Program-made: the position numbers and the translations under genes | The notes under the pieces: model-generated | The model's input: the letters and a program-made list of their open reading frames with translations, nothing else | What the model was told of the DNA's origin: nothing | Databases searched by the model: none | Shown here: positions 1 to 49,688 of the stretch, piece by piece | Layout of the letters: every line of letters begins with the position of its first letter | Numbering within the stretch: the first letter of the stretch is position 1 | Origin: a virus | Direction: 5' to 3' (one strand) | DNA length: 49,688 nucleotides | Virus record (IMG/VR): IMGVR_UViG_3300036790_000126 | Span: 1-49,688 of that record

Positions 1-127
1 TGCAAAGAAGAGCTGAAGTCGAAGAAGTGGCAAACCCGCCCCAAGACGGGACATTTCGGGTTATTGATGTCTGAGGACCCCAACAACACGCGCCCAAGGA
101 TGTATGTGCATCCTGTTGACGGGCACG
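1..127. repeat. Terminal overlap, identical to 49562-49688
   Basis: Bases 1-127 are identical to 49562-49688, and the gene starting at 49451 continues in frame into base 1. The sequence is therefore a closed circle of 49,561 unique bases, or a genome whose ends were joined. An exact length of 127 is a common assembler k-mer size, so the repeat is most likely an assembly overlap and not a biological terminal repeat. Confidence 0.93.
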
Positions 128-192
128 GGATTCGCATCGAAATGACCCACCATGTCCTGTTGAAGGCGGCGGCGGCGATGGGCGGCCGATGA
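1..192 (+). CDS. Head-tail/tail-completion protein, 3' part (5' part at 49451)
   Basis: These are the last 63 codons plus the stop of a 100-residue protein whose first 37 codons lie at 49451-49561 across the circle junction. It sits between the head-tail stopper (49080-49451) and the tail terminator (189-632), where siphoviruses encode an HK97 gp10-like connector or tail-completion protein. The charged N-terminus and small size fit that role, but I see no diagnostic motif. Its TGA overlaps the next ATG by 4 bases. Confidence 0.75.
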   Translation, partial: CKEELKSKKWQTRPKTGHFGLLMSEDPNNTRPRMYVHPVDGHGIRIEMTHHVLLKAAAAMGGR

Positions 193-632
193 TCTTCGGG
201 CCGACCGTTGACCCGGTACTCCTCACCCCCAACATTGAGACGCTGGCCATCAACTACCTGCAGGCTGCGCTAGCACCGACCCCGGTGACCACAAGGGTGC
301 CAACCCCATCCATTGAAGCGGACACCATCAACGGTCTTCTTCGGGTTGAGGATGGGGGCGGTTCGAAACCGAACCGCTTCCAATACGACAAGCAGTGCAT
401 TCTCCTCGGCTACAGCCCCGACGAGATTCAGGCGCAACGGATTACGGCGCGGGCGGTCGCATTGATGGGCGCCGGCCGAGGACAGACCGTCAGCGACGGA
501 ACATACGAGTGGTACATCGTCGGCGTCATGGGCGTTGTGGATACCCACCGCGCAACAGATCCCGATGTAATCCTCCCACGATTCAGGGCAACAGTGACCT
601 GGCGCGTGGCGGGCCAGCAGTGGAATCCATAA
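189..632 (+). CDS. Tail terminator protein
   Basis: This is a 147-residue protein directly upstream of the major tail subunit, with an ATGA overlap to the preceding connector gene. The N-terminus (about residues 7-35, an LAINYLQAAL helix followed by a Val-rich strand) and the C-terminal beta pattern ending VTWRVAGQ resemble siphoviral tail terminators (lambda gpU/HK97 gp10 neighbours). These form the ring that stops tail tube growth and joins tail to head. The assignment rests mainly on gene order. Confidence 0.75.
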   Translation: MIFGPTVDPVLLTPNIETLAINYLQAALAPTPVTTRVPTPSIEADTINGLLRVEDGGGSKPNRFQYDKQCILLGYSPDEIQAQRITARAVALMGAGRGQTVSDGTYEWYIVGVMGVVDTHRATDPDVILPRFRATVTWRVAGQQWNP

Positions 633-651
633 CAGAGAGAAGGAAACCCAA

Positions 652-1239
652 ATGACGGGTGGAAACAACGTCTTGCAGACGCTGGCAGCAGCCCCCAATA
701 TCACGGGCGGTATTTGGCGGGGAGTTTTGGGTAGCACGCTGCCCACCGACACCACCACCGCCATCACCACCCCCTACACATCGTTGGGGTATGTGGGGGA
801 TCAGGGTGTGACGCGGCAGGAGAACCGGCCCAACACGAAGAAGTTCGCGTGGGGCGGCGCCCTGGTGGCGTCTTTGCAGCAGAGTTATTCGGTGACGTTC
901 AAATTCCAGCTGCTGCAACCCCTTGATGCTGATGTGTTGAAAGCAGTCCATAGTGATGGGAATGTGAACGTCACCGCGGCCACCACCACTGTCGGCACGA
1001 TCACCACCACAAACCTCAACCCCACCCTGAATGTCAACGCGGTGTGGGTGTTTGAAGGTTTCTACCAGTTGGCCACCGTCCGGCAAGCATTGCCGATCGC
1101 GCGTGTCACCGAAGTGGGTGCCTACAAGTGGACCCACCTTGATCTGGCGGTGTATGACGTGACGATGGAAGCGTTCCCGGACACGTCGGGGAACTTCGTG
1201 TATGAGATCACCGACGACGGTGTTGTGGCGGCGTCGTGA
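652..1239 (+). CDS. Major tail tube protein
   Basis: This 195-residue protein forms the stacked hexamer rings of the non-contractile tail tube. It is preceded by an AGAGAGAAGGAA ribosome site. It lies immediately before the two tail assembly chaperone frames and the tape measure gene, the invariant place for the tail subunit in actinobacterial siphoviruses. The Thr/Val-rich beta pattern and a DEMEAF-like C-terminal strand (TMEAFPD) fit the family. The end overlaps the next GTG start. Confidence 0.88.
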   Translation: MTGGNNVLQTLAAAPNITGGIWRGVLGSTLPTDTTTAITTPYTSLGYVGDQGVTRQENRPNTKKFAWGGALVASLQQSYSVTFKFQLLQPLDADVLKAVHSDGNVNVTAATTTVGTITTTNLNPTLNVNAVWVFEGFYQLATVRQALPIARVTEVGAYKWTHLDLAVYDVTMEAFPDTSGNFVYEITDDGVVAAS

Positions 1240-1562
1240 CAGCTGTGGAGGAGAGGCAGTCCCTGTACGGGGATAAACCCATCTTCACCTACCGCCCCGA
1301 GGACGGCTCCGACCCCATCGTGTTCCCGAAATCGTCTGTGTTGTGGGAAGACGTGGACGGCGTTAAACCGATCAAATTCCTTTGGAAGGTACGCAAACTC
1401 AGCGAGGTCTACCAAACGTTTGAGTTCATGGACCGCGCGAAGGTGCCCGACCATATTCAGGAACGCGTCCTGGACCTACCCGATGATGAGCGGGGAGAGT
1501 TCTTCGACCGGTGGTTCAAAAATCTCGGTGAGCCGCCGGAGGCGGGACTACCCCCGGAATAA
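1236..1562 (+). CDS. Tail assembly chaperone, short form (G-like)
   Basis: This 108-residue acidic protein begins at a GTG that overlaps the end of the tail subunit gene. In siphoviruses two overlapping frames between the tail tube and tape measure genes make G and GT proteins, which bind and fold the tape measure during tail assembly. The protein ends at TAA 1560-1562, a few codons past a run of five C where a -1 shift would join it to the downstream frame. Confidence 0.85.
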   Translation: MTAVEERQSLYGDKPIFTYRPEDGSDPIVFPKSSVLWEDVDGVKPIKFLWKVRKLSEVYQTFEFMDRAKVPDHIQERVLDLPDDERGEFFDRWFKNLGEPPEAGLPPE

Positions 1563-1879
1563 CGCTGCTGGTGCGTGCTATCGGTTTTCATTGGCACGCA
1601 GTCCAGCGTGACCTGCTGGTGTTGGGGTTGCATGCGGCCGACATGTTCACCCCGAAACTCACCGCACCAGAAGTCCTGTCCCTGATTGTCGCGGCACCAC
1701 CAGGCTCATCCGTGTGCCATGTTTTGGATAACGGAACCATGTTGGCGTCGTTGCAAACCAACCAGCCCGAGTGGCGAACGCAGCGCAAACCTGTTGTGCC
1801 GGAAGCGAAAAGCGAGTTCAAGTCGATCGCGGACTATGAGGCGCATCGCGCGAAAATCTACCGAAGAAGGGGAGCGTAG
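1236..1879 (+). CDS. Tail assembly chaperone, frameshifted long form (GT-like)
   Basis: The downstream frame (to 1879) is open from just after TGA 1529-1531 and lies in the -1 frame relative to the G frame. The switch must therefore occur between 1532 and 1562. The only obvious slip site is CTA CCC CCG GAA at 1548-1559, giving about 213 residues with C-terminal sequence beginning ITLLVRAIGF. An independent GTG start at 1571 is possible but would make a non-fused T protein, which is unusual for this position. The -1 direction and place match the family; the exact slip site is inferred. Confidence 0.75.
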
Positions 1880-1882
1880 CTG

Positions 1883-4078
1883 ATGGCTCCCAATCACGTT
1901 GATCTTTCGGTTGTGTATGTGCCGCTCATGCCCGAAACCTCAAAGTTCGGGCCCGCGGCCAGCGAAGCGATGGAGAAGGCGGCCCAGGAAGGGACTGAGG
2001 CATTCAGTAAGGGCTCGTCGGGTCTTGGTGACAAGATCCACGACTCATTCACCAAAGCCACCGGCAAAGTCAAAGACGTATTCCACAAGGCCGGCAACGA
2101 TGCCTCCGAGTCGATGGCCGACGGCGTCAAAGAAAACTCCACCAAAGTTGAAGCCGCTGTTGAAGAAGCTGGCGATAAGGCTAAAGGCAAGTTCCGGGAG
2201 TCGGCCAAAGGTTGGGGCAAGGTACTTGTCGACGCGGTCGGACCCGACACCAAAAAGCTCCTCGGCGACCGGCTTGAGGAGACGGTCGGCGGCGCGCTTG
2301 AAGGCGTTTTGGGTGACAACGCCAAGTGGGCTGGGCAATTCTCCCACGCTGTTGCGGACTGGGGTTTCGACGAACTCAAAAACAAGCTAGGCGACACCAA
2401 AGAAGCGGCTGACAAAACCAGGAAAGCATTCGCTGACTTTGGCAAAGGCGATGTTTCGGGTGGCGTGTCCACGCTTATCGAGGGTTTCGAGAAACTAGGC
2501 GGGGACGTAAAAGACCTGCCTGAACCCCTTCGGGGAATCCTCGGCGACATCTCCGATATGCAGAGTGCCGCTGAGGATTTCGCAGGTGTCTTCAAAGACC
2601 TCCCCGGGGTTATTGGCCGGATCGGGACAGCGATCGAAGGTCTTTCCGGCCCGCTCGGTATCGCTGCGGCAGGTGCCTTGGCCATCTGGAACGGGCTGCC
2701 CGGTATCGGGGGCGGCCTCAGCGACATTCTCGCAGCGCCTGATCCGACGAAGGGATTTAACAGCCCGATTCAGGGGCCCCCCGGAATCCCCACCACCGGG
2801 CCTGTGACACTGCCGCCATCCTTGGGTGGAAACACTGCTGGCGTGGCTCCGCCAGGGTATACAGCGACTCAGGGCTCGCTGGACCCCTTCGCTGGGTTGT
2901 TGCCGCCAGGTATGGCGCCCCCGCCCGGTGCTGCTTCGCTGCCTGTTCTTGCGCCACCGGACATGCCGGACGGCACCCCCGCGCCGCCTGTCTTCAGCAT
3001 TCCCCCCTCGATGCGCGCCGCAGCCCCGCCTCACCCCACAGCCCCCAGCAGCTTGACCTCCGGCGGCAGCACCGTGCCACTAGTTCAAAATCCTGACGGC
3101 ACATGGACATCACCCAACCCCTCGTGGGCGCATCTCATACAGCGTGAATCGGGCGGAAGACCCTCTGTCTTCAACAACTACGACAGCAACGCCCAAGCCG
3201 GGGACCCGTCTCAGGGGTTATTTCAGTTCACCCGAGCAACGTGGGCGCGCTCCGGCGGCCTCAAATATGGGGCGGACCCAAGTAAGGCGACCCCCCAGCA
3301 GCAAGCGGAGATTGCGGCCAACCTCATTAGGGCAAACCCCAGCGGTTCAGATTGGGGCGCTGGCCTTTCGGGACGCGAAAGCGCAAGCGGTTTATTGAGT
3401 GGACTCGGTGCAGGCGGGGCGACCTCTACTGGCTGGTGGTCCAGCCGCGACGGGACAATGCCCACCGACACCACCACTTCGGCGAGTGGAGTCGGCGGTA
3501 GGGGCGGGGCCGGAGGTTTGGGTTCTTCCGGCGGGTTGGGTATTCCTACTGGCGCGCAGCATGACCCCCTCTACATTATGCCCGCCGACAGCACCGGAGG
3601 TGCTGGGGGAAGCAGTAGTACGCAGGATCAGGCCCAGCAACTGGGCTCCGGCCTGGTGAATGGTGTCCTGCAGGAGTTCGGGCTCGACGGGTCGGTGTTC
3701 AAATCGTTCGGCGGTTCGAGTAATCCTCTGCATTTCGGTATCACGAAACTCGCTACGGGACTGATCAACACCTTCGCCGGCGGTGGGGGACAGGGCGGTT
3801 CGCTCGGCGGGGGTGGGTCGATCCTGCCGGGTTTGGGTTCGCTGATACCGCACCCGCACGCCAACTCTGTGCCGATCGGACCTGGTGGGGCGCAGAACGT
3901 TCCCAGCGGCGACACCCATGTCTACGGCAACTCCGGTCCGACGCTCAACGTGACACAAAACGGTAGCGGTCAGAGCCCGACACAGGAACTCCAAGAGACG
4001 GCTAACGGCGCCGGAAACCGCACGCAAGGGATGACGGCACCCAACTACGGGAATCTGCCGGCGACGGGCTCGGGATGA
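1883..4078 (+). CDS. Tape measure protein with lysozyme-like domain
   Basis: This 731-residue protein sets tail length and is ejected with the DNA. The first 230 residues are Ala/Lys/Glu-rich with coiled-coil character. A Gly/Pro/Ala-rich linker follows, then from about residue 415 a soluble transglycosylase or Rpf-like segment with LIQRESGG and SQGLFQFT motifs (catalytic Glu near residue 422). The rest is Gly/Ser-rich. Such muralytic motifs in mycobacteriophage tape measures aid entry through peptidoglycan. At about 1.5 angstrom per residue the tail would be near 110 nm. It overlaps the next gene by 4 bases. Confidence 0.9.
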   Translation: MAPNHVDLSVVYVPLMPETSKFGPAASEAMEKAAQEGTEAFSKGSSGLGDKIHDSFTKATGKVKDVFHKAGNDASESMADGVKENSTKVEAAVEEAGDKAKGKFRESAKGWGKVLVDAVGPDTKKLLGDRLEETVGGALEGVLGDNAKWAGQFSHAVADWGFDELKNKLGDTKEAADKTRKAFADFGKGDVSGGVSTLIEGFEKLGGDVKDLPEPLRGILGDISDMQSAAEDFAGVFKDLPGVIGRIGTAIEGLSGPLGIAAAGALAIWNGLPGIGGGLSDILAAPDPTKGFNSPIQGPPGIPTTGPVTLPPSLGGNTAGVAPPGYTATQGSLDPFAGLLPPGMAPPPGAASLPVLAPPDMPDGTPAPPVFSIPPSMRAAAPPHPTAPSSLTSGGSTVPLVQNPDGTWTSPNPSWAHLIQRESGGRPSVFNNYDSNAQAGDPSQGLFQFTRATWARSGGLKYGADPSKATPQQQAEIAANLIRANPSGSDWGAGLSGRESASGLLSGLGAGGATSTGWWSSRDGTMPTDTTTSASGVGGRGGAGGLGSSGGLGIPTGAQHDPLYIMPADSTGGAGGSSSTQDQAQQLGSGLVNGVLQEFGLDGSVFKSFGGSSNPLHFGITKLATGLINTFAGGGGQGGSLGGGGSILPGLGSLIPHPHANSVPIGPGGAQNVPSGDTHVYGNSGPTLNVTQNGSGQSPTQELQETANGAGNRTQGMTAPNYGNLPATGSG

Positions 4079-5115
4079 CCGCCCCCATCAACCCAATCCC
4101 CATCGGACAGACCGCCTCCTACACAAAAGGGCAGCAATACGCTGCCCTCACCCAACTGGAGCAGTTCCCCGAATACCTAGCCGGTTTGCAAACCCAGGTC
4201 ATCTACATCGACCCAAACAGCAACGTCTTTCACCTCAACGGGCCGCTAGCGGGGTGGGAGGGTGTGCAACTCGGCCCCGTTATTCAGGGCGAACAACACC
4301 TTCCGTTCGAGCAGGTGCTGATTGAGGGCGCCTTCCAGTTGGGGTCAACGATTCAGCGCACCAACATCAACAAACGGTTGATCAACTTCCGCATCCAAAT
4401 CGCAGGCAAAAACAACTACCTGTACCGGATGGCTGAGGAGCGTTGGTGGGCCGGCCAAATCGAAGACCAGCCAGGCTGGCTGGGTGTGTTCACCCGCCTG
4501 TCGGGGTGGCGGTGGGTCCAGGTCTGGCCCTATAAGACGGTGGACACCGCACAGCAGATGGACGCCGTCGGCTACGGCAACAACTTCGCCGAATGGGACA
4601 TCAACTGGATCGCCCCCTACCCGTATTACTCGAAACCGACGGTGTTCGGGCAGTGGAAAGCTCTCACCTCCGGCCCTGCGGATAAGACCGGATACTATTC
4701 GGGGAACATTGTTTTGGCGAACCGCGGAGACGTTGAAACCAACGTCTACTACTTGATCGCCGGGGCCGGGTACTGCCAGCTGCAGGACAACAACTCCTCG
4801 AGCATGGTGACGTTGCCGCAGATTTTTCCTAGTGATGGTGTGGTGTTGTGCAACACCGATCCCGCGCAACGAACTTTGGTGGCGGAAAACGATCCCCAGG
4901 ACAACATCTTCTACGACATCGCCCGATCCTCAGGGATATTGAACTTTTTCCTGTCCGGTATTGATGAGTCGGATGAGCCGATCTGGCAGCGCGGCTACAC
5001 CCGGTTCGTCAACACCGTCCCACCAATGACGGCGACGCATTTCACGGTGGCGCACAGCAACCCGAACGCGACGATCACCGCGTTTCTTCCGCAACGCTAC
5101 AGACGTGCCCGCTAG
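4075..5115 (+). CDS. Distal tail (Dit-like) minor tail protein
   Basis: This 346-residue protein is the first gene after the tape measure, the usual place of the distal tail protein that joins tube to tip complex. It starts at the ATG overlapping the tape measure stop. It is rich in Trp and Tyr (RWWAGQIEDQPGWLGV, GWRWVQVWPY), as seen in the siphovirus distal tail/minor tail family of mycobacteriophages, and ends in a basic RRAR tail. The assignment is from position and composition. Confidence 0.8.
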   Translation: MTAPINPIPIGQTASYTKGQQYAALTQLEQFPEYLAGLQTQVIYIDPNSNVFHLNGPLAGWEGVQLGPVIQGEQHLPFEQVLIEGAFQLGSTIQRTNINKRLINFRIQIAGKNNYLYRMAEERWWAGQIEDQPGWLGVFTRLSGWRWVQVWPYKTVDTAQQMDAVGYGNNFAEWDINWIAPYPYYSKPTVFGQWKALTSGPADKTGYYSGNIVLANRGDVETNVYYLIAGAGYCQLQDNNSSSMVTLPQIFPSDGVVLCNTDPAQRTLVAENDPQDNIFYDIARSSGILNFFLSGIDESDEPIWQRGYTRFVNTVPPMTATHFTVAHSNPNATITAFLPQRYRRAR

Positions 5116-5117
5116 AC

Positions 5118-7109
5118 ATGACGAGCTTTGATCTGTTCGGGATACCCGAAAACCCCACCCTCGCATCCTTGTTGCCGCCGGTGGGGATCAACTTCGCGAA
5201 ACTGTTAGACGGTGTCTTCGCCCCCAACGGAACCGATGGTTGCCCGGACCCGGTCACTGATCCGCTGTCGTGCTTCACCTACATGGTGAACAAAGCCAAC
5301 CTGATCACGAAATCTGCGCAGCAGCGGCCGATGATGCGGCTGGCCGACCAAAACCTGAACGTGATCGCCGAAATTGTTGGCGAACTGTCCTGCGACACCG
5401 AAGAACTCATGTCGGACACCGGGCAGGCCCGGGTCATCATCACCTACGACAACTATTTGGTCGACTGGATGGTCAACCAAATCCAAGTGTTTACTGATGT
5501 GCATCTGATCATCGACCCCACCCCGACACAGAGATCCTGGCGTACCCGGTGGGGCGGCAAGGTCCATCAGATCAACGTCAAACGCAACGAAGACGGCACA
5601 AGCACCGTTGAGCTGCTTGCTCTTTCGATGCGGGAGCATGCCAAAAAATTGTTGATAGCTGCCGCGCCAGCATTTGCCCCGGAAATACAGATACCTCGCA
5701 TCTGGGTGCTACCGGGCCCGATCCGCACCATCCTGTTCGCCACATTCATGATCAACCTGGCCAGGTTGTTCGTGCCGGGATGGTCCACAATCACCAACGC
5801 GTTCAACCCGTTGTCGTGGATCAACCCTGCTGTGGTGGATCAAAACATTGTCGCCGACTTCAACCCGCTGTCGTGGCCCATCCAAGTAGCGTTCGTTAAC
5901 CCTTTGCTGGATCAGTCCCGGTGGACGGCGATCGGCGCGACGTGGACGGACTGGCATTCCTCCACCACGGACATGCTCAAAGACTGCGGCGTCATCCTGC
6001 GCGGCTACACCTACCTCGCCGACGAAGACACCGACTCCCCGCACACCGAACTCGCCGACCTCATCACCGGGGTTGAAGAAGGCGCCATCGACATCCTCGA
6101 CGCCCTCAACCTCAGCTCCGCAGACCAACTGGTTGAAGCCATCGGCGACGCAGCAGTAGAAACCCTGGCTACACCGACACGGAACTGTGTGATCTTCAGC
6201 CTCGAAGACATGTCCGGGCAGGCAGGACCCACGGGGACCGCCCTTGACGGATTGTTGAATCTGATCGGCGTCACGTTCGACGATTTATTCACGTCGATCC
6301 TGATCAACGCCGACACCGGTCAAACCCTTGACGGCGAACCAGTTATCGACGTCATCAACCCCACCGCCCCTATCGCCGAAACCCTGCTGGGGGTGGCGCC
6401 CCAAGCCCCGAACGTGATTTGGCGGGAATCCACCTTCGACCGCGTCCTATCCAAACAACACTCGCTGTATAAAGCGCCGCCGTTGACGATGATGACCGGC
6501 GGCCGCTCCCCCACCCTGGTCAACGAAGCCCAAACATTCGGAATCCAGTACGGACTATCCCAGCTTCAGTTCGTGATCACCGCGGATGAGACCGGCCTGT
6601 TCGGCGGCGCCGGTGAAGGCGGACCCCCGATCGGGGCCGGGCTGTCCTCCCTCTACCAAGGCCAGCTGGACAATGTTCTCCTAGCCTGGGAGCGGATAAC
6701 CGACCCCACCCGCGCCGCCTGGACCGGCGACCTCGCCTACCAAGAACACTTTGAGCGCGGCACCCAAACCGCCTACACCCTCGCCGGGATCATCACCCTC
6801 CGCCAAGCGGACTTCAACACCCGCGCCTACTACGGCTTTCAAGCGCAAGTCATTTCAGGTTTCCCCTGGGTGTTGGATGTTGATGTCCGCCTGGGGGAGC
6901 GGGCTGGCTGGGAGTATGACGGCGTCATCTACGTCGACCAACTCACTGCCATCAAACGCACCTGGGACCGCCAAAACCCCGTCCTGTGCACACTTTCGGT
7001 CGGAGACGATAGGGATAAACAAGACCCTGTCGCACGAACCATGCGATCACTGAACGCCTTCTACGGAATGTTCGCCGGTTTACTTGGGGAAGGTACCCTT
7101 TTCGGGTAG
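5118..7109 (+). CDS. Minor tail protein, Tal/Gp37-like tail hub
   Basis: This 663-residue protein starts 3 bases after the distal tail gene. In mycobacteriophages the second gene after the tape measure encodes a large tail-tip hub resembling the siphovirus ReqiPepy6 Gp37-like family. The C-terminal half, with Trp/Tyr-rich strands and DVDVRLGERAGWEYDGVIYV, fits a tail hub fold. It probably anchors the receptor-binding proteins encoded downstream. No enzymatic motif was seen. Confidence 0.8.
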   Translation: MTSFDLFGIPENPTLASLLPPVGINFAKLLDGVFAPNGTDGCPDPVTDPLSCFTYMVNKANLITKSAQQRPMMRLADQNLNVIAEIVGELSCDTEELMSDTGQARVIITYDNYLVDWMVNQIQVFTDVHLIIDPTPTQRSWRTRWGGKVHQINVKRNEDGTSTVELLALSMREHAKKLLIAAAPAFAPEIQIPRIWVLPGPIRTILFATFMINLARLFVPGWSTITNAFNPLSWINPAVVDQNIVADFNPLSWPIQVAFVNPLLDQSRWTAIGATWTDWHSSTTDMLKDCGVILRGYTYLADEDTDSPHTELADLITGVEEGAIDILDALNLSSADQLVEAIGDAAVETLATPTRNCVIFSLEDMSGQAGPTGTALDGLLNLIGVTFDDLFTSILINADTGQTLDGEPVIDVINPTAPIAETLLGVAPQAPNVIWRESTFDRVLSKQHSLYKAPPLTMMTGGRSPTLVNEAQTFGIQYGLSQLQFVITADETGLFGGAGEGGPPIGAGLSSLYQGQLDNVLLAWERITDPTRAAWTGDLAYQEHFERGTQTAYTLAGIITLRQADFNTRAYYGFQAQVISGFPWVLDVDVRLGERAGWEYDGVIYVDQLTAIKRTWDRQNPVLCTLSVGDDRDKQDPVARTMRSLNAFYGMFAGLLGEGTLFG

Positions 7110-7112
7110 ATT

Positions 7113-7376
7113 ATGACGAAACCTGTTAAGCGCGTTGATGTTTCGAAACTGACCCCTGAACAGCAAGCGGCCCTGGGCCAGTTCATTCGGGACTGCAAGG
7201 CTGCGCAGCCGCATGTGCAGGAGATGCAGGACGCGGCGAAAGCGCTGTATGTGCAGTGGCTTCGGTCCCCGCAGTGGAGTTCGGTTGAAGGCCCGCGTGA
7301 CGGCGAAGTGAAACAGTCTGTCTGGCATGTGAAGCCGGAAATCAACTATGTAGACCATATTGAAGGAGTTCCGTGA
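7113..7376 (+). CDS. Small tail-region protein of unknown function
   Basis: This 87-residue, mostly helical, charged protein begins VxKLTPEQQAALGQFIRDC. A gene of this size between the tail hub and the collagen-like minor tail protein is common in mycobacteriophages and is usually annotated as a minor tail or hypothetical protein. It overlaps the next GTG by 4 bases, so it is translationally coupled to tail genes. Confidence 0.75.
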   Translation: MTKPVKRVDVSKLTPEQQAALGQFIRDCKAAQPHVQEMQDAAKALYVQWLRSPQWSSVEGPRDGEVKQSVWHVKPEINYVDHIEGVP

Positions 7377-8560
7377 CTTCGTCTGTCGTGCAAATGTTGA
7401 GTGTCGGTGACACCGTCCCTTTGGGTTCCATTCTGGCGAATGTGCATCTTCTGGGTGTGGCGACCGATCCGACGACCCCGAACATGTTCGCGGCGACGTT
7501 GGAGATGTTCGGTGATCAGGGTGTTTTGACGGTTCCGGTGTTGCAGGGTCCGCAGGGCCCGCAGGGTAGTCCGCAGTTCGCGTTGATGTTTCAGAATGAC
7601 AGCCTGGCCGCCCCAAGCGATTTGCCGGACAATCTGACTGACACGTCTGCGGATATCGGGAAGTATTGGATTTTCGCTAACACTGACAGCAACGGAAACG
7701 TCGTCTCCACCTCGGCTTACATTTGGTACGGCACCGAATACCGGGAACTTCCCATGGGTTCTCAGGGTCCGCCGGGGCCGTATCCGGTGATCACCCCTGT
7801 TGTGGATTTGATCGACTCCGATCTGAACTCGTTTGTGACGGTGTCTGGTCCGACGTCGAATCCGCAGTGGCAGCTGAACCTTGCCGTGCCTACGGGGCCG
7901 CAGGGGCCGGCGTCGGCGTTGGCGCAATGCCCGGACGTGAACCTATCCACCCCCCCGACGGTCGGGCAAGTACTGGGATTTAATGGGGCCTATACGTCGG
8001 GTGGGGCGCCGATCTTTCAGCCCATGGACATCGGGGACATCATGCCCCGCCCGTACACGATCCCGGAGTCCGCGTTCCAATCCTATTCGGGGATTACGGG
8101 CGGTTCGCAGACGATTTGCACGTGGCAGGCCCCCACGCAGCAGTGGGCGTGGCAGCCGTGGATCACCGGCCAGATCGATATCACCGGCATCGACTTGTCG
8201 TTCACACCGTTGTTGAGTGTTGAGGTGCGCATCGGGGACCCCGGCAGCGGCCCGATAGTGGCGTACGGCAATGCGAACACCTCCGGGTCGATCACGATCG
8301 TTCCCCACACGTCGTCGAAGGGTGCCCCGTCGACGGCGATGTCCCCCACGAACGGTTACGCGCAGACCGCGGCCGGGGCGAACACCACCGTGTACGTGAA
8401 CTTGTTGAACACGGGGTTGGCGACGGCCTACAGCTTCGCACCGGCCAACGCACAGCTGGGGATGCTCGCACTCCCGGTGGGTACTGAGAGGGCTTTGCCG
8501 ACAGCGTATTTCGGGACGTTCGGCGGTCGGGTCACTTTGTCCGCGACATGGAGCTTCTAG
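7373..8560 (+). CDS. Minor tail protein with collagen-like stretches
   Basis: This 395-residue protein starts at a GTG overlapping the previous stop. Short collagen-like Gly-X-Y runs occur at about residues 58-66 (QGPQGPQGS), near residue 126 (GSQGPPGP) and near 173 (GPQGPASA). They separate beta-rich globular parts, as in trimeric phage tail fibres. The C-terminal 200 residues look like a jelly-roll or carbohydrate-binding head. It probably forms part of the tail tip and contacts the mycobacterial surface. Confidence 0.8.
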   Translation: MTSSVVQMLSVGDTVPLGSILANVHLLGVATDPTTPNMFAATLEMFGDQGVLTVPVLQGPQGPQGSPQFALMFQNDSLAAPSDLPDNLTDTSADIGKYWIFANTDSNGNVVSTSAYIWYGTEYRELPMGSQGPPGPYPVITPVVDLIDSDLNSFVTVSGPTSNPQWQLNLAVPTGPQGPASALAQCPDVNLSTPPTVGQVLGFNGAYTSGGAPIFQPMDIGDIMPRPYTIPESAFQSYSGITGGSQTICTWQAPTQQWAWQPWITGQIDITGIDLSFTPLLSVEVRIGDPGSGPIVAYGNANTSGSITIVPHTSSKGAPSTAMSPTNGYAQTAAGANTTVYVNLLNTGLATAYSFAPANAQLGMLALPVGTERALPTAYFGTFGGRVTLSATWSF

Positions 8561-8573
8561 AAGGGTATTGGGT

Positions 8574-8921
8574 GTGAATCAGTTAACGACCGCGCAAAAC
8601 ATTTGCAACGACTTCACCGCGTTGGGTGACTACATCGGGTTGTGCACAGGGCCTCCCGGAAGCACCTCAACGGTGTTGAATGAGGCCACGGGTGGAAGTC
8701 CGGCGTATGCGCGGCAAGCCACCACCTGGACAGCCAACTCCAACGGGTCGGCGACGGGGTCGCAGGTGACGATCAATCTGCCCGCCGGCACCTACCCGTA
8801 TCTGATTGTGTGCTCGGCGTCCAGCGGTAACAACATGGTGGACTGGTGTGTTCTGTCGACGCCGATCACGAACTCCGCGCAGGGTCCGGTGACGATCACC
8901 CCATCTGCCAGCGTCGTATAG
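8574..8921 (+). CDS. Small minor tail protein
   Basis: About 115 residues from a GTG at 8574, with an AGAAGGG ribosome site. A TTG at 8568 is an alternative start. The pattern (N-terminal TAQNICNDFTALGDYIGLCT, a Thr/Ser-rich centre, C-terminal VTITPSASVV) resembles the protein at 14698-15102. Both look like the small structural subunits often encoded beside tail fibres in mycobacteriophages. Function is inferred from position. Confidence 0.7.
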   Translation: MNQLTTAQNICNDFTALGDYIGLCTGPPGSTSTVLNEATGGSPAYARQATTWTANSNGSATGSQVTINLPAGTYPYLIVCSASSGNNMVDWCVLSTPITNSAQGPVTITPSASVV

Positions 8922-8927
8922 CTTTTC

Positions 8928-11900
8928 ATGCCCCGCCAGATTGATCTGTTCTCGCAGAACCTTCAGGTCACTAACGACCCGAACAACCAGATTTCGGTTA
9001 CTGCGGCGCAGATCAATAACCTGAAGGATCAGATTCCCGCTGCACTAGCGGCGGCTGAGAAGCTTTTCCTCGACAACGTTTTGGCGGCGATCGACCAGGC
9101 CACCGGCCTGGATTTGGTGGATTGGCTGGCCGATGCTCAAGCTTTCTTCAACAGCATTTCCGCATCGTTGCAGCAGTCGTGGTTGAATCTGCAGAACTTT
9201 TTCAACGGGCTGGCCCAAGAGGCTGATGCGGACGTAACGCTTGCGTTGCAGTGGTTGCAGGGCCAGTTCAACCAGCTGCAGGCTTTGCTTCAGCAGTCGT
9301 GGCTGAATTTTCAGCAGTTCCTTAACGGCATTGTTCAGGACGTTGATGCGGATGTTGCGTCGGCGGTGGCGTGGCTGCAGGGTGTTGGCAGCGCAGCCAA
9401 TAATGCTCTGACGCTGCTTGAGGATTTCCTGGCGACTGGTGACTGGTCGGATTTGTCGGCGGCCTACACCGATTTGGTGCAGGCCATCTTCGGGACGAGT
9501 ACGAGTCTCGGTTTGGTGGGTGCGATCCCAGCCCCGGCTGTGGTGGATGTTGTGCAGTCGTTGCAGCCGGTGTGGGATTTCCCCGATGCGGCGTCGGTGT
9601 CTGCGGGCGGTCAGTGGTCGTGGGACGGCACCGAGGATCACACAGGCACAACAGGTTCAGGTAGCGCGAAGTGTGTCGCCGACGGCACGTTGCAGGGTTT
9701 GCGGGGCATTCCGGGGGCGGTGCAACCCGCCCAAGTTGTCACCGCGACGGCGTGGGTGTCGTGGTCGGGACTGGCCACCACGGGGTCGGATCAGATTCAG
9801 TTGCAGCTCATCCCGTACTCGACGTCGGGTACTGAGTTGGTGGCTGGTACACCGTTTGAGGTTGCGCAGGTCGCGTCTCCGGGCGCGTCTGGGTCGTGGA
9901 CGGAGCTGACCGGCACATACACGGTCCCATCATCCGGTGTGGACGCTGTTCAGTTGCGGCTCGTGGTGACCGCCGATGCCACCGCCGGCAGTGTGTGGTT
10001 CGATGACTGCTCCGCCGACGTTTCGGGTGGGTTCCTCGCGGATTTGAAGGCTGACACCAACAGCATCATCGATTCGTTCGCGCCGGGCGGGACGGTGGGC
10101 GAATTCCAAGCCGGTGTAACAAACCTCCTAGCCTTGTTCGGGTTAACCCCGGCTGATGTTGGTGGGGCCACCGCAATTGATTCGGTGTGGACAACAGTCG
10201 TCAACGACATCATCAACCCGTTGAATGCGATTGAGACGCAGGCCGCCAACATCATCGGCGACATCGAGCAGTCCGCTATTACTGGTTTGACGGATGTGTG
10301 GGATTGGCTGACCGGTACTCCCACACCGACGAGTAGCACCAAAGTTTTAGCGGCCAGCGTCGAGGATGTGTTGGGAGGGGCGAACCTCGGCGCGGACGTG
10401 GCGTCGACTTCGACGAACGTCACGAACACGTGGGGCTGGCTGTTCGGTACGTCAACCCCGACTAGCGATAACCAGTTGTCCATCGGCGTGGTCCCCGGGG
10501 TACAGGGCATCACCGATATTGCGACAACGATCCAGAACACGTGGGACAACTGGGCCAACACTATCGCGACTGCGCTTGGCTTGACCGGCGTTGCGGGCAG
10601 CGGTAATTCACTCTCGGATGTGACGGGGGCAGTCCAGGGGCACGCGCAGGCCACGAGTACAGCGTTAACAACAGCACAGACAGCGGCGATGGTTCAGGCG
10701 CAGCAGACGGCGGCGAAAGCCGCCTACGCAGCGTTCGGGGATGTGACGGCAGACGTAACGTTCCACGCGGGGTCCACGTACAACCTGTCGTCAATGCCGA
10801 CAATCACTGTCACACAGTCGAGTTCGGTAATCGGGTATGTCACCACCTCGGATAATGTGGATAAGTTGTCGGTGTTGTTCGTTGCTGAAACGGTCGGCAC
10901 CCTCACCGGGGTTTACATCAACGTTTATGCGGTCGATTCTTCTGGGTTGTGTACGAATGTTGTTGCCGGGTCGAATATTGTCTCCGAGATCGGCACCTTG
11001 GAGAATTTGATCTACGACGATTTCGCGTCGGCGCTGGCCGTCACCCCGGCTGCGATGTATGCGATCGAGGTTATGGTCACCGGCACAGGCAGTTTGATGA
11101 TGATGGGTTTGTCGCCGACATGGGCGCCCACCAACAGCATTACCGGTCCGGGCGCGGTCGGGGGATCGCGGAGTAGCCCACCGACGCATGACGCTACCGG
11201 GGCAGGAAGTTTCCCTACATCGAACGCCACAAGTTTCTCATGGTCACATGTTCTCGGTTCTTCGGCGACGGGAATTCTCATTGAATTCGCCGCCACTCAG
11301 GCAGTGAGCAGCGTCAAGGTTGGTGGGGTCGCGGCCACACTCCTGGGTTCAAAAATAATGCCCTCGGGTGGTGAAACCACCTATATTTACGGGTTGCTGA
11401 ATCCCACAACCGGAACACAGACTGTCACCGTCACTCTCAGCGCAAGTGGTGCCGTGACCGGTAATTCGGACTCTTATAGCGGTGTTACATCTTTCGGGAC
11501 GGCGACCACCAATTCAGGGCCAGCGGGGACGGCCTCGGTGGCGGTTTCTTCTACCAGTGACCAGCTTGCGGCGGCGGCGATTTTTGACATTACATCCGGT
11601 GGGGCGTTGACAGCTTTTAACAAGACGACTCGCTGGAATGGAGGTTCCAGCTGGGCATCTTACGGCGTTTTCGGGGACGCGGCGGGTGCCAGCACGGTCA
11701 ACTTCTCGGCGACTGCGGGCACGTTTTGGTCAGCCGTCGGGGTCTCCCTCATTGGAACCGTATCAGCGACACCGCCATCCACATTCACGCCCGCAGCTAG
11801 CACCACTGTTCCCCTGTTTGGGCTTTCATCAGCCGGGGGATCTACCAATCCGGTGTTCGCGCCCGAAACCCACGTCTACAACACCGCTGGCACATACACC

Positions 11901-12389
11901 CTCACCATCCCGTCCTGGGTGAAGTATGTGGACCGCATCCCCCTCGGTGGGGGTGGTGGTGGTGGTGGCGGAATCAACGGTGCGGGCAGCAACGGAGCTA
12001 GTAGCACCGTCACGGTCGGTTCCAGCACGATCACCGCGACCGGCGGCGTGGGCGGCCCAGGCGGAACAACAACCCTCGCAAACTCTTACGGTCAAACACC
12101 AGGAAACAAAACCTACCTAGGCACAACCTACTTCGGTGGCACCGAAGTCCGGTACGCCTACGACGGGGCATCCCCCGGCGGCGGAGGCGGCGCAGGCTAC
12201 TACTCCGGCCTTGTTGGTTGGGGCGGGGACGGCGGCAACTGGAACGCCGACACCTACACCCTGGCAGGCGAAACGTCAGTCTCAATCACTATCGGGGCCG
12301 GGGGTGCGCCGAACACGTTCGGTTCACCGTCCTACGGGGCCGCGCCCGGCGCTGCCGGCGGCGCGTGGGTTGTGTTCCGCCAGTCATAA
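8928..12389 (+). CDS. Large tail fibre / receptor-binding minor tail protein
   Basis: A 1153-residue mosaic protein. Residues 1-160 are helical with a duplicated unit (QQSWLNLQNFFNGL and QQSWLNFQQFLNGI). A carbohydrate-binding-like beta domain follows, then a second duplicated unit with WDWLTGTPTPTS and WGWLFGTSTPTS. Next comes a domain starting THDATGAG near residue 753, shared with the C-terminus of the 12654 protein. The end is a Gly-rich region (a run of nine Gly) with AGGAWVVFRQS, typical of mycobacteriophage fibre tips. Confidence 0.85.
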   Translation: MPRQIDLFSQNLQVTNDPNNQISVTAAQINNLKDQIPAALAAAEKLFLDNVLAAIDQATGLDLVDWLADAQAFFNSISASLQQSWLNLQNFFNGLAQEADADVTLALQWLQGQFNQLQALLQQSWLNFQQFLNGIVQDVDADVASAVAWLQGVGSAANNALTLLEDFLATGDWSDLSAAYTDLVQAIFGTSTSLGLVGAIPAPAVVDVVQSLQPVWDFPDAASVSAGGQWSWDGTEDHTGTTGSGSAKCVADGTLQGLRGIPGAVQPAQVVTATAWVSWSGLATTGSDQIQLQLIPYSTSGTELVAGTPFEVAQVASPGASGSWTELTGTYTVPSSGVDAVQLRLVVTADATAGSVWFDDCSADVSGGFLADLKADTNSIIDSFAPGGTVGEFQAGVTNLLALFGLTPADVGGATAIDSVWTTVVNDIINPLNAIETQAANIIGDIEQSAITGLTDVWDWLTGTPTPTSSTKVLAASVEDVLGGANLGADVASTSTNVTNTWGWLFGTSTPTSDNQLSIGVVPGVQGITDIATTIQNTWDNWANTIATALGLTGVAGSGNSLSDVTGAVQGHAQATSTALTTAQTAAMVQAQQTAAKAAYAAFGDVTADVTFHAGSTYNLSSMPTITVTQSSSVIGYVTTSDNVDKLSVLFVAETVGTLTGVYINVYAVDSSGLCTNVVAGSNIVSEIGTLENLIYDDFASALAVTPAAMYAIEVMVTGTGSLMMMGLSPTWAPTNSITGPGAVGGSRSSPPTHDATGAGSFPTSNATSFSWSHVLGSSATGILIEFAATQAVSSVKVGGVAATLLGSKIMPSGGETTYIYGLLNPTTGTQTVTVTLSASGAVTGNSDSYSGVTSFGTATTNSGPAGTASVAVSSTSDQLAAAAIFDITSGGALTAFNKTTRWNGGSSWASYGVFGDAAGASTVNFSATAGTFWSAVGVSLIGTVSATPPSTFTPAASTTVPLFGLSSAGGSTNPVFAPETHVYNTAGTYTLTIPSWVKYVDRIPLGGGGGGGGGINGAGSNGASSTVTVGSSTITATGGVGGPGGTTTLANSYGQTPGNKTYLGTTYFGGTEVRYAYDGASPGGGGGAGYYSGLVGWGGDGGNWNADTYTLAGETSVSITIGAGGAPNTFGSPSYGAAPGAAGGAWVVFRQS

Positions 12390-12611
12390 CGCCTGTTCAT
12401 ATTTGGCTAGTAGGTATTTGTAGCTGAGTAGCCGGGTGCGGTTGATCTGACCGTCTTCCAAGGATTTGACGACGAAGTTTGTTCCGTTGGGGCGGTCCAC
12501 CCGCTCCAACACCCGGACTGGGACTTGTTTGTCCATGTGCGGGTATTTCGGCAGCCACACCGTGCCTGTCCGCACGTGGACGGGGTCATTCACCCTGCTT
12601 GGGCGGGCCAT
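12384..12611 (-). CDS. Small leftward protein inside the tail operon
   Basis: A 75-residue basic protein (MARPSRVNDPVHVRTGTVWL start, RTRLLSYKYLLAKYE near the end) encoded against the tail genes. It fills the gap between two fibre genes, overlapping the upstream one by 6 bases. Its composition looks protein-like and the opposite strand has no gene here. I do not recognise the family with certainty. A lone antisense gene among late genes may be a moron with its own promoter. Confidence 0.6.
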   Translation of the reverse strand: MARPSRVNDPVHVRTGTVWLPKYPHMDKQVPVRVLERVDRPNGTNFVVKSLEDGQINRTRLLSYKYLLAKYEQAL

Positions 12612-12653
12612 AGCCGGGGATTATTCACCATCTAGTAGCCGAAAGGGCATGGA

Positions 12654-14204
12654 ATGACGGCTACCGGCTGGTGGACCACTGACACCCTCCCCTTGCCGAT
12701 CACCGGCTGGTGGGCCGAACTGAATGCTTCCGCGCATATCACTGTCACACCCATGGTATCGGCGAGTACCGGGCATGTGGCTGGGTCGGTGGCGTTGCTG
12801 GTGGCCACCCCCATCGTTTCGGCGTCTGCTGTGGTGTTCCGGGAGTCCGGGGTGCCTATCGCCGTAACCCCGATTGTTACGGCGGCCGGGGTGGTCACCA
12901 AGCATGCGGACGCAGCAGTCGATGTCGCCCCGTCCGTGGGTGTAGCAGCGAACGCTGTCACCGACATCGCATCCGCTATCACGATTACTCCGTCGGTTTC
13001 TTGCGCCACCGCCGACGACACCAGCACCCTTGTGACAGTCACTCCAACAGTTTCCGCGGCGGCGACCGTGTTGAAACCAGCAGCCGTAACTGTCGCGGTC
13101 ATCCCCAATATCACTACCGCTGCCGGTGTCATCGCCGGCGCGGGCATCACGGTTACTCCGTCTGTATCCGTCGCGGGCTCGGCGATCAAGGATGTCACAG
13201 CATCCGCACAGGTCACACCTTCTGCGACAGCGGTCGGGACGGTTGTTGAGGAAGGCATCGTCACCGCAGCCGTCACGGTAACCCCGGCTGTGACGGCGGC
13301 GGCCGCGACCATCGAGAACATCACGGCCTCCGCAACAATCACCCCAGCGGTGTCCGCATCCGCGAAGGCCGCCACCGCAGCCGCAGTCACAGTCACACCG
13401 TCGGTGAGTGTGGTCGGACGTGTGATCAAACCCGCCAACGTAGCTGTCACGGTCACACCTTCGGTGGCTGTGGCCGGGGTGACCGTCAAGCACGGCCCAG
13501 TCGCCGTGACCATCACCCCGACGGTGACCACGGCGGCGAAACTCGGTAAGCGCGCAAGCATTTCGGTGACCGTCAGCCCGACGGTATCGGTGGCTGCGAC
13601 CGTAACCGTACCGCCAAGCGGACCGTCTTATGACGCCACCGGGGCAGGATTCTTAGGCAGCCCCGGCATAGGCAGCGGAAGCTGGTCGCACACCGCCGCA
13701 ACGGGTGCTGGGGTGTTGGCGTTTGTCACCGCCGACCAGGGCGCCGCACCGACCGTCACCTACGGCGGGACAGCTATGACGCAGGTCGGCAGCCCAGCCA
13801 ACGACGGATCCGGTATTTCCGCGCTCTATCTGTTCAAGCTCGCCAACGCATCGGGTGGGGCGAAAACCGTCGTTGCGACAGCGGCTGGCGGCGGCAGCAT
13901 CCTCGGCGCTAACTCTGTCTCGTTCACGTCTGTGACCACAGTCGGAACCCCTGCCGGCGTATCCGCATCCGCATCACAGTCGGCTAGTTGCACCAGCGGC
14001 CAGATCATCGCCCAATCCTTCAACGACTACGTCGGGACTTTATTCGTAGGGTCTGGGATCACCTCCTACAGCGGGGGGACTGGACGCTGGCTGGCCAGCG
14101 ACGGATCTATGACCCTGTCCACCGCGACCGCTTCAACAACGTTCACCGAAACAGATTCCGGCTCCGGGGCGTACGACATTGCGCTCGCCGTCGTCCTGTC
14201 CTAA
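12654..14204 (+). CDS. Tail fibre protein with tandem beta repeats
   Basis: This 516-residue protein starts with a Trp-rich head (TGWWTTDTLPLPITGWW). Roughly residues 28-320 are a degenerate repeat of about 22-25 residues with the core VTVTPSVSVA, about a dozen copies. A C-terminal domain from PSGPSYDATGAG (about 322) to the end contains VTYGGTAMT. The repeats suggest an extended, Ala/Val/Thr-rich fibre shaft; the C-terminal domain is shared with the 8928-12389 fibre. It is probably surface-exposed and host-binding. Confidence 0.8.
   Translation: MTATGWWTTDTLPLPITGWWAELNASAHITVTPMVSASTGHVAGSVALLVATPIVSASAVVFRESGVPIAVTPIVTAAGVVTKHADAAVDVAPSVGVAANAVTDIASAITITPSVSCATADDTSTLVTVTPTVSAAATVLKPAAVTVAVIPNITTAAGVIAGAGITVTPSVSVAGSAIKDVTASAQVTPSATAVGTVVEEGIVTAAVTVTPAVTAAAATIENITASATITPAVSASAKAATAAAVTVTPSVSVVGRVIKPANVAVTVTPSVAVAGVTVKHGPVAVTITPTVTTAAKLGKRASISVTVSPTVSVAATVTVPPSGPSYDATGAGFLGSPGIGSGSWSHTAATGAGVLAFVTADQGAAPTVTYGGTAMTQVGSPANDGSGISALYLFKLANASGGAKTVVATAAGGGSILGANSVSFTSVTTVGTPAGVSASASQSASCTSGQIIAQSFNDYVGTLFVGSGITSYSGGTGRWLASDGSMTLSTATASTTFTETDSGSGAYDIALAVVLS
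12735..13612 (+). repeat. Tandem coding repeats of about 70 bp
   Basis: A degenerate in-frame repeat inside the fibre gene encodes units ending in (V/I)TVTPxVSxxA followed by a variable linker such as GRVIKPANVAV or GVTVKHGPVAV. Unit length is about 22-25 codons and copies differ by many substitutions, so they are old or under diversifying selection. Copy number may vary between relatives through recombination. Confidence 0.8.
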
Positions 14205-14237
14205 ACCATCCAAACCCACAGACAAGGAATACGGCGA

Positions 14238-14543
14238 ATGTCAACACTGGTCACCCTGACACCGATCACCGCGACCATCCAGGGCTTCCAAATTCAGGCA
14301 CCCGCAGACATGCTCACCGCCCTGCAATACATCAGCCCCGGCGGCGGTTTGAATAGCACAGCCTACGGTGGGACGGTCAACTCCCAGAATCTAAACGGCA
14401 CCGTCACCTGGAACCTGCTGGTCAACAACAGTCAGGTAAACACCAGCCAGTCCGCGAAAATCGGCGACTGGATCATCCTCACCAACAACTCGATCGTAAA
14501 CGTCTGCCCCCAAGCAAGTTTCGCCTCCCTCTACAGCGGATAA
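14238..14543 (+). CDS. Small tail-associated protein
   Basis: A 101-residue protein with an ACAAGGAATACGG leader before its ATG. It is beta-rich and Thr/Asn-rich (TVTWNLLVNN, IGDWIILTNNS). It lies between two structural genes and ends just before an intrinsic terminator, so it is probably the last gene of a tail transcription unit. No known domain is recognised. Confidence 0.72.
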   Translation: MSTLVTLTPITATIQGFQIQAPADMLTALQYISPGGGLNSTAYGGTVNSQNLNGTVTWNLLVNNSQVNTSQSAKIGDWIILTNNSIVNVCPQASFASLYSG

Positions 14544-14559
14544 CACTTAACCCCCTCTA

Positions 14560-14586
14560 ACCCCACCGTGTTCGGTGGGGTTTCTT
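14560..14586 (+). terminator. Intrinsic terminator after tail genes
   Basis: A perfect stem CCCCACCG / CGGTGGGG with a TGTT loop, followed by TTTCTTT. It lies between the stop at 14541-14543 and the ATG at 14588. It should end or attenuate late transcription before the small downstream genes. Confidence 0.82.
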
Positions 14587-14587
14587 T

Positions 14588-14698
14588 ATGCCCGAAAGGC
14601 CCCTCGTGCAACCAGTTCTCATCAACGCCGAAGTCACAGCAACCGCTGTGGTCATCACCGCAGAAGACGCCAACCCCGAAGAACAGGAAAACAACTAG
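14588..14698 (+). CDS. 36-residue peptide upstream of small tail protein
   Basis: A short frame starting MPERPLVQPVLINAEVTATA and ending EEQENN. Its stop TAG overlaps the next GTG by one base. It begins immediately after the terminator and has no good ribosome site. It may be a leader or a small structural peptide; it is listed because of the tight junction with the next gene. Confidence 0.45.
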   Translation: MPERPLVQPVLINAEVTATAVVITAEDANPEEQENN

Positions 14699-15102
14699 TG
14701 GCCGCCTACAGCTTCTCCTCAACCCTCGCCAACGCTCTACTCAACGTGTTAAACGGCACCACCATCGCAACAAACGCCTACACCACCTCAGGCAACGTCT
14801 ACCTCCAACTCCACACCGCTGACCCCGGAACCGCCGGCACCACAGCCATTTCCGCCGGATCAACAACCCGAGTCCTGGCGGCTTTCGGCACAGCATCGGG
14901 CGGCACCGTCACCATGACCACCTCCAACCCGCAATGGACCAACGGTGGCACCTCCGAAACCATCACCGCCATCTCCATCTGGTCAGCATCCACCTCCGGC
15001 ACCTTCCTGTGCTCCGGACAGTTGACCAGCTCCCAGGCCTGGGCGTCGGGGAACATCCTGCAACTGTCCAGCCTCAGCGTCTCTATCACCACCGCGTCCT
15101 AA
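14698..15102 (+). CDS. Small minor tail protein
   Basis: 134 residues from a GTG that touches the previous stop (MAAYSFSSTLANALLNVLNG). The Ser/Thr-rich beta pattern, with a TNGGTSETITAISIW segment and an SQLTSSQAWASGNILQ-like C-terminus, resembles small tail-tip or decoration proteins such as the one at 8574-8921. It probably belongs to the tail. Confidence 0.68.
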   Translation: MAAYSFSSTLANALLNVLNGTTIATNAYTTSGNVYLQLHTADPGTAGTTAISAGSTTRVLAAFGTASGGTVTMTTSNPQWTNGGTSETITAISIWSASTSGTFLCSGQLTSSQAWASGNILQLSSLSVSITTAS

Positions 15103-15105
15103 CAA

Positions 15106-15864
15106 ATGTCCACGGTGTACATGCTGGGCGGCGCATTCTCCGGCCTCAACAACTACATGCCCACCATGCTCGGCGGCAAGATCACCGACGACAACACCGC
15201 AATACAAGTCCCTTACGACAACATGGGCCTGTTTGTGAACACGGTGCAACAGGGCGCAGCGATGTTGAATGCGTTCCTCACCTCCGGGACCGGGCAGATG
15301 GTGGTGTTCGGGCACTCGTTGGGGGCGGTCGTCGGCTCGTATTGGCTCGCCAACTATGTTGATGGCCCCCTCGGCACGACGAGCATCGAACCCGCGGATT
15401 TGTCGTTCGTGTTTATCGGCAACTCCGTGCACAAATACGGCGGCGCGCTCGGACCGGAAGGCGGGGCGGAGTGGGCCAACTGGTTCGGCACCGGTGTGAC
15501 AGCCCCCGACAACACCCCCTACACCGTCACCGATGTGGTGAGACAGTATGACGGCTGGGCGGACTGGCCGACCGGAACCTTCAACGTGGACGCGGACTTC
15601 AACGCCCTGGCGGGCCAAAACTCGGTCCACCCCAACTATCAAAACGTGTCCATCGACCCCAGCGCCCCCGGGAACGTTTCCTACACACCGACTGTCGGCG
15701 GATCACCCGGCAACATTACTTACATTTTTTCGATGACGGAACCCGTCCCGCTGCTGGGCAGCCAGTGGGTTGCACCGATAACAACACTGGACGAAGACCT
15801 CCGGCCGACCATCGAATCCGCCTACAACAGGCCCGTCACCATAGCCACACCGAGTTACACATGA
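15106..15864 (+). CDS. PE-PPE-domain alpha/beta hydrolase
   Basis: 252 residues with the fold and motifs of the PE-PPE domain (serine esterase/cutinase-like) normally fused to mycobacterial PE or PPE proteins. The nucleophile elbow is VFGHSLGAV (Ser71). VRQYDGWADWP carries the candidate Asp (149 or 153) and VHPNY the His (175). VDADFNALAG is the characteristic core of the family. No PE or PPE N-terminus and no signal peptide are present. It lies between tail and lysis genes and overlaps the PLD-like gene by 4 bases. It probably hydrolyses an ester in the envelope, as a tail-borne or lysis enzyme. Confidence 0.82.
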   Translation: MSTVYMLGGAFSGLNNYMPTMLGGKITDDNTAIQVPYDNMGLFVNTVQQGAAMLNAFLTSGTGQMVVFGHSLGAVVGSYWLANYVDGPLGTTSIEPADLSFVFIGNSVHKYGGALGPEGGAEWANWFGTGVTAPDNTPYTVTDVVRQYDGWADWPTGTFNVDADFNALAGQNSVHPNYQNVSIDPSAPGNVSYTPTVGGSPGNITYIFSMTEPVPLLGSQWVAPITTLDEDLRPTIESAYNRPVTIATPSYT

Positions 15865-16403
15865 GCACCGCGCACGCGCTGCACCGCCTCGACGTGTTGG
15901 ACCGATTCAAATATCAGCCGTTCCCTCCCGGCTACCCGTCCACGCACAGATCGTTCTACTCGCCCGTAGACGATGTTCACGGCGCACTGAAATACCTGTT
16001 GGGCTCGGCAACAAAGTCGTTGGTGGTGGCGATGTACGGATTCGACGACCCGGAACTCGCGGACATATTGCGGTCCAAGCTGATCCAGGAACATTGCTAC
16101 GTACAACTCACCCTGGATTCTTCACAAGCGGGAGGAGTGCATGAACGCCAGATCCTGACGCAGGAAAAGTATCCCGCGTCGTCGGTGGCGACCGGGCGCA
16201 GTGAGCACGGCGCCATCATGCATATGAAGGAATGCATCATCGACGGCGTCTTCCTCGTCACTGGCTCAACCAACTGGTCCATCGGGGCAGAAACCAAGCA
16301 GGACAATCAGTTAACGGTTATCGCCGACCCATACGTGTGCGCTGAAGCCCGCGCCCGCATCGATTGTATCCACGCGAACATGATCGCAAAGGCCAAGCGA
16401 TGA
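15861..16403 (+). CDS. Phospholipase D-like protein with one HKD motif
   Basis: About 180 residues from the ATG at 15861 (overlapping the previous stop). HMKECIIDGVFLVTGSTNWS near residue 120 is a clear HxKx4Dx6GSxN motif of the PLD superfamily. An N-terminal half YSPVDDVHGALKYLLGSA plus VVAMYGFDDPELADIL matches the conserved strand-helix before the motif. A single motif implies a homodimeric nuclease or phosphodiesterase (Nuc-like), not a two-motif phospholipase. It could cut DNA or act on phospholipids; context with lysis genes favours envelope action but does not prove it. Confidence 0.82.
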   Translation: MSTAHALHRLDVLDRFKYQPFPPGYPSTHRSFYSPVDDVHGALKYLLGSATKSLVVAMYGFDDPELADILRSKLIQEHCYVQLTLDSSQAGGVHERQILTQEKYPASSVATGRSEHGAIMHMKECIIDGVFLVTGSTNWSIGAETKQDNQLTVIADPYVCAEARARIDCIHANMIAKAKR

Positions 16404-16531
16404 GCACAGTCCTGCATTACGTCATCAACTTCAGTCTCGGTGTCTTGGCGTTGTTCGGTGTCGCAGAGCTGGGTGTGTTGCTGCTCGCCACGGTGGACAC
16501 CGGCTTCGACTGGCCCGACGAGGACGCCTGA
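16400..16531 (+). CDS. Small one-TM membrane peptide
   Basis: 43 residues starting MSTVLHYVINFSLGVLALFG, with one hydrophobic segment at about residues 7-30 and an acidic tail DWPDEDA. It overlaps both neighbours by 1-4 bases between the PLD-like and lysin A genes. Size and place would suit an accessory holin or spanin-like factor, but there is no family evidence. Confidence 0.65.
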   Translation: MSTVLHYVINFSLGVLALFGVAELGVLLLATVDTGFDWPDEDA

Positions 16532-16689
16532 TGCCCAATCCGCTGCGCGACGAGTTGTCTGATGATGCGAAGGCGTGGCTGGCGGCCCAGTTCGCCGACC
16601 TGAAACGCCACTTCCTGTCGTGCCCGCATATTCCGTCGGGGATGGCGGTCAGGTTGGTGCGGCAACGCAACTCCTGGGACCGGCTGTGA
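16531..16689 (+). CDS. Small basic protein before lysin A
   Basis: 52 residues (MPNPLRDELSDDAKAWLAAQ start), helical with a Cys-Pro-His motif and a basic C-terminus. Its ATG overlaps the previous stop by one base, and 14 bases separate it from lysin A. Function unknown. Confidence 0.65.
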   Translation: MPNPLRDELSDDAKAWLAAQFADLKRHFLSCPHIPSGMAVRLVRQRNSWDRL

Positions 16690-16703
16690 GAAAGCAGTAA
16701 ACA

Positions 16704-17867
16704 ATGATTCTACAAAGCAGCGCCGACTGGGTCTTGGCGAACGCCAAAGCACGGTTGGACGACCCCTACGTGTATGGGGGTGTTTATTCTCCTACTGATT
16801 TGACGGAGGGAGCGGACTGCTCCGGCGTCGTCGGCTGGGTGTTGGAAGCATTAACTAAAGGCCCCGCGCACATGTCGTGGGCGCACAACGTGTCCACCGA
16901 ATCCTGGTATTACGACTACAACACCAATTGCCCTGCCGCCCCGGGAACTGTTGGCCCGTACGGGACTATCGCCGTCGCAAACCTCGCAGACATCCCCGCC
17001 GATGCCGCTTTGACGATCGACATCATGCACGGTGGGGGTGGGGAAGACTCCCACACCAACTGCTCCCTGCAAGGCACCCTGATCGAATCCAACGGCGATT
17101 ACGGTTCCTGCACCAACGGCACCGGCGCCTACGCTACCGACGCCCCCCTATGGACCGATCACTATTACCTGCCGGGGCCACTTGTCAACGACGCCAACAT
17201 AACTCCGCTGTTCTACCCGGATGTGTCGAACGTCAACTGGGGCGAACCCTACAGTGACGCCGGGAAACAAACCCTCCTCAATTTCCTTGCCACCGCGAAA
17301 CAAGCTGGCATGGCAGGGATTCAACACAAGGTCACCCAAGGCTCTGACTTCAAAGACCCCTACTGGCCGGCCTTCCGGCAGTGGTGCGAAACCAACGACA
17401 TGTCATGGCTTGGCTACCACTATGTGGATCAGTCCGACCCCGACAGCCAGGCCGCGAACTTCGCCGCCAACAACGGCGGCCAGTGGGCCATGCTGGACTT
17501 CGAGCAAGGCGCCGGGAACATCTCCCAGTTCTGGAACGTGGTGAACGCCTTCAACAACCACGGCATATCCGTATCCATGGCCTACATTCCGAACTGGTAT
17601 TGGGGACAGATCGGGCAACCCGACCTATCCTATTTGACCGGCAACCAAATCAGTCTGGTGTCCTCCAACTATCCAGGCGGGACGGGGATTCCGCAGCACA
17701 TCTACACCGGGCCTTCTGGTCCCGGCTGGGTGTCCTACGGGGGTTGCGCCCCGACTGTCTGGCAGTTCACCGATCAGGCCCTCATTGGGGGAATCAGCGT
17801 TGACTGCAACGCATACCTCGGTGTCGGCCCGAACCTCAACGCACTATTCACCGGAAACATCTTCTAA
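16704..17867 (+). CDS. lysA: Lysin A: NlpC/P60-like peptidase plus GH25 muramidase
   Basis: A 387-residue endolysin that cuts peptidoglycan at lysis. Residues 1-155 form a peptidase-like domain with ADCSGVVGW (Cys39) and a following IDIMHGGGGEDSHTN His region. From about residue 172 there is a glycoside hydrolase 25 domain starting YPDVSNVNWG, with MLDFEQGAG as the acidic catalytic strand and VWQFTDQ near the end. No cell-wall-binding domain or signal peptide is seen, so release needs the holin. The two-domain modular layout is common for mycobacteriophage lysin A. Confidence 0.9.
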   Translation: MILQSSADWVLANAKARLDDPYVYGGVYSPTDLTEGADCSGVVGWVLEALTKGPAHMSWAHNVSTESWYYDYNTNCPAAPGTVGPYGTIAVANLADIPADAALTIDIMHGGGGEDSHTNCSLQGTLIESNGDYGSCTNGTGAYATDAPLWTDHYYLPGPLVNDANITPLFYPDVSNVNWGEPYSDAGKQTLLNFLATAKQAGMAGIQHKVTQGSDFKDPYWPAFRQWCETNDMSWLGYHYVDQSDPDSQAANFAANNGGQWAMLDFEQGAGNISQFWNVVNAFNNHGISVSMAYIPNWYWGQIGQPDLSYLTGNQISLVSSNYPGGTGIPQHIYTGPSGPGWVSYGGCAPTVWQFTDQALIGGISVDCNAYLGVGPNLNALFTGNIF

Positions 17868-17875
17868 GGAGCAAA

Positions 17876-18214
17876 ATGACCGCCGATCAAAACGTCGACA
17901 ATCTCATGAACGGTGCAGGAGCATCCGGAGCACTTCCCGAAGCCTTGGTGGCGATGCTGTACAACGCCAACCTCCTCGGACTGTCGAAGGATTACGCCTA
18001 CAAAGAAAGCGCAAACACCTCGGCCTCAAGGTACGACCAGATCACCACAATGGCGAAGATCCTCACCCGCACCCACACCCATGCGGACGGCAACAGCTAC
18101 GACATCTGGGACGCCGTGCAGACGATCCTAAAATGGGTTTTGGCACAGGACTTGACGATCAACAACGGTGAGGTCAACTCAGTCACCCCTGCCCCCCCCA
18201 AGCCGGCGGCATGA
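17876..18214 (+). CDS. Lysis-cassette protein of unknown function
   Basis: 112 residues, Ala-rich helices (GALPEALVAMLYNANLLGL) followed by a Pro-rich tail PAPPKPAA. It has a good AAGGAG ribosome site and a 4-base overlap with lysin B. The gene sits between the two lysins; similar small genes there are conserved in mycobacteriophages but not assigned. No TM segment. Confidence 0.7.
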   Translation: MTADQNVDNLMNGAGASGALPEALVAMLYNANLLGLSKDYAYKESANTSASRYDQITTMAKILTRTHTHADGNSYDIWDAVQTILKWVLAQDLTINNGEVNSVTPAPPKPAA

Positions 18215-19158
18215 CCTCAAGCCTCTTCGTCAACGTCCGCGCCCACCTCAACGGACTGGCGTATGCCCCGGCGGGTGCTATCTTCGCTGTCGAAGGAACC
18301 GTCTATCCAGGCGCTCCTGCCCCTCCAAGTTTCATCACCGATGACGGTAACGGGTATTGGTGCGGCTTCGCTTCCGGTGTGGTCGGCGGTTTGGCCAACG
18401 TGCAGGACGGCTTGTGGGCATCACCGGGGGTCGGGTATCCGGCGGTGACCGCACCTATGTGGCCTTCGGTGCAGACCGGGCGCGCGAATCTCAATGTGCA
18501 ACTCGGTAATTACGCCACAAACTATTACAAGCAGCACGGCAGCTACGACGGGATGGTTATCCTCGGCTCGGCGTGGTCGCAGGGCGCGATGGTGTGGTGC
18601 CAAACATTCTTCCAGGACATCCTGCCTACCTCTGGGACGCTGCACTACCTGCTGCCCTATATCTACCGGCTGTATCTGTTCGGAGACGTATTCCGCTGCC
18701 CCGGTATCGCACATGGCAACGAGATGGCCGGTATGCCGATGCCACCCAAGCTCGACGGACAAACTACCGGCGGCATCGGCGGACCACTGGACTACACCGT
18801 GGAGCAAGCGAATCTGCTTGCACCGGACGGCAAGTACCTCGTCAACAGCTTCGTCAACCAGAACGACCTCTACGCCGACGCGCCGTGCGGCGATACGCCG
18901 TGGACATCATTGCCGTCGGTGGGCAGCGTTGAGTACATGTTCTTCCAGCTCATCATGCAGCCAGATTTCGCCGACATCGTGTCTTTGGCAAAGTTACTCG
19001 TAAAACCGGTCGGAGATATCGAAGCCCTTGTGAACACTGCTGAGTTCTTCGCCGCCGGCAACAACGCTGGCCACTACCAGTACACCCAGGGCATGGACGC
19101 GGCGATCAATGATGCGCTGGCATTAGGTAATTCGTTACCACACAGCCCCGGCTACTGA
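18211..19158 (+). CDS. lysB: Lysin B, mycolylarabinogalactan esterase
   Basis: A 315-residue cutinase-like serine esterase that frees the mycolic acid layer from arabinogalactan. The nucleophile region reads LGSAWSQGAMV (Ser123), so the usual Gly before the Ser (GYSQG) is Ala. YLFGDVFRCPGIAHGNEMAG and the later NDLYADAPCGDTPW and AGHYQYTQG carry the expected Asp and His. Length and order, just after lysin A and before the holin, are typical. It limits the host range to mycolic-acid bacteria. Confidence 0.9.
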   Translation: MTSSLFVNVRAHLNGLAYAPAGAIFAVEGTVYPGAPAPPSFITDDGNGYWCGFASGVVGGLANVQDGLWASPGVGYPAVTAPMWPSVQTGRANLNVQLGNYATNYYKQHGSYDGMVILGSAWSQGAMVWCQTFFQDILPTSGTLHYLLPYIYRLYLFGDVFRCPGIAHGNEMAGMPMPPKLDGQTTGGIGGPLDYTVEQANLLAPDGKYLVNSFVNQNDLYADAPCGDTPWTSLPSVGSVEYMFFQLIMQPDFADIVSLAKLLVKPVGDIEALVNTAEFFAAGNNAGHYQYTQGMDAAINDALALGNSLPHSPGY

Positions 19159-19177
19159 ACCGCAATCGGGACGTCGG

Positions 19178-19498
19178 TTGATGTTCTGGCACCGCCGCTG
19201 CACCCATCCGGTCCGCTGCCGCGACACCATCTTCAACGGCACCTACTGGGTGACGTTGTGCGGGTTGTGCGGCGAAATTTTCAGCATGAAACCCGATGAA
19301 AGGAACAACATGTCGTTTTCTTTGAGCTCACTTCCGTCGAAGGCCGAGGTTGAAGCCGATTTGGCGAAGGTGGCCGACGTGCTGGCGGTCGTGGAAAAGT
19401 ATGAGGCCGCGCTGCCGTTGCCGGCGACCGTGAAAACAGGCATCGCGGATCTGCAGAAGGCGTTGACGTTCGCGCAGGATGTCCTGAACGAACTATGA
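19178..19498 (+). CDS. Small protein, Zn-ribbon-like start plus helical tail
   Basis: 106 residues from ATG 19178. The first 45 residues carry paired Cys (RRCTHPVRCRDT and LCGLCGE) like a zinc ribbon. The rest (from an internal ATG at 19310 with its own AAAGGAAC site) is a helical SxPSKAEVEADLAKVADVL unit. Either one protein or two overlapping in-frame products are possible. It overlaps the holin start by 4 bases. Confidence 0.55.
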   Translation: MMFWHRRCTHPVRCRDTIFNGTYWVTLCGLCGEIFSMKPDERNNMSFSLSSLPSKAEVEADLAKVADVLAVVEKYEAALPLPATVKTGIADLQKALTFAQDVLNEL

Positions 19499-19737
19499 CC
19501 ATCTGGACGGTGGCCTACTGGAAGTCCACTGCTGAGCTTGTCGTAAGGGGCGCCGCTATCGGCGCGGTGGCAGGGATGGGTGGCTCCCTGGTCGATGCGT
19601 GGCATTTGAACTGGCACACTATCGGCGGCCTGGCCCTGTCGTCGGCGTTGCTGTCGTTGGTGACGTCGCTGTCCTCCAGCCAGGTCGGGCAGAAGGGCTC
19701 ACCCCTGGTGACCGAGCATCACGCGGAATCCCCGTGA
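19495..19737 (+). CDS. Holin (r1t-type)
   Basis: 80 residues with two hydrophobic helices (about 17-35 and 41-58) separated by DAWHLNWHTIGG, the signature of r1t-like mycobacteriophage holins (MTIWTVAYWKSTAE start). It should form the membrane lesion that releases lysin A. It directly follows the lysin genes and is coupled to both neighbours by 4-base overlaps. Confidence 0.88.
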   Translation: MTIWTVAYWKSTAELVVRGAAIGAVAGMGGSLVDAWHLNWHTIGGLALSSALLSLVTSLSSSQVGQKGSPLVTEHHAESP

Positions 19738-19841
19738 GGCGTTGGGAAAAGCCCATGTATTGGTTGGCGATCGCAGCTGCGACAGGGATGACAGCATGGT
19801 TCGGCAGCGCGCTCGTGGTGTGGCTGATTCGGCAGTTCTAG
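19734..19841 (+). CDS. 35-residue single-TM peptide after the holin
   Basis: It starts at a GTG that overlaps the holin stop (GTGA) and reads MRRWEKPMYWLAIAAATGM followed by a hydrophobic segment and WLIRQF. A positively charged N-terminus and one TM helix suit a second holin or antiholin. It is too short for many gene finders. Translation coupling supports it. Confidence 0.6.
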   Translation: MRRWEKPMYWLAIAAATGMTAWFGSALVVWLIRQF

Positions 19842-19845
19842 CTGT

Positions 19846-20265
19846 ATGACCACACCTGAAAACACTGAACCTGTAGGGGTGTACTGGGCGTTTTCCCTGT
19901 GGACCATCCTGTTGGGTGTTGTGTTGGCTGTAGCGCCCCGGGATTGGTTCGGGCCGTCGTGGCATTTCTTCAAACAGTTCCCGCAGGACGGGTTTTGGAT
20001 GGGATTGTGCTGCATGATGCTCGGCACCTGGCAGGTGTTGACGTTGTGGCGCTCCAGGCAGGCAGGCAAACTGTCGGGCCGTCTGTTGGGGACCCTGTTT
20101 TTTTGTTCCGGGTTTGTGTTTTGGACTTCGGGTTTAACCCTGGGCGCAGCAGGGCTGGTGGGGCATCAGGGTTTGATGGAGGCCCCGTTCATGCTGTATC
20201 TGGGTGCCCACAAGTTCGCCTACAGCGCTGACTTGTTTGACCGCGCCCGTAAGGGCCGGCTGTGA
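19846..20265 (+). CDS. Membrane protein, about four TM segments
   Basis: 139 residues with hydrophobic stretches at about 14-30, 48-63, 82-100 and 103-122, and a basic end RARKGRL. A multi-TM protein just after the holin is frequent in mycobacteriophages and may act in lysis or superinfection exclusion. Its stop overlaps the next GTG. Confidence 0.75.
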   Translation: MTTPENTEPVGVYWAFSLWTILLGVVLAVAPRDWFGPSWHFFKQFPQDGFWMGLCCMMLGTWQVLTLWRSRQAGKLSGRLLGTLFFCSGFVFWTSGLTLGAAGLVGHQGLMEAPFMLYLGAHKFAYSADLFDRARKGRL

Positions 20266-20651
20266 GTCACGAGTTGCTGCTGCCGATTATTGTGGCCCTG
20301 ATCACCGGCCCCGGGGGTTGGGGGGCGCTGCAGCTGTGGCTGAACAACAAGCAGAAAAAAGACCAAGCCACCAAAGATCGTGAGCATGAGGACTCTAGGA
20401 CGTGGTATCGGGAGTCACGCCACCATTACGACATAGCGAATGAGGAAGCGTCCAAGGCGCGTGCGGAATGCAACGAATGCCGCCACGAGCTGGAAAAAAC
20501 CCGCTCCGTGGTGTACATGCTGTTGGAGGATTTCGAGGACCAGATCCTACCCATGTTCACCCTTCCCGACACGGATCCGGTGGAGGTGCGGAAAGCGTCG
20601 CGGGCGATCATCAAACGGGCCAGGGACACGTTAAATGCTTCGCCCCGCTGA
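20262..20651 (+). CDS. Membrane-anchored coiled-coil protein (DUF2746-like)
   Basis: 129 residues from a GTG. One N-terminal TM (LLLPIIVALITGPGGWGALQ) is followed by a long charged coiled coil with a CNECRHELEKT motif. This pattern resembles DUF2746 proteins found after lysis genes in mycobacteriophages. The coiled coil could span the periplasm, spanin-like, but that is inference. It overlaps the next gene by 17 bases. Confidence 0.7.
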   Translation: MSHELLLPIIVALITGPGGWGALQLWLNNKQKKDQATKDREHEDSRTWYRESRHHYDIANEEASKARAECNECRHELEKTRSVVYMLLEDFEDQILPMFTLPDTDPVEVRKASRAIIKRARDTLNASPR

Positions 20652-20958
20652 CCGGGCGTGGATTTCGATTGGGATCGGTGTGGTGGCCTACGACTTGCTG
20701 GCTGCACCCGGTCAGACCCTATCTGAGGGCGCCGACCGGTACATGCTGTCCCATCCCTGGATCACCCGGGCCGTGGCCGCAGCTCTGGCGGGGCATGTCT
20801 GCAACGTTCTCAGGCCGGAATATGACCCCATCCATTTGTTGTTCGCGGGCGCCCGCGCGTGGAGGGAGGCGCGATGGACTTCGGGGCGCTCTCACCAGAG
20901 AGGGGCGTGGACCTATCAACGGGCTGGAGGGCTTCGGCATCGCCCGTCGGACTCGTAA
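20635..20958 (+). CDS. Small membrane-associated protein (DUF7427-like)
   Basis: 107 residues starting MLRPADRAWISIGIGVVAYD. It matches the family of mycobacteriophage proteins with MLRPADRAW, a short TM, then DRYMLSHPWITRAVA and a DPIHLLF box. Family members usually end soon after that box. Here the last 35 residues (from about GARAWREAR) run into the inverted-repeat segment and look unrelated, so the C-terminus may be a late extension. Confidence 0.7.
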   Translation: MLRPADRAWISIGIGVVAYDLLAAPGQTLSEGADRYMLSHPWITRAVAAALAGHVCNVLRPEYDPIHLLFAGARAWREARWTSGRSHQRGAWTYQRAGGLRHRPSDS

Positions 20959-20978
20959 TTCGTCTCGCGGCCAGCTGA
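20874..20978 (+). pseudogene. Possible PPE N-terminal fragment
   Basis: A 34-codon frame starts at ATG 20874 behind a strong GGAGGGAGG ribosome site. Its first residues, MDFGALSPE, are the classic opening of PPE proteins. It then leaves the family pattern at the 23-bp inverted repeat (20906) and stops at 20976-20978. An intact PPE gene follows 130 bases later. This may be a truncated first copy of PPE interrupted by the repeat-bounded segment; chance resemblance of nine residues cannot be excluded. Confidence 0.4.
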
Positions 20979-21080
20979 GAGCCCAAAGCTCTTACTGGCT
21001 CGTGTCCAATTCTTCGCGCCTGTTCCCCCGCTGGCATCACTTGCACAGTCCTGGACGTCCAGCCCGTTGATAGGTCCACG
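20906..21080. repeat. 23-bp perfect inverted repeat bounding a 129-bp segment
   Basis: 20906-20928 (CGTGGACCTATCAACGGGCT then GGA) is the exact reverse complement of 21058-21080. The enclosed 129 bp encode nothing convincing, and no target duplication was noticed. The segment lies between a possible PPE fragment and the intact PPE gene. It could be a MITE-like insertion, an invertible segment or a large RNA hairpin regulating PPE. The exact match over 23 bases shows it is recent or constrained. Confidence 0.85.
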
Positions 21081-21107
21081 CTGACATAGACGATAGCAGG
21101 AGGGCCG

Positions 21108-22121
21108 GTGGATTTCGCGGCCATTCCTCCAGAAATCAACAGCGCCCGCATGTACGCCGGACCCGGAGCGGCATCACTAACTGAGGCGGCGAACGCGTGG
21201 AGCATGTTGTCTCAAGAACTCTCCACCGCGGCTACCGAGTATGGTTCTGCCGTTACAGCCTTGGGTGGGGTGTGGCAGGGGGCGAGCGCGGCGGCGATGA
21301 CGGCGGCCGCGCACCCGTTCCTGGGGTGGCTTCAGTCGACCAGTGAGCTGGCGGGGCAGTCGGCGGTGCAGGCGAACGCTGCGGTGGGCGCGTTCACCAC
21401 GGCCTATACCGCGACTGTCCCGCCCCAAGTAGTAGCAGCGAACCGAACCCAGTTGACAACACTGATTGTCACCAACTTGTTGGGGCAGAACACTGCTTTG
21501 ATCGCGGCTGTGGAAGCCGCGTACGCGGAGATGTGGGCGCAAGACGCCACCGCCATGTACGCCTACAGCGCAGCCTCAGGCACAGCATCATCGGGTCTAC
21601 CGAAGTTCACGCAGGCCCCGCAAACCACCAGCGGAAGCACTGCTCCTGCGGCTACTGTGGCGTCCTCTGATTTGTTCAACTCCTATGCGGAAGCATTCCT
21701 GTCGTCGGGGGCATTCCAGGACATTCCGTTGGCGTTCCTGGTGCTGTTCAACGGGATCACCGCGGAGAAAACCAGCGAACTTGCCGCCGAAGGCGCCGCA
21801 GCCGAAGCGTTCGGTGCCCCAATCGTGGCTGCACCAAGCCCATCATCTGTGAAAGCACCCGCTGCTGTGTCTGCAGCACGCGGTGCGGCCGGCCGGATCG
21901 GGGGATTAACGGTCCCACCGTCATGGGCTAGATCATTACCGCAGCCAGAACCCGCGGCGTCGCCGGTATTCGCCAAAGTCACCAACCCCAAAGCCGCCAT
22001 CCCCGCTGTCCCATTCATGCCTGTCACCGGACTCCGCAGCAACCAAGGCAAGGTCAGGAGCGAGCCCGAGTATGGGGTTGTCCGTAAGGTGATACCCGGC
22101 AGGCATCCCAGCGGAGGCTGA
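21108..22121 (+). CDS. PPE-family protein, PPE-SVP subgroup
   Basis: 337 residues from a GTG with a GCAGGAGGG ribosome site. MDFAAIPPEINSARMYAGPG, a WQG turn (Trp56), the FTTAYTATVPPQVVAANRTQ helix, LLGQNTALIAAVEAAYAEMW and AQDATAMYAYSAAS cover the full 180-residue PPE domain. GGLTVPPSW near residue 265 is the GxxSVPxxW motif of the SVP subgroup, with a PxxPxxPxxG-like end. PPE proteins are exported by type VII (ESX) systems as heterodimers with PE proteins; no PE gene lies beside it. Chromosome-type cargo in a phage. Confidence 0.92.
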   Translation: MDFAAIPPEINSARMYAGPGAASLTEAANAWSMLSQELSTAATEYGSAVTALGGVWQGASAAAMTAAAHPFLGWLQSTSELAGQSAVQANAAVGAFTTAYTATVPPQVVAANRTQLTTLIVTNLLGQNTALIAAVEAAYAEMWAQDATAMYAYSAASGTASSGLPKFTQAPQTTSGSTAPAATVASSDLFNSYAEAFLSSGAFQDIPLAFLVLFNGITAEKTSELAAEGAAAEAFGAPIVAAPSPSSVKAPAAVSAARGAAGRIGGLTVPPSWARSLPQPEPAASPVFAKVTNPKAAIPAVPFMPVTGLRSNQGKVRSEPEYGVVRKVIPGRHPSGG

Positions 22122-22131
22122 TAACACAGCC

Positions 22132-22410
22132 TTATGTCGTCCTAGCACGGCGTTCGGTCTCGTCCCTGCCCATGCGCCTGCCCGTCGTGAATATCGCGGC
22201 TAGCACCGGGTTGTCGTGCAGCATTTCGAGCATGGTGGACTCGTTAGCGACGACGGTCGCCAGGTCGACAAACGTCTGCAAATGCCCTGGCTTCGGAGCG
22301 CCTGGCGGTATCCGCATCAGCACAGCGGTGTGGTCGTCCATTGCCGTGCTGTAGCTGGGAAATGGGCCGTTCAGCTCGCCCTTGTCGCGGCGCGTGTAGT
22401 AGTGGGTCAC
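22132..22410 (-). CDS. Small leftward accessory protein
   Basis: 92 residues from a GTG overlapping the stop of a 19-residue frame upstream. A central helix (LQTFVDLATVVANESTMLEML) and a basic end TERRARTT are visible. It is the last gene of the leftward accessory operon and converges on the PPE gene with 10 bases between stops. Family not recognised. Confidence 0.65.
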   Translation of the reverse strand: MTHYYTRRDKGELNGPFPSYSTAMDDHTAVLMRIPPGAPKPGHLQTFVDLATVVANESTMLEMLHDNPVLAAIFTTGRRMGRDETERRARTT

Positions 22411-22466
22411 TGGCTCATTCTCCTACCGATAATATTGCGGTTAGTCACTGACAACACCCGATCCAT
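22407..22466 (-). CDS. 19-residue peptide frame upstream of 22410 gene
   Basis: A short frame MDRVLSVTNRNIIGRRMSQ behind an AGAGAGGAAAA site; its TGA forms GTGA with the next start. Translational coupling is the main support. It may be a leader peptide. Confidence 0.35.
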   Translation of the reverse strand: MDRVLSVTNRNIIGRRMSQ

Positions 22467-22503
22467 GTTTTCCTCTCTCTACCCATCACCAGGACTACGA
22501 CGT

Positions 22504-23037
22504 TTAGACATCAAACAGCCTCGGCTCCGGTTTTCGGCCCAATCGTCCGAGGCCCCATGTCAGCAAGCAGCATCCGAACGGGGGCCGCTCATTCGGTCCT
22601 ACACCTATTGCGCCTTCACGAATGAACCTCATGCGGCCCGGTAGAAACGTCACGCATAGCGGTGAGTCCTCCTGATCCCGTCGTGGCTCTACCCAGCGCT
22701 GCCACCAGGACTGCTCACAGCGGTTCGCGGGTAACAGCATGGCGATACCGTCCGTCTGTGGGTACTCGTCCCAAGCCTTCTGTGTCCATGCCCCGATGTT
22801 GGAATACGGCGGGTTGCACCACACTCGCTCGCCTGCCCATGATTGCCGCAGACCATCGTCGCGGATTGTGAAGAACTTGGCGCACTTCGCATTGTGTGGT
22901 GCGGCAGCGACATCCAGCGTGAACGGTCCGAGCGTGTCGAACCATGCGAAATCCTCAGCGGTCGTGCCACGGTCATCCACCTCGTCGCTGACTTGCTGCT
23001 GCGGGTGGTTCTGCGCTTTGAAGCCGATGAGACTCAT
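22504..23037 (-). CDS. Phage DNA N6-adenine methyltransferase (Dam-type)
   Basis: About 177 residues from ATG 23037 (an upstream ATG at 23058 is less likely because 23037 overlaps a preceding stop). It contains the NPPYS catalytic motif (VWCNPPYSNIGAWTQKA) and FTLDVAAAPHNAKCAKFFT, the signature of phage DNA N-6-adenine methyltransferases (pfam05869 family). It would methylate adenine and could protect the phage from host restriction. Confidence 0.9.
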   Translation of the reverse strand: MSLIGFKAQNHPQQQVSDEVDDRGTTAEDFAWFDTLGPFTLDVAAAPHNAKCAKFFTIRDDGLRQSWAGERVWCNPPYSNIGAWTQKAWDEYPQTDGIAMLLPANRCEQSWWQRWVEPRRDQEDSPLCVTFLPGRMRFIREGAIGVGPNERPPFGCCLLTWGLGRLGRKPEPRLFDV

Positions 23038-23185
23038 GTCAACCCATAGACGGCGCACGATTCCCGATTCAATGGCGAGCAGTCACATCGCGCCTTCATG
23101 CGGCGGTCGATGCTGCGGGCCTTGACGATTAGACCGTTCGATACGGCGCAGTTGTACTCCTGGCGGTCAATTTCTTGCTCGTCAC
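23034..23185 (-). pseudogene. Small Cys-containing gene with a frameshift just after its start
   Basis: An open frame reads CDEQEIDRQEYNCAVSNGL through to ESCAVYGLT and stops in an ATGA overlap with the methylase start, but it has no start codon in frame. A GTG at 23185-23183 lies one base out of register. Adding one base after GTG-AC would give an intact 50-residue protein. Either a one-base deletion or an unusual start is implied. Paired Cys resemble its neighbours. Confidence 0.45.
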
Positions 23186-23193
23186 ACCTGCTG

Positions 23194-23478
23194 TCAGGTT
23201 TCTCGTTTATGTTTTGCCTCTCTAGGGACCTCAGCCATCGGGGGTGCCAGGTCGTCCCATCCGGCGCCGGGATCAGTGGGCGGTGGTGCGGGTACAGGTC
23301 TGTCTAATGCCACAAGGGAACGCAGCTTGCTCGCTAACCTGTCTGCGTTGGCGTTTCGCGCGAGTGGCAGGCTCCCCTCGTCGGGCGTGACTTTAATCGC
23401 GATGCCGCACTCGGGGCAGACGAAAATCTGACCCCGGTCTTGCATAGGTTCAATGCATTGGCAACAAGTCAGCATCAT
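23194..23478 (-). CDS. Zn-ribbon protein
   Basis: About 94 residues from ATG 23478, overlapping the previous stop (ATGA). The N-terminus has LTCCQCIEPM and VCPECGIAI, two Cys pairs typical of a zinc ribbon, followed by a linker and a Pro-rich tail. Possibly a nucleic-acid or protein-binding regulator. It belongs to the leftward operon. Confidence 0.7.
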   Translation of the reverse strand: MMLTCCQCIEPMQDRGQIFVCPECGIAIKVTPDEGSLPLARNANADRLASKLRSLVALDRPVPAPPPTDPGAGWDDLAPPMAEVPREAKHKRET

Positions 23479-23606
23479 GCCGGCTCTCCGCACTCACATT
23501 CGCACCTTCCGGCGTGATCCGTTGGCAATGAGCATTCGTGCCCCTCGTCTAATCCTTCGGGGTCTTCCACCCATCGGGACCCGCATAGCTGTGATGACGT
23601 GCCCAT
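23475..23606 (-). CDS. 43-residue Cys-rich peptide
   Basis: MGTSSQLCGSRWVEDPEGLD start and a GRCECECGEPA end, with five Cys and three His residues suited to metal binding. It has a strong TAGGAGG ribosome site 7 bases before ATG and an ATGA overlap with the next gene. It is below usual length cut-offs but well supported. Confidence 0.72.
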   Translation of the reverse strand: MGTSSQLCGSRWVEDPEGLDEGHECSLPTDHAGRCECECGEPA

Positions 23607-23670
23607 GGCGCTTCCTCCTACCTCTCTCAGACTGAGTTAACCATCGGGTTATGGGTGCCGATAGGGCGCC

Positions 23671-23985
23671 TTATGTAAGGTCGGGCCACGCATCGGCCAC
23701 CAGGCAGCGCACCTTGAAATAGACGTCTTCCGAGAACTCTCCGCTGATGACCTGCGTGCCCAACGGTGGGTTGAGGATTTCGTAGCGGTGCTCGGTGGCG
23801 GGTGCTCGGTGCTTACCGGTATCGACACAGGCCATCGGAATACCCCCGTAGGTGACGCTGGGCGCAGCCACCGGGTTAGCGGTATACACCACCAGGCCAA
23901 CGCGACCTGCGTGCTCCGATAAGGTATCGGCCAGCGAGAAACGTGATCCCCGCCCCTGCACCCCCATCTCAGGCCAGTTGCTCAT
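23671..23985 (-). CDS. Small protein resembling a tail-fibre domain
   Basis: 104 residues. The centre GLVVYTANPVAAPSVTYGGI, followed by a hydrophobic strand pattern ending YFKVRCLVADAWPD, resembles the VTYGGTAMT region of the fibre domains at 12654-14204 and 8928-12389. It lies far from the tail genes, in the leftward accessory operon, and overlaps the frameshifted gene upstream by 4 bases. It could mask a receptor or bind the phage fibre; the likeness is by eye only. Confidence 0.6.
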   Translation of the reverse strand: MSNWPEMGVQGRGSRFSLADTLSEHAGRVGLVVYTANPVAAPSVTYGGIPMACVDTGKHRAPATEHRYEILNPPLGTQVISGEFSEDVYFKVRCLVADAWPDLT

Positions 23986-24190
23986 GTGATCGTCCCTTCT
24001 AACGGTTCAGCAACAGTGTTGTTCGGGCACGCCTCACCGGCGGTTGACCAGTGCAACCACGTCCCGGTGAAGTCGGAGTAGTAGATCTGCTCACCGCAAT
24101 GCGGGTGCTTGCAGGTCGATTCGCGGAGTTTCTTTTTGCCCAGACCATAGGTATAAGCCCATCACGCGCCGTCCCGGTCCACTCGCTCAC
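23982..24190 (-). pseudogene. Zn-ribbon gene with frameshift at an A5 run
   Basis: The start GTG (24190) overlaps the previous stop, and the end (ATGA, 23982-23985) overlaps the next start, but the two halves are in different frames. The first half reads VSEWTGTARDGLIPMVWAK. The second reads KKLRESTCKHPHCGEQIYYS then a WLHWSTAGEAC segment. The switch falls at the A5 run (T5 on the plus strand, 24133-24137). One more A or a -1 shift restores a 69-residue Zn-binding protein. Confidence 0.65.
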
Positions 24191-24483
24191 TGTTCCTCCG
24201 TAGAAGTACCGGCCAGCGCACGTCCTCGCGCTAGTCCCGTCCAGTGCAGCTTTCGGCATCCACAGGAAGGGCATTCCGAACCGCCGTAGGCAGGGCTCTC
24301 ATGTCCCTTAGTGAACACCCCAATCACGTCTGTCCCGCAGTTGTAGCAGGCCCCAGTGAGGCGGTATTCACCCTTGTCGTTCCCGACTATGCAGCCCGAG
24401 TAGGTGCAGCGTCCATCGACTTCGGGGAGTTCTTTTCGGTACAGCGGTTTCTTCCCGGCCGCCGGAAACTGACTCTTACTCAT
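24187..24483 (-). CDS. Zn-ribbon protein, first gene of the leftward operon
   Basis: 98 residues from ATG 24483. CTYSGC, CYNCGT and CPSCGC motifs suggest a zinc-binding fold. An in-frame ATG upstream (24531) would cross the divergent promoter and is less likely. The start lies 7 bases after a TAAAGT box, consistent with a leaderless mRNA. Confidence 0.72.
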   Translation of the reverse strand: MSKSQFPAAGKKPLYRKELPEVDGRCTYSGCIVGNDKGEYRLTGACYNCGTDVIGVFTKGHESPAYGGSECPSCGCRKLHWTGLARGRALAGTSTEEQ

Positions 24484-24518
24484 GTGGATTACTTTACCAC
24501 TTCTGCTAGTGTTGTCGC
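24484..24518. promoter_or_regulatory. Divergent promoter, two leaderless starts
   Basis: Rightward: an extended -10 TGCTAGTGT (hexamer 24507-24512) lies 6 bases before ATG 24519. Leftward: TAAAGT (complement of 24491-24496) lies 7 bases before ATG 24483. Both spacings put the transcription start at or next to the start codon, so both messages may be leaderless. The -35 regions are weak. Confidence 0.6.
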
Positions 24519-24716
24519 ATGAGAACTCCAACCGAGGAGCGGTGGCGCGCTACGGGGGCTGCCTTCACCACGGCCCGCGAGGATGTGGAAGCCAAGCGTC
24601 ACGCCGCCAAGGCCGCGGCCGTCGAAGCGGCCGACGCCGGCTACTCCCAACGGGACATCGCTGAGTTGTTGGGTGTGGATCGCATGACCGCACGCAAATG
24701 GGTAGGGAAAAGATGA
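24519..24716 (+). CDS. Small helix-turn-helix DNA-binding protein
   Basis: 65 residues. The C-terminal part YSQRDIAELLGVDRMTARKW is a typical HTH, preceded by an Ala/Glu-rich helix. It begins the rightward small-gene operon opposite the leftward operon, so it is a candidate regulator of both. Its 3' end coincides with the first copy of the start-associated repeat (encoding WVGKR). Confidence 0.75.
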   Translation: MRTPTEERWRATGAAFTTAREDVEAKRHAAKAAAVEAADAGYSQRDIAELLGVDRMTARKWVGKR

Positions 24717-24907
24717 GCATGGATGAATGGTGCGAATCCGAAACGCTAACTAAGACCTGTCCATGCGTCCAGCACGCGCGGTACTGGCTGGCCCAAGCTC
24801 AACGCCTCAATGAGGTCGAGGGCATGGAAGGGCACGCCTTCTTCACTATGGGCTGCGCGGTTAACGTACTCATCAACCATGTCGACGGAAAGTACGATCC
24901 GCTGTGA
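24713..24907 (+). CDS. Small Cys-rich protein
   Basis: 64 residues (MSMDEWCESETLTKTCPCVQ start), with four Cys and a helical centre. Its ATG overlaps the previous stop and lies at the end of repeat family 1. Function unknown; typical of early mycobacteriophage genes. Confidence 0.65.
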   Translation: MSMDEWCESETLTKTCPCVQHARYWLAQAQRLNEVEGMEGHAFFTMGCAVNVLINHVDGKYDPL

Positions 24908-24931
24908 CGTTAGAGAGTGGGTAGGGAAACG

Positions 24932-25327
24932 ATGAGCGAGTGGATAACGATCAAACCGGGCGATCCTCCGCCGAGCTGCCAGCACTACCGCATCGACAAC
25001 GAGAATGGTCAGTGCGTTGCGTGCGGGGAGCAGATGGTCGCCCGAACTGTGGAGGCTAAGACGGTGCTATCGGCCCCGAATGCCGCCCCTTGTCGTGACC
25101 CGAACCACCTGGCAGCCATGGAGCGTGGCGAGGACTTCGAGTGCTCACATCCCTACGTTCCTGATGTGCGTCGGCAGAAGACTGTCGTCATCGGTTACGA
25201 CGTCACCTATGAGTGTGGGCGGTGCGGCAACAACGGCACTCGTTTCGAGTCTGGCCGAGAGCCTGTCTGGGATTGCGGGCATGCCCACCGCGGCGACAGA
25301 GTTCCAGTTGATTCGACCTCCGCGTGA
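24932..25327 (+). CDS. Double Zn-ribbon protein
   Basis: 131 residues. CQHYRIDNENGQCVACGEQM near the N-terminus and CGRCGNNGTRFE plus DCGHAH near the end give two likely metal sites. The start is set by repeat family 1 at 24916-24938. May bind nucleic acid or host protein; unknown. Confidence 0.7.
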   Translation: MSEWITIKPGDPPPSCQHYRIDNENGQCVACGEQMVARTVEAKTVLSAPNAAPCRDPNHLAAMERGEDFECSHPYVPDVRRQKTVVIGYDVTYECGRCGNNGTRFESGREPVWDCGHAHRGDRVPVDSTSA

Positions 25328-25352
25328 CTGTAAGGAAGTGGGTAGGTAAACG

Positions 25353-25583
25353 GTGATGCTTGAAGATCTCGAGAAGCTGCGAGACATGCCGGTGATCCGG
25401 ATGGACAATGCCGTCTTCGGCGTCCTTGCTTCCAACGCACACAACTTCTTCCAGTTCACGCCCCATGAGGATGGCGGCTGGGCAGGCGGAATTATGAAGA
25501 CCACCAACGGCCTCGTATATCGGGTTGCCCGGGTGGTTCCCGAATATGGCGAGGATTACTGGCTGCTCCAATGGCCCGACTAG
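25353..25583 (+). CDS. Small protein of unknown function
   Basis: 76 residues from GTG 25353 or ATG 25356, placed by repeat family 1. It has a beta-rich pattern (AGGIMKTTNGLVYRVARVVP) with an acidic helix first. No known motif. Confidence 0.65.
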   Translation: MMLEDLEKLRDMPVIRMDNAVFGVLASNAHNFFQFTPHEDGGWAGGIMKTTNGLVYRVARVVPEYGEDYWLLQWPD

Positions 25584-25602
25584 CGAAGTGGGTAGGCAAA
25601 CG

Positions 25603-25758
25603 ATGAGCGACGGAGACTGGTGGTCGCGAGAGGAAGAGCTTGAGGAGCAGGAACGCTGTGACCTCTGGCATTGGAACAACGGCCTTGAGATGTGCGACAA
25701 AGACGAATGCACGCACTTAAACCACAGGCAGGCAAGAGATGATCACCATCCGGTGTGA
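25603..25758 (+). CDS. Small acidic Cys/His protein
   Basis: 51 residues (MSDGDWWSREEELEEQERCD start) with C/H pairs (LEMCDKDECTHLNH) fitting one zinc. The start is set by repeat family 1. It overlaps the next gene by 20 bases in another frame. Confidence 0.6.
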   Translation: MSDGDWWSREEELEEQERCDLWHWNNGLEMCDKDECTHLNHRQARDDHHPV

Positions 25759-25918
25759 CTATGTGGACGCGAATTTCCGGCTCTGCTCAGCAGAGCTGTC
25801 GGGGCTGGCATTCAACGCCAAGCCAGCCAGCTGGACCGTAATCGAATGCAACCACGGCGATCACCGGGATTACTGCCCAGAACACGGCGTGATTGTGCGA
25901 GGCCAAGGGAGTGGGTAG
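25739..25918 (+). CDS. 59-residue Cys/His-rich protein
   Basis: Starts at ATG 25739 (MITIRCDYVDANFRLCSAEL) with CNHGDHRDYCPEHG near the end, a likely zinc site. The stop TAG lies inside repeat copy five. It is just under common length cut-offs; the Cys/His spacing supports it as a real gene. Confidence 0.62.
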   Translation: MITIRCDYVDANFRLCSAELSGLAFNAKPASWTVIECNHGDHRDYCPEHGVIVRGQGSG

Positions 25919-25925
25919 GCAAACG

Positions 25926-26093
25926 ATGAGCGACTGGATATGGGTAGGAATGATGCTGCTGATGGGCGTGATGGGGCTCGTCATCGGGATCACGCTGCCG
26001 CCTGTAGATGAGTGGCCTGTTGGAGCGCAGGCATTTTGGCGCGGCTTCACTCGTGGATTCACCTTCGGCACGATTCACAGGAGACACAGATGA
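25926..26093 (+). CDS. Small membrane protein
   Basis: 55 residues from ATG 25926 (repeat family 1). MSDWIWVGMMLLMGVMGLVI is a TM segment, followed by a short basic cytoplasmic tail GTIHRRHR. It overlaps the next ATG by 4 bases. Possible superinfection-exclusion or membrane regulator; unproven. Confidence 0.65.
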   Translation: MSDWIWVGMMLLMGVMGLVIGITLPPVDEWPVGAQAFWRGFTRGFTFGTIHRRHR

Positions 26094-26287
26094 GCGACAT
26101 CTATGGGATGAAGGACTGGTCTCACGAGGAGCAGGTGAAGCACATCATGTCGGTCTCGGCGGCGTATCCTCCGGGCACGAAACCGCCGTTCGATTGGTTC
26201 GGCTTCTGGATGTACACCGTCGCGGCGTTCGCGGTGATCGGCGCTGTTGCGGTGTTGGCCGGTATCGCGTACCTGCTGGGTGGGTAA
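26090..26287 (+). CDS. Small membrane protein
   Basis: 65 residues with a C-terminal TM (FWMYTVAAFAVIGAVAVLAG) and an amphipathic N-terminus. The ribosome site is CAGGAGACACAG. Paired with the membrane protein before it. Confidence 0.68.
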   Translation: MSDIYGMKDWSHEEQVKHIMSVSAAYPPGTKPPFDWFGFWMYTVAAFAVIGAVAVLAGIAYLLGG

Positions 26288-26295
26288 GGCAATCA

Positions 26296-26565
26296 ATGAG
26301 CGATGCCGTCTTTTGCTACATGCTATTGGGGATATTTAGCGTTTCCCTCATCCATATCTCCACCGAAATAGTTGTGGAGATACGAGCTGCCCGCCGTTCG
26401 CGAACTTGTCCGGTGAGCAACCCCCGCGGCGAATCGTCGGCGTGCTGCCCGCATTGCTTCGAGATGTTCGCTATCAATGTTCTCGACCCGCCCGATGGTT
26501 ACACGGCATCAGGCGAATGCCCCCGTTGCGGGAAGCGTATCCGCGTAGAAGTCACTGATGCCTAA
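26296..26565 (+). CDS. Membrane-anchored Zn-ribbon protein
   Basis: 89 residues. An N-terminal hydrophobic helix (VFCYMLLGIFSVSLIHI) is followed by a ribbon with CCPHCFEMF and CPRCGKRI. The ATG is at the degenerate sixth repeat copy. It overlaps the next gene by 8 bases. Confidence 0.65.
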   Translation: MSDAVFCYMLLGIFSVSLIHISTEIVVEIRAARRSRTCPVSNPRGESSACCPHCFEMFAINVLDPPDGYTASGECPRCGKRIRVEVTDA

Positions 26566-26848
26566 GCGCCGATCACCTGGTGACGGCGGATTGTGGAAGG
26601 ACCACGACCGCGACCTCTGGATCGGATCAGTCGAGATCCCCTCTACGGATGGCAAGCGGCGCCAGAAGCGTGTTGCCTCGAAGAACCGCAACGAAGCCAT
26701 CCGCAAGCTGAAGGAACTACGCAAGGAAGTCGACGCCGGCCATATCGCGGTGACCGGTAGGACAACGGTGGAAGCGGCGACACTGGACGATGTTCGACGG
26801 GTTATCCGCGAGGAGCTGGACGCCCGTTTCGGTCCTGAACCGTCATAG
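26558..26848 (+). CDS. AP2-like DNA-binding protein (integrase-arm-like)
   Basis: 96 residues with LWKDHDRDLWIGSVEIPS, GKRRQKRVASKNRNEA and a helix RKLKELRKEVDAGHI. This is the pattern of the N-terminal AP2/arm-binding domain of phage tyrosine integrases (G-x-W-x-x-G-KRRQK-KKEA). No catalytic domain follows. It may bind attachment-site arms or act as a free-standing regulator, near the real integrase at 27520-28389. Confidence 0.62.
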   Translation: MPKRRSPGDGGLWKDHDRDLWIGSVEIPSTDGKRRQKRVASKNRNEAIRKLKELRKEVDAGHIAVTGRTTVEAATLDDVRRVIREELDARFGPEPS

Positions 26849-26857
26849 TGCAGGCGT

Positions 26858-27289
26858 TCATATCATCGCCAACTGTTCTCCTGAGCCCCCGTTATTTTTG
26901 AGGACATTGCACCGCAGATGTGCACACTGCACATTCGCATAGGTATGGGTACCTCCGCGACTGAGCGGGATGACATGGTCCAAGCTGGCGCAGAGAGGGT
27001 TCGGGTATCGCAGCGCGCGGTCCACCTTCTCATGGCAAAGCCCGCATCGCCACTTGTCGCGCCAATAAACGCGCAACGGCTCGACGGCATCGCACTGCGT
27101 CTCCGGCGTAAGCCCGAGAGCCGACGCTAGCCGACGCAACTCGTAGGCGCGTTGTTTACAAGGGGGACCGCAATATCGGCGCGGACGCCCGGTCTTCTCC
27201 AGCTTTGGGCACTCGCGGCCGCACCAAAGGCAGGAGGGAATCTGGTCTTTAGCTAGAAATAATACAGTTTGCGGTGGCTTAGCTGTCAC
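26858..27289 (-). CDS. HNH endonuclease with N-terminal Zn ribbon
   Basis: 143 residues from GTG 27289, which overlaps the previous gene by 11 bases; the longer frame would overlie that gene. The N-terminus has CLWCGRECPKLE and RRYCGPPCKQRAY. The C-terminus has CGLCHEKVD and SLDHVIPLSRGGTHTYANVQ followed by HLRCNVLKN, a classic HNH. It lies left of integrase and may be a homing-type nuclease. Confidence 0.82.
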   Translation of the reverse strand: MTAKPPQTVLFLAKDQIPSCLWCGRECPKLEKTGRPRRYCGPPCKQRAYELRRLASALGLTPETQCDAVEPLRVYWRDKWRCGLCHEKVDRALRYPNPLCASLDHVIPLSRGGTHTYANVQCAHLRCNVLKNNGGSGEQLAMI

Positions 27290-27467
27290 GTGACGAAACT
27301 CCCCGGGTACGTCCACGATGCTCAGGACAGAAATGCCCGGCGCTGCTGATCGCCCAGCCATTGCGTCGCGCCACCGCAGTAACGCATGCCCGCGTGGCCT
27401 CGCGTCCTTCGCAACGCACTTCCTCGTCGCAGACATCGCAACGGACGCCCGTTACCTTAAAGAACAC
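27279..27467 (-). CDS. Small Zn-finger protein
   Basis: 62 residues from GTG 27467 (VRCDVCDEEVRCEGREATRA and HFCPEHR). Cys/His pairs suggest a zinc fold seen in small mycobacterial-phage proteins. The start codon lies 7 bases after a TATAAT box, so the mRNA is probably leaderless. Confidence 0.7.
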   Translation of the reverse strand: MFFKVTGVRCDVCDEEVRCEGREATRACVTAVARRNGWAISSAGHFCPEHRGRTRGVSSRDS

Positions 27468-27485
27468 ACACTAATTATAGTATAA
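27467..27485 (-). promoter_or_regulatory. Leftward promoter with TATAAT box
   Basis: TATAAT (complement of 27474-27479) lies 7 bases before GTG 27467 in an AT-rich island. It should drive the Zn-finger/HNH pair left of integrase. No good -35 was seen. Confidence 0.6.
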
Positions 27486-27519
27486 ATCAGAGCATAAGAA
27501 GTGCTGCCGCGGATCCTTT

Positions 27520-28389
27520 TTACGCCGCCCCACCGTGGCTGGCTGCAGCTTCGGCTACCGCGCGGATTTCCCTAGCAGCAACCGCTGTGTAGCGCTGTGT
27601 CGTCGCCACCGATGCGTGCCCTAGAGCTTCCTGGACTGCTCGCAGATTCCCGGTACCCGCATAGCCTCGGGTGGCGAAGCGGTGCCGAAGTTTATGCATC
27701 GACCAGCCGGGCGGCATCACCTTACTGACGAGGTGCCCGACCCGGTCGGGGCTGATGTGTCCGTCGATCTTGCCGGGGAACAGAAACCCTCCGAACGGGG
27801 ACGCCTTGGCGAGTTCGGCAGCGAGGGTGACGGTGATCGGCACGACCCGCTGTTTGTTGCCTTTGCCGTGGACGATCAGTTCGGCTCCGTCGATGCCGTT
27901 GACCAGATCATCGCTGTGTACGCAGGCGACCTCAGCGCGGCGTAACCCTGCTTCACAGGCTAGGCGCGCCATCAGGCGGGTGCGTTCGTCGGCCGTCGCC
28001 AGGATTTGGCGCCACATGTCATCGGTCGCGGGCCGCGGTGCCCCGATCGCGGCCCGCACAGATGGGAGAGTGAGTGTCGGGTCGGCATCGACCACCCCGG
28101 ATATGGCGCACCAGCGGTAGAATGATCCCAGGCTGGCCCGCAGACCTCGTCGGTGTTCAATCGAATACTGCGGACGCCCGAGAACAGCCAATAGGTCGTC
28201 GCCCGTTACATCACGGGGATGGTCGGTCCCGATGCGACGGGCTACTGCGCGGACGTGGGAGCGCCGTGTTCGCTGTGTCGCCTGGGATGTTCCGGCGGCG
28301 ATCAACCAAGTCATCCACCCGGTGACGGCGGTATCCCAAGCATATGGTAGAGAGTAAGAAAGACTATGTAATTGCCCCATGGGGTGCAT
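27520..28389 (-). CDS. int: Tyrosine integrase
   Basis: 289 residues from ATG 28389 (GGAGAG site); an upstream ATG at 28419 is less favoured. An N-terminal SAM-like domain is followed by the catalytic domain: CEAGLRRAEV (Arg), HGKGNKQRVVP (Lys), HKLRHRFATR (His-x-x-Arg), LGHASVATTQRY (His, Tyr). It catalyses attP-attB recombination. The C-terminus ends SHGGAA; a di-alanine tail is the kind of ClpXP-type degradation tag reported for Int in integration-dependent immunity phages. Confidence 0.92.
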   Translation of the reverse strand: MHPMGQLHSLSYSLPYAWDTAVTGWMTWLIAAGTSQATQRTRRSHVRAVARRIGTDHPRDVTGDDLLAVLGRPQYSIEHRRGLRASLGSFYRWCAISGVVDADPTLTLPSVRAAIGAPRPATDDMWRQILATADERTRLMARLACEAGLRRAEVACVHSDDLVNGIDGAELIVHGKGNKQRVVPITVTLAAELAKASPFGGFLFPGKIDGHISPDRVGHLVSKVMPPGWSMHKLRHRFATRGYAGTGNLRAVQEALGHASVATTQRYTAVAAREIRAVAEAAASHGGAA

Positions 28390-28544
28390 GTTTACTCTCC
28401 GGTAACTTAGATGGTGCATTCATTCAGGTGATTGCCAGCCCCAATACAACGCTTTGGCAGGTTCGCGTTCAGTAATTCCTCCCCGCCTCTCGGGGACCAA
28501 CCTCTAATCAACAGATTACAGGTTTGTAATTCACAGCGGGCGCA
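28390..28544 (-). other. int-rep gap with small palindrome
   Basis: 155 bases without a clear gene. They contain ATTACA-GGTT-TGTAAT (28515-28530), a perfect six-base palindrome, overlapping GATTACAGGTTT (28514-28525), which recurs at 28632-28643. Possibly integrase arm or core binding sites. Confidence 0.5.
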
Positions 28545-29039
28545 TCACGCTGCCATAGGCACCCCGTACGGTAGAGTCGCGCTCAGTCCCCTGTAGCTCA
28601 ATCTGGCAGAGCATTCGGCTGTTAACCGAAGGATTACAGGTTTCTCTAGACCCTCAGTTGGACCGATCTGGCGGGTAGCTTCCTCGTTGAGAGAGCCGTC
28701 TTCCTCCATGACGAGGATGCGTGCGCGGCGCGGGATGTCGATTATTCGATCATTAGACGGGGACGCTTCTTTCTCCGCATCCCCTTGCGGAGGGTGAGGC
28801 ATCGCGTCGCCACCTTCAATCCAACTGAGCGGGACCGAACAGTGGAAGGCCCACGCGCGCAGGGTAATCCTGCGGGGGGCGACGCGGCCGAGTTCGGCGT
28901 TGCCGATGGTGTTGCGCGAGACTCCTATGAGCTCGGCGAGTTCCTCTTGCTCGTAGCCGGCGAATTCACGGGCTATGCGCAGGCGGTGGCGTAGCAGCAC
29001 TGGCGGGATCTGACCCGCCTCATATGCACTGGTTGTCAT
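28545..29039 (-). CDS. Immunity repressor with attP core in its 3' end
   Basis: 164 residues. A Cro/C1-type helix-turn-helix at about residues 17-60 (RLRIAREFAGYEQEELAELI, VSRNTIGNAELGRV) is followed by a dimer or linker region. Residues 133-151 (KPVILRLTAECSARLSYRG) are simply the antisense of a tRNA-Asn segment, and the tail LSATLPYGVPMAA ends in AA. After integration at tRNA-Asn the last 13 residues would be replaced by host-encoded sequence. This matches the BPs-type system, where loss of a C-terminal degradation tag stabilises Rep. Confidence 0.85.
   Translation of the reverse strand: MTTSAYEAGQIPPVLLRHRLRIAREFAGYEQEELAELIGVSRNTIGNAELGRVAPRRITLRAWAFHCSVPLSWIEGGDAMPHPPQGDAEKEASPSNDRIIDIPRRARILVMEEDGSLNEEATRQIGPTEGLEKPVILRLTAECSARLSYRGLSATLPYGVPMAA
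28587..28643 (+). other. attP: Probable attP core: 5' part of tRNA-Asn (GTT)
   Basis: TCCCCTG, the D-arm GCTC...GAGC, the anticodon arm TTCGG-CTGTTAA-CCGAA (anticodon 28621-28623) and the T-stem start ACAGGTT follow tRNA-Asn up to the T-loop. After 28643 the match ends and no 3' acceptor strand is present, so it is not a working tRNA gene. It lies inside the repressor gene beside int, where an attP core is expected. A TAGAGT box 10-15 bases upstream could serve as a promoter for the rebuilt tRNA. Confidence 0.8.
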
Positions 29040-29165
29040 GAGCAGACTTTATGCGCAGTCGCGCAACTTGGCAAGATATCCACAAGTTATCCCCATGTGA
29101 ACAATTAAGCAACACGCCGGTATTTGGCTCTTGCACAACTACGCGAACAGCACTACTTTGTGCTC
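29040..29165. promoter_or_regulatory. Divergent rep / cro-like promoters with two operators
   Basis: Leftward: TTGCCA (complement of 29069-29074), 17 bp, TAAAGT (29046-29051), 6 bases before the rep ATG. Rightward: TTGCAC (29131-29136), 17 bp, TACTTT (29154-29159), 6 bases before ATG 29166. Both are therefore probably leaderless. A likely operator 29051-29066 reads TTGCGCGACTGCGCAT on the minus strand and lies between the rep -35 and -10. TTGCACAACTACGCGA at 29131-29146 aligns with it across the rightward -35. Rep may repress both. Confidence 0.7.
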
Positions 29166-29360
29166 ATGCCCAATCTTGCGCCGATCTCGGCGACTGAAGC
29201 AGCATCCCAAACCGGAGTCCCCAAGCGCACCATCCTCTGGGCCATCCGCGCCGGGAAACTCAAAGCAAACAAGCTCGGCGATGGCGCTACCAGCGCTTAT
29301 CTGATTCAGCAGAGTGACCTCGATCAGTACATGGAACAGCGCGCACGGGAGTCGGCATGA
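29166..29360 (+). CDS. Cro/Xis-like HTH protein
   Basis: 64 residues from ATG 29166 (a longer in-frame start at 29124 would lie in the promoter). ISATEAASQTGVPKRTILWA and the following IRAGKLKANKLGDG...DLDQYM form a MerR/excisionase-type winged HTH. It is divergent from rep, the place of cro in mycobacteriophage switches. It could act as Cro, Xis or both. ATGA overlap with the next gene. Confidence 0.78.
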   Translation: MPNLAPISATEAASQTGVPKRTILWAIRAGKLKANKLGDGATSAYLIQQSDLDQYMEQRARESA

Positions 29361-29785
29361 TCGGCCAGCTCCCTGAGCGCATGCAGAACAAGATCGTGCT
29401 GGAGCCGTGCCTGATCCCAGGCCTTGATCCTGTCTGCTGGACATGGACCGCCGCCGTCACCAGTAAGGGATATGGGAGCACCTGCCATCAGGGGCATTCC
29501 GTGTCCACCCATCGGCTCGCCTACGAATTGCTGATCGGCCCGATTCTTGACGGTCTACAGATCGACCATCTGTGCCGCAATACGCGTTGCTGTAACCCTG
29601 CACACCTGGAGCCGGTCACCGCGCGGGTGAACATGCAGCGCGCACGCGCCGTCACAGTGTGTACCCGCGGCCATGAGTACACACCTGAGAACACGATCTG
29701 GAAGAAGCACGGCACTCGGCGCAACTGCCGCACGTGCGTAAATCAGTGGCAGCGTGACTACCGCAGTCTGACGACTGCGTCATGA
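29357..29785 (+). CDS. HNH endonuclease (HNH_3 type)
   Basis: 142 residues with CWTWTAAVTSKGYG, HRLAYELLIGPILDGLQIDH, LCRNTRCCNPAHLEPVTARV and a C-terminal CTRGHEYTPENT ribbon. This is the usual layout of homing-type HNH nucleases in mycobacteriophages. Coupled to the cro-like gene. Confidence 0.85.
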   Translation: MIGQLPERMQNKIVLEPCLIPGLDPVCWTWTAAVTSKGYGSTCHQGHSVSTHRLAYELLIGPILDGLQIDHLCRNTRCCNPAHLEPVTARVNMQRARAVTVCTRGHEYTPENTIWKKHGTRRNCRTCVNQWQRDYRSLTTAS

Positions 29786-29844
29786 CCTTAGTTTCTCCCC
29801 CCACCACCAACGGATTGTTAGCTGTCCTAAGCGGGCGGTCGTGA
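29782..29844 (+). CDS. 20-residue peptide frame
   Basis: MTLVSPPTTNGLLAVLSGRS starts in an ATGA overlap and ends in a GTGA overlap with the next gene. Only the double coupling supports it. Confidence 0.35.
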   Translation: MTLVSPPTTNGLLAVLSGRS

Positions 29845-29924
29845 GCACGGGTGTGGCTGTCGCCATGATCATCGTTTCTCTGGCTGGCCTGTCGGTGATG
29901 TTGCTGTGGGAGTGGATGCTATGA
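29841..29924 (+). CDS. 27-residue single-TM peptide
   Basis: From a GTG; almost wholly hydrophobic (VAVAMIIVSLAGLSVMLLWE). Overlaps both neighbours by 4 bases. A membrane peptide of unknown role. Confidence 0.5.
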   Translation: MSTGVAVAMIIVSLAGLSVMLLWEWML

Positions 29925-30085
29925 CCCACAACCGGTTCGGGAGTTGCTGCGATCGCTGCGGACACAGCTACCTTGCACGCGCCTTCCCCCACCATCTTTG
30001 TCCCACTTGCTTTCTCGGCTCACTGCCATCAGATCAGCGCGGCCGGCTACTCGGGCATCTAGAAAAGACAGGGCAACGGATATGA
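29921..30085 (+). CDS. 54-residue Zn-ribbon protein
   Basis: MTHNRFGSCCDRCGHSYLAR start and LCPTCFLGSL give two Cys pairs 19-20 residues apart, a clear zinc ribbon, then a basic tail. Starts and ends in ATGA overlaps. Confidence 0.68.
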   Translation: MTHNRFGSCCDRCGHSYLARAFPHHLCPTCFLGSLPSDQRGRLLGHLEKTGQRI

Positions 30086-30345
30086 CCTTCGACCACAACG
30101 GCTGCGGCGAGTATCCGCCGCTGACGTCCACGGATTTCCCTTTACCTGCCCCCGGGGTTGTTGATGCCCTCTCGCCAGCGCTGTCCCACCCCGGGGGCGG
30201 CTCCGAAGCCCTAGCGGCTTTGGAGTCGCTGCGCGCCGACAACATCCGGCTTGTTCTCGAACTCGCCGCAACCCAGGCCCAACGCGACACCGCCCTCGCC
30301 GAATGCGCTTACTACCGCACCCACTACACGCGAACAGGTTGGTGA
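30082..30345 (+). CDS. Small early protein with C-terminal coiled coil
   Basis: 87 residues: Pro-rich N-terminus, then a leucine-patterned coiled coil (SLRADNIRLVLELAATQAQR). Starts in an ATGA overlap. Similar small genes are widespread in mycobacteriophages; function unknown. Confidence 0.68.
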   Translation: MTFDHNGCGEYPPLTSTDFPLPAPGVVDALSPALSHPGGGSEALAALESLRADNIRLVLELAATQAQRDTALAECAYYRTHYTRTGW

Positions 30346-30833
30346 AAGCCGTGAAATCCCTTCTGCAAGCTATGGCTTGGTACGCCGACACCGTCCTACA
30401 AATCTGTTGGCCGCTGGAGGCTGAACCGTCCTTGGATGACGTGGGCGCGCAGCAGGACGCCGACCAGGAAGCTGAAGAGGAAGTCGGTGTGGGTGGGCGT
30501 GTGGGTCGTGAGGATGTGTGGCCCGAGCAGCAGGACCCCGTCGACCACCTCATTGCGCTCGTTGAGGATATCCGCAACATTATCCAGTCTTCCGCTGCTC
30601 CCTCGGTGGCGGATGGTCCCGGCTCAGTCGCGCCCCCGGCTGAGCCGGGACACCCAATCCATGTACGTGCGTTCCACACGGTGCCTCCCAATTATCGGGT
30701 GCGCGCACTAGCGGTGGCGGCTACGGGACTCGAGTCGTGGATCGCCGGAAAGCCCTGCGTCAACGCCGCCTATTACCGCGAGGCGGTCGGACTTCTCGAC
30801 AGCATGTCTGGCGCCGTAGTCACCGACAAGTAA
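30342..30833 (+). CDS. Early protein of unknown function
   Basis: 163 residues from GTG 30342 (GTGA overlap). An acidic region (DVGAQQDADQEAEEEVG) is followed by a C-terminal helix pair LAVAATGLESWIAGKPCVNA. No known domain recognised. Confidence 0.65.
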   Translation: MKAVKSLLQAMAWYADTVLQICWPLEAEPSLDDVGAQQDADQEAEEEVGVGGRVGREDVWPEQQDPVDHLIALVEDIRNIIQSSAAPSVADGPGSVAPPAEPGHPIHVRAFHTVPPNYRVRALAVAATGLESWIAGKPCVNAAYYREAVGLLDSMSGAVVTDK

Positions 30834-30840
30834 AAGAAAC

Positions 30841-30867
30841 GGCCCCCACCGTGCAGTGGTGAGGGCC
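30841..30867 (+). terminator. Hairpin after early block
   Basis: GGCCCCCACC and GGTGAGGGCC form a 10-bp stem with one mismatch around GTGCAGT. No U-run follows, so it may be a weak mycobacterial terminator or an RNA processing hairpin. Confidence 0.5.
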
Positions 30868-30891
30868 AACAACAGGAAGGCCGGATTCCCG

Positions 30892-31062
30892 ATGTCTCAC
30901 GAAATCTTACCAAGCGAAGTACTCCCGGTGCGGGAGGTGGATGACCAAGCCGAGTTCGACGCTGACCTCGCCTACCTCAAAGGGCTGGCTGGGGCGATCT
31001 TCGAACACGCGACACCCCACGCCCTGGTGCGGATCGCAGCATTCGACGGTGCCCGCAAGTGA
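30892..31062 (+). CDS. Small acidic protein
   Basis: 56 residues from ATG 30892, with an AGGAAGGCC site. Acidic and helical (DDQAEFDADLAYLKGLAGAI). Overlaps the next GTG. Unknown function. Confidence 0.65.
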   Translation: MSHEILPSEVLPVREVDDQAEFDADLAYLKGLAGAIFEHATPHALVRIAAFDGARK

Positions 31063-31361
31063 CCCGCTACATCTTGTGGGGCATGGTCATCGGACTGGTC
31101 ATCGGGGGTTCGGGATGGTTGTCCGCCCAGGCTGACGCTGCCACCATCCAACACCCCTCCATCTGTACGGCTTTCGACAAGGCCCCCACGTTCGCTTCGG
31201 TGAATCAGGTGATGCAGTCGCTGCTCGACAACGGCCACGACGTGAAGCAGGCGGCTGAACTGGTAGTTCACACGGTTGAATCCCGTTGTCCTCAGCATCT
31301 TTCCCTCCTTCACGCGTATGTGGATGCCGGCGTGTTCCTGTACCCGGAACTCACACGATGA
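31059..31361 (+). CDS. Secreted DUF732-like protein
   Basis: 100 residues from GTG 31059. A signal peptide of about 28 residues (ILWGMVIGLVIGGSGWLSAQ then ADA) is followed by a small helical domain. It has paired Cys (PSICTAFDKAP and SRCPQHL) and a LLDNGHDVKQAAELVVHTVE helix, typical of mycobacterial DUF732. One of three such proteins here. Secreted DUF732 proteins are common in mycobacteria but uncharacterised; here it sits among early genes and may alter the lysogen surface. Confidence 0.72.
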   Translation: MTRYILWGMVIGLVIGGSGWLSAQADAATIQHPSICTAFDKAPTFASVNQVMQSLLDNGHDVKQAAELVVHTVESRCPQHLSLLHAYVDAGVFLYPELTR

Positions 31362-31555
31362 GCGCGCCGCGCCCGTGGAAAGTCCACACCCAGCAGCGCA
31401 TGGATGACTCGTGGATGTTCTGGATTCTGGCACCAAATAACGCCACCGTAGCAAAGTCCTGCCATCACTACAAAACTCAGAACAGCGCGGTCAAGGGCGC
31501 CGTGAAGCTTCTTTCCGCATGGCGAACCAACGGAATAAGAGTGGAGACGCGATGA
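31358..31555 (+). CDS. Small basic protein
   Basis: 65 residues from ATG 31358 (ATGA overlap). Trp-rich start and basic helical end (VKGAVKLLSAWRTNGIRVE). Could bind nucleic acid; family not recognised. Confidence 0.62.
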   Translation: MSAPRPWKVHTQQRMDDSWMFWILAPNNATVAKSCHHYKTQNSAVKGAVKLLSAWRTNGIRVETR

Positions 31556-31692
31556 CCCTCACAGAGCGGATGCACACCGCCGCCGACACACTCGAGGAAA
31601 TCAGCGCCCTCTACGGCTACAAGTTTCCCGACGAGCAGGGATGGTCCGCGGCTGAGCTACGCGGCGAAGCCAAACACGTGGGAGACCGATGA
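31552..31692 (+). CDS. 46-residue early peptide
   Basis: MTLTERMHTAADTLEEISAL start, with a WSAAELRGEAKHV C-terminus. Helical and coupled on both sides. Peptides with this TLEEISxLYG pattern recur in actinobacteriophages; unknown role. Confidence 0.62.
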   Translation: MTLTERMHTAADTLEEISALYGYKFPDEQGWSAAELRGEAKHVGDR

Positions 31693-31823
31693 CCAAGTGG
31701 GAACGCGTGGTGTGCCCTATCTGCAAACGCCTCGTGGCCGTCTCAGACATTCAGGGGTTAGCCCATGCACACGCGGACAAGGTCGGTAATCCGTGTCCCA
31801 TGAGCGGAAGGACCGTGGCATGA
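31689..31823 (+). CDS. 44-residue Zn-finger peptide
   Basis: MTKWERVVCPICKRLVAVSD start; Cys, His and a C-terminal NPCPMSG could hold one zinc (C2HC). ATGA overlaps at both ends. Confidence 0.62.
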   Translation: MTKWERVVCPICKRLVAVSDIQGLAHAHADKVGNPCPMSGRTVA

Positions 31824-31999
31824 ACGACAGCCGATTTGATCAGGTCTGCGCCCTCGTTGATGATGCCCGCTGCCTCATCGCAGACATCACGGAGGAAGGC
31901 GTGGACCGCCTTGAGGACCGCATGTATTTGGACGGTATCCGCCACAGCCTCAACGAGGCCCTGCGCCGCACAAAGAACCTGAAGAGTGATATCCGGTGA
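31820..31999 (+). CDS. Small helical protein
   Basis: 59 residues from ATG 31820, two charged helices (CALVDDARCLIADITEEGVD). Just upstream of the recombination-replication block. Unknown. Confidence 0.62.
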   Translation: MNDSRFDQVCALVDDARCLIADITEEGVDRLEDRMYLDGIRHSLNEALRRTKNLKSDIR

Positions 32000-32466
32000 A
32001 CGACGAGATGCGTGACGCAGCAGCCAGGGCAGTCGTGTTCCAGGTTCTTGAGCAGGCGGCGAAGGCCCGTAAGGATGAGGCGAAAGCCGAACTGGCACAG
32101 CTTCAACCAGGCGACACCGTCGGCGCCCAGTGGGACGGGCAGCTCCTCGGCAAAGCCACAATGACAACGGGACGAACCAAATTGGTTGTCACCGACGAAC
32201 GAGCGTTCATTAACTGGGTTGCAGGCCATCATCCCACTGAGATCATCTCTCAAATCAACCCCGCATTTGTACGCGGGCTGGAGCAGCGGGCACGGGAATA
32301 CGGCGCGCCGATAGACACCTTGGGGGAATTGATACCGGGGGTTGAACTTCAGATTGGTGACTGCTATGTGAGTGTCCGTAAGGAGAAGGATGCGCCATTC
32401 GTTGTAGCGCAACTCCTTTCCGGTGGACGCGTAGCCCTCGACGGCATCAAAGAACTGGAGCAATAA
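31996..32466 (+). CDS. Early protein, partner of the recombinase
   Basis: 156 residues from GTG 31996. N-terminal charged helix (AAKARKDEAKAELAQLQPGD) and a beta-rich middle. Proteins of this layout commonly precede the Rad52/ERF-like gene in mycobacteriophages, suggesting a role in recombination or as an accessory DNA-binding protein. No firm family. Confidence 0.65.
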   Translation: MNDEMRDAAARAVVFQVLEQAAKARKDEAKAELAQLQPGDTVGAQWDGQLLGKATMTTGRTKLVVTDERAFINWVAGHHPTEIISQINPAFVRGLEQRAREYGAPIDTLGELIPGVELQIGDCYVSVRKEKDAPFVVAQLLSGGRVALDGIKELEQ

Positions 32467-33104
32467 TGGTGGACAAGACGCCGTTGGAAAAGCTGCGGGA
32501 ACCGTTCGGGGAGGGCCAGGTCTCACGGCTGCCGAAGCCAACATTCAAGGGCGCGTGGGACACCGCACGTAAGCAGAGATGCAATGTTTGCAAGGGGTAC
32601 CACCCCGTCGAGAACACAATCCACCTGGACTATGTAGGGCATGCAGCGTTGACCGCCCGGCTTCTGGATGTCGATCCGCGGTGGTTCTGGGAGCCGTTGG
32701 CGCTAGACGAATCCGGGTTGCCGGCGTTTGACCGTAACGGCGGTTTGTGGATCAAGCTCACCGTCGATGGAATGACCCGTCTGGGTTATGGAGACTCCCA
32801 GGGCAAGACTGGGCCTAACGCGGTCAAGGAAGCGATCGGGGACGCGCTACGCAACGCTGGGATGAGGTTCGGGGCTGCCTTAGATTTGTGGCACAAAGGC
32901 GATCTTCACCAGGACGAACCCCCACCACGCACAGACATGGACGACGCCCTCGCCGAACTCGGAGACGCCTGCGCTGGACTGGATTTGAACCCCACCGATG
33001 TTTCGGCGAAGTTCTTCGCCATCCACAAAAAACCCCCCCGGCAGGCCACTGCGGAACAGGTCCGGGAGTTCATCACATCAATGCACGATCAGGAGCCAGC
33101 GTGA
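32466..33104 (+). CDS. Rad52/ERF-like single-strand annealing protein (candidate)
   Basis: 212 residues. The core HLDYVGHAALTARLLDVDPR, WFWEPLA, LWIKLTVDGMTRLGYG and then AIGDALRNAGMRFGAALDLW follow the Rad52/ERF-superfamily pattern: a nucleotide-independent annealase with a terminal alpha-helix containing DALRNAGMRFG. An upstream Cys pair (RKQRCNVCKGY) may bind zinc. It would promote annealing during phage recombination and replication. Family assignment is by motif memory, so moderate. Confidence 0.66.
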   Translation: MVDKTPLEKLREPFGEGQVSRLPKPTFKGAWDTARKQRCNVCKGYHPVENTIHLDYVGHAALTARLLDVDPRWFWEPLALDESGLPAFDRNGGLWIKLTVDGMTRLGYGDSQGKTGPNAVKEAIGDALRNAGMRFGAALDLWHKGDLHQDEPPPRTDMDDALAELGDACAGLDLNPTDVSAKFFAIHKKPPRQATAEQVREFITSMHDQEPA

Positions 33105-33430
33105 CCGGCTTCTCACCGAAGGTGCGGGGCATCATCCGCGAAAGATCCGACGGCTACTGCGAATACTGCGGGCTGGCGCGTGGTGTGGAGATTCACCACC
33201 GACGGCCGCGGGCTATGGGCGGCACAAACCAAAAGTCCACGAACGAGGCATCTAACGGGTTGCTGCTGTGCTCTGGGTGTCACCGCTGGGCTGAAGCACA
33301 CCGCACCGACGCCCTGTTGGTGGGGGTGTTGCTGCTGCAGATCCAAAGCCCCTTGAAGGCAGCCGTGCTGTACCGCGGCCAATACGTGTTCCTGGACGAT
33401 TTGGGGAACCTCATGGAGGTGGCTGCGTGA
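33101..33430 (+). CDS. Small HNH endonuclease
   Basis: 109 residues from GTG 33101 (GTGA overlap). CEYCGLARGVEIHHRRPRAM and NGLLLCSGCHRWAEAHR form the HNH fold with zinc Cys pairs. Located in the recombination block, so it may process replication intermediates or be homing-type. Confidence 0.85.
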   Translation: MTGFSPKVRGIIRERSDGYCEYCGLARGVEIHHRRPRAMGGTNQKSTNEASNGLLLCSGCHRWAEAHRTDALLVGVLLLQIQSPLKAAVLYRGQYVFLDDLGNLMEVAA

Positions 33431-33597
33431 ACATCTTCGACCAGCTCGGGGACCGCAAGAGCGCGATGGTGCAGAACGCCCTCCAAAAGTCGTGTGAAGT
33501 ATGTCGCGCCAAGGCGGGGGAGGACTGCAGCAACACGATTGTCAGCGGCTACCCGTTGGAGAACCGGCTAGTGCATTTCGCGAGGGCCACTGCCTGA
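33427..33597 (+). CDS. Phage zinc-binding protein (CxxC...C...H type)
   Basis: 56 residues from GTG 33427. SCEVCRAKAGEDCSNTIVSG then LENRLVHFARA matches the small phage zinc-binding family with CxxCxAxxGxxC and a distal His-Arg. The TGA overlaps the next ATG by one base. A related protein is at 37030-37197. Confidence 0.7.
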   Translation: MNIFDQLGDRKSAMVQNALQKSCEVCRAKAGEDCSNTIVSGYPLENRLVHFARATA

Positions 33598-34475
33598 TGC
33601 CGTGGTTCAACGTCGATGACGGCTTCGCTAACTCCAAGCCCGTGTTGCGCATCCCCCGCAGATATCGCTGCGCCGCTCTCGGGTTGTGGACGCTGGCCGG
33701 GTCGTGGTCGGCGAAGGAATTGATGGACGGTTTCATCCCCGAAGAAGCCCTGCATGAGTTCGCCTCAACCCCCGCGATGGCGCAGCTTCTTGTGGGCGCA
33801 GGACTGTGGAGACGCGTCGAAGGAGGGTGGCAGTTCGAGAACTGGGCGAAGTACCAACGCACTAAGGCCCAAGTCTATGCATACCGGGCTGCGGAGGCGG
33901 AACGTAAGCAGCGTTACCGCTCCAAGGTGAAACCCGCTGATAGCGAAGGGGTGTCCCATGGTATGTCCCAGCGGGACACCAGCGTGCGTCCTGCCGGGAC
34001 ACCAGGCGGAGTCCGCTCGGAATCCGCTCTACCAATACCAACACCAGAACCAACACCTAACCAAGTAAGTAATTCACTTACGTTGGTAGAGGGGGGTGTG
34101 GGGGGAGACCCGCCGAATCTTCCCGTCGCAGCCAAGGCTGCTCCGGCCAACCAGAGGCGTAAGCGAATCCCAGATGGCTACATGCCGAACGGGGACCGCA
34201 TCGCCAAGGTGCGTTGTGAGTTTCCTTCCGCGTCTGACCTAACCCTGAAATCGCTGCATGAGGATTTTTGCCTGTATTGGCAGGGGCAGGGGAAGCCGAT
34301 GGCTGATTGGGATGCCACGTGGTTGCGGTGGATTCGGCAGGAGCTACGGAAGGCGACGACGCCAGCACGTAATGGTCATCACCTCAACGGTGCAGGAAAG
34401 CCGACCCAGAAGGCGATGGGTTACCAGGAATCAGCGGAGCGTGTCATCGCAGCAATGGAGGAAATCCGTGATTAA
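33597..34475 (+). CDS. Replication initiation / HTH protein
   Basis: 292 residues from ATG 33597. MPWFNVDDGFANSKPVLRIP, ALGLWTLAGSW and a winged-HTH-like region, then a Gln/Pro-rich linker and a C-terminal FCLYWQGQGKPMADWDATWL box. This is the usual mycobacteriophage replication initiator organisation (DnaD/replisome-organiser type). It probably binds the origin and loads helicase with the next gene. Overlaps it by 8 bases. Confidence 0.78.
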   Translation: MPWFNVDDGFANSKPVLRIPRRYRCAALGLWTLAGSWSAKELMDGFIPEEALHEFASTPAMAQLLVGAGLWRRVEGGWQFENWAKYQRTKAQVYAYRAAEAERKQRYRSKVKPADSEGVSHGMSQRDTSVRPAGTPGGVRSESALPIPTPEPTPNQVSNSLTLVEGGVGGDPPNLPVAAKAAPANQRRKRIPDGYMPNGDRIAKVRCEFPSASDLTLKSLHEDFCLYWQGQGKPMADWDATWLRWIRQELRKATTPARNGHHLNGAGKPTQKAMGYQESAERVIAAMEEIRD

Positions 34476-34953
34476 CGCATCCCCGCAAACGGTTCGGGCT
34501 GTCGCGCAGGCGATGCAGCTCGCCGCCCTGCTCGATGACCGCCTCGGCCACACCGATGACGCCCGGGTCGCTGCCTGGGCTGAACAGATCGAACGCCACA
34601 AGCTGACGAAATCAGATTTGTTGGATGGGGTGCAGGCGTTTTATGACTCGCCGAGTGAGCGTGCGATTCAGGTGGGGGATTTGATTCACCACTCCCGGAA
34701 GGTGCGGCGGGACCGCAATGAGCGTGAGGCCGAGCAGGAGCGGGAACGCCGCGCTGAACTGTTGAGCGTCAAAGCCTCCGACGAGGTCAGGTCCCTCACT
34801 GCTGGGGTGGTGTTGGGGCCGGTGAAGAAACGGACCAAACGGTTGAAAGACGCTGAGAAGGCGTTGCAGTGCGTCACCAACAAACACGAAGCCAGCGCGG
34901 CTATCGGTGAGTATTTCGAAGCTAAAACCGCAGCCCACAAGGGAGTTTCATGA
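34468..34953 (+). CDS. Replication-associated protein, possible helicase-loader partner
   Basis: 161 residues from GTG 34468, overlapping the initiator by 8 bases. Helical; VRAVAQAMQLAALLDDRLGH and a charged centre (RDRNEREAEQERERRAELLS). Its constant pairing with the initiator in mycobacteriophages suggests a role in loading the host helicase, but no Walker motif is present. Confidence 0.62.
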   Translation: MINASPQTVRAVAQAMQLAALLDDRLGHTDDARVAAWAEQIERHKLTKSDLLDGVQAFYDSPSERAIQVGDLIHHSRKVRRDRNEREAEQERERRAELLSVKASDEVRSLTAGVVLGPVKKRTKRLKDAEKALQCVTNKHEASAAIGEYFEAKTAAHKGVS

Positions 34954-35210
34954 CTGCTGCTGGATCGTTGGAGGGTTTGATTAACCGGGAAGCCTGGGTG
35001 GAGCAGGCGGTTTGTGCTCAAACAGGAGCGGGCGACACTTGGTATCCCGAGAGGGGGAACAGCGCCAGGAATGCGAAACGCATCTGCTGGTCGTGCCCGG
35101 TGCGGGCGCAGTGTTTGGCGTACGCGTTGAACCGCAACGAACCCTTCGGGGTATGGGGTGGTTATTCGGATCGGGAGCGGCGCCAGATGAGACGGGACGT
35201 GATCGCATGA
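34950..35210 (+). CDS. WhiB-family transcription regulator
   Basis: 86 residues with the four iron-sulfur cluster Cys (22, 46, 49, 55: AVCAQ and ICWSCPVRAQC) and the GVWGGYS turn of WhiB proteins, then a basic end. Phage WhiB (as in TM4) can alter host gene expression or superinfection. The ATG overlaps the previous stop. Confidence 0.92.
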   Translation: MTAAGSLEGLINREAWVEQAVCAQTGAGDTWYPERGNSARNAKRICWSCPVRAQCLAYALNRNEPFGVWGGYSDRERRQMRRDVIA

Positions 35211-35539
35211 CTGACATTCGTGCACGCCTCGCAGACGCGCTGCGGGACCAGTGGACGCCCTCAACGGTCGTCTACGGGACTGACGAGCCGGTGGGTTTCT
35301 ACTCCCCAGAGGATTGGGCACACCACGTCGCCGATGTGTTGTTGTCGTTGCCTGGCATAGCCATCGTGGAGGTGCTAAACCTATCGAGCGATAGGGAAAG
35401 AATCCTATCGACCTTGGATGAAATCGCCGGTCTTAGATACTACTTCGGCACCGAAAAAGGCTACGCGATTGCTGCCGCGCTTCTGGCCGCCGACACAGCC
35501 TCCGACAGCCCTCCTGACGGTTCAGGGATACCGGCATGA
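35207..35539 (+). CDS. Early protein of unknown function
   Basis: 110 residues. VGFYSPEDWAHHVADVLLSL is a recurring phage helix; the C-terminus is Ser/Pro-rich. Starts and ends in ATGA overlaps. Confidence 0.65.
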   Translation: MTDIRARLADALRDQWTPSTVVYGTDEPVGFYSPEDWAHHVADVLLSLPGIAIVEVLNLSSDRERILSTLDEIAGLRYYFGTEKGYAIAAALLAADTASDSPPDGSGIPA

Positions 35540-35733
35540 CGGAACGTGTCCGTAAACGCGCTCCCGCGGCTCTGAGGGCCACGCAATGGGGGTCCGAGGT
35601 TCAACAAGCCAACGCCCGAACCAACGCCGCTAGGGAAGCGAAGGAACGCCACCAACGACCAAGAACCGTCATCGACTGGCCCGCGGCCATCGCGCGGCTC
35701 GAAGCCATGCTCAACCGAATCGAGGACCAATGA
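35536..35733 (+). CDS. Small basic protein
   Basis: 65 residues, rich in Arg/Ala (MTERVRKRAPAALRATQWGS). Helical with a C-terminal leucine patch (IARLEAMLNRIED). Unknown. Confidence 0.62.
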   Translation: MTERVRKRAPAALRATQWGSEVQQANARTNAAREAKERHQRPRTVIDWPAAIARLEAMLNRIEDQ

Positions 35734-35891
35734 GCGACGAAGCGGCTGCAAATCTGTATCTCGTCATCGGGTTAACCGGAACAGCGGGGGTCATCGCCGA
35801 CGCTGCTCTGTATCCACGTTGGTGGATTTTGGTGCCTCTAGCCGCTGTGCTGGTCGCGGATATTCTGTGGGGAATCTGGGAGACGCAGTGA
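35730..35891 (+). CDS. Small two-TM membrane protein
   Basis: 53 residues; helices LYLVIGLTGTAGVIADAAL and WWILVPLAAVLVADILWGI. ATGA and GTGA overlaps. Possibly membrane regulation; unknown. Confidence 0.65.
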   Translation: MSDEAAANLYLVIGLTGTAGVIADAALYPRWWILVPLAAVLVADILWGIWETQ

Positions 35892-36217
35892 GCACCCAGT
35901 GCCAGAACTGCCAGGGAAGGTCAGAGCTATTTTTATGTCAACTCTGTTCTCAGGAACTCAAGTCGATGCTGATCGGGTTGGCCACCGGTCAGGAGTTGCC
36001 TAACGGCCACCGAGGAGCATCCTGGCTCGAATACCTCCAGGACTGTGCCAACGGGCACACACGGTTGGGTGAGTCGGCCCGCCGTAGCACCGAACACGGA
36101 AGCCCCCTCCTGATGAACGAACGCGCATCAGGACTACTGAGCGATGTTCACTCGATGCTTTTACGCTGGGTAGCAGCCGTCAACACCAACGCCGAGATAC
36201 TAGCTGCCCCCGAGTAA
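35888..36217 (+). CDS. Zn-finger protein of mycobacteriophage type
   Basis: 109 residues from GTG 35888. CQNCQGRSELFLCQLCSQEL is a C4 zinc motif; then GQELPNGHRGASWLEYLQDC and a helical region LLSDVHSMLLRWV. I recall similar proteins as common in mycobacteriophage early regions. May bind DNA or host proteins. The stop is embedded in repeat family 2. Confidence 0.7.
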   Translation: MSTQCQNCQGRSELFLCQLCSQELKSMLIGLATGQELPNGHRGASWLEYLQDCANGHTRLGESARRSTEHGSPLLMNERASGLLSDVHSMLLRWVAAVNTNAEILAAPE

Positions 36218-36238
36218 CCCCACCCCAACAGGAGAACC

Positions 36239-36510
36239 ATGAGCAGAGACGAAACAACTACATGGCGGCAACTCATCGCTAGCGAGTTACAAGAACATCC
36301 CGGAGAGGAGTTGATTGCAGTCACACTGGATGACGCTGCGCTCGACGCAGAGTTCGACGGAGGTTACGGCAGCGCGCACATGGCGAGCCCTTCACGGCGT
36401 GGTCGCAAAACCGCGTCTATTTCCCGATCGTTTATGACGGTGCGGAGTGGGTCGGTTCAGCCCCCCGCAATCCATGCGATGAAGCGACTGAGCATCTCGG
36501 CGGCCAGTAG
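36239..36510 (+). pseudogene. Phage protein gene with central frameshift
   Basis: The start at 36239 reads MSRDETTTWRQLIASELQEH then DDAALDAEFDGGYGSAH. The conserved continuation (EPFTAWSQNRVYFPIVYDGA, then PRNPCDEATEHLGG) is in the -1 frame and stops at 36508-36510. The switch is near 36380-36385. One extra base there restores a 90-residue protein that I recall as a frequent mycobacteriophage family. The uninterrupted starting frame runs to 36529 but its tail looks random. Confidence 0.72.
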
Positions 36511-36552
36511 TTACGCTGTAGCTGAGTAACCCCCCCAACCACAGGAGAACCG

Positions 36553-36690
36553 ATGAGGGACGAAGACCCGAAATGGAACCCATTTCACCCAGATTGGCTG
36601 CCGAAAGTACGCAACAACGATGTGTTCGTTTATGGGCACGGATGGATGCAGCCAGAGGAACAATTCAACCTCCCCGCTGTCCCCGAGTAA
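36553..36690 (+). CDS. 45-residue peptide after repeat copy 2
   Basis: MRDEDPKWNPFHPDWLPKVR start with a GHGWMQPEEQFNLPAVPE end. Trp/Pro-rich. The start and stop both lie in repeat family 2 units. Unknown. Confidence 0.6.
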   Translation: MRDEDPKWNPFHPDWLPKVRNNDVFVYGHGWMQPEEQFNLPAVPE

Positions 36691-36708
36691 CCCCCGACAG
36701 GAGAACCG

Positions 36709-36955
36709 ATGAAAGTTCACGATTGACGCCAATAGCGATCTTGCTCGGTCGATTCAGGCACGCCGCGATACGGACATGACATTGAGCATCGTGGCGCATG
36801 ACCCGACATTCACCGACGCCGAGAAAGTCATTACGGCCCGGATGATGAGCTGGACCATCCGTAAAGGCTGCGACCACGCGCCCGACCAGATGGACGTCGA
36901 GTGGATGGATCACTCGGAGTTCAAGAATCTCCTGCCACCCGCCGCCGCTGTTTGA
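36709..36955 (+). pseudogene. Small gene with a one-base frameshift after its start
   Basis: The ATG placed by repeat copy 3 (36709) meets a stop after five codons. Removing one A (ATG-A-AAG) gives MKFTIDANSDLARSIQARRD and continues to LPPAAAV with stop 36953-36955. An internal ATG at 36776 could make a shorter 59-residue product. Either a one-base insertion or use of the internal start. Confidence 0.6.
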
Positions 36956-36982
36956 GTAACCCCCAACCACAGGAGAACCGCG

Positions 36983-37030
36983 ATGTACCCGCTCGTCAAC
37001 ACCAACACAGAACAGCTAGGGATGGACTGA
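36983..37030 (+). CDS. 15-residue peptide after repeat copy 4
   Basis: MYPLVNTNTEQLGMD ends in a TGATG junction with the next gene. Probably a leader or a remnant; only its placement supports it. Confidence 0.3.
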   Translation: MYPLVNTNTEQLGMD

Positions 37031-37197
37031 TGTGGAGTTGGCAGTGCGTTGAATGCCCAGTCTGTGGGCAACCGATAGGAAGCAAATGTCGCACGCTGAA
37101 AACCGGGCGCGTCACCGACACCCACCACTCACGCATCGACGCGGCTCACGACATGACATGGCGTGAGAAATTCGAAGCAGCAGGGATCACCGAATGA
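37030..37197 (+). CDS. Phage zinc-binding protein
   Basis: 55 residues. CVECPVCGQPIGSKCRTLKT and TDTHHSRIDAAHD form the CxxCxxxxGxxC...HxxR phage zinc motif, as in 33427-33597. Starts on the TGATG overlap. Confidence 0.72.
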   Translation: MWSWQCVECPVCGQPIGSKCRTLKTGRVTDTHHSRIDAAHDMTWREKFEAAGITE

Positions 37198-37694
37198 CAC
37201 CGATCGCCGCCGCCTGCTTCCTGTCTAGGCATGTCCCGTTGATTGCTTGCCGTGAAGACGCCGGCCAATGCTTCACCGACATCAAGAACGCCGTTGACAC
37301 CATCGAGAGAATGATCAACAGGCCCCGGTCGAAGAGATTCTGCGGTGTGTGCCCCACCATGCGCGCCGACAAAGGCCAGGAAGTGCAGTGCGGGGAATCC
37401 CTCTACGCGAAACACGACGATGTGTTGGTGACGTGTTGGCGGTGCAAACAATCCTATGACGCAGACAGGCTCATCCAGGACGCTGTCGACAACGTCCGCG
37501 GCCTGCTCTACAGCTCAAGCGAAATCTTGGCGATCATGGCGCAAATCGGTGAACCCGTCCCCGCCCGAAGCTGGCGGTACTGGCGGGCCAACGGGAAAAT
37601 CCCGGAACGCAACGAATGGGGCGCTGAACCTGGCTACTGGCTTGAGGATGTAAGAAAACTCAGGAATCGCACCGCCGATGAAGATGCGGCCTGA
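37194..37694 (+). CDS. Zn-ribbon plus HTH-like protein
   Basis: 166 residues. FCGVCPTMRADKGQEVQCGE and VTCWRCKQSYDADRLI make a zinc ribbon; the C-terminal SSSEILAIMAQIGEPVPARS and RYWRANGKIPERN resemble a MerR-like HTH. A probable DNA-binding regulator of the early region. Confidence 0.68.
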   Translation: MTPIAAACFLSRHVPLIACREDAGQCFTDIKNAVDTIERMINRPRSKRFCGVCPTMRADKGQEVQCGESLYAKHDDVLVTCWRCKQSYDADRLIQDAVDNVRGLLYSSSEILAIMAQIGEPVPARSWRYWRANGKIPERNEWGAEPGYWLEDVRKLRNRTADEDAA

Positions 37695-37696
37695 AA

Positions 37697-37897
37697 ATGG
37701 AAGAATACTCAGACCACGTGCTGCGCCTCGCTGAAGCCGCTTTGGATCTAATCACCGCGCTGCGTTTGAGGGGTCTGCGGGTCACTAAACTCCGCATGAA
37801 TCCAGTCGACTATGCGCAGCTTCCGACAGGCAGCCATCTGCTATGGGGAGTGCCGATAGCGATTGACCAAAACACACGAGCGTTTGAGACACCATAG
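37697..37897 (+). CDS. Small protein of unknown function
   Basis: 66 residues (MEEYSDHVLRLAEAALDLIT start); helix then beta-rich end. Last gene before the terminator region. Confidence 0.62.
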   Translation: MEEYSDHVLRLAEAALDLITALRLRGLRVTKLRMNPVDYAQLPTGSHLLWGVPIAIDQNTRAFETP

Positions 37898-37954
37898 CCT
37901 GACCTGCATGTGTTAGTCTCGCGGCAAGATGCGTTTACAAGCGCGTCCAAAATT

Positions 37955-37987
37955 AACCCCACAACCCTTTCGGCTGTGGGGTTTTTT
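37955..37987 (+). terminator. Intrinsic terminator, possible end of a small RNA
   Basis: CCCCACA (37957-37963) pairs with TGTGGGG (37975-37981), flanked by AA/TT pairs, followed by six T. A TGTTAGTCT extended -10-like box at 37911-37919 would give a transcript of about 60 bases ending here. Confidence 0.82.
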
Positions 37988-38007
37988 GTGACCGAATCGA
38001 GGTCGCT

Positions 38008-38181
38008 ATGACGATGACACCCACCCGGCTCATCCCCACGTCTGTTGCGACCGATCTAGCGGCCACGCTGGCCCGTCTACGCATGGCCCGCACCGTAGGC
38101 GACACACAAGAAGCCCGCGTCTCAGAACGACGCCTCAACTGGATTCTGGAAAAACACATCCCCAGACAGGAGAAACCGTGA
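38008..38181 (+). CDS. Small basic helical protein
   Basis: 57 residues from ATG 38008. MTMTPTRLIPTSVATDLAAT start, RMARTVGDTQEARVSERRLN helix. Overlaps the next GTG. Starts a new block after the terminator. Confidence 0.62.
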   Translation: MTMTPTRLIPTSVATDLAATLARLRMARTVGDTQEARVSERRLNWILEKHIPRQEKP

Positions 38182-38330
38182 TCGTCCTGGGCATCGTGTT
38201 GCTGCTTCTGGGCTATTTCCTGCCCGTCCCCATCCTGGAAACTTTGGGCATCATTCTGCTCATCGTCGGAGCCGTCCTATGGGCCCTCAGTGCCGCTGGG
38301 CGGCCCGTCGGCGGAAGAAACTGGTGGTAA
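38178..38330 (+). CDS. DUF6131-like two-TM membrane peptide
   Basis: 50 residues from GTG 38178. MIVLGIVLLLLGYFLPVPIL, a second TM, then GRPVGGRNWW match the DUF6131 family of small mycobacterial/phage membrane proteins. Its ribosome site is a partial copy of repeat family 2. Confidence 0.78.
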   Translation: MIVLGIVLLLLGYFLPVPILETLGIILLIVGAVLWALSAAGRPVGGRNWW

Positions 38331-38333
38331 CAA

Positions 38334-38456
38334 ATGGCTGATCAGTTGAACGTAGAGATCGAAGAGGTGGGACACGTCCGCAAAGTGTCTGTCACCTTCA
38401 CCCCCACCACCGAAGTCGCTGTGGAAGTCGTTGATGATGAGGCGCGGCGCTACTGA
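38334..38456 (+). CDS. 40-residue acidic peptide
   Basis: MADQLNVEIEEVGHVRKVSV start, a beta-hairpin-like peptide. It ends on the A of the next ATG (TGATG). Unknown. Confidence 0.6.
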   Translation: MADQLNVEIEEVGHVRKVSVTFTPTTEVAVEVVDDEARRY

Positions 38457-38686
38457 TGCCCCGCAAACCCGCCCCGCAGCCCTACACAGGCCCTCCTGGG
38501 GATCAACGCCTAGAAGTACGTGTCAACGACAGGATCGTGTTCCTGCAGCGCGTACACGGTTACAGCATTGATCAGCAGGCGGATCAGGTGACGGTCCTGG
38601 GTGCGCTACGACCGGCAGCCACGCCTGTGGAAACGTTGGCTCCTGAACCTGCCGCGGAGGTCATGGAGCCCGAGGACGACCTGTGA
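38456..38686 (+). CDS. Small protein, Pro/Ala-rich tail
   Basis: 76 residues; central strand motif RLEVRVNDRIVFLQRVHG and acidic end. Overlaps the next GTG by 4 bases. Unknown. Confidence 0.62.
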   Translation: MPRKPAPQPYTGPPGDQRLEVRVNDRIVFLQRVHGYSIDQQADQVTVLGALRPAATPVETLAPEPAAEVMEPEDDL

Positions 38687-39192
38687 CCGAGATCTGGCGC
38701 CCGGTGGTTGGCTACGACGGATTATATGAAGTCAGCGACTTCGGTCAGGTCCGATCTATTGATCGGGTTGTGATGCGACGAAACCGTTGGGGCGAGTTCG
38801 CCCACAAATACGCGGGCAAGCCGATCCATCCCGACAGGTCGACTGACTACCTGCGCGTCAAACTGTCCAAAGACGGCATTGTTCGACGTGCGTCAGTCCA
38901 TGAGCTTGTAGCCGCCGCGTTTATCGGTCCAAAGCCTGCGGGACTGCAGATCTGCCACAACGATGGCGACTCATTTAATAACTGCGCTGACAACCTCCGT
39001 TACGGGACTCCCTCGGAAAACATGCTGGATAGCGTAGGTCACGGAACGCATGTAGCGGCGCGAAAGACGCACTGCCCACAAGGCCATCCCTATGACGAGG
39101 CCAACACGTGGAGAGCGAAGACCAGGAATCAACGGCTATGTCGAGCGTGTAGTCGCATCCGTCAGCGTGAGTTGCGCAAGGTGGCCGTATGA
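38683..39192 (+). CDS. NUMOD4-HNH homing endonuclease
   Basis: 169 residues from GTG 38683. EIWRPVVGYDGLYEVSDFGQ is the NUMOD4 motif, then VHELVAAAFIGPKPAGLQIC, HNDGDSFNNCADNLRYGT (HNH_3) and a C-terminal CPQGHPYDEANT ribbon. Typical free-standing homing nuclease. Confidence 0.9.
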   Translation: MTEIWRPVVGYDGLYEVSDFGQVRSIDRVVMRRNRWGEFAHKYAGKPIHPDRSTDYLRVKLSKDGIVRRASVHELVAAAFIGPKPAGLQICHNDGDSFNNCADNLRYGTPSENMLDSVGHGTHVAARKTHCPQGHPYDEANTWRAKTRNQRLCRACSRIRQRELRKVAV

Positions 39193-39998
39193 CCGCGAAC
39201 GAACTTACTTATTTTGTAGTAACGGGTCAGTGGTATGACGTTGAATCCCCCAGCACATCAGGCTCAACGAATCAGCCTCAGTTCCTGGTGGTTTCTGCGT
39301 TTGTACAGTTCACCCCACGCCTGGCGCCGGGTGATATGGAGTACATCACCGACCTGGACCTCGGCGTGACTTTGGCTGCGCCCCATGGGTTGACAGCCAC
39401 GGCCTCCGGTACTGGTGGTTCGTTCGCCGCAGGAACCTACTTTTGGGTCATCACCGCAATCGACAGCAACGGTGAAACCACCAAATCCAACGAGGTACAA
39501 GCCGTCCTCACCGGCAGCACATCCTCCGTTGCGCTGTCGTGGGCGGTAGTGGATGATGCAACCGGCTACAACATCTACCGCGGCACCTCCACCACCAACG
39601 AAAACAAACTCATCACCACCATCAACTCAGGCACAACCCTCACCTACACAGACACCGGCACAGCAGGCACCACCGCCTCCGTCCCAGCCACGAACACAGC
39701 CGAACGCTCCGCGAACACATCCCTCGTCCTGGCGCCTGTGCTGGGCCGCATCTACAGCGGCGAACTGCAAACCATCAACCAAGCCGGCACACCCAACATC
39801 CAACTAGTAGCCAACAGCAGCGTCCTCGGCCTATCAAGCCTGATCTATGACGTGTCCTTCACCAACGTCGTGTACGCCAGCGCAGCACAAGTCCTCAAAA
39901 ACTTCGCTTTCACAGCACCCACCACAGCCAGCATCATCGACCTCAGCGACCCCGCACTCACACGCCTTGAATACAACCCCACCGAATGGACACAGTGA
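39189..39998 (+). CDS. Structural-type protein with FN3-like module
   Basis: 269 residues. A central TYFWVITAIDSNGETTKSNE, then ALSWAVVDDATGYNIYRGT, is a fibronectin III-like repeat common in phage surface proteins. The N- and C-terminal parts are beta-rich. It lies just upstream of the packaging genes and could be a head fibre, decoration or tail-associated protein. Starts in an ATGA overlap with the HNH gene. Confidence 0.65.
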   Translation: MTANELTYFVVTGQWYDVESPSTSGSTNQPQFLVVSAFVQFTPRLAPGDMEYITDLDLGVTLAAPHGLTATASGTGGSFAAGTYFWVITAIDSNGETTKSNEVQAVLTGSTSSVALSWAVVDDATGYNIYRGTSTTNENKLITTINSGTTLTYTDTGTAGTTASVPATNTAERSANTSLVLAPVLGRIYSGELQTINQAGTPNIQLVANSSVLGLSSLIYDVSFTNVVYASAAQVLKNFAFTAPTTASIIDLSDPALTRLEYNPTEWTQ

Positions 39999-40267
39999 GC
40001 CTGCCAGCACGAGCACGACAGGCGCTTTACGGCGATTACATAGCACTGGGCAGCAACAGCCTGCGCTCTAAGCATGCAGAGCGCACTGAAGCTGAGCGCA
40101 CGCTACGGCGTATAGATAGCGAAATCGAAGATCTTACTCAGCAGCGTAAACAACTTAATGAGCATGCCGTGGCAAGCGGAGAAGACTTCGATGCTGTGGA
40201 ACGAGAACAGCATCTGATTCGCGCTATGGATCGAGGAGAGTACGACCCAATGCGCAGCACCTGGTGA
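39995..40267 (+). CDS. Small coiled-coil protein
   Basis: About 90 residues from GTG 39995 (ATG 39986 also possible). A central coiled coil (ERTEAERTLRRIDSEIEDLT) and charged C-terminus. Overlaps the next GTG by 4 bases. Near packaging genes; unknown. Confidence 0.62.
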   Translation: MSLPARARQALYGDYIALGSNSLRSKHAERTEAERTLRRIDSEIEDLTQQRKQLNEHAVASGEDFDAVEREQHLIRAMDRGEYDPMRSTW

Positions 40268-40557
40268 AGACACGCTCTGACCGGCGCTACTCAGATGAGC
40301 GCGCCATGTTCAAAGGCGTAGCTAGACAGAACAACACCCCTTGTTGGTTATGCGGTAAGCCGATTGACTATGCAGCACCACCACAAACCCCGAACGCTTT
40401 CGAACTCGACCATGCACAACCACTATCCACGCACCCCGAGTTGGCGTACGAACCCACCAACTTCCGTGCATCACACAGCCTGTGCAACCGCCGGCGCGGC
40501 AACACCCACATCCCCACCACGGCGCGCCCCACCACCTGGATACCCGCCGTCTGGTAA
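40264..40557 (+). CDS. HNH endonuclease, packaging-associated
   Basis: 97 residues from GTG 40264. CWLCGKPIDYAAP, FELDHAQPLST and SHSLCNRRRGN give an HNH with zinc Cys. HNH proteins next to terminase in cos phages help cleave cos during packaging. Followed by the likely cos region. Confidence 0.87.
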   Translation: MKTRSDRRYSDERAMFKGVARQNNTPCWLCGKPIDYAAPPQTPNAFELDHAQPLSTHPELAYEPTNFRASHSLCNRRRGNTHIPTTARPTTWIPAVW

Positions 40558-40885
40558 CAAGGATGGACACCCTCCAGGAGGGTCACCCCTCCCAAACCAA
40601 CCCCCAACTATTCACGGTCACCATCCACGCCATTGCATAAACATGCACCCACAGATCCCGTGTCTAATAACGACGCCGACCAGCCCCAACCAACCCACCC
40701 CAAACAAGATCAACCACAAGCCCCTGACCAGCACAAACACGCAGGTAGGGGGAGGGAAAATCCCGGGAGGGAGAGGGCTCATCGGAGTCGAGGGCCCCCC
40801 GCTATTTTGATGCACACACTTTCAACGTCACTGTGTAATAAGCCGTGCATAGTATGCATTGGTTATGCGCCGGATTGAGCTGACT
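40558..40885 (+). other. Non-coding, strand-asymmetric region; probable cos
   Basis: About 300 bases lacking a convincing gene. It is C-rich on the plus strand, with an ACCCTCC-A-GGAGGGT palindrome near 40564-40580. A G-rich core around 40745-40800 (GGGGGAGGGAAAATCCCGGG) precedes a more AT-rich, promoter-like stretch (40800-40860, GTGTAATAAG and TAGTATGC). Its place between HNH and terminase small subunit matches cos in siphoviruses. Cohesive ends cannot be read from sequence alone. Confidence 0.5.
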
Positions 40886-41335
40886 ATGAACCGCTTTGAA
40901 CATGGAACGCGCCTGTCTTATCAGGCTGGTTGCCGCTGTGACCTGTGTAAAGAGGCGGAGTCTTCGTATAAGCGTGGTTTGCGGCAGCGGAAGCGTGAGG
41001 CTGTAGGGGTGGTTGGTGCACCGACGGTGTCGGCGTTGTCCCTGGTGTCCGGTGACGGCACTGTGACCCCTACCAGCGGGGATGCTTCGGTGGGTGCTGT
41101 TGAGGCTGCGGTGGCGCTGGAGATTGAGGGTTTGGGCGCTGATCGGGGGGGTTTGAAGCAGACGGTGTTGGCGTTGGCCCGGATTATGGATAATCCGAAG
41201 GCTACGAGTACTCAGCCGGCAGCTGCGGCGAAGTTGGCGGACATGTTGGAGACGTTGCGGAAGTCGACGGATGGCCGGAAGTCGAAGCTGGGTTCGGTTA
41301 GGTCTATGACCAGCAGAAACGCTAAAACGGGTTAG
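40886..41335 (+). CDS. Terminase small subunit (putative)
   Basis: 149 residues from ATG 40886 (upstream in-frame starts exist at 40859). FEHGTRLSYQAGCRCDLCKE, then AESSYKRGLRQRKRE and a C-terminal TQPAAAAKLADMLETLRKS helix are typical of actinobacteriophage small terminases. It would recognise the packaging site just upstream. The large subunit follows after a three-gene interruption. Confidence 0.72.
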   Translation: MNRFEHGTRLSYQAGCRCDLCKEAESSYKRGLRQRKREAVGVVGAPTVSALSLVSGDGTVTPTSGDASVGAVEAAVALEIEGLGADRGGLKQTVLALARIMDNPKATSTQPAAAAKLADMLETLRKSTDGRKSKLGSVRSMTSRNAKTG

Positions 41336-41610
41336 TGCAGGGTGTCGGGGCAGATGTTGTGTTGTGCTGCGTCGATGATGGAGTCAGCCCACGGTTGTTG
41401 GACGATCAGGAATTGGTTTGCGGGGGGTCGGCCTTTGCCGGCGTGTAGGTAGTCGCATACTGCGTAGCCCATTTTGATTTCTTGTCTAGGTCCGACGATG
41501 GCTAGGACGCCGTGGGCGTTTAGGTCGTTGATGTAGGTTTGGTCGTCGGCGTGTGCTGTGGGTGCGACCAGCGCAAACGCGGCACCTAGTAGGGGAATTA
41601 GTAGCCTCAT
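41332..41610 (-). CDS. Secreted DUF732 protein
   Basis: 92 residues from ATG 41610. A signal peptide MRLLIPLLGAAFALVAPTAHA-like start (cleavage after AHA) is followed by DDQTYINDLNAHGVLAIVGP, a Cys (AVCDYLHAGKG) and a C-terminal NICPD Cys, the typical DUF732 pattern. Leftward, opposite its late-gene neighbours. Probably a moron expressed from the prophage. Confidence 0.85.
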   Translation of the reverse strand: MRLLIPLLGAAFALVAPTAHADDQTYINDLNAHGVLAIVGPRQEIKMGYAVCDYLHAGKGRPPANQFLIVQQPWADSIIDAAQHNICPDTLH

Positions 41611-42149
41611 CGGTTTCCGTTCGGGGGGCAGTAGACCTCTTGCGCGGTGGCCACGAAGGTGGCCTGCGTTTTCAGGTTGGTTCCCGGGGTACTTCTGACC
41701 GAGGCTTCGGCGATTTGCGGGGCGGTATAGCCCTGGGATAGCAGATCGCATACGTTGTGGCCGCCGTTGAGGACAAGGGGTGGAGAGACGACGACGACGT
41801 CGCGTTGTTTGAGTAGCGCGATGAACCGCTCGTCGGGGCTCTGCGGCTGGACCGGGGGCGACGGTATGATCACCGGTTTTACCGGCGCAGGGTTTGCTGA
41901 CTGCGTGACCTGGGGTTTTGCGGGTGCGACCAGCGGTTTTCCAGCACTTTGCGGCCACGCCAAAAACGTGCCGGCCCCGATCGCCGCGCAGGCCGCTGTC
42001 ACAGCCACAGCTGTGGGGAGTTTCCAGCTCCGTGACGGCTGGTAGGCGATGACGGTGGGCGCATCGTCAGCTTGTGACCAGGCGTGAATGGACTGGGTTT
42101 CGTCTTCGACGACGTCGGCGGCCTGGGTGGGGTCGAGCATGAGTGTCAT
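41607..42149 (-). CDS. Membrane-anchored DUF732 protein
   Basis: 180 residues. N-terminal cytoplasmic part, one TM (AVAVTAACAAIGAGTFLAWP), a Pro-rich linker, then a DUF732 domain (DERFIALLKQRDVVVVSPPL, NVCDLLSQGYTAPQIA, VYCPP). It overlaps the secreted DUF732 gene by 4 bases, so both form one leftward transcript. Layout is like chromosomal mycobacterial DUF732 membrane proteins. Confidence 0.84.
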   Translation of the reverse strand: MTLMLDPTQAADVVEDETQSIHAWSQADDAPTVIAYQPSRSWKLPTAVAVTAACAAIGAGTFLAWPQSAGKPLVAPAKPQVTQSANPAPVKPVIIPSPPVQPQSPDERFIALLKQRDVVVVSPPLVLNGGHNVCDLLSQGYTAPQIAEASVRSTPGTNLKTQATFVATAQEVYCPPNGNR

Positions 42150-42229
42150 AGTGCCATTAACCGCCGGTCACACGCTTAAGTTCCACATTTCTACTGCCTG
42201 TTCCCTGTGAGTTTGTCGAAAGGTTCCTG
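42150..42229 (-). promoter_or_regulatory. Likely promoter region of DUF732 pair
   Basis: 80 bases between divergent genes (rightward 42230, leftward 42149). A promoter for the leftward pair must lie here or overlap the neighbouring gene; TTAATG (complement of 42156-42161) is a weak -10 candidate. No clear -35. Confidence 0.35.
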
Positions 42230-42505
42230 ATGGCCAACCAGAGTTACGCGCAGGCCACCGTAACGGTGGGAACCACAGCCACGAAAGTGTGCACGGTCCC
42301 CGCAGAAAACGATGATGTTCTCGTCTACTGCAGCGCCATAACCGTCTTTGGTGGCCCGTCTGTGACCGCTACCGGGGCGACTGCAGGGATTACGGCTCCC
42401 ATTGGCCTGACGCACATCCCGTCTGTGGGTGGCGTGGTGCATGACCTGTATGCGATTGTCGCATCCTCCACCAGCTCCGTGTCGTACCTCTATCCCGCGG
42501 TGTGA
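42230..42505 (+). CDS. Small structural-type protein
   Basis: 91 residues, beta-rich and Val/Thr/Ala-rich (YAQATVTVGTTATKVCTVPA). A good GAAAGGTTCCTG site. Similar small genes are seen near terminase genes in mycobacteriophages and may be head decoration proteins. Overlaps the terminase start. Confidence 0.65.
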   Translation: MANQSYAQATVTVGTTATKVCTVPAENDDVLVYCSAITVFGGPSVTATGATAGITAPIGLTHIPSVGGVVHDLYAIVASSTSSVSYLYPAV

Positions 42506-44064
42506 TCAAGGGCTGTGAGACGCCGCGCATCTATACCGAACCGCGGCGCGAACTCACCGAAGCAACAACCCACGGGTTCGCGTGTATCGCGTTTGCTGAA
42601 CAAATCCTTGAGATAAAGCTTTTCCCCTGGCAAAAGTGGCTCCTGATCCACGGCCTCGAACTGGACGACAGCGGTTTGTATAAAAACCGCACGAATGTGG
42701 TGGTCGTCGGACGCCAGAACGGCAAAAGCCTGTTGATGGTGGTTTTGGCGTTGTGGCACATCTACGCCCTCGACTCTAAAAAGGTTATTGCCACCGCGCA
42801 GGATCTATCTCGGGCTGAGGAGTCCTGGGAAGACGCCGTCGAATGGGCGATGACCAACGATGAACTCGAACCGTTAATTGCTGGGACTGGGGATCGGGAT
42901 CGGGCCGGCGTTAAACGCGGCCACCCCAAACGTCTCATTCTTGATACGGGCTGCGAATACCGTGTGGCCTCCGCGTCGAGGCGGGGTGGTAGGGGTTTCT
43001 CGGGGGACCTGATTTTGATGGACGAGTTGCAGGAGCATCAAGCCTGGGATTCGTGGGCTGCGGTGACGAAAACGACGATGGCCCGCCCCAAAGCGCAGGT
43101 GTGGGCGTTCGCCAACGCCGGCGATTTGCAGTCCGTGGTCCTACGGCATTTAAGGGCTAAGGCGCACCGGGATTTGGGTTGGCCTGACGGCGACGCCGAT
43201 AAAAGCATCCTCGACGAATCCGATGAGGGTATCGCGGCCCTTCTCGAAAGCGTTGGTCAAGTCGCCTCGGGTTTTTACGAATGGTCCGCCCCGCCTACAT
43301 CGCCGCGAACAGACATGGCGGCTCTGGCGCAGGCTAATCCGGCGATGAACCACACCGACATTGTTGATGACTGCGTCACTGAGCGGGCGTTGATTCACGC
43401 TTTGGCGGAGGATCCGGCCGCGGTTTTTGATAAGGAATGCCGCTGCATCTGGGTCGCCTCCTCCGATGGGGGCCCGTTCCCGTCCGAAGCATGGTCGGAC
43501 ACCGGCGACACTGCCGCCAATGTTGGTGCAGGCTCCTCGAGTTCGGTGTGTGTGGAAATCGACGTCGACCGCTCAAGAGCCTATCTAGCCCGCGCCACCA
43601 TGGATATGCAGGGCAAACCCGTGTTTGGTGTGTGGGAAGACAAACCCGGCACCGACTGGATTATTCCGTTCCTCAAAAAGCACCGGTCCAGATTCAACGG
43701 GGTTGTGGTGAGGATCGGGTCACGGATTCCCGCAGCCTCTCTTGCGGCGGAGATTGAAGAAGCTGGGCTGCCGTTCATCAAATGGCAAGCCACCGAAGTT
43801 GCTGCGGCGCACGGGCAGATGTTCGACGCATTGAAAGACCGCCGCATAAGGCATTTACCGCACCCGGGCATGGATTCGGCAGCTACTACCGCCGCAACGA
43901 AAGTCGGGCCCGAAGGCGGATGGGTACTGGACCCCCTCAAGTCCCCCACCGACACCGCCCCGTTGATGGCCGCTATCGGCGCGGTGTGGGGTTTGCAGAA
44001 CCTCCCCGACGACAGACCAAGCATCTATTCGATGGCCGACGGCCCCGATGTTCTAGTCCTGTAA
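42502..44064 (+). CDS. Terminase large subunit
   Basis: 520 residues from GTG 42502. Walker A VVGRQNGKS (about 69-76) and Walker B LILMDELQEH (about 170) show the packaging ATPase. The C-terminal VCVEIDVDRSRAYLA starts the RNase H-like nuclease domain, with PHPGMDSAATTAATKVG late. It packages DNA into the prohead. Confidence 0.93.
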   Translation: MIKGCETPRIYTEPRRELTEATTHGFACIAFAEQILEIKLFPWQKWLLIHGLELDDSGLYKNRTNVVVVGRQNGKSLLMVVLALWHIYALDSKKVIATAQDLSRAEESWEDAVEWAMTNDELEPLIAGTGDRDRAGVKRGHPKRLILDTGCEYRVASASRRGGRGFSGDLILMDELQEHQAWDSWAAVTKTTMARPKAQVWAFANAGDLQSVVLRHLRAKAHRDLGWPDGDADKSILDESDEGIAALLESVGQVASGFYEWSAPPTSPRTDMAALAQANPAMNHTDIVDDCVTERALIHALAEDPAAVFDKECRCIWVASSDGGPFPSEAWSDTGDTAANVGAGSSSSVCVEIDVDRSRAYLARATMDMQGKPVFGVWEDKPGTDWIIPFLKKHRSRFNGVVVRIGSRIPAASLAAEIEEAGLPFIKWQATEVAAAHGQMFDALKDRRIRHLPHPGMDSAATTAATKVGPEGGWVLDPLKSPTDTAPLMAAIGAVWGLQNLPDDRPSIYSMADGPDVLVL

Positions 44065-44077
44065 AGGAAACCGCTAC

Positions 44078-44311
44078 GTGTTCAGCCGCGATGATGCCCC
44101 CGTTCTCGACAAGGTTCTGCGGCGCCGCGTCGCCCTGAACACTGTCGATGGGGAAACGTTGTTCACCGGGCGCCTGGCTGAATACGACTCTGAAACCTAT
44201 GTCCTTGAGGACTGCCAAACCGTCCCGGCTCCCGGGGAAATCCCCAACCCGATCAAAGGGCGCCAGTACGTGGACCGTATTCACGGCTTCCTCACGGAAC
44301 TGCCCACATGA
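44078..44311 (+). CDS. Small protein between terminase and portal
   Basis: 77 residues from GTG 44078 with an AAAGGAAA site. Beta-rich: LFTGRLAEYDSETYVLEDCQ. Proteins of this type lie before the portal in mycobacteriophages (head-assembly accessory); unknown. Overlaps the portal start. Confidence 0.68.
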   Translation: MFSRDDAPVLDKVLRRRVALNTVDGETLFTGRLAEYDSETYVLEDCQTVPAPGEIPNPIKGRQYVDRIHGFLTELPT

Positions 44312-45774
44312 TCCTGGAAAACGGCTCTAACATGCCGCTGGCCCCCCAGGCGTTCGCGGAAACAGCCCCCCAATTCTGGCCCTCCTATTTTGTGCCCCGC
44401 CTGGGCCTGTCTTTGGAGGATGCGTTCGCCTCTTACGGGACTCTGTATAGAACACAGCCGTGGGTGTATGCCGCAGTCCGCAAAGTTTCCCGGTCGATCG
44501 CCCGGTTGGGGGCGGCGGTGTGGGACCAGTCCCCCAAAACCGGGCAAGAACTCGACCTGGATGGCCCGTTCGCCCAGTTGATCGCCGACCCGTGCCCCAC
44601 TATGTCGCCCTCCGCGTTTTGGGAATGGACCGGGGCCACGATTGAGGTGTACGGCGAAACCTACTGGATCAAACTCCGTGAGGGCCGCGGCAACCAGGTC
44701 ACCGGCTTCGTCCCCATGCACCCCTCCCTGTTGCAGATCTTCCGCGACACCGGGGGAGAAGAGGCTTACCGCTTCTTGGGCCGGCCGGGGGTGGTGTTCT
44801 CCCGCGCCGACATCGTCCCCTTCCGCGAGTTCAACCCCGACGGCGTCATGCGCGGCGTCAGTCGTTTGGAGCCGCTGCGGTCCACGCTGATGAATGAAGA
44901 CAGTGCCAGGCGTTCGATGGCGGCGACCTGGAAAAACGGCACCGTCATCACAGGTGTTATCGAGAGTGCGCGTGAACTAGGAACTCTTGGGCGCCAACGG
45001 GTCAAGATGGGCTTCCAGTCCGAGCACCAAGGCACCGGGAACCATGGGCGCGTTCCGGTGCTCGAGGACGGTGTCACCTTCAAGCCGATAGACCCGTCCA
45101 AAGCGATCGACATGGCCTACCTCGAAGCCCGCCAACTCAACCGCGAAGAAGTCTGCGGCGTCATGGATTTACCCCCGTCGTCGTTGCAGATCATGGATCA
45201 TGCCACGTTCTCCAACATCACCGAGAACATGCGCTCCCTCTATAGGGATTCGATGGCCCCCCGCATCGAGTTCATTGAGTCGGTCATCAATTGGGAGGTT
45301 GGTCGGGAGTTCAACGGCCCCAAGGTGATGAAGTTCGCTGTCGCCGAAGTCCTTAGAGGCGCATTCGAACAACGCGCCCAAGCGGTCGCCCAGCTGGTGC
45401 AGGGCGGTGTGATGACCCCCGCCGAAGCCCGCCAATACTTCGATCTGAACGTTGCCGGGCCCGAAGCCGACAAGCTGTACGCCAACCAGGCTTTGGTGCC
45501 TCTCGGGTCGAATCCGAGCCTCCAAGAAGGACCCTCGGACAGCCCCGCCGTCAACGGAGACGACGGGGCCAGCACCCACGTCCCCGCGTTGAACAGTGCC
45601 GGCGGAACGAATGTTCCAAGCCCAGCCGCGCAGAAGCATGCAAGGGAAATGTCCGGACTGTTGGGGCGCGGCCGCACCCTGCAACAGGCAGCTAGGGAAC
45701 AAATCAACAAAACCGGCGACCAAGACGGCGTGCGTGAGGCGTGCGAGTTCCTGCTAGAGAGGCGAATCGCGTAA
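44308..45774 (+). CDS. HK97-type portal protein
   Basis: 488 residues. TQPWVYAAVRKVSRSIARLG, ATIEVYGETYWIKL, LARQL-like AYLEARQLNREEVCGVMDLP and SLQIMDHATFSNITENMRSL are characteristic of HK97-family portals. It forms the dodecameric DNA channel at one capsid vertex. The C-terminal 90 residues are Gly/Ser/Ala-rich. Confidence 0.92.
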   Translation: MILENGSNMPLAPQAFAETAPQFWPSYFVPRLGLSLEDAFASYGTLYRTQPWVYAAVRKVSRSIARLGAAVWDQSPKTGQELDLDGPFAQLIADPCPTMSPSAFWEWTGATIEVYGETYWIKLREGRGNQVTGFVPMHPSLLQIFRDTGGEEAYRFLGRPGVVFSRADIVPFREFNPDGVMRGVSRLEPLRSTLMNEDSARRSMAATWKNGTVITGVIESARELGTLGRQRVKMGFQSEHQGTGNHGRVPVLEDGVTFKPIDPSKAIDMAYLEARQLNREEVCGVMDLPPSSLQIMDHATFSNITENMRSLYRDSMAPRIEFIESVINWEVGREFNGPKVMKFAVAEVLRGAFEQRAQAVAQLVQGGVMTPAEARQYFDLNVAGPEADKLYANQALVPLGSNPSLQEGPSDSPAVNGDDGASTHVPALNSAGGTNVPSPAAQKHAREMSGLLGRGRTLQQAAREQINKTGDQDGVREACEFLLERRIA

Positions 45775-46673
45775 TGAACGTGGTGACCAAGAGCGTTGAA
45801 GCAGCGGTCAAACCCGTTGAATCCGAGAACCCCAACGGGGAATTCGAGGTAATTCTGTCGACCGAATCGATGGACCGGGACGACGAAAACCTTTGGGCTG
45901 ACGAATGGAAGCAGCCCCTTCCCGCCCGCATTCACATCGACGGCGACCACGGCCGCAGCCTTGAGAAGACCGTCGGCAGTGCGGTACCGAGCATCGAAGG
46001 TAACCGCATGATCGGCAAAGGCGCCTACGCGGGAACCCCGTACGCGCAGATGGTCCGCCAGTTAGTCAACGAGGGCCACGTCAACTCCATGTCCGTCACC
46101 TACGCCGAAAGCAAGAACCAGAAAAGCGGCGGCACGCAGCGGGAACTGTTGAACGCCGCCTTCGTGGCGATCCCCGCGAACCCAGAAGCTGTTGTGTTGG
46201 CGTCGAAGTCAGCGAAGCTTGAGGACAAAGCAGACGGCGGCATGTCAGCGAGCGGGGATAACCCGGATGTGAAGCACGACGACATGGTCCAGGCCATCCA
46301 TGACGCCGCCTGCCATCTAGGCGCGCAGTGTGCCAATGAGATCGAAGCCGACCCCGGCACCGCAGACGGTGCCAACAAGAATTGGAAATGGCCAGGATGG
46401 GCAGATCCAAATCTGACACCCGCCGAGAACGCAGTGAAGCGCATTCGGAGCCTAACGGGGGATACCGACCCAGAAACTTCCAGCGATAAAGCTGGGACGC
46501 CGCAGGAATCCGCTGAGGAATCCGCCGCCGCTGAAACCGCCGAGAAATCCGCCGTTTCCGCCGCCGCCGAGGAATCCGCCGACGACACGGCACAAGAGCA
46601 ACGAGCCCGCAGGGCCCGCTCGCTCGCCTTCCTAACCAAGCAATCTTCCTTTAGGAGTAATCATGCCCAGTAA
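45774..46673 (+). CDS. Capsid maturation protease with acidic C-terminal region
   Basis: 299 residues from ATG 45774, overlapping the portal stop. GEFEVILSTESMDRDDENLW, then HIDGDHGRSLEKTVGSA (His) and GHVNSMSVTYAESKN (Ser) fit HK97 prohead protease. Residues 190-300 are a separate hydrophilic region with repeated ESAEESAAAETAEKSA, likely scaffold-like. It overlaps the capsid gene by 11 bases. Confidence 0.87.
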   Translation: MNVVTKSVEAAVKPVESENPNGEFEVILSTESMDRDDENLWADEWKQPLPARIHIDGDHGRSLEKTVGSAVPSIEGNRMIGKGAYAGTPYAQMVRQLVNEGHVNSMSVTYAESKNQKSGGTQRELLNAAFVAIPANPEAVVLASKSAKLEDKADGGMSASGDNPDVKHDDMVQAIHDAACHLGAQCANEIEADPGTADGANKNWKWPGWADPNLTPAENAVKRIRSLTGDTDPETSSDKAGTPQESAEESAAAETAEKSAVSAAAEESADDTAQEQRARRARSLAFLTKQSSFRSNHAQ

Positions 46674-48117
46674 GGGTGCATTAGCGCAGCGCAGCGAAGA
46701 GCTGCGGCGCGAAGTAATCGAGAAAACCAAAGCGTTCGAAGACGATTCGATCAACGCTCAAGAGTTCGACTCCTTCATGGACAAGGCCGAGAAGGAAAAC
46801 ACCGACCTTGAGACGGCGATCCGAACCTACAGCAAAGCGCTGGGGTTCACCGGTTCTGCCGACCCCAACCCCAACGGCGATTCCGCTGACGTGCAGATCC
46901 CGGATCACCTGAAGAAGTATCAGGAGGGATTCTCCCGCATCAAAGCAGCCGCCGACCCGCAGAGCCGCCGCCAGGAAGCGGTCAGTTTCGAGTTCGGTTT
47001 GAAGAACGCCGCCGACGCCATCCGCATGAAAACCCAAGGTGTGACCGGCCTGTCTGGTGACGCCGCCAGCGGCACTTCAACCCCGGCCGCGCTGTCCGCC
47101 AACACATACTTCCTGACTGGTACTGCGGGCCCGTTCATCGCACCCGAGTTCATCCCGCAGATCGTTGACCTGAGGTTCTACGAAAACATCATTGCTAGCC
47201 TCATTCCTAGCTACGCCTGCGACTCGCCAGTTGTGACGTATGTGCGGGAATCGGCGTGGACCAACAACGCTGCAGCTGTGAATGAAGGTGCTACCAAACC
47301 AACTTCGACTCACAGCTTCCAGCGCTATACAGAGCAAGTCGGAAAGCTAGCAAATCTGGAAAGAGTAACTGACGAGCTGATACAGGATGCCGGCCTCGTA
47401 TGGTCACTCATACAACAGAGGCTCGTGATGGGGGTTCAGCGTGAGGAAGAAGTTCAACTCCTCGCTGGCGCCGGCTACCCGGGTGTGAACGGAATCCTGA
47501 ACCGCACCGCCGGGTTCACCGCACCCCAGACGATCTCCGCGGTCACCAACCTGGCTGTCCCCACCGCGGGCACCGCCGGTTTGGGCGCCACCAACGCGAC
47601 CGTCGCCTCCGTGGTCCCGGGGCGTGCCATCGTCGGCACGGGCTCTACCGGCACCGCTCCCACTGGTGTTCAGATCGCTGAGGGAGTCCTACAGGCCATC
47701 ACCGATATTCGGGTGTTGCACTTCTTCGAACCCGACGCCGTCGTGATGAACCCGCAGGACTACCTGACCGTCCGTCTCGCCAAGGATCTCAACAACCAGT
47801 ACTACGGCGGATCCATGTACGGGCGTGACTACGGCTGGAACCAAGCCGAAGGCACCCCCGAAGCAGTGTCGGTGTTCGGCCTGTGGGGCAAGAAAGTTGT
47901 TGCCACACCAGCCATGCCGCAGGGCTACATCCTCGTCGGCGACTTCGCCGGCTGGAACCGCGTCCTACGCCGCGGAGGTTTGCGGGTCGACATGACCAAC
48001 ACCAACGGCACAGACTTCGAGCAAAACCTGTGGACGGCGCGCGCGGAGGAAAGAATCGGCCTAATGGTCGAGCGCCCTGAGCTTTTCGAGCTTTTGGTGC
48101 TGCAGAACGCCTCGTAA
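46663..48117 (+). CDS. Major capsid protein (HK97 fold)
   Basis: 484 residues. An N-terminal coiled-coil delta/scaffold region (to about residue 125) precedes the mature capsid. FIAPEFIPQIVDLRFYENII, then ANLERVTDELIQDAGLVW and WTARAEERIGLMVERPELF are capsid hallmarks. Mature protein would begin after protease cleavage. Confidence 0.93.
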   Translation: MPSKGALAQRSEELRREVIEKTKAFEDDSINAQEFDSFMDKAEKENTDLETAIRTYSKALGFTGSADPNPNGDSADVQIPDHLKKYQEGFSRIKAAADPQSRRQEAVSFEFGLKNAADAIRMKTQGVTGLSGDAASGTSTPAALSANTYFLTGTAGPFIAPEFIPQIVDLRFYENIIASLIPSYACDSPVVTYVRESAWTNNAAAVNEGATKPTSTHSFQRYTEQVGKLANLERVTDELIQDAGLVWSLIQQRLVMGVQREEEVQLLAGAGYPGVNGILNRTAGFTAPQTISAVTNLAVPTAGTAGLGATNATVASVVPGRAIVGTGSTGTAPTGVQIAEGVLQAITDIRVLHFFEPDAVVMNPQDYLTVRLAKDLNNQYYGGSMYGRDYGWNQAEGTPEAVSVFGLWGKKVVATPAMPQGYILVGDFAGWNRVLRRGGLRVDMTNTNGTDFEQNLWTARAEERIGLMVERPELFELLVLQNAS

Positions 48118-48119
48118 TC

Positions 48120-48164
48120 AGCAAACTAACCTGGGGCGTAGCGATCCTGCGCCCCAGGTTTGCT
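48120..48164 (+). terminator. Long hairpin after capsid gene
   Basis: CCTGGGGCG / CGCCCCAGG (48130-48138 and 48150-48158) with an outer AGCAAA/TTTGCT pair. No U-run follows. It may be a partial terminator that raises capsid expression relative to downstream genes, or an RNA stabiliser. Confidence 0.72.
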
Positions 48165-48182
48165 AACCCTTGAGGAGAAATC

Positions 48183-48368
48183 ATGGGCCATACCACGCGA
48201 ATCTCTGACTACGAGTGGGACCGCGGCGACGGCGCCAAGGAAGTCCCGGAGGGCTACGACCCCCGCGACGAGAAACCCACAACTAAGGCGAAAGTCGTTG
48301 AGCCTGAGGACGACAAGCCGGTGTCCACCACCCGGACAGCTAAGACGAAGGACGTCAAGGACAAGTGA
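48183..48368 (+). CDS. Small hydrophilic head-region protein
   Basis: 61 residues, very charged (VVEPEDDKPVSTTRTAKTKD), with a strong GAGGAGAAAT site. Such proteins follow capsid genes in many siphoviruses; perhaps a decoration or assembly factor. GTGA overlap with the next gene. Confidence 0.7.
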   Translation: MGHTTRISDYEWDRGDGAKEVPEGYDPRDEKPTTKAKVVEPEDDKPVSTTRTAKTKDVKDK

Positions 48369-48499
48369 CGTCCCCGGACGTGCCCCCCGACACTGTGGAG
48401 TACGTCTACCGGTATGTGACCACGTTCCATGAGGACGCGGGGATGGGTGTTCCGGTGGTGGATTCCGAGTTGACGCAGATCTTGATAGAGCAGCCGTGA
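48365..48499 (+). CDS. 44-residue head-region peptide
   Basis: From GTG 48365 (MTSPDVPPDTVEYVYRYVTT, then VVDSELTQILIEQP). Overlaps both neighbours by 4 bases. Unknown. Confidence 0.62.
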   Translation: MTSPDVPPDTVEYVYRYVTTFHEDAGMGVPVVDSELTQILIEQP

Positions 48500-49080
48500 C
48501 GGCCCCGCAAACCCCCGAATTGTTGAATGATGCGGATCTGCAGGCGTTTCAGGCGTCGGACCCGAACTGGTTTCTGGCTGCGGCGGGGGACACGATCCGC
48601 AACTTCTGCCAGTGGCACATCTTCCCCTCCCTCACGGTGACGGAGTCGGTTCCGATTCAGCCGGAGGGGACGATCATGCTTCCGTCGCTGTATGTGACGG
48701 GGGTTGAGTCGATCACGCTCAACGGTTTGACGTTGAATCCGTCCGCGTATCACTGGCATCAGGCCGGCTTCATCAACCGCATCCATCACCACTATTTTCA
48801 GTGGCCGTTGTGGCCGTTGGAGTCTGAGCAGCGGTTCCGCGAATACCCTTCACCGTTGGCTAGGTTCGCGGAAGTCACGTATACGCACGGATATTCAACT
48901 CTGCCGCCAGTTGTTGCGGCGGTGGGGATGGAGCTAGCGAACAGGGCTATGGAGTTGCCGTCGGGGATTGCCACCCAAATCTCTTCGGGCCCTTACTCGA
49001 TCAGCATGGGCGCGTTGGGTGTTGTGTTGACGGATGATCAGCGCCGCAGGCTGGGGCCGTTCACCCTAGTCAGGTTCTAA
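48496..49080 (+). CDS. Head-tail connector (adaptor)
   Basis: 194 residues from GTG 48496. LNDADLQAFQASDPNWFLAA, then FCQWHIFPSLTVTESV and VTGVESITLNGLTLNPSAYH resemble gp15/gp6-like head-tail adaptor proteins of mycobacteriophages. It joins portal and tail. Its TAA overlaps the next ATG. Confidence 0.82.
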   Translation: MTAPQTPELLNDADLQAFQASDPNWFLAAAGDTIRNFCQWHIFPSLTVTESVPIQPEGTIMLPSLYVTGVESITLNGLTLNPSAYHWHQAGFINRIHHHYFQWPLWPLESEQRFREYPSPLARFAEVTYTHGYSTLPPVVAAVGMELANRAMELPSGIATQISSGPYSISMGALGVVLTDDQRRRLGPFTLVRF

Positions 49081-49451
49081 TGCCCATCTTTCCGTGCGAA
49101 GTCGAGATCCAGCACCAAATCTTTCAGGTGACCGGCACGGACGCGCACAACAACCCCATCGGGGCCCTCGGTGACCCAATCACCCGGATGATCATCGGGA
49201 TACAGCAGCTCAACGACGGCCGAGTGGACCCCATCTCCATTGAGTATGTCGAAAGAACAATCATCGACCTGCTCCTTGAGGTCCCTGACCCCACCTTGTA
49301 CAAGAAGCTGGACAACGTTCTCGTTTTCAACGGGACCGAGTGGTTGGCGTACGAGGTGCAGAACCGGCCCGTGTCGTGGTCGAACGGTTTGCCGTGGCAA
49401 CGCTACAAATCCATTTTCGGTGGCACCGTACATGTTCGGAGGGTCAACTGA
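49080..49451 (+). CDS. Head-tail stopper
   Basis: 123 residues. FPCEVEIQHQIFQVTGTDAH, then KKLDNVLVFNGTEWLAYEVQ and a C-terminal GGTVHVRRVN fit the siphoviral head-tail stopper family that closes the portal channel until tail attachment. Position is between adaptor and tail-completion gene. Confidence 0.78.
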   Translation: MPIFPCEVEIQHQIFQVTGTDAHNNPIGALGDPITRMIIGIQQLNDGRVDPISIEYVERTIIDLLLEVPDPTLYKKLDNVLVFNGTEWLAYEVQNRPVSWSNGLPWQRYKSIFGGTVHVRRVN

Positions 49452-49688
49452 TGGGCTTCGAACTCACCGAAGAACAGCACCGCCAAATCCGGCACCTGCC
49501 CATGGTTAAAGAACACTTGCAGGCCAAGGGCGAAGAAATGCTCGCCATGGTCAACGACATATGCAAAGAAGAGCTGAAGTCGAAGAAGTGGCAAACCCGC
49601 CCCAAGACGGGACATTTCGGGTTATTGATGTCTGAGGACCCCAACAACACGCGCCCAAGGATGTATGTGCATCCTGTTGACGGGCACG
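49451..49688 (+). CDS. Tail-completion protein, 5' part (3' part at 1-192)
   Basis: The first 37 unique codons (MGFELTEEQHRQIRHLPMVK start) of the gene that continues in frame at base 1; bases 49562-49688 are the terminal overlap. See the entry for 1-192. Confidence 0.75.
   Translation, partial: MGFELTEEQHRQIRHLPMVKEHLQAKGEEMLAMVNDICKEELKSKKWQTRPKTGHFGLLMSEDPNNTRPRMYVHPVDGH

What the first reader, a model, noticed from the sequence alone, without database searches (positions are those of the whole stretch)
20874..21080. Inverted-repeat segment between a PPE-like fragment and the PPE gene
A frame with a strong ribosome site starts MDFGALSPE, like a PPE N-terminus, then hits one arm of a perfect 23-bp inverted repeat; the other arm ends 28 bases before the intact PPE start. 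It may mark how PPE was acquired or duplicated, or be an invertible switch for PPE expression.
Basis: partly seen in the sequence, partly recalled or inferred. Interest (0 to 1): 0.7.

Follow-up and report, generated by a model that had tools for sequence, protein, structure and literature searches.

The report
New structured RNA in actinobacteria phages
The inverted repeat is not a genetic switch: it is the closing stem of a structured non-coding RNA, absent from the public RNA-family library, that 57 Gordonia phage records and four soil phage contigs also carry, and here it sits beside the relic of a broken PPE gene start.

Summary
The repeat is real: 24-bp perfect arms (20905-20928 / 21058-21081), 129 nt apart. 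The 177-bp segment belongs to a conserved structured element found at one place in each of 57 Gordonia phage records (Deejayvirinae, Terapinvirus) and in four soil phage contigs, unannotated as RNA and without a match in Rfam 15. The core (GGGAAC-W-GGCGCGAAGAAUUGG ... GAGACG ... ACGGRCGAUGCCG) is nearly invariant. The inverted repeat is the closing helix P1, whose sequence differs between members while pairing is kept: 24 of 35 tested pairs show compensatory changes, 93.7% of cells pair, and 0 of 500 shuffles match this. G-U versus A-C counts (61:17) put the RNA on the minus strand, antisense to the PPE gene. Carriers tested share no protein family, gene context or orientation, so I favour a self-standing, trans-acting phage RNA; transcription and function are untested. 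The fragment ATGGACTTCGGGGCGCTCTCACCAGAG (MDFGALSPE) is a genuine PPE start, not chance; it most likely marks a mosaic joint where [RNA + PPE] was recombined beside a resident PPE start. The invertible-switch idea finds no support. The PPE gene itself is unusual: no relative in 50,697 phage records, two in IMG/VR.

The parts
20905..21081 (-). Structured non-coding RNA element (177 nt), RNA sense inferred on the minus strand (5' end near 21081, 3' end near 20905)
   Evidence: Homologous elements in 57 Gordonia phage records and 4 soil contigs; CM score 93.1 bits, E 1.6e-20, with the window among the 15 sequences of the model; covariation; strand from G-U versus A-C counts. Transcription not shown.
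21058..21081 (-). P1 helix, 5' arm (right arm of the inverted repeat)
   Evidence: P1: 22 of 28 pairs with changes on both sides
20905..20928 (-). P1 helix, 3' arm (left arm of the inverted repeat)
21031..21048 (-). P2 hairpin CUGUGCA-AGUGA-UGCCAG (sequence varies between members)
   Evidence: read from the sequence; P2 position in the family from alignment A3; its covariation was not counted
21006..21029 (-). Conserved box B: GGGGGAACAGGCGCGAAGAAUUGG
   Evidence: near-invariant in all 25 distinct members
20947..21009 (-). P3 helix (UUGGAC 21009-21004 with GUCCGA 20952-20947) enclosing variable hairpin P4 (20999-20970) and the GAGACG motif (20966-20961)
   Evidence: 90.8% of cells paired, though two of its seven pairs are often unpaired or partly so
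20935..20947 (-). Conserved box A: ACGGGCGAUGCCG
   Evidence: near-invariant; its AUG is annotated as a start codon in Sienna gp54 and Hydrus gp56
20874..20900 (+). Relic of a PPE gene start (ATGGACTTCGGGGCGCTCTCACCAGAG, MDFGALSPE) with its own ribosome site
   Evidence: a PPE start lies just behind the same lysis-cassette genes in the syntenic contig L004
21108..22121 (+). Intact phage PPE gene (PPE + PPE-SVP domains, 337 aa)
   Evidence: relatives only in L004 (48% identity) and L005 (43%); none in 50,697 phage records
20635..20958 (+). DUF7427 gene; its reading frame runs on into the RNA element
   Evidence: PF24202, residues 1-77 of 107 matched

Best explanation
Shown: 20905-21081 is a member of a family of structured elements in actinobacteria phages: a long closing stem (the inverted repeat), a side hairpin P2, an arm P3-P4 and two invariant single-stranded boxes at the junction. 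Supported: it acts as RNA, read from the minus strand. Inferred: it is a self-standing small RNA made by the phage; the closed stem protects its ends and presents the invariant boxes to a host factor common to Mycobacterium- and Gordonia-type hosts, because the carriers compared share no phage protein and no gene context. In this phage, recombination brought the RNA together with a PPE gene next to a resident PPE gene, of which only the ribosome site and nine codons remain (20874-20900). PPE expression is not obviously governed by the element, since the RNA would be antisense to PPE and ends before its start codon.
For: Homologues at one place in each of 57 Gordonia phage records and in 4 soil contigs, found by pattern scans of 2.9 million viral contigs. 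P1+P3 on 25 distinct members: 93.7% of cells paired, 24/35 pairs with double-sided changes, covariation score 0.481 vs 0.163 shuffled, 0/500; slid controls pair 33-47%. G-U 61 vs A-C 17 on the minus strand, 13 vs 4 column pairs; RNAalifold -123 vs -112 kcal/mol on a first 16-member set. Carriers share no ORF family. Same gene-arm positions differ: inside the early-gene array in Gordonia phages, between convergent gene arms in the L024 and L176 contigs, between lysis genes and PPE here. PPE relic.
Against: No expression data. No promoter matching the sigma-70 consensus and no classical terminator at the expected ends of the RNA in the window. In many Gordonia copies an intrinsic-terminator-like hairpin sits directly before the inferred 5' end with little room for a promoter (read). 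15 P1 cells at one pair (columns 15/205) are unpaired and several column pairs contain A-C. The sequences are related, so the shuffle counts overstate independence. Function in trans is inferred only from lack of shared genes among seven carriers; small or diverged partners could be missed.
Confidence: 0.6

Rival explanations
1. Cis-acting RNA element: a leader or tail structure that controls stability, processing or termination of a neighbouring transcript.
For: In the Gordonia phages opened it lies upstream of a gene on the same strand, with a terminator-like hairpin before it.
Against: The downstream gene differs between phage groups (Cas4-type exonuclease in Terapinvirus, an unrelated gene in Deejayvirinae), and in the window and in L024/L176 no gene follows on the RNA strand. 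An AT-rich possible promoter box lies after the element in several Gordonia phages.
Confidence: 0.18
2. DNA-level element: a cruciform or single-strand structure used in replication, such as an origin.
For: Single copy per genome; long palindromic stem; close to recombination and helicase genes in Terapin; window cumulative GC skew minimum near 22 kb.
Against: Wobble pairs favour one strand 61:17, not expected of a DNA cruciform. No skew switch at the element in Fazel or Terapin. The window skew minimum coincides with the change in gene direction.
Confidence: 0.12
3. Mobile element with terminal inverted repeats (MITE-like or insertion-sequence remnant) inserted into a PPE gene.
For: Terminal inverted repeats; abuts an interrupted PPE start; found in unrelated phages.
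Against: No target duplication (left flank ...CAGAGAGGG, right flank TGACATAGA), one place per genome, arms differ between members while the centre is conserved, the opposite of transposon ends; PPE does not resume after it but starts anew.
Confidence: 0.06
4. Invertible switch for PPE expression.
For: Perfect inverted repeat before a surface-protein gene.
Against: Stem imperfect and diverged in relatives; no PPE gene near the element in the other carriers examined; arms covary as a helix.
Confidence: 0.02

Closest known systems
Standalone structured phage RNAs of actinobacteria and others such as GOLLD and ROOL (from my own knowledge)
   Same: Non-coding, strongly structured, single copy, phage-borne, function long unknown
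   Different: Much shorter; no Rfam family matches the window region at E <= 5 or three relatives at E <= 1
Bacterial Y RNAs / YrlA with Ro60
   Same: Long stem from the two ends, compact module, phage occurrence reported by others; one carrier contig (L182's) has a TROVE-domain gene 1.5 kb away
   Different: No Rfam match; TROVE absent from the window, from seven of eight other carrier or PPE-relative records
RNA-based prophage origins of cluster A mycobacteriophages (PMC7157519)
   Same: Phage non-coding RNA in actinobacteria
   Different: Those lie beside parABS in phages lacking integrase; this phage encodes an integrase, and no homology was found to phage records other than Gordonia phages
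Phage-encoded ESX-secreted PEST cassettes (PMC10654092), for the PPE gene
   Same: Phage gene of the PE/PPE-like type VII secreted kind
   Different: Here a full PPE-family protein (PPE + PPE-SVP), not a WXG100 plus polymorphic toxin pair

Membership tests
Conserved structured RNA family | Compensatory base changes in proposed helices | tested here: met
   24/35 pairs, 0/500 shuffles; slid controls low
Conserved structured RNA family | Strand asymmetry of wobble pairs | tested here: met
   61 G-U vs 17 A-C on minus strand
Conserved structured RNA family | Transcribed as RNA | not testable with these tools
   no expression data
Any Rfam 15 family (including YrlA / Y RNA) | Covariance-model match | tested here: not met
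   only chance-level hits
Y RNA (Ro60 partner) | Ro60/TROVE protein in the carrier | tested here: not met
   absent from window and most carriers; host gene not tested
Invertible DNA switch | Conserved recombination-site arms and inverted orientations | tested here: not met
   arms diverge; one orientation seen
MITE / insertion sequence | Target-site duplication, conserved terminal repeats, several copies | tested here: not met
PPE protein family | PPE domain over the Pfam cut-off | tested here: met
   PF00823 196.6 bits, cut-off 26
RNA-based prophage origin | Adjacent parABS, no integrase | tested here: not met
   integrase at 27520-28419; parABS was not searched for specifically

The most novel reading that the evidence does not exclude
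A previously undescribed class of phage-encoded trans-acting RNA, exchanged between otherwise unrelated actinobacteria phages, whose invariant boxes bind and redirect a host machine shared by Gordonia- and Mycobacterium-type hosts.
Probability: 0.3. Interest if true: 0.8.

Novelty: new variant of a known kind. Interest (0 to 1): 0.58.

Why it matters
Structured RNAs in phages are easily missed because annotation looks for proteins. This family is in at least 57 sequenced phage records, many isolated on tractable Gordonia strains, yet was left blank or had a start codon called inside it. Its strict core conservation across phages with no shared proteins suggests a host target that can be looked for directly. 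The window also documents a mosaic joint made at the edge of such an element, and a true PPE-family gene in a temperate phage.

Tried and rejected
Y RNA / Ro60: one carrier has TROVE, others not; no Rfam match. Host-RNA mimicry: a recurring 33-nt match in Mycobacterium genomes proved to lie in an open reading frame that reads like ClpC. Bacterial or prophage members: genome-contig scan and CM searches of 296 class-level and 396 Mycobacterium genomes gave only weak hits; those I inspected were coding chance matches (L321 was not inspected). L157, L202, L236 rejected as coding or chance. Plasmids: no convincing match. Replication origin by GC skew: not supported in Fazel or Terapin. A shared phage protein partner: none found. 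Literature on this element: none found; the library holds open-licence papers only.

Full report
Observation. The window is a 49,688-bp IMG/VR virus record that encodes terminase, portal, tape measure, a lysis cassette, an integrase and a repressor, so a temperate tailed phage. At 20905-20928 and 21058-21081 lie perfect inverted arms of 24 bp, 129 nt apart; no other copy exists in the window. The PPE gene (21108-22121) is sound: PF00823 at 196.6 bits and PPE-SVP.

The centre is conserved. A sensitive blastn of 20850-21107 against 50,697 phage records hit unannotated gaps between genes of Gordonia phages, best E = 2e-8; 57 Gordonia records match, one place each. They belong to Kenoshavirus, Tanisvirus and Terapinvirus. 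Scans of the viral contigs for the two boxes gave the same isolates plus four metagenomic contigs, L024, L043, L176 and L182, and two looser scans found no further convincing member. A covariance model scores these four at 90-106 bits and the window at 93; all but L176 were used to build it, so scores on members are by construction.

It is an RNA fold. Aligning 25 distinct members shows boxes GGGAAC-W-GGCGCGAAGAAUUGG and ACGGRCGAUGCCG almost unchanged while the outer arms change beyond recognition, e.g. UAACCAUUGUCUCUCC, UGAUCGUUGUCUCCCC, UGACUGUUAACCCACC, GCGUGGACCUAUCAACGGG, each with its matching partner. For P1 and P3, 93.7% of cells form standard pairs, 24 of 35 pairs carry changes on both sides, the covariation score is 0.481 against 0.163 in shuffles (0/500), and sliding the partner by 1-3 columns drops pairing to 33-47%. 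Related sequences inflate such counts, but the slid controls keep relatedness and collapse.

Strand. In a real RNA, departures from Watson-Crick pairing should be G-U on the transcribed strand. On the minus strand there are 61 G-U and 17 A-C cells, or 13 versus 4 distinct column pairs (first version with 16 members, 29 versus 9). P3 column 108/168 is U-G in 23 of 25 and C-G in L176, hence paired only on the minus strand. In the Gordonia phages opened this is also the direction of the genes. In the window it is antisense to DUF7427 and PPE.

Context. Carriers are otherwise unrelated: an all-against-all comparison of ORFs of the window, four soil contigs, Terapin and Fazel found no family shared by four or more other carriers. 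The downstream gene differs. In the L024 and L176 contigs the element sits between convergent genes. Annotators of Sienna and Hydrus placed a start codon at the AUG of box A, which the structure makes doubtful. No Rfam family matches. Genome searches in Actinomycetes and Mycobacterium returned only weak hits, the inspected ones coding.

The PPE relic. ATGGACTTCGGGGCGCTCTCACCAGAG has a ribosome site and reads MDFGALSPE. The degenerate pattern of this start gave 36 matches in 31 Mycobacterium genomes and 0 for the reversed control; ATGGACTTCGGGGCGCTCCCGCCAGAA in one genome is 24/27 identical. In L004, a contig with the same lysis-cassette order and a PPE gene but no element, PPE begins directly behind those genes. 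The simplest reading is that the nine codons are what remains of a resident PPE start, and that recombination joined it at about 20901-20904, at the foot of P1, to an imported [RNA element + PPE] module. The order of events is inference; no parent was found.

Mechanism. Shown: conserved covarying fold, narrow phage distribution, mosaic placement. Supported: minus-strand RNA. Inferred: self-standing small RNA acting on a host factor. Promoters and terminators were not identified in the window, and this is the main weakness. Cis-acting and DNA-level alternatives remain possible; the switch and transposon readings are disfavoured by data.

Verdict. Observation confirmed; interpretation partly supported. 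A new structured RNA family of actinobacteria phages, function unknown but experimentally accessible in laboratory Gordonia phages.

Noticed in passing
window 21108-22121; L004 4001-5098; L005 3998-5110: True PPE-family genes in phage contigs, last gene of the rightward lysis/structural arm here; no PHROG and no match in 50,697 phage records.
   Followed up: partly
L198 / G001:C1:23903-24130 (L182's contig): A TROVE/Ro60-domain gene in a soil phage contig, about 1.5 kb from the RNA element.
   Followed up: partly
L309 2574; L312 1149: Sienna gp54 and Hydrus gp56 are annotated as starting at the AUG inside the RNA element, probably too far upstream.
   Followed up: no
window 21097-21128 (+): The ribosome site and GTG start of PPE can pair with the CCTCC of its own codons (GGAGGGCCG...CGGCCATTCCTCC); folding is not better than shuffles.
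   Followed up: partly
Gordonia Deejayvirinae loci, e.g. L007 2646-2690: A strong hairpin followed by a T run lies directly before the inferred 5' end of the RNA; Terapin has a different long hairpin there.
   Followed up: no
Fazel PP978862.1 7513-9186: Annotated RNA ligase in a phage that carries the element; not found to be shared by other carriers.
   Followed up: no

What the first reader, a model, noticed from the sequence alone, without database searches (positions are those of the whole stretch)
21108..22121. A phage-encoded PPE-SVP protein
The gene encodes a full PPE domain (PPE motif, WxG turn, conserved QNTALIAAVEAAYAEMW helix) plus an SVP-type GxxSVPxxW-like motif. PPE proteins are ESX-exported, surface-linked mycobacterial proteins, and a phage copy is surprising. 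It could remodel the lysogen envelope, block superinfection, or use host ESX secretion. No PE partner is present, so it would need a host PE and EspG.
Basis: partly seen in the sequence, partly recalled or inferred. Interest (0 to 1): 0.9.

Follow-up and report, generated by a model that had tools for sequence, protein, structure and literature searches.

The report
Phage-carried mycobacterial PPE-SVP surface-protein gene
A virus of slow-growing mycobacteria carries its own, long-resident version of a PPE protein, a family mycobacteria export to their cell surface, and related viruses and prophages carry it next to their tail or lysis genes, which suggests phages use the host's type VII secretion machinery to change the envelope of the cells they infect.

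Summary
Window 21108-22121(+) is an intact 337-aa PPE-SVP protein (Pfam PPE 3.8e-58, PPE-SVP 1.4e-9). Its modelled PPE domain matches PPE15 of the PE8-PPE15-EspG5 complex (53% identity, TM 0.89). It is no chimera: it lies between lysis genes and integrase of a temperate siphovirus. PPE genes recur in at least 10 other phage or prophage types, including a Mycobacterium interjectum DSM 44064 prophage. In a tree, 10 of 11 phage PPE domains separate from 45 host PPEs (98/95). Phage PPE GC3 tracks each phage's own GC3 (r=0.87). In most relatives the PPE starts a few bases after the preceding gene, on the late-gene strand, beside tail or lysis genes, so late expression is at least as likely as lysogenic expression. 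No PE partner is in the window. Best reading: a phage cargo gene for an ESX-5-type substrate that borrows host PE and EspG5 and modifies the envelope of infected or lysogenic cells; whether it blocks superinfection or aids lysis is unshown. One earlier paper mentions a prophage PPE in one sentence (phiMAV_1). New variant of a known kind.

The parts
21108..22121 (+). PPE-SVP protein gene, 337 aa
   Evidence: Pfam PF00823 3.8e-58 and PF12484 1.4e-9; fold match to PPE15 5xfs_B
20874..20903 (+). remnant of an earlier PPE gene start (MDFGALSPER), overlapping the end of the DUF7427 reading frame
   Evidence: degenerate PPE-start pattern hits only here and at 21108, 0 expected in shuffles; DUF7427 match stops at residue 77 of 107
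20905..20928 (+). left arm of a perfect 24-bp inverted repeat between PPE remnant and intact PPE
   Evidence: folded stretch z-score -5.7
21058..21081 (-). right arm of the same inverted repeat
20635..20958 (+). DUF7427 / phrog_1042 gene upstream of PPE
19495..19737 (+). holin (phrog_443), last recognised lysis gene before PPE
18211..19158 (+). phrog_102 endolysin (LysB-like)
16704..17867 (+). endolysin (LysA-like)
15765..16403 (+). PLD-like (HKD) protein; its homologue takes the PPE slot in a related prophage
   Evidence: PF13091 1.9e-12; L109
27520..28419 (-). tyrosine integrase, 76% identical to that of the M. interjectum PPE prophage
28545..29039 (-). repressor gene with the tRNA-Asn-like attP core (28594-28630) in its 3' end

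Best explanation
The gene is a cargo gene (moron) of temperate siphoviruses of mycobacteria, encoding a PPE-SVP protein of a phage-resident PPE lineage. Shown: intact PPE and SVP regions, phage setting, recurrence beside tail or lysis genes on the late strand, separation from host PPEs, codon usage matched to the carrier phage, no PE in the window. Inferred: the protein pairs with a host PE, its helix 4-5 tip binds host EspG5, and it is exported by ESX-5 to the outer envelope during late infection and perhaps in lysogens. There its variable C-terminal part alters the envelope, most likely by hindering adsorption of further phage (superinfection or re-adsorption exclusion), with help in breaching the mycomembrane at lysis as the next choice.
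For: Family and fold: (best match is an EspG5-bound ESX-5 PPE). Motifs, including the hydrophobic pair in the EspG-binding tip (LL, VL, FL or LI), kept in all 12 phage PPEs compared. Phage recurrence; M. interjectum prophage. PPE on the strand of the late genes in the maps, with start 4-14 nt after the previous stop in most. Tree 98/95 for 10 of 11 phage PPEs against hosts. GC3 of PPE tracks carrier phage, r=0.87, n=10; the AT-rich phage L108 has PPE GC3 0.49, below every one of 171 host PPEs. Prophages L103 and L104, 97.5-99.9% identical over long aligned stretches, share the PPE 5' part at 100% and diverge in the rest, as expected for an exchangeable effector region. That PPE-SVP proteins use ESX-5 and that helices 4-5 bind EspG is from PMC7028111.
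Against: No expression, secretion or phenotype data. No PE partner in the window, so export is inferred. The C-terminal half is predicted disordered, so no activity can be read from structure. In G003 the PPE sits among DNA-metabolism genes, not lysis genes. In the window an inverted repeat separates PPE from the late operon, so its expression there may differ. Tree: long phage branches; L005 falls with hosts; not rooted with distant PPE lineages. Host sampling came from similarity searches.
Confidence: 0.5

Rival explanations
1. Lysis helper: the PPE is made late and inserts in or weakens the mycomembrane so that LysA, LysB and holin can finish lysis.
For: Position within or at the end of the tail-lysis region in most carriers, same strand and tight spacing.
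Against: Isolated phages lyse hosts without it: no tblastn match among 50,697 phage records. PPE slots also hold unrelated cargo (PLD-like protein).
Confidence: 0.22
2. Lysogenic conversion gene: expressed from the prophage to change permeability, nutrient uptake or surface properties of the lysogen.
For: In the window, G001, G004, L107 and G124 it lies between lysis genes and integrase; PEST genes of M. abscessus prophages, adjacent to integration functions, are lysogenically expressed (PMC10654092). PPE proteins of hosts are envelope proteins.
Against: No promoter-like site found upstream (E. coli-type consensus only). In other carriers it is spaced tightly behind late genes on their strand.
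Confidence: 0.25
3. Virion protein: a tail-associated component carried in the particle.
For: In L040, L101 and L103-L106 it lies at the end of the minor tail gene cluster.
Against: In the window and other carriers it lies after the lysis genes; the PPE, WxG and EspG-tip secretion features are all kept.
Confidence: 0.08
4. Chimeric assembly or recent accidental capture of a host PPE with no phage role.
For: Host genomes hold dozens of PPE genes.
Against: Recurrence in many phages, phage-matched GC3, separate branch, intact frames at 39-54% identity; prophages in sequenced bacterial genomes.
Confidence: 0.02

Closest known systems
PPE-SVP proteins of mycobacteria (PPE15, PPE18, PPE38 type), Pfam PF00823 + PF12484
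   Same: PPE domain, WxG turn, hydrophobic EspG-binding tip, SVP-type C-terminal motif, 53% identity to PPE15 in the PPE domain
   Different: Encoded by a phage, no PE or Esx neighbours in the window, shorter than the 350-468 aa given for host PPE-SVPs (PMC7028111), phage-like codon usage, separate branch in the tree
[quoted passage not shown] abscessus prophages (PMC10654092)
   Same: Prophage genes for proteins that use host type VII secretion; conserved secretion domain with variable C-terminal part
   Different: PEST uses WXG100 partner + polymorphic toxin + immunity protein; here no WXG100, no toxin domain in the PPE and no immunity gene found
PPE gene MAV_0790 in prophage phiMAV_1 of M. 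avium 104 (PMC3986857)
   Same: A PPE family gene inside a mycobacterial prophage
Plasmid-borne PE/PPE with ESX loci of Mycolicibacterium (PMC8190616)
   Same: PPE on a mobile element
   Different: There reported together with T7SS genes; the phage PPE stands alone

Membership tests
PPE family (PF00823) | PPE-domain profile match over the whole domain | tested here: met
   3.8e-58, residues 2-162, profile positions 1-162 of 165
PPE family (PF00823) | five-helix PPE fold with WxG between helices 2 and 3 | tested here: met
   model helices 8-17, 22-55, 59-102, 106-121, 129-162; W56-G58; TM 0.89 to 5xfs_B
PPE-SVP subfamily (PF12484) | C-terminal SVP profile above cut-off | tested here: met
   39.2 bits, cut-off 23; motif is TVP, not SVP
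PPE-SVP subfamily (PF12484) | secretion by ESX-5 | not testable with these tools
   only the hydrophobic EspG tip is seen
PPE-SVP subfamily (PF12484) | often in an operon with a PE gene (common, not required) | tested here: not met
   no PE in the window
PEST system | WXG100 partner protein | tested here: not met
   no WXG100 gene in the window
PEST system | polymorphic toxin with C-terminal toxin domain and immunity gene | tested here: not met
   C-terminus is PPE-SVP; neighbours have no toxin or immunity match
Lysogenic conversion moron | expression from the prophage | not testable with these tools
   no transcript data; promoter scan empty

The most novel reading that the evidence does not exclude
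Temperate phages of slow-growing mycobacteria maintain their own PPE-SVP lineage as a late-expressed ESX-5 substrate that borrows host PE and EspG5 to reach the mycomembrane and there controls phage adsorption or lysis: a phage effector delivered outward through the host's type VII secretion system.
Probability: 0.4. Interest if true: 0.85.

Novelty: new variant of a known kind. Interest (0 to 1): 0.66.

Why it matters
PPE proteins make up a large share of mycobacterial surface proteins and most have no known role. A phage lineage of them gives a simple, testable setting in which a PPE must earn its keep, links phage biology to ESX-5 secretion, and marks phages as a possible route by which PPE genes and their variable C-terminal parts move between mycobacteria. 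It also bears on phage choice for therapy of slow-growing mycobacteria if the protein blocks superinfection.

Tried and rejected
Chimeric assembly: rejected. PE or WXG100 partner in the window: none. PPE in isolated phage genomes: no match for two different phage PPEs. The 24-bp inverted repeat as a known mobile element: no exact match in viral contigs, only one 34-bp weak match in 297 genomes. Rfam: only a sub-threshold tRNA-like match. Sigma-70 promoter scan: none. L006/L102 set aside: its PPE follows a PE gene with a WXG100 start behind it at a contig end, which looks like a host PE-PPE-ESX operon. L109 PPE-PLD fusion read as a recombination scar, since the PLD part begins at a Met where the stand-alone homologues begin (inference). 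Structure of a PE-PPE-EspG complex could not be modelled with the tools at hand. Search with the PPE C-terminal part of 396 genomes found only genome G124.

Full report
Observation. ORF 21108-22121(+) encodes 337 aa starting with GTG. Pfam gives PPE at 3.8e-58 over residues 2-162 and PPE-SVP at 1.4e-9 over 255-330, both above cut-off. The nearest solved sequence is PPE15 (5xfs_B, 1.8e-42). An AlphaFold model built on 47 window and locus sequences has pLDDT above 90 across the five-helix PPE domain and low confidence beyond residue 170; Foldseek returns PPE15 in complex with PE8 and EspG5 first (E 3.6e-13, target TM 0.89, 53% identity).

Setting. The record is a 49,688-base IMG/VR contig with terminase (42502), portal (44308), protease (45741), capsid (46663), tape measure (1883), minor tails, two endolysins (16704, 18211), holin (19495), then PPE, then an integrase (27520-28419, -) and repressor (28545-29039, -). 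A tRNA-Asn-like stretch at 28594-28630 lies inside the 3' end of the repressor gene, the layout of integration-dependent immunity reported for mycobacteriophage BPs (abstract of PMC4557955). No PE or WXG100 gene is present.

Relatives. No isolated phage in 50,697 records has a match. Viral contigs L002, L003, L004, L005, L101, L103-L106, L107 and L108 do. In the genome collection, one of 78 PPE loci lies in a clear prophage: M. interjectum DSM 44064 (L040), whose integrase is 76% identical to the window's and whose PPE is an intact 335-aa frame between tail and lysis genes; a PE_PGRS gene lies 0.9 kb away on the other strand.

Position. Two slots recur: between tail genes and LysA (G002, L040, L101, L103-L106), and between lysis genes and integrase (window, G001, G004, L107, G124; L108 lies behind lysis genes, with no integrase seen in its stretch). 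In both the PPE is on the strand of the late genes, and in most the start codon follows the preceding stop by 4-14 nt. G003 is an exception, among DNA-metabolism genes. In the window the coupling is broken: a PPE start remnant (MDFGALSPER, 20874-20903) sits where the DUF7427 gene should end, followed by a perfect 24-bp inverted repeat (20905-20928 / 21058-21081) and then the intact PPE. I read this as the scar of an allele replacement; this is inference.

Residence in phages. In a maximum-likelihood tree of PPE domains, 10 of 11 phage sequences lie on one side of a branch with support 98/95 from 45 host PPEs; L005 falls with hosts (a quick tree with 66 hosts agrees). Third-position GC of each PPE follows that of its own phage (Pearson r 0.87, n 10, p 0.001; Spearman 0.56, p 0.09); L108 at 0.49 lies below all 171 host PPEs, minimum 0.67. 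L107 is an outlier (0.82 against 0.70). Both lines argue against assembly error and recent capture, with the caveat of long branches and host sampling by similarity.

Mosaicism. L103 and L104, 97.5-99.9% identical over long aligned stretches, share the 5' part of the PPE gene exactly and differ in the remainder. In L109 the PPE breaks off at about residue 112 and continues in frame into a PLD-like gene whose homologue stands alone in the window at 15765-16403. The slot therefore exchanges cargo, and PPE C-terminal parts are swapped over a constant secretion domain.

Mechanism. PPE-SVP proteins are ESX-5 substrates and helices 4-5 bind EspG (PMC7028111). All 12 phage PPEs compared keep PPE, WxG and a hydrophobic pair in that tip. 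The likeliest course is late production, pairing with a host PE, EspG5 binding and ESX-5 export, then a change to the envelope. Export and effect are inferred. I favour hindrance of further adsorption as the effect; lysogenic conversion and lysis aid are close rivals.

Novelty. The held library has one sentence on a PPE gene in prophage phiMAV_1 of M. avium 104 (PMC3986857), and the PEST systems of M. abscessus prophages show that phages do carry ESX substrates, with a different design (PMC10654092). A recurrent phage PPE-SVP lineage in the late region was not found described there; most subscription papers and bioRxiv preprints are not covered.

Noticed in passing
window 28594-28630 within 28545-29039 (-): tRNA-Asn-like attP core inside the 3' end of the repressor gene, next to the integrase: looks like integration-dependent immunity.
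   Followed up: partly
window 20905-20928 / 21058-21081: Perfect 24-bp inverted repeat around 129 bases, strongly folding (z -5.7), absent as an exact match from the viral contigs searched.
   Followed up: partly
window 20874-20903: PPE start remnant of ten codons in front of the inverted repeat, read through by the DUF7427 frame.
   Followed up: partly
L109 8001-8888: In-frame fusion of the first ~112 PPE residues to a PLD-like (HKD) domain; homologue of window 15765-16403.
   Followed up: partly
L103 and L104, PPE gene at 8001: Closely matching prophages (97.5-99.9% over long aligned stretches) with identical PPE 5' part and divergent remainder.
   Followed up: partly
L040 8402-9124 (-): PE_PGRS gene inside the M. 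interjectum prophage, next to a short ORF that looks like a ribbon-helix-helix protein.
   Followed up: no
window 28499-28525; L040 18093-18119; L107 near 12803: Palindromes of the form TAATC-N4-GATTA beside the integrase in three PPE phages, possible operators or integrase arm sites.
   Followed up: no
window 22504-23058 (-): Partial DNA methyltransferase match (phrog_111 positions 53-204 of 345), perhaps a fragment.
   Followed up: no
L006 / L102 (IMGVR_UViG_3300032160_000550): Virus-labelled contig ending in a PE-PPE-WXG100 series behind an integrase-like gene; probably host flank.
   Followed up: partly

Follow-up and report, generated by a model that had tools for sequence, protein, structure and literature searches.

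Integration-dependent immunity is already known. In BPs, Brujita, Charlie and UmaThurman-type phages, as at the locus described here, attP lies within the repressor gene (rep), rep sits beside the integrase gene (int), and a tRNA-derived core runs antisense to rep; the viral repressor (Rep) is long and carries an -AA tail, the alternative stop lies on the host side, and the tail of the integrase (Int) is similar. According to the available parts of two papers, the BPs junction forms a TGA codon and both Rep and Int bear ssrA-like tags (PMC9262239), and the same account is given for M. abscessus prophages (PMC9934374). Common cores typically include the 3' half of the tRNA, as stated in an accessible portion of PMC10865867, and use of the 5' half is described in an excerpt of PMC6563490 as considerably rarer. 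Restoration of a tRNA from its 5' half has archaeal and rare bacterial precedents: for pTN3-like integrases of archaea and for rare elements in bacteria, as proposed here, the 5' half serves as attB and a promoter of the element drives the rebuilt tRNA; for pTN3-like elements this promoter is that of the integrase, similar cases being seldom seen in bacteria (PMC8371274 and PMC6563490, as far as the available text goes). Unlike the present locus, pTN3-like elements are archaeal, and the 5'-half elements described in those portions have no repressor gene over the site. Lysogeny is likewise coupled to the integrity of a single-copy host tRNA in tRNA-dependent lysogeny (Fionnbharth and others), although there the tRNA is broken and complemented by a phage tRNA gene, which is lacking here (PMC10865867, in part).

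A 49,688-bp viral record, hereafter the window (the whole stretch of DNA that was analysed), is considered likely to encode an integration-dependent immunity switch with its attP on the 5' half of a host tRNA-Asn. To our knowledge, no mirror-image (5'-half) system of this kind has been reported, and the literature searched gave no title describing one. Among the BPs-type phages tested (8/9 with a match) the tRNA 3' half is used, whereas the window carries the 5' half; furthermore, the tRNA would here be rebuilt at the int side, with a one-base difference in the D-loop as the switch. The first-pass annotation had proposed an attP inside the repressor, a tRNA-Asn target and a 5'-half core, all of which were supported by sequence tests, integration itself being unobserved; its comparison to BPs, Brujita and Charlie stands for the logic of the switch but has to be amended to a mirror-image variant with a one-base D-loop switch.

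Layout of the proposed integration and immunity locus

The record is linear in topology and could be incomplete. As it is a viral record and the putative attP lies mid-contig, the site was interpreted as attP and not as a lysogen junction. Both rep and int are on the minus strand, rep being upstream of int with 125 bp between them, and the features of the region are as follows.

27520..28419, minus strand: tyrosine integrase gene (int), 299 aa, C-terminus ...HGGAA
28497..28526, no strand assigned: accessory inverted half-site pair, ATTACAGGTTTG and ATTAGAGGTTGG, with 6-bp spacer CTGTTG (21/22)
28545..29039, minus strand: repressor gene (rep), viral form 164 aa, ATG start, HTH, C-terminal tail ...SYRGLSATLPYGVPMAA
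28566..28578, plus strand: copy of the host tRNA-Asn -10 region, GTACGGTAGAGTC (GTACGCTAGAGTC in hosts), 8 bp before tRNA nt 1
28587..28632, plus strand: tRNA-Asn 5' half, nt 1-45, with one additional D-loop base
28627..28632, no strand assigned: inferred strand-exchange overlap CGAAGG, tRNA nt 40-45
28633..28644, plus strand: repressor-side half-site ATTACAGGTTTC, near consensus ATTANAGGTTTG (10/11)
29124..29360, plus strand: small HTH protein gene divergent from rep (HTH_17; weak PHROG 66 match)

The N-terminal HTH domain of Rep gave PHROG 2328 ('transcriptional repressor', E 4.4e-24) as its top match, and no relatives of this repressor were found in the viral contigs searched. The viral form reads ...GVPMAA at its C-terminus, which by its residues is an ssrA-like -AA tag, and a resembling -AA tag at the end of Int, noted earlier, was confirmed. 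The alignment of the integrase to PHROG 1 starts only at profile position 173 of 611, so that the protein may be arm-less, lacking an N-terminal arm-binding domain; the Brujita integrase is arm-less. The product of the divergent HTH gene is a candidate excisionase or Cro-like protein. HNH endonuclease genes (Pfam HNH, HNH_3) are found at 26858-27436 and 29357-29785, either side of the integration and immunity module.

The tRNA-Asn core and the predicted junctions

Positions 28587-28642 align to nt 1-55 of tRNA-Asn with 93% identity (E 1.8e-18, against a set of 57 distinct tRNAs from Mycobacterium loci). The core lies within the rep coding sequence, and the coordinates given in the first-pass annotation, by which Rep residues 133-151 are antisense to this part of the tRNA, were confirmed, as were by translation the 13 repressor residues that it had placed past the core, ending MAA. 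An ordinary 3'-type core was ruled out, nothing of tRNA nt 56-76 being present in the window, and the usual mycobacteriophage Int-Y rule of a core over the tRNA 3' half is therefore unmet. Chance resemblance of the core to a tRNA was ruled out on the E-value. An origin of the arrangement in either such chance or an assembly chimera, to which the single viral record and the absence of a related phage record by megablast of the window (phage tRNA genes being the sole matches) leave some room, appears extremely improbable given that E-value, the single open frame that runs through core and tail, and the agreement of the orientation and of a nearby accessory site with those of relatives.

The D-loop of the window reads AATCTGG, versus AATTGG or AACTGG in hosts, and the extra base is absent from all 13 distinct mycobacterial tRNA-Asn variants. 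Comparison of the core with host tRNA-Asn genes, suggested at the outset, gave a mixed result: it is identical to no host allele seen (248 Mycobacterium genomes, 243 of them with a match), which fulfils to the letter the refuting condition set with that suggestion, but several alleles agree fully with the part from the D-loop GG to nt 45, where the inferred crossover lies, and nt 46-55 hold substitutions relative to host alleles. Since, in addition, the 9-nt D-loop pattern was found in 0/401 family genomes at up to one mismatch, the true host remains unidentified. Viral contigs scanned for tRNA-Asn 5' halves yielded 20 stretches, every one within a complete tRNA; a search for the exact pattern with the 9-nt D-loop had no matches. 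It is conceivable that the true host has the same 9-nt D-loop, in which case translation of the lysogen Rep would continue past nt 1 to a stop in the host DNA, and the switch would not be the extra base. Complete tRNA-Asn genes with 9-nt D-loops do exist, as in Gordonia phage Fryberger (AGTCTGGCA), yet the absence of the base from the 13 mycobacterial variants and of the pattern from the family genomes makes such a host unlikely.

Junctions were built in silico by fusing rep, at the overlap, with each of 39 tRNA-Asn alleles from hosts. In 39/39 the predicted lysogen Rep is shortened from 164 to 146 aa and ends ...AN or ...AS, because the host D-loop supplies GCC AAT TGA or GCC AGT TGA in the Rep frame; in the virus, one extra C in the D-loop keeps the frame open through nt 1 to ...MAA. 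Thus the idea that integration strips the tag was borne out by a shorter Rep in silico, although 18 residues and not 13 are predicted to be lost, the host D-loop being one base shorter and bringing a stop into the Rep frame earlier than the 13-residue placement implies.

At the other junction, hybrids of phage nt 1-45 and the host 3' half were called tRNA-Asn in 13/13 distinct combinations, with the -10 copy upstream, which accords with the earlier proposal that the phage supplies promoter and 5' end and the host the 3' end. Upstream of most host tRNA-Asn genes lies GTACGCTAGAGTC or a close variant, and the leader from the window's copy to tRNA nt 1 is shorter than all host leaders listed. Taken alone the copy is weak evidence, a match with at most two mismatches occurring in 33/100 whole-window shuffles, and a simple sigma-70 scan reported no promoter there; by itself not rare, it is notable for its place and register, and its promoter activity is inferred. 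According to the tabulated counts, 6 of the 243 matching Mycobacterium genomes have two tRNA-Asn matches and the others one, which suggests a single-copy gene that integration has to restore. The opposite arrangement, in which the host tRNA-Asn is disrupted by integration and its function supplied by a tRNA-Asn gene of the phage, is known for phages with other integrase families (PMC10865867, in part). It can hardly apply here: ARAGORN found 0 complete tRNAs in the window, with the reservation that the linear record could be incomplete, and the shared stretch is 45-56 bp versus the 8-17 bp given for that mode in Table 2 of PMC10865867, the paper being available in part.

The favoured reading, integration-dependent immunity through the tRNA-Asn 5' half, would operate as follows. 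In the virus, Rep of 164 aa should be unstable owing to its ssrA-like ...MAA tail, its proteolysis being inferred, and Int carries a similar tail. Int would recombine attP with the host gene for tRNA-Asn, the crossover probably falling at nt 40-45 (CGAAGG). At the int-side junction, tRNA nt 1-45, preceded by the promoter of the phage, would be joined to the host 3' half to give a working tRNA-Asn, while on the repressor side rep would be fused to the host 5' half, where the TGA in the host D-loop would end the protein at 146 aa; without its tail, this Rep would be stable and confer immunity. On balance, though with less assurance than for the switch itself, the 46-bp stretch is viewed as having a dual use: one strand is a portable tRNA 5' half, with its promoter copy, that takes over the apparently single-copy host tRNA-Asn, the other strand encodes part of the destruct tail of Rep, and the extra base in the D-loop, which the tRNA tolerates, switches the frame between unstable and stable Rep.

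Related loci, lysogens and half-sites

The closest integrases (66-80% identity) belong to mycobacterial phages and prophages; the nearest of these relatives use tRNA-Asn and remoter ones tRNA-Arg. Of 80 related viral integrase loci, some on contigs already in an earlier set of integrase relatives, 45 carry a tRNA 3' half (start at nt 28-40), 4 a partial core, 31 no match and not one a 5' half; in many of the 31, hardly any sequence, or none, is available upstream. No clear 5' type was found among 30 genome loci (11 minus-strand integrase genes having been re-read in the correct orientation), one locus (L134) showing a weak match to tRNA-Asn nt 10-28 (E 0.005). Nine annotated phages gave eight tRNA matches, all of the 3' type (six tRNA-Arg, Brujita tRNA-Thr and Charlie tRNA-Lys), and none for Dmitri. 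The window is the sole 5'-half case among the loci surveyed. Since the cores of relatives have the same orientation and cover the 3' half, the window follows its integrase group in orientation and target but not in the half that it carries: three natural lysogens (G241, G191 and G125) and three further loci (L002, L003 and L004) share the integrase group (66-80%), the tRNA and the orientation with the window, but have tRNA-Asn from nt 32-40 to 74-75. The N-terminus of the L004 repressor is related to that of the window (68% over residues 3-81).

Two loci with a full tRNA-Met beside integrase genes were considered as 5' types and dropped, as they look chromosomal with a conserved tRNA neighbourhood; their integrase-like genes (L140 1481-3840 and L147 1481-3842, in two Mycobacterium genomes) lie by a conserved tRNA-Val/Cys/Gly/Val cluster, and that of L140 has an internal stop. 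No convincing tRNA core was found at three other loci (L219, with 73% Int identity, L227 and L231). In L227, an exact 20-bp piece of tRNA-Ala (4834-4853) lies directly downstream of a group integrase, opposite the usual attP side.

The search for a prophage at tRNA-Asn, also suggested at the outset, found none of this phage, but did find the three lysogens of 3'-type relatives with Rep cut at the tRNA. In these, Rep terminates in ...DSNLQPFG, at nt 37-38, with a stop antisense to the anticodon loop; in G125, separate contigs carry the end of rep and the integrase gene. The top integrase match among 297 Mycobacterium genomes was 75%, giving no lysogen of the window phage, and the predicted int-side junction, a tRNA-Asn with a short leader, occurred in 0/396 Mycobacterium genomes (without a longer-spacer positive control). 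An integrase C-terminal half 96% identical to that of the window is encoded at the edge of a prophage contig of 44.7 kb (L027 1-433), where the attachment side is missing. At 34/59 distinct 3'-type loci, taking any open frame, the tail beyond the core ends AA or VA, against a mean of 1.6 and a maximum of 5 in 200 shuffles.

Inference of the crossover rests on the extent of tRNA identity, which in near-relative 3' types starts no later than nt 40 (in several exactly there) and in the window covers nt 1 to nt 45, so that the stretch common to both is nt 40-45, CGAAGG (CGATAG in variant hosts and prophages). The half-site at 28633..28644 occupies the place of the tRNA 3' half in 3' types, and the near-consensus, non-tRNA half-site is thus on the repressor side in the window and on the int side in 3' types. 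Free half-sites of 3' types score at least 7 of 11 in 9/19 cases, at least 6 in 12/19 and at most 5 in 7/19, a score of at least 7 being reached by 0.9% of random 12-mers. The accessory pair at 28497..28526, between attP and int, scores 21/22 in the window, where 2000 shuffles reached a maximum of 17, with the 99% point at 14, and is inferred to be an extra integrase site; it may be a control site or a decoy or act in int regulation, its function being unknown. An inverted ATTANAGGTTTG pair with a 6-bp spacer reaches at least 16/22 in the attP-int interval of 9/12 regions, although the 16 of L002 also belongs to its attP; the others scored 12 (L004), 11 (L219) and 13 (L224). The same arrangement is centred on the attP overlap in 7/12 regions. 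As the consensus was picked after looking at the data, the half-site evidence is supportive and not proof. A 12-bp repeat, GATTACAGGTTT, initially read as a variant tRNA T-stem, was dropped as such and is more likely an integrase half-site, since in relatives the same motif is found upstream of int as an inverted pair.

These half-sites also bear on the possibility that the attP is defective or transitional, its tRNA 5' half stemming from imprecise excision, with no working tRNA rebuilt and stable lysogens absent or needing another tRNA-Asn. Only one such phage and no lysogen were found, and failures to rebuild a tRNA exist, for example in Daredevil, which forms clear plaques (PMC10865867, in part). 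Such an origin is nevertheless doubtful, since the repressor-side half-site is near consensus, the hybrid tRNA is called throughout, the -10 copy persists, its leader being shorter than all those listed for hosts, and the tail frame is still open to ...MAA; a fresh capture would, moreover, resemble the sequence of one host.

If the integration-dependent reading is correct, the locus suggests that such switches are not bound to the tRNA 3' half, and that one integrase group can use one target tRNA either way round, given a phage promoter and a re-tuned rep frame. The existence of 3'-type and 5'-type attP sites on the same tRNA, with the same inferred overlap, offers a clean comparison for crossover placement by the integrase, and bears on how attachment sites flip in evolution and on whether prophage takeover of essential host tRNA expression is possible. 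A ready 3'-type partner for comparison with the window is L220 (2419-2790), where a repressor with 68% identity to that of the window over residues 3-81 has a 3'-type tRNA-Asn core directly after its DNA-binding domain.

Follow-up and report, generated by a model that had tools for sequence, protein, structure and literature searches.

The DUF732 gene pair and its surroundings

Between the genes for the two terminase subunits in viral record IMGVR_UViG_3300036790_000126, whose 49,688 bp make up the window analyzed here, we found two small leftward genes, A and B, each encoding a protein with a DUF732 domain (Table 1). A preliminary description of this DNA had reported two leftward DUF732 genes, one secreted and one membrane-anchored, and the pair indeed lies exactly within 41332-42149, with both proteins scoring above the curated Pfam cut-off of 22.4 bits for DUF732 (PF05305) (27.6 bits for A and 47.4 bits for B). 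The same description had placed them, reversed, between the terminase subunits. The reversal stands, as terS and TerL are both rightward, but an additional rightward gene of 91 aa separates B from terL. B and A overlap by 4 bp (ATGA), the stop codon of B lying over the ATG of A, and the stop codon of A overlaps that of the convergent terS by 4 bp. Judged from its position, with homologues directly before terL in relatives, the latter gene probably encodes the small terminase.

Table 1. Features of the window, in order of position
Feature	Positions	Strand	Evidence or remark
Tyrosine integrase	27520..28419	-	Pfam Phage_integrase 2.4e-20
Repressor-like gene	28545..29039	-	PHROG 2328 4.4e-24
Third "DUF732-like" ORF	31059..31361	+	Early region; PHROG 658 1e-5 only
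Small terminase-like gene (terS)	40886..41335	+	PHROG 37967 2.6e-25
Gene A	41332..41610	-	92 aa from ATG; Pfam DUF732 3.8e-6; PHROG 658 1.5e-11
Gene B	41607..42149	-	180 aa; Pfam DUF732 2.6e-12; PHROG 658 3.8e-15
Candidate promoter GGAAC-N18-GTT	42159..42184	-	Ends 9 nt before B ATG; sigma-E-type consensus, leaderless spacing
91-aa gene between B and terL	42230..42505	+	Sequence comparison
Terminase large subunit (TerL)	42502..44064	+	PHROG 9 5.8e-62

The mechanically called reading frame of A opens at GTG 41958. Because 41610 is the first position of the signal peptide MRLLIPLLGAAFALVAPTAHA, the ATG there was taken as the start instead. Residues 1-21 of the resulting protein are hydrophobic in the hydropathy profile and form a predicted Sec signal peptide, with the cleavage site between AHA and DD. 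Alignments show a conserved cysteine pair at positions 52 and 87, and the DUF732 domain is predicted as a small helical bundle (model pLDDT of 82.7). Homologues of A are found in L004, L005, L006, and L028 (L and G numbers are our handles for loci and genomes), as well as in Adephagia gp40 (35% over 96%).

B has an N-terminal cytoplasmic tail, a transmembrane segment at the hydrophobic stretch of residues ~46-64 in the hydropathy profile, a Pro-rich linker, and the DUF732 domain at residues 106-175. The charged SRSWK precedes the helix, and an N-in/C-out anchor is predicted. The domain, with two conserved cysteines (134 and 174) in alignments, was modelled as a small helical bundle with a pLDDT near 90, and homologues are present in L005, L006, L031, and L096. 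By sequence and hydropathy, both proteins thus have an extracytoplasmic DUF732 domain with a conserved cysteine pair, brought there by a signal peptide in A and by an N-terminal transmembrane segment in B. A search of the PDB by sequence and by fold gave no significant match to the DUF732 domain of either protein.

In the tails of B-type proteins, acidic residues follow a common AWS motif, and some chromosomal DUF732 membrane proteins (L044 and L050) have it too. A longer motif, TQS(I/L)xAWS, is kept in the tails of B-type proteins of four phages including L031 (residues 13-28 in the window) and could be a binding or phosphorylation site.

A third gene, at 31059, had been described as DUF732-like as well. 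It matches part of PHROG 658 (the second half of the profile), to which A and B also belong by profile match, and has weak matches in M. abscessus prophages. The Pfam search gave no match at an E value of ≤1, so the DUF732 cut-off was not reached. As its relation is marginal and its position early and rightward, we do not count it with the A/B pair. A reading of this gene as a haemophore was dropped, with NCBIfam TIGR04530 giving 15 bits (E value of 0.021) against a cut-off of 120.

The region has no megablast match among GenBank phages, and an Rfam search gave no match in it either. At the protein level, A and B match phages of Mycobacterium only, and the best GenBank relatives of TerL are M. 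abscessus prophages (53%). DUF732 was present in all 31 genomes of Mycobacterium, the genus of M. canariasense, at 2 to 31 copies each, and in none of 14 control genomes. Taken together, these three distributions point to a mycobacterial host, and the tyrosine integrase and repressor-like genes make the phage look temperate. A plasmid search for DUF732 returned one weak match only. In Mycobacterium genome G048, an A-like secreted DUF732 gene (L085, 12850-13155; Pfam 4.9e-9) adjoins a tyrosine integrase gene, with transposase genes nearby, and appears to be another DUF732 gene of a mobile element.

The terS-terL site in related phages

Relatives were gathered by TerL searches of viral contigs and genomes. 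The near set consists of the window and six relatives with TerL identities of 62-87% (L004, L005, L006, L031, L096, and L007), and five of these seven genomes (the window, L004, L005, L006, and L031) have the cassette at the terS-terL site. The pair is not a product of chance, since independent contigs carry these genes at this very position and their protein sequences are conserved. Their content varies. Both A and B are present in L006 (TerL 63%) and in L005 (83%), where an extra gene separates terS from A. L004 (86%) has A only, and L031 (65%) has a 61-aa membrane gene and a 63-aa HTH-like gene, followed by B. In L096 (63%), terS stands directly before terL, and HTH-like and B-like DUF732 genes run leftward just after terL. 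The L007 contig ends before the site. No DUF732 gene was found at the site in L098 (TerL 54%), about 20 M. abscessus prophages (53-54%), genome G016 (51%), an M. canariasense prophage (49%), or Gordonia phage Hibiscus (47%).

Because terS lies immediately before terL in the M. abscessus prophages and L098, as in L096, A and B are extra genes between genes that are adjacent elsewhere, as expected of a moron. Among relatives the cassette is absent, moved, or varied, so it is no constant element of their packaging module, which upholds the moron-like insertion proposed in the preliminary description; a reading of A and B as fixed packaging genes was rejected on the same grounds. An own terminator is a common but not universal trait of morons. 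Two common moron traits were not seen in the pair, as a terminator consensus scan, of a kind that misses many sites, found none on the minus strand, and the GC and GC3 of the region are not unusual where a foreign base composition was sought.

The retention of the cassette at the site in most of the near set could also mean that A and B belong to the lytic program (packaging, lysis, or envelope preparation) and were reversed by happenstance, and some phages do have DUF732 genes in an early, rightward region, e.g., Fruitloop gp54. We consider this unlikely, because the cassette is absent or shifted by one gene in relatives that share the terS, terL, and portal genes, because A (in L031) or B (in L004) can be missing, and because the transcription of the pair opposes the late operon.

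The 91-aa gene, for which no family match was obtained at a useful E value, accompanies every cassette at the terS-terL site and is missing from L096. Its counterpart in L031 (4995-5573, minus strand) has an insertion of ~100 residues, which looks like a beta-rich surface domain of phages, and the product is a possible capsid decoration protein. The extra gene of L005 (605-1318), at the same junction sequence CGGTTAGTGCAG, encodes 237 aa with a terS-like N-terminal stretch and an endonuclease-like look; no Pfam match above the cut-off was found for it. In genome G016 (L086, 9567-10001), a reversed membrane-protein ORF without DUF732 lies between terS and terL, and insertion of reversed envelope genes in this gap may be general. 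The TerL gene of L097 (IMGVR_UViG_3300036772_000130, 552-2262) looks split, with ~19 codons at 552-608 and the remainder from 2262, around a low-complexity insert of ~1.65 kb that is either an intervening element or an assembly artefact.

Phylogenetic analysis shows that the cassette has a history different from that of its neighbor. In the TerL tree, the window groups with L004 (99/96) and L006 with L096 (99/97). The tree of DUF732 domains joins both window proteins to their L006 counterparts (99/98 for A and 100/96 for B) and groups the L004 and L005 copies of A (100/99). This conflict argues that cassette genes moved between genomes. The gene boundaries would fit such exchange, as A of L004 begins inside the leader (GTTAATGGCACTATGACA) that precedes B elsewhere and B of L031 ends in the TTAGTGCAG tail that closes A elsewhere, as though L004 had lost B by excision and L031 had lost A. 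A and B are on different branches of the domain tree, whose ~70 columns give little resolution for the descent of one from the other.

The phylogeny with chromosomal DUF732 that the preliminary description had called for placed both A and B among the chromosomal copies. This placement, together with the abundance of DUF732 in the hosts, would also suit passenger host genes that bring no benefit, were recently captured, and are decaying. Such an origin is improbable in our judgment, given that the reading frames are open despite divergence to 40-75% protein identity and that unrelated phages have genes in the same layout. We infer that temperate mycobacteriophages repeatedly recruited host DUF732 genes, whose membrane and secreted forms may work together.

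Candidate leftward promoters

The gap before B is 80 bp long and contains a GGAAC...GTT motif, whose end lies exactly 9 nt upstream of the start codon in the window (N18), L005 (N18), and L004 (N19), with diverged spacers between the two halves; in L006 the motif is degenerate (GAAAC). GGAAC-N18-19-GTT is the sigma-E promoter consensus of C. glutamicum, identical to the mycobacterial one, with the C at -31, and the same source lists promoters whose distance to the start codon is 0 or 1 nt (PMC10012870). With the ATG of B as +1, the motif in the window has the C at -31 and GTT at -12 to -10. At that distance it appeared in 7 of 5,000 dinucleotide shuffles of the 80 bp, a count to be read with the fact that the motif was picked after inspection and is expected by chance about twice per window. 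A sigma-70 scan of the region found nothing.

In L031 and L096, exactly 7 nt separate the first gene from TTGACA-N16-TAGACT or TAGAGT (found in 0 and 1 of 5,000 shuffles), which we predict to be leaderless sigma-A-type promoters of perfect consensus. Five cluster K phages have TAGGCT or TAGACT 7 nt before gene 40. No TAnnnT was found 4-12 nt before B in the window, while it is present in L031, L096, and the five cluster K phages, so the window resembles the kind of Adephagia gene 40 at most with another promoter type. The two sets of motifs suggest that cassettes of one kind are served by two types of leftward promoter, both probably leaderless.

Adephagia gene 40 was found by RNA sequencing of a lysogen to be "relatively strongly expressed" in the leftward direction (PMC11373665). 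With this homologue and the predicted consensus leftward promoters in cassette relatives, expression of A and B in lysogens appears most likely. A reading as toxins was rejected, as overexpression of Adephagia gp40 was not toxic (PMC11373665). A toxic-gene screen does list another DUF732 gene, Troll4 gp76 (PMC7474061).

Leftward expression of Adephagia gene 40 also runs antisense to genes 37-39 (PMC11373665). Accordingly, the transcript itself might be what acts here, with read-through from A yielding an antisense RNA that keeps the packaging genes off in the prophage; the convergent overlap of A and terS, on a minus strand where the scan found no terminator-like site, would be in line with this. 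We hold it to be very improbable, since it leaves the conserved export signals and DUF732 domains unexplained and since the cassette may sit after terL (L096) or be absent.

Related systems and a proposed role in the lysogen envelope

Lysogeny-associated DUF732 genes of mycobacteriophages are already known, and the pair in the window is a further variant. Adephagia gene 40 (cluster K; "LprJ-like," DUF732, Pfam 4e-10) is, like its homologue A, secreted and leftward, but it is an isolated single gene beside the integrase and attP without a membrane-anchored partner, and it has the sigma-A-type -10 element TAGGCT 7 nt before its start instead of the GGAAC...GTT motif. In Gaia, gp166 (secreted) and gp165 (membrane-anchored) are adjacent DUF732 genes with a 4-bp GTGA overlap and layouts like those of A and B; there, however, the secreted gene comes first, gp165 has two DUF732-like stretches, and the genes are far from terL. 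Gene 2 of both prophiGD43A-1 and prophiGD91-2, M. abscessus prophages, has the B-type layout (AWS tail, transmembrane segment, Pro-rich linker, and DUF732-like end) but lies beside the integrase near the attachment end, with no secreted partner seen. The WXG-100 toxin-immunity cassettes of M. abscessus prophages encode exported proteins and are expressed in lysogens from prophage promoters (PMC8092301). They resemble A and B as opposite-strand prophage cassettes for exported proteins and differ in type VII export, toxin domains, location at attachment junctions, and unrelated proteins.

We think it likely that A and B form an accessory, exchangeable, moron-like leftward operon of a temperate mycobacteriophage, which is transcribed in the prophage and modifies the lysogen envelope. 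In the prophage, a promoter of its own within the gap before B would drive the operon and probably yield a leaderless mRNA, with the surrounding rightward late genes silent; during lytic growth, late transcription would pass antisense over the cassette. The ATGA overlap would couple the translation of B and A. B would be anchored in the inner membrane, the DUF732 domain facing outward and the conserved tail inward, A would be exported by the Sec pathway, and the two would modify the envelope of the lysogen. The envelope is suggested as the place of action by the export signals, the lysogenic expression of a homologue, and the accessory status of the genes.

What the modification would do can be proposed only tentatively: it possibly hinders superinfecting phages, which we favor, or helps the host cope with envelope stress. 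Exclusion of superinfecting phages is the most parsimonious guess because it would account for the allele exchange, and the sigma-E-type promoter motif suggests the alternative. Ltp-type superinfection exclusion lipoproteins, as in S. thermophilus phage TP-J34 (PMC3952083), are small, surface-exposed exported proteins of temperate phages. The likeness to A and B is that of a small exported phage protein with no known sequence relation, and exclusion by A and B is a hypothesis. A more elaborate picture, in which the secreted and membrane DUF732 proteins are a two-part prophage envelope device under a sigma-E-type leaderless stress promoter, swapped as a cassette beside terL, strikes us as rather doubtful.

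DUF732 is heavily multiplied in mycobacteria, and a cassette with a secreted and a membrane form offers a small testable system for the role of the family in the envelope. Its short promoter region and the natural A-only and B-containing variants help in testing whether prophages alter their hosts via DUF732.
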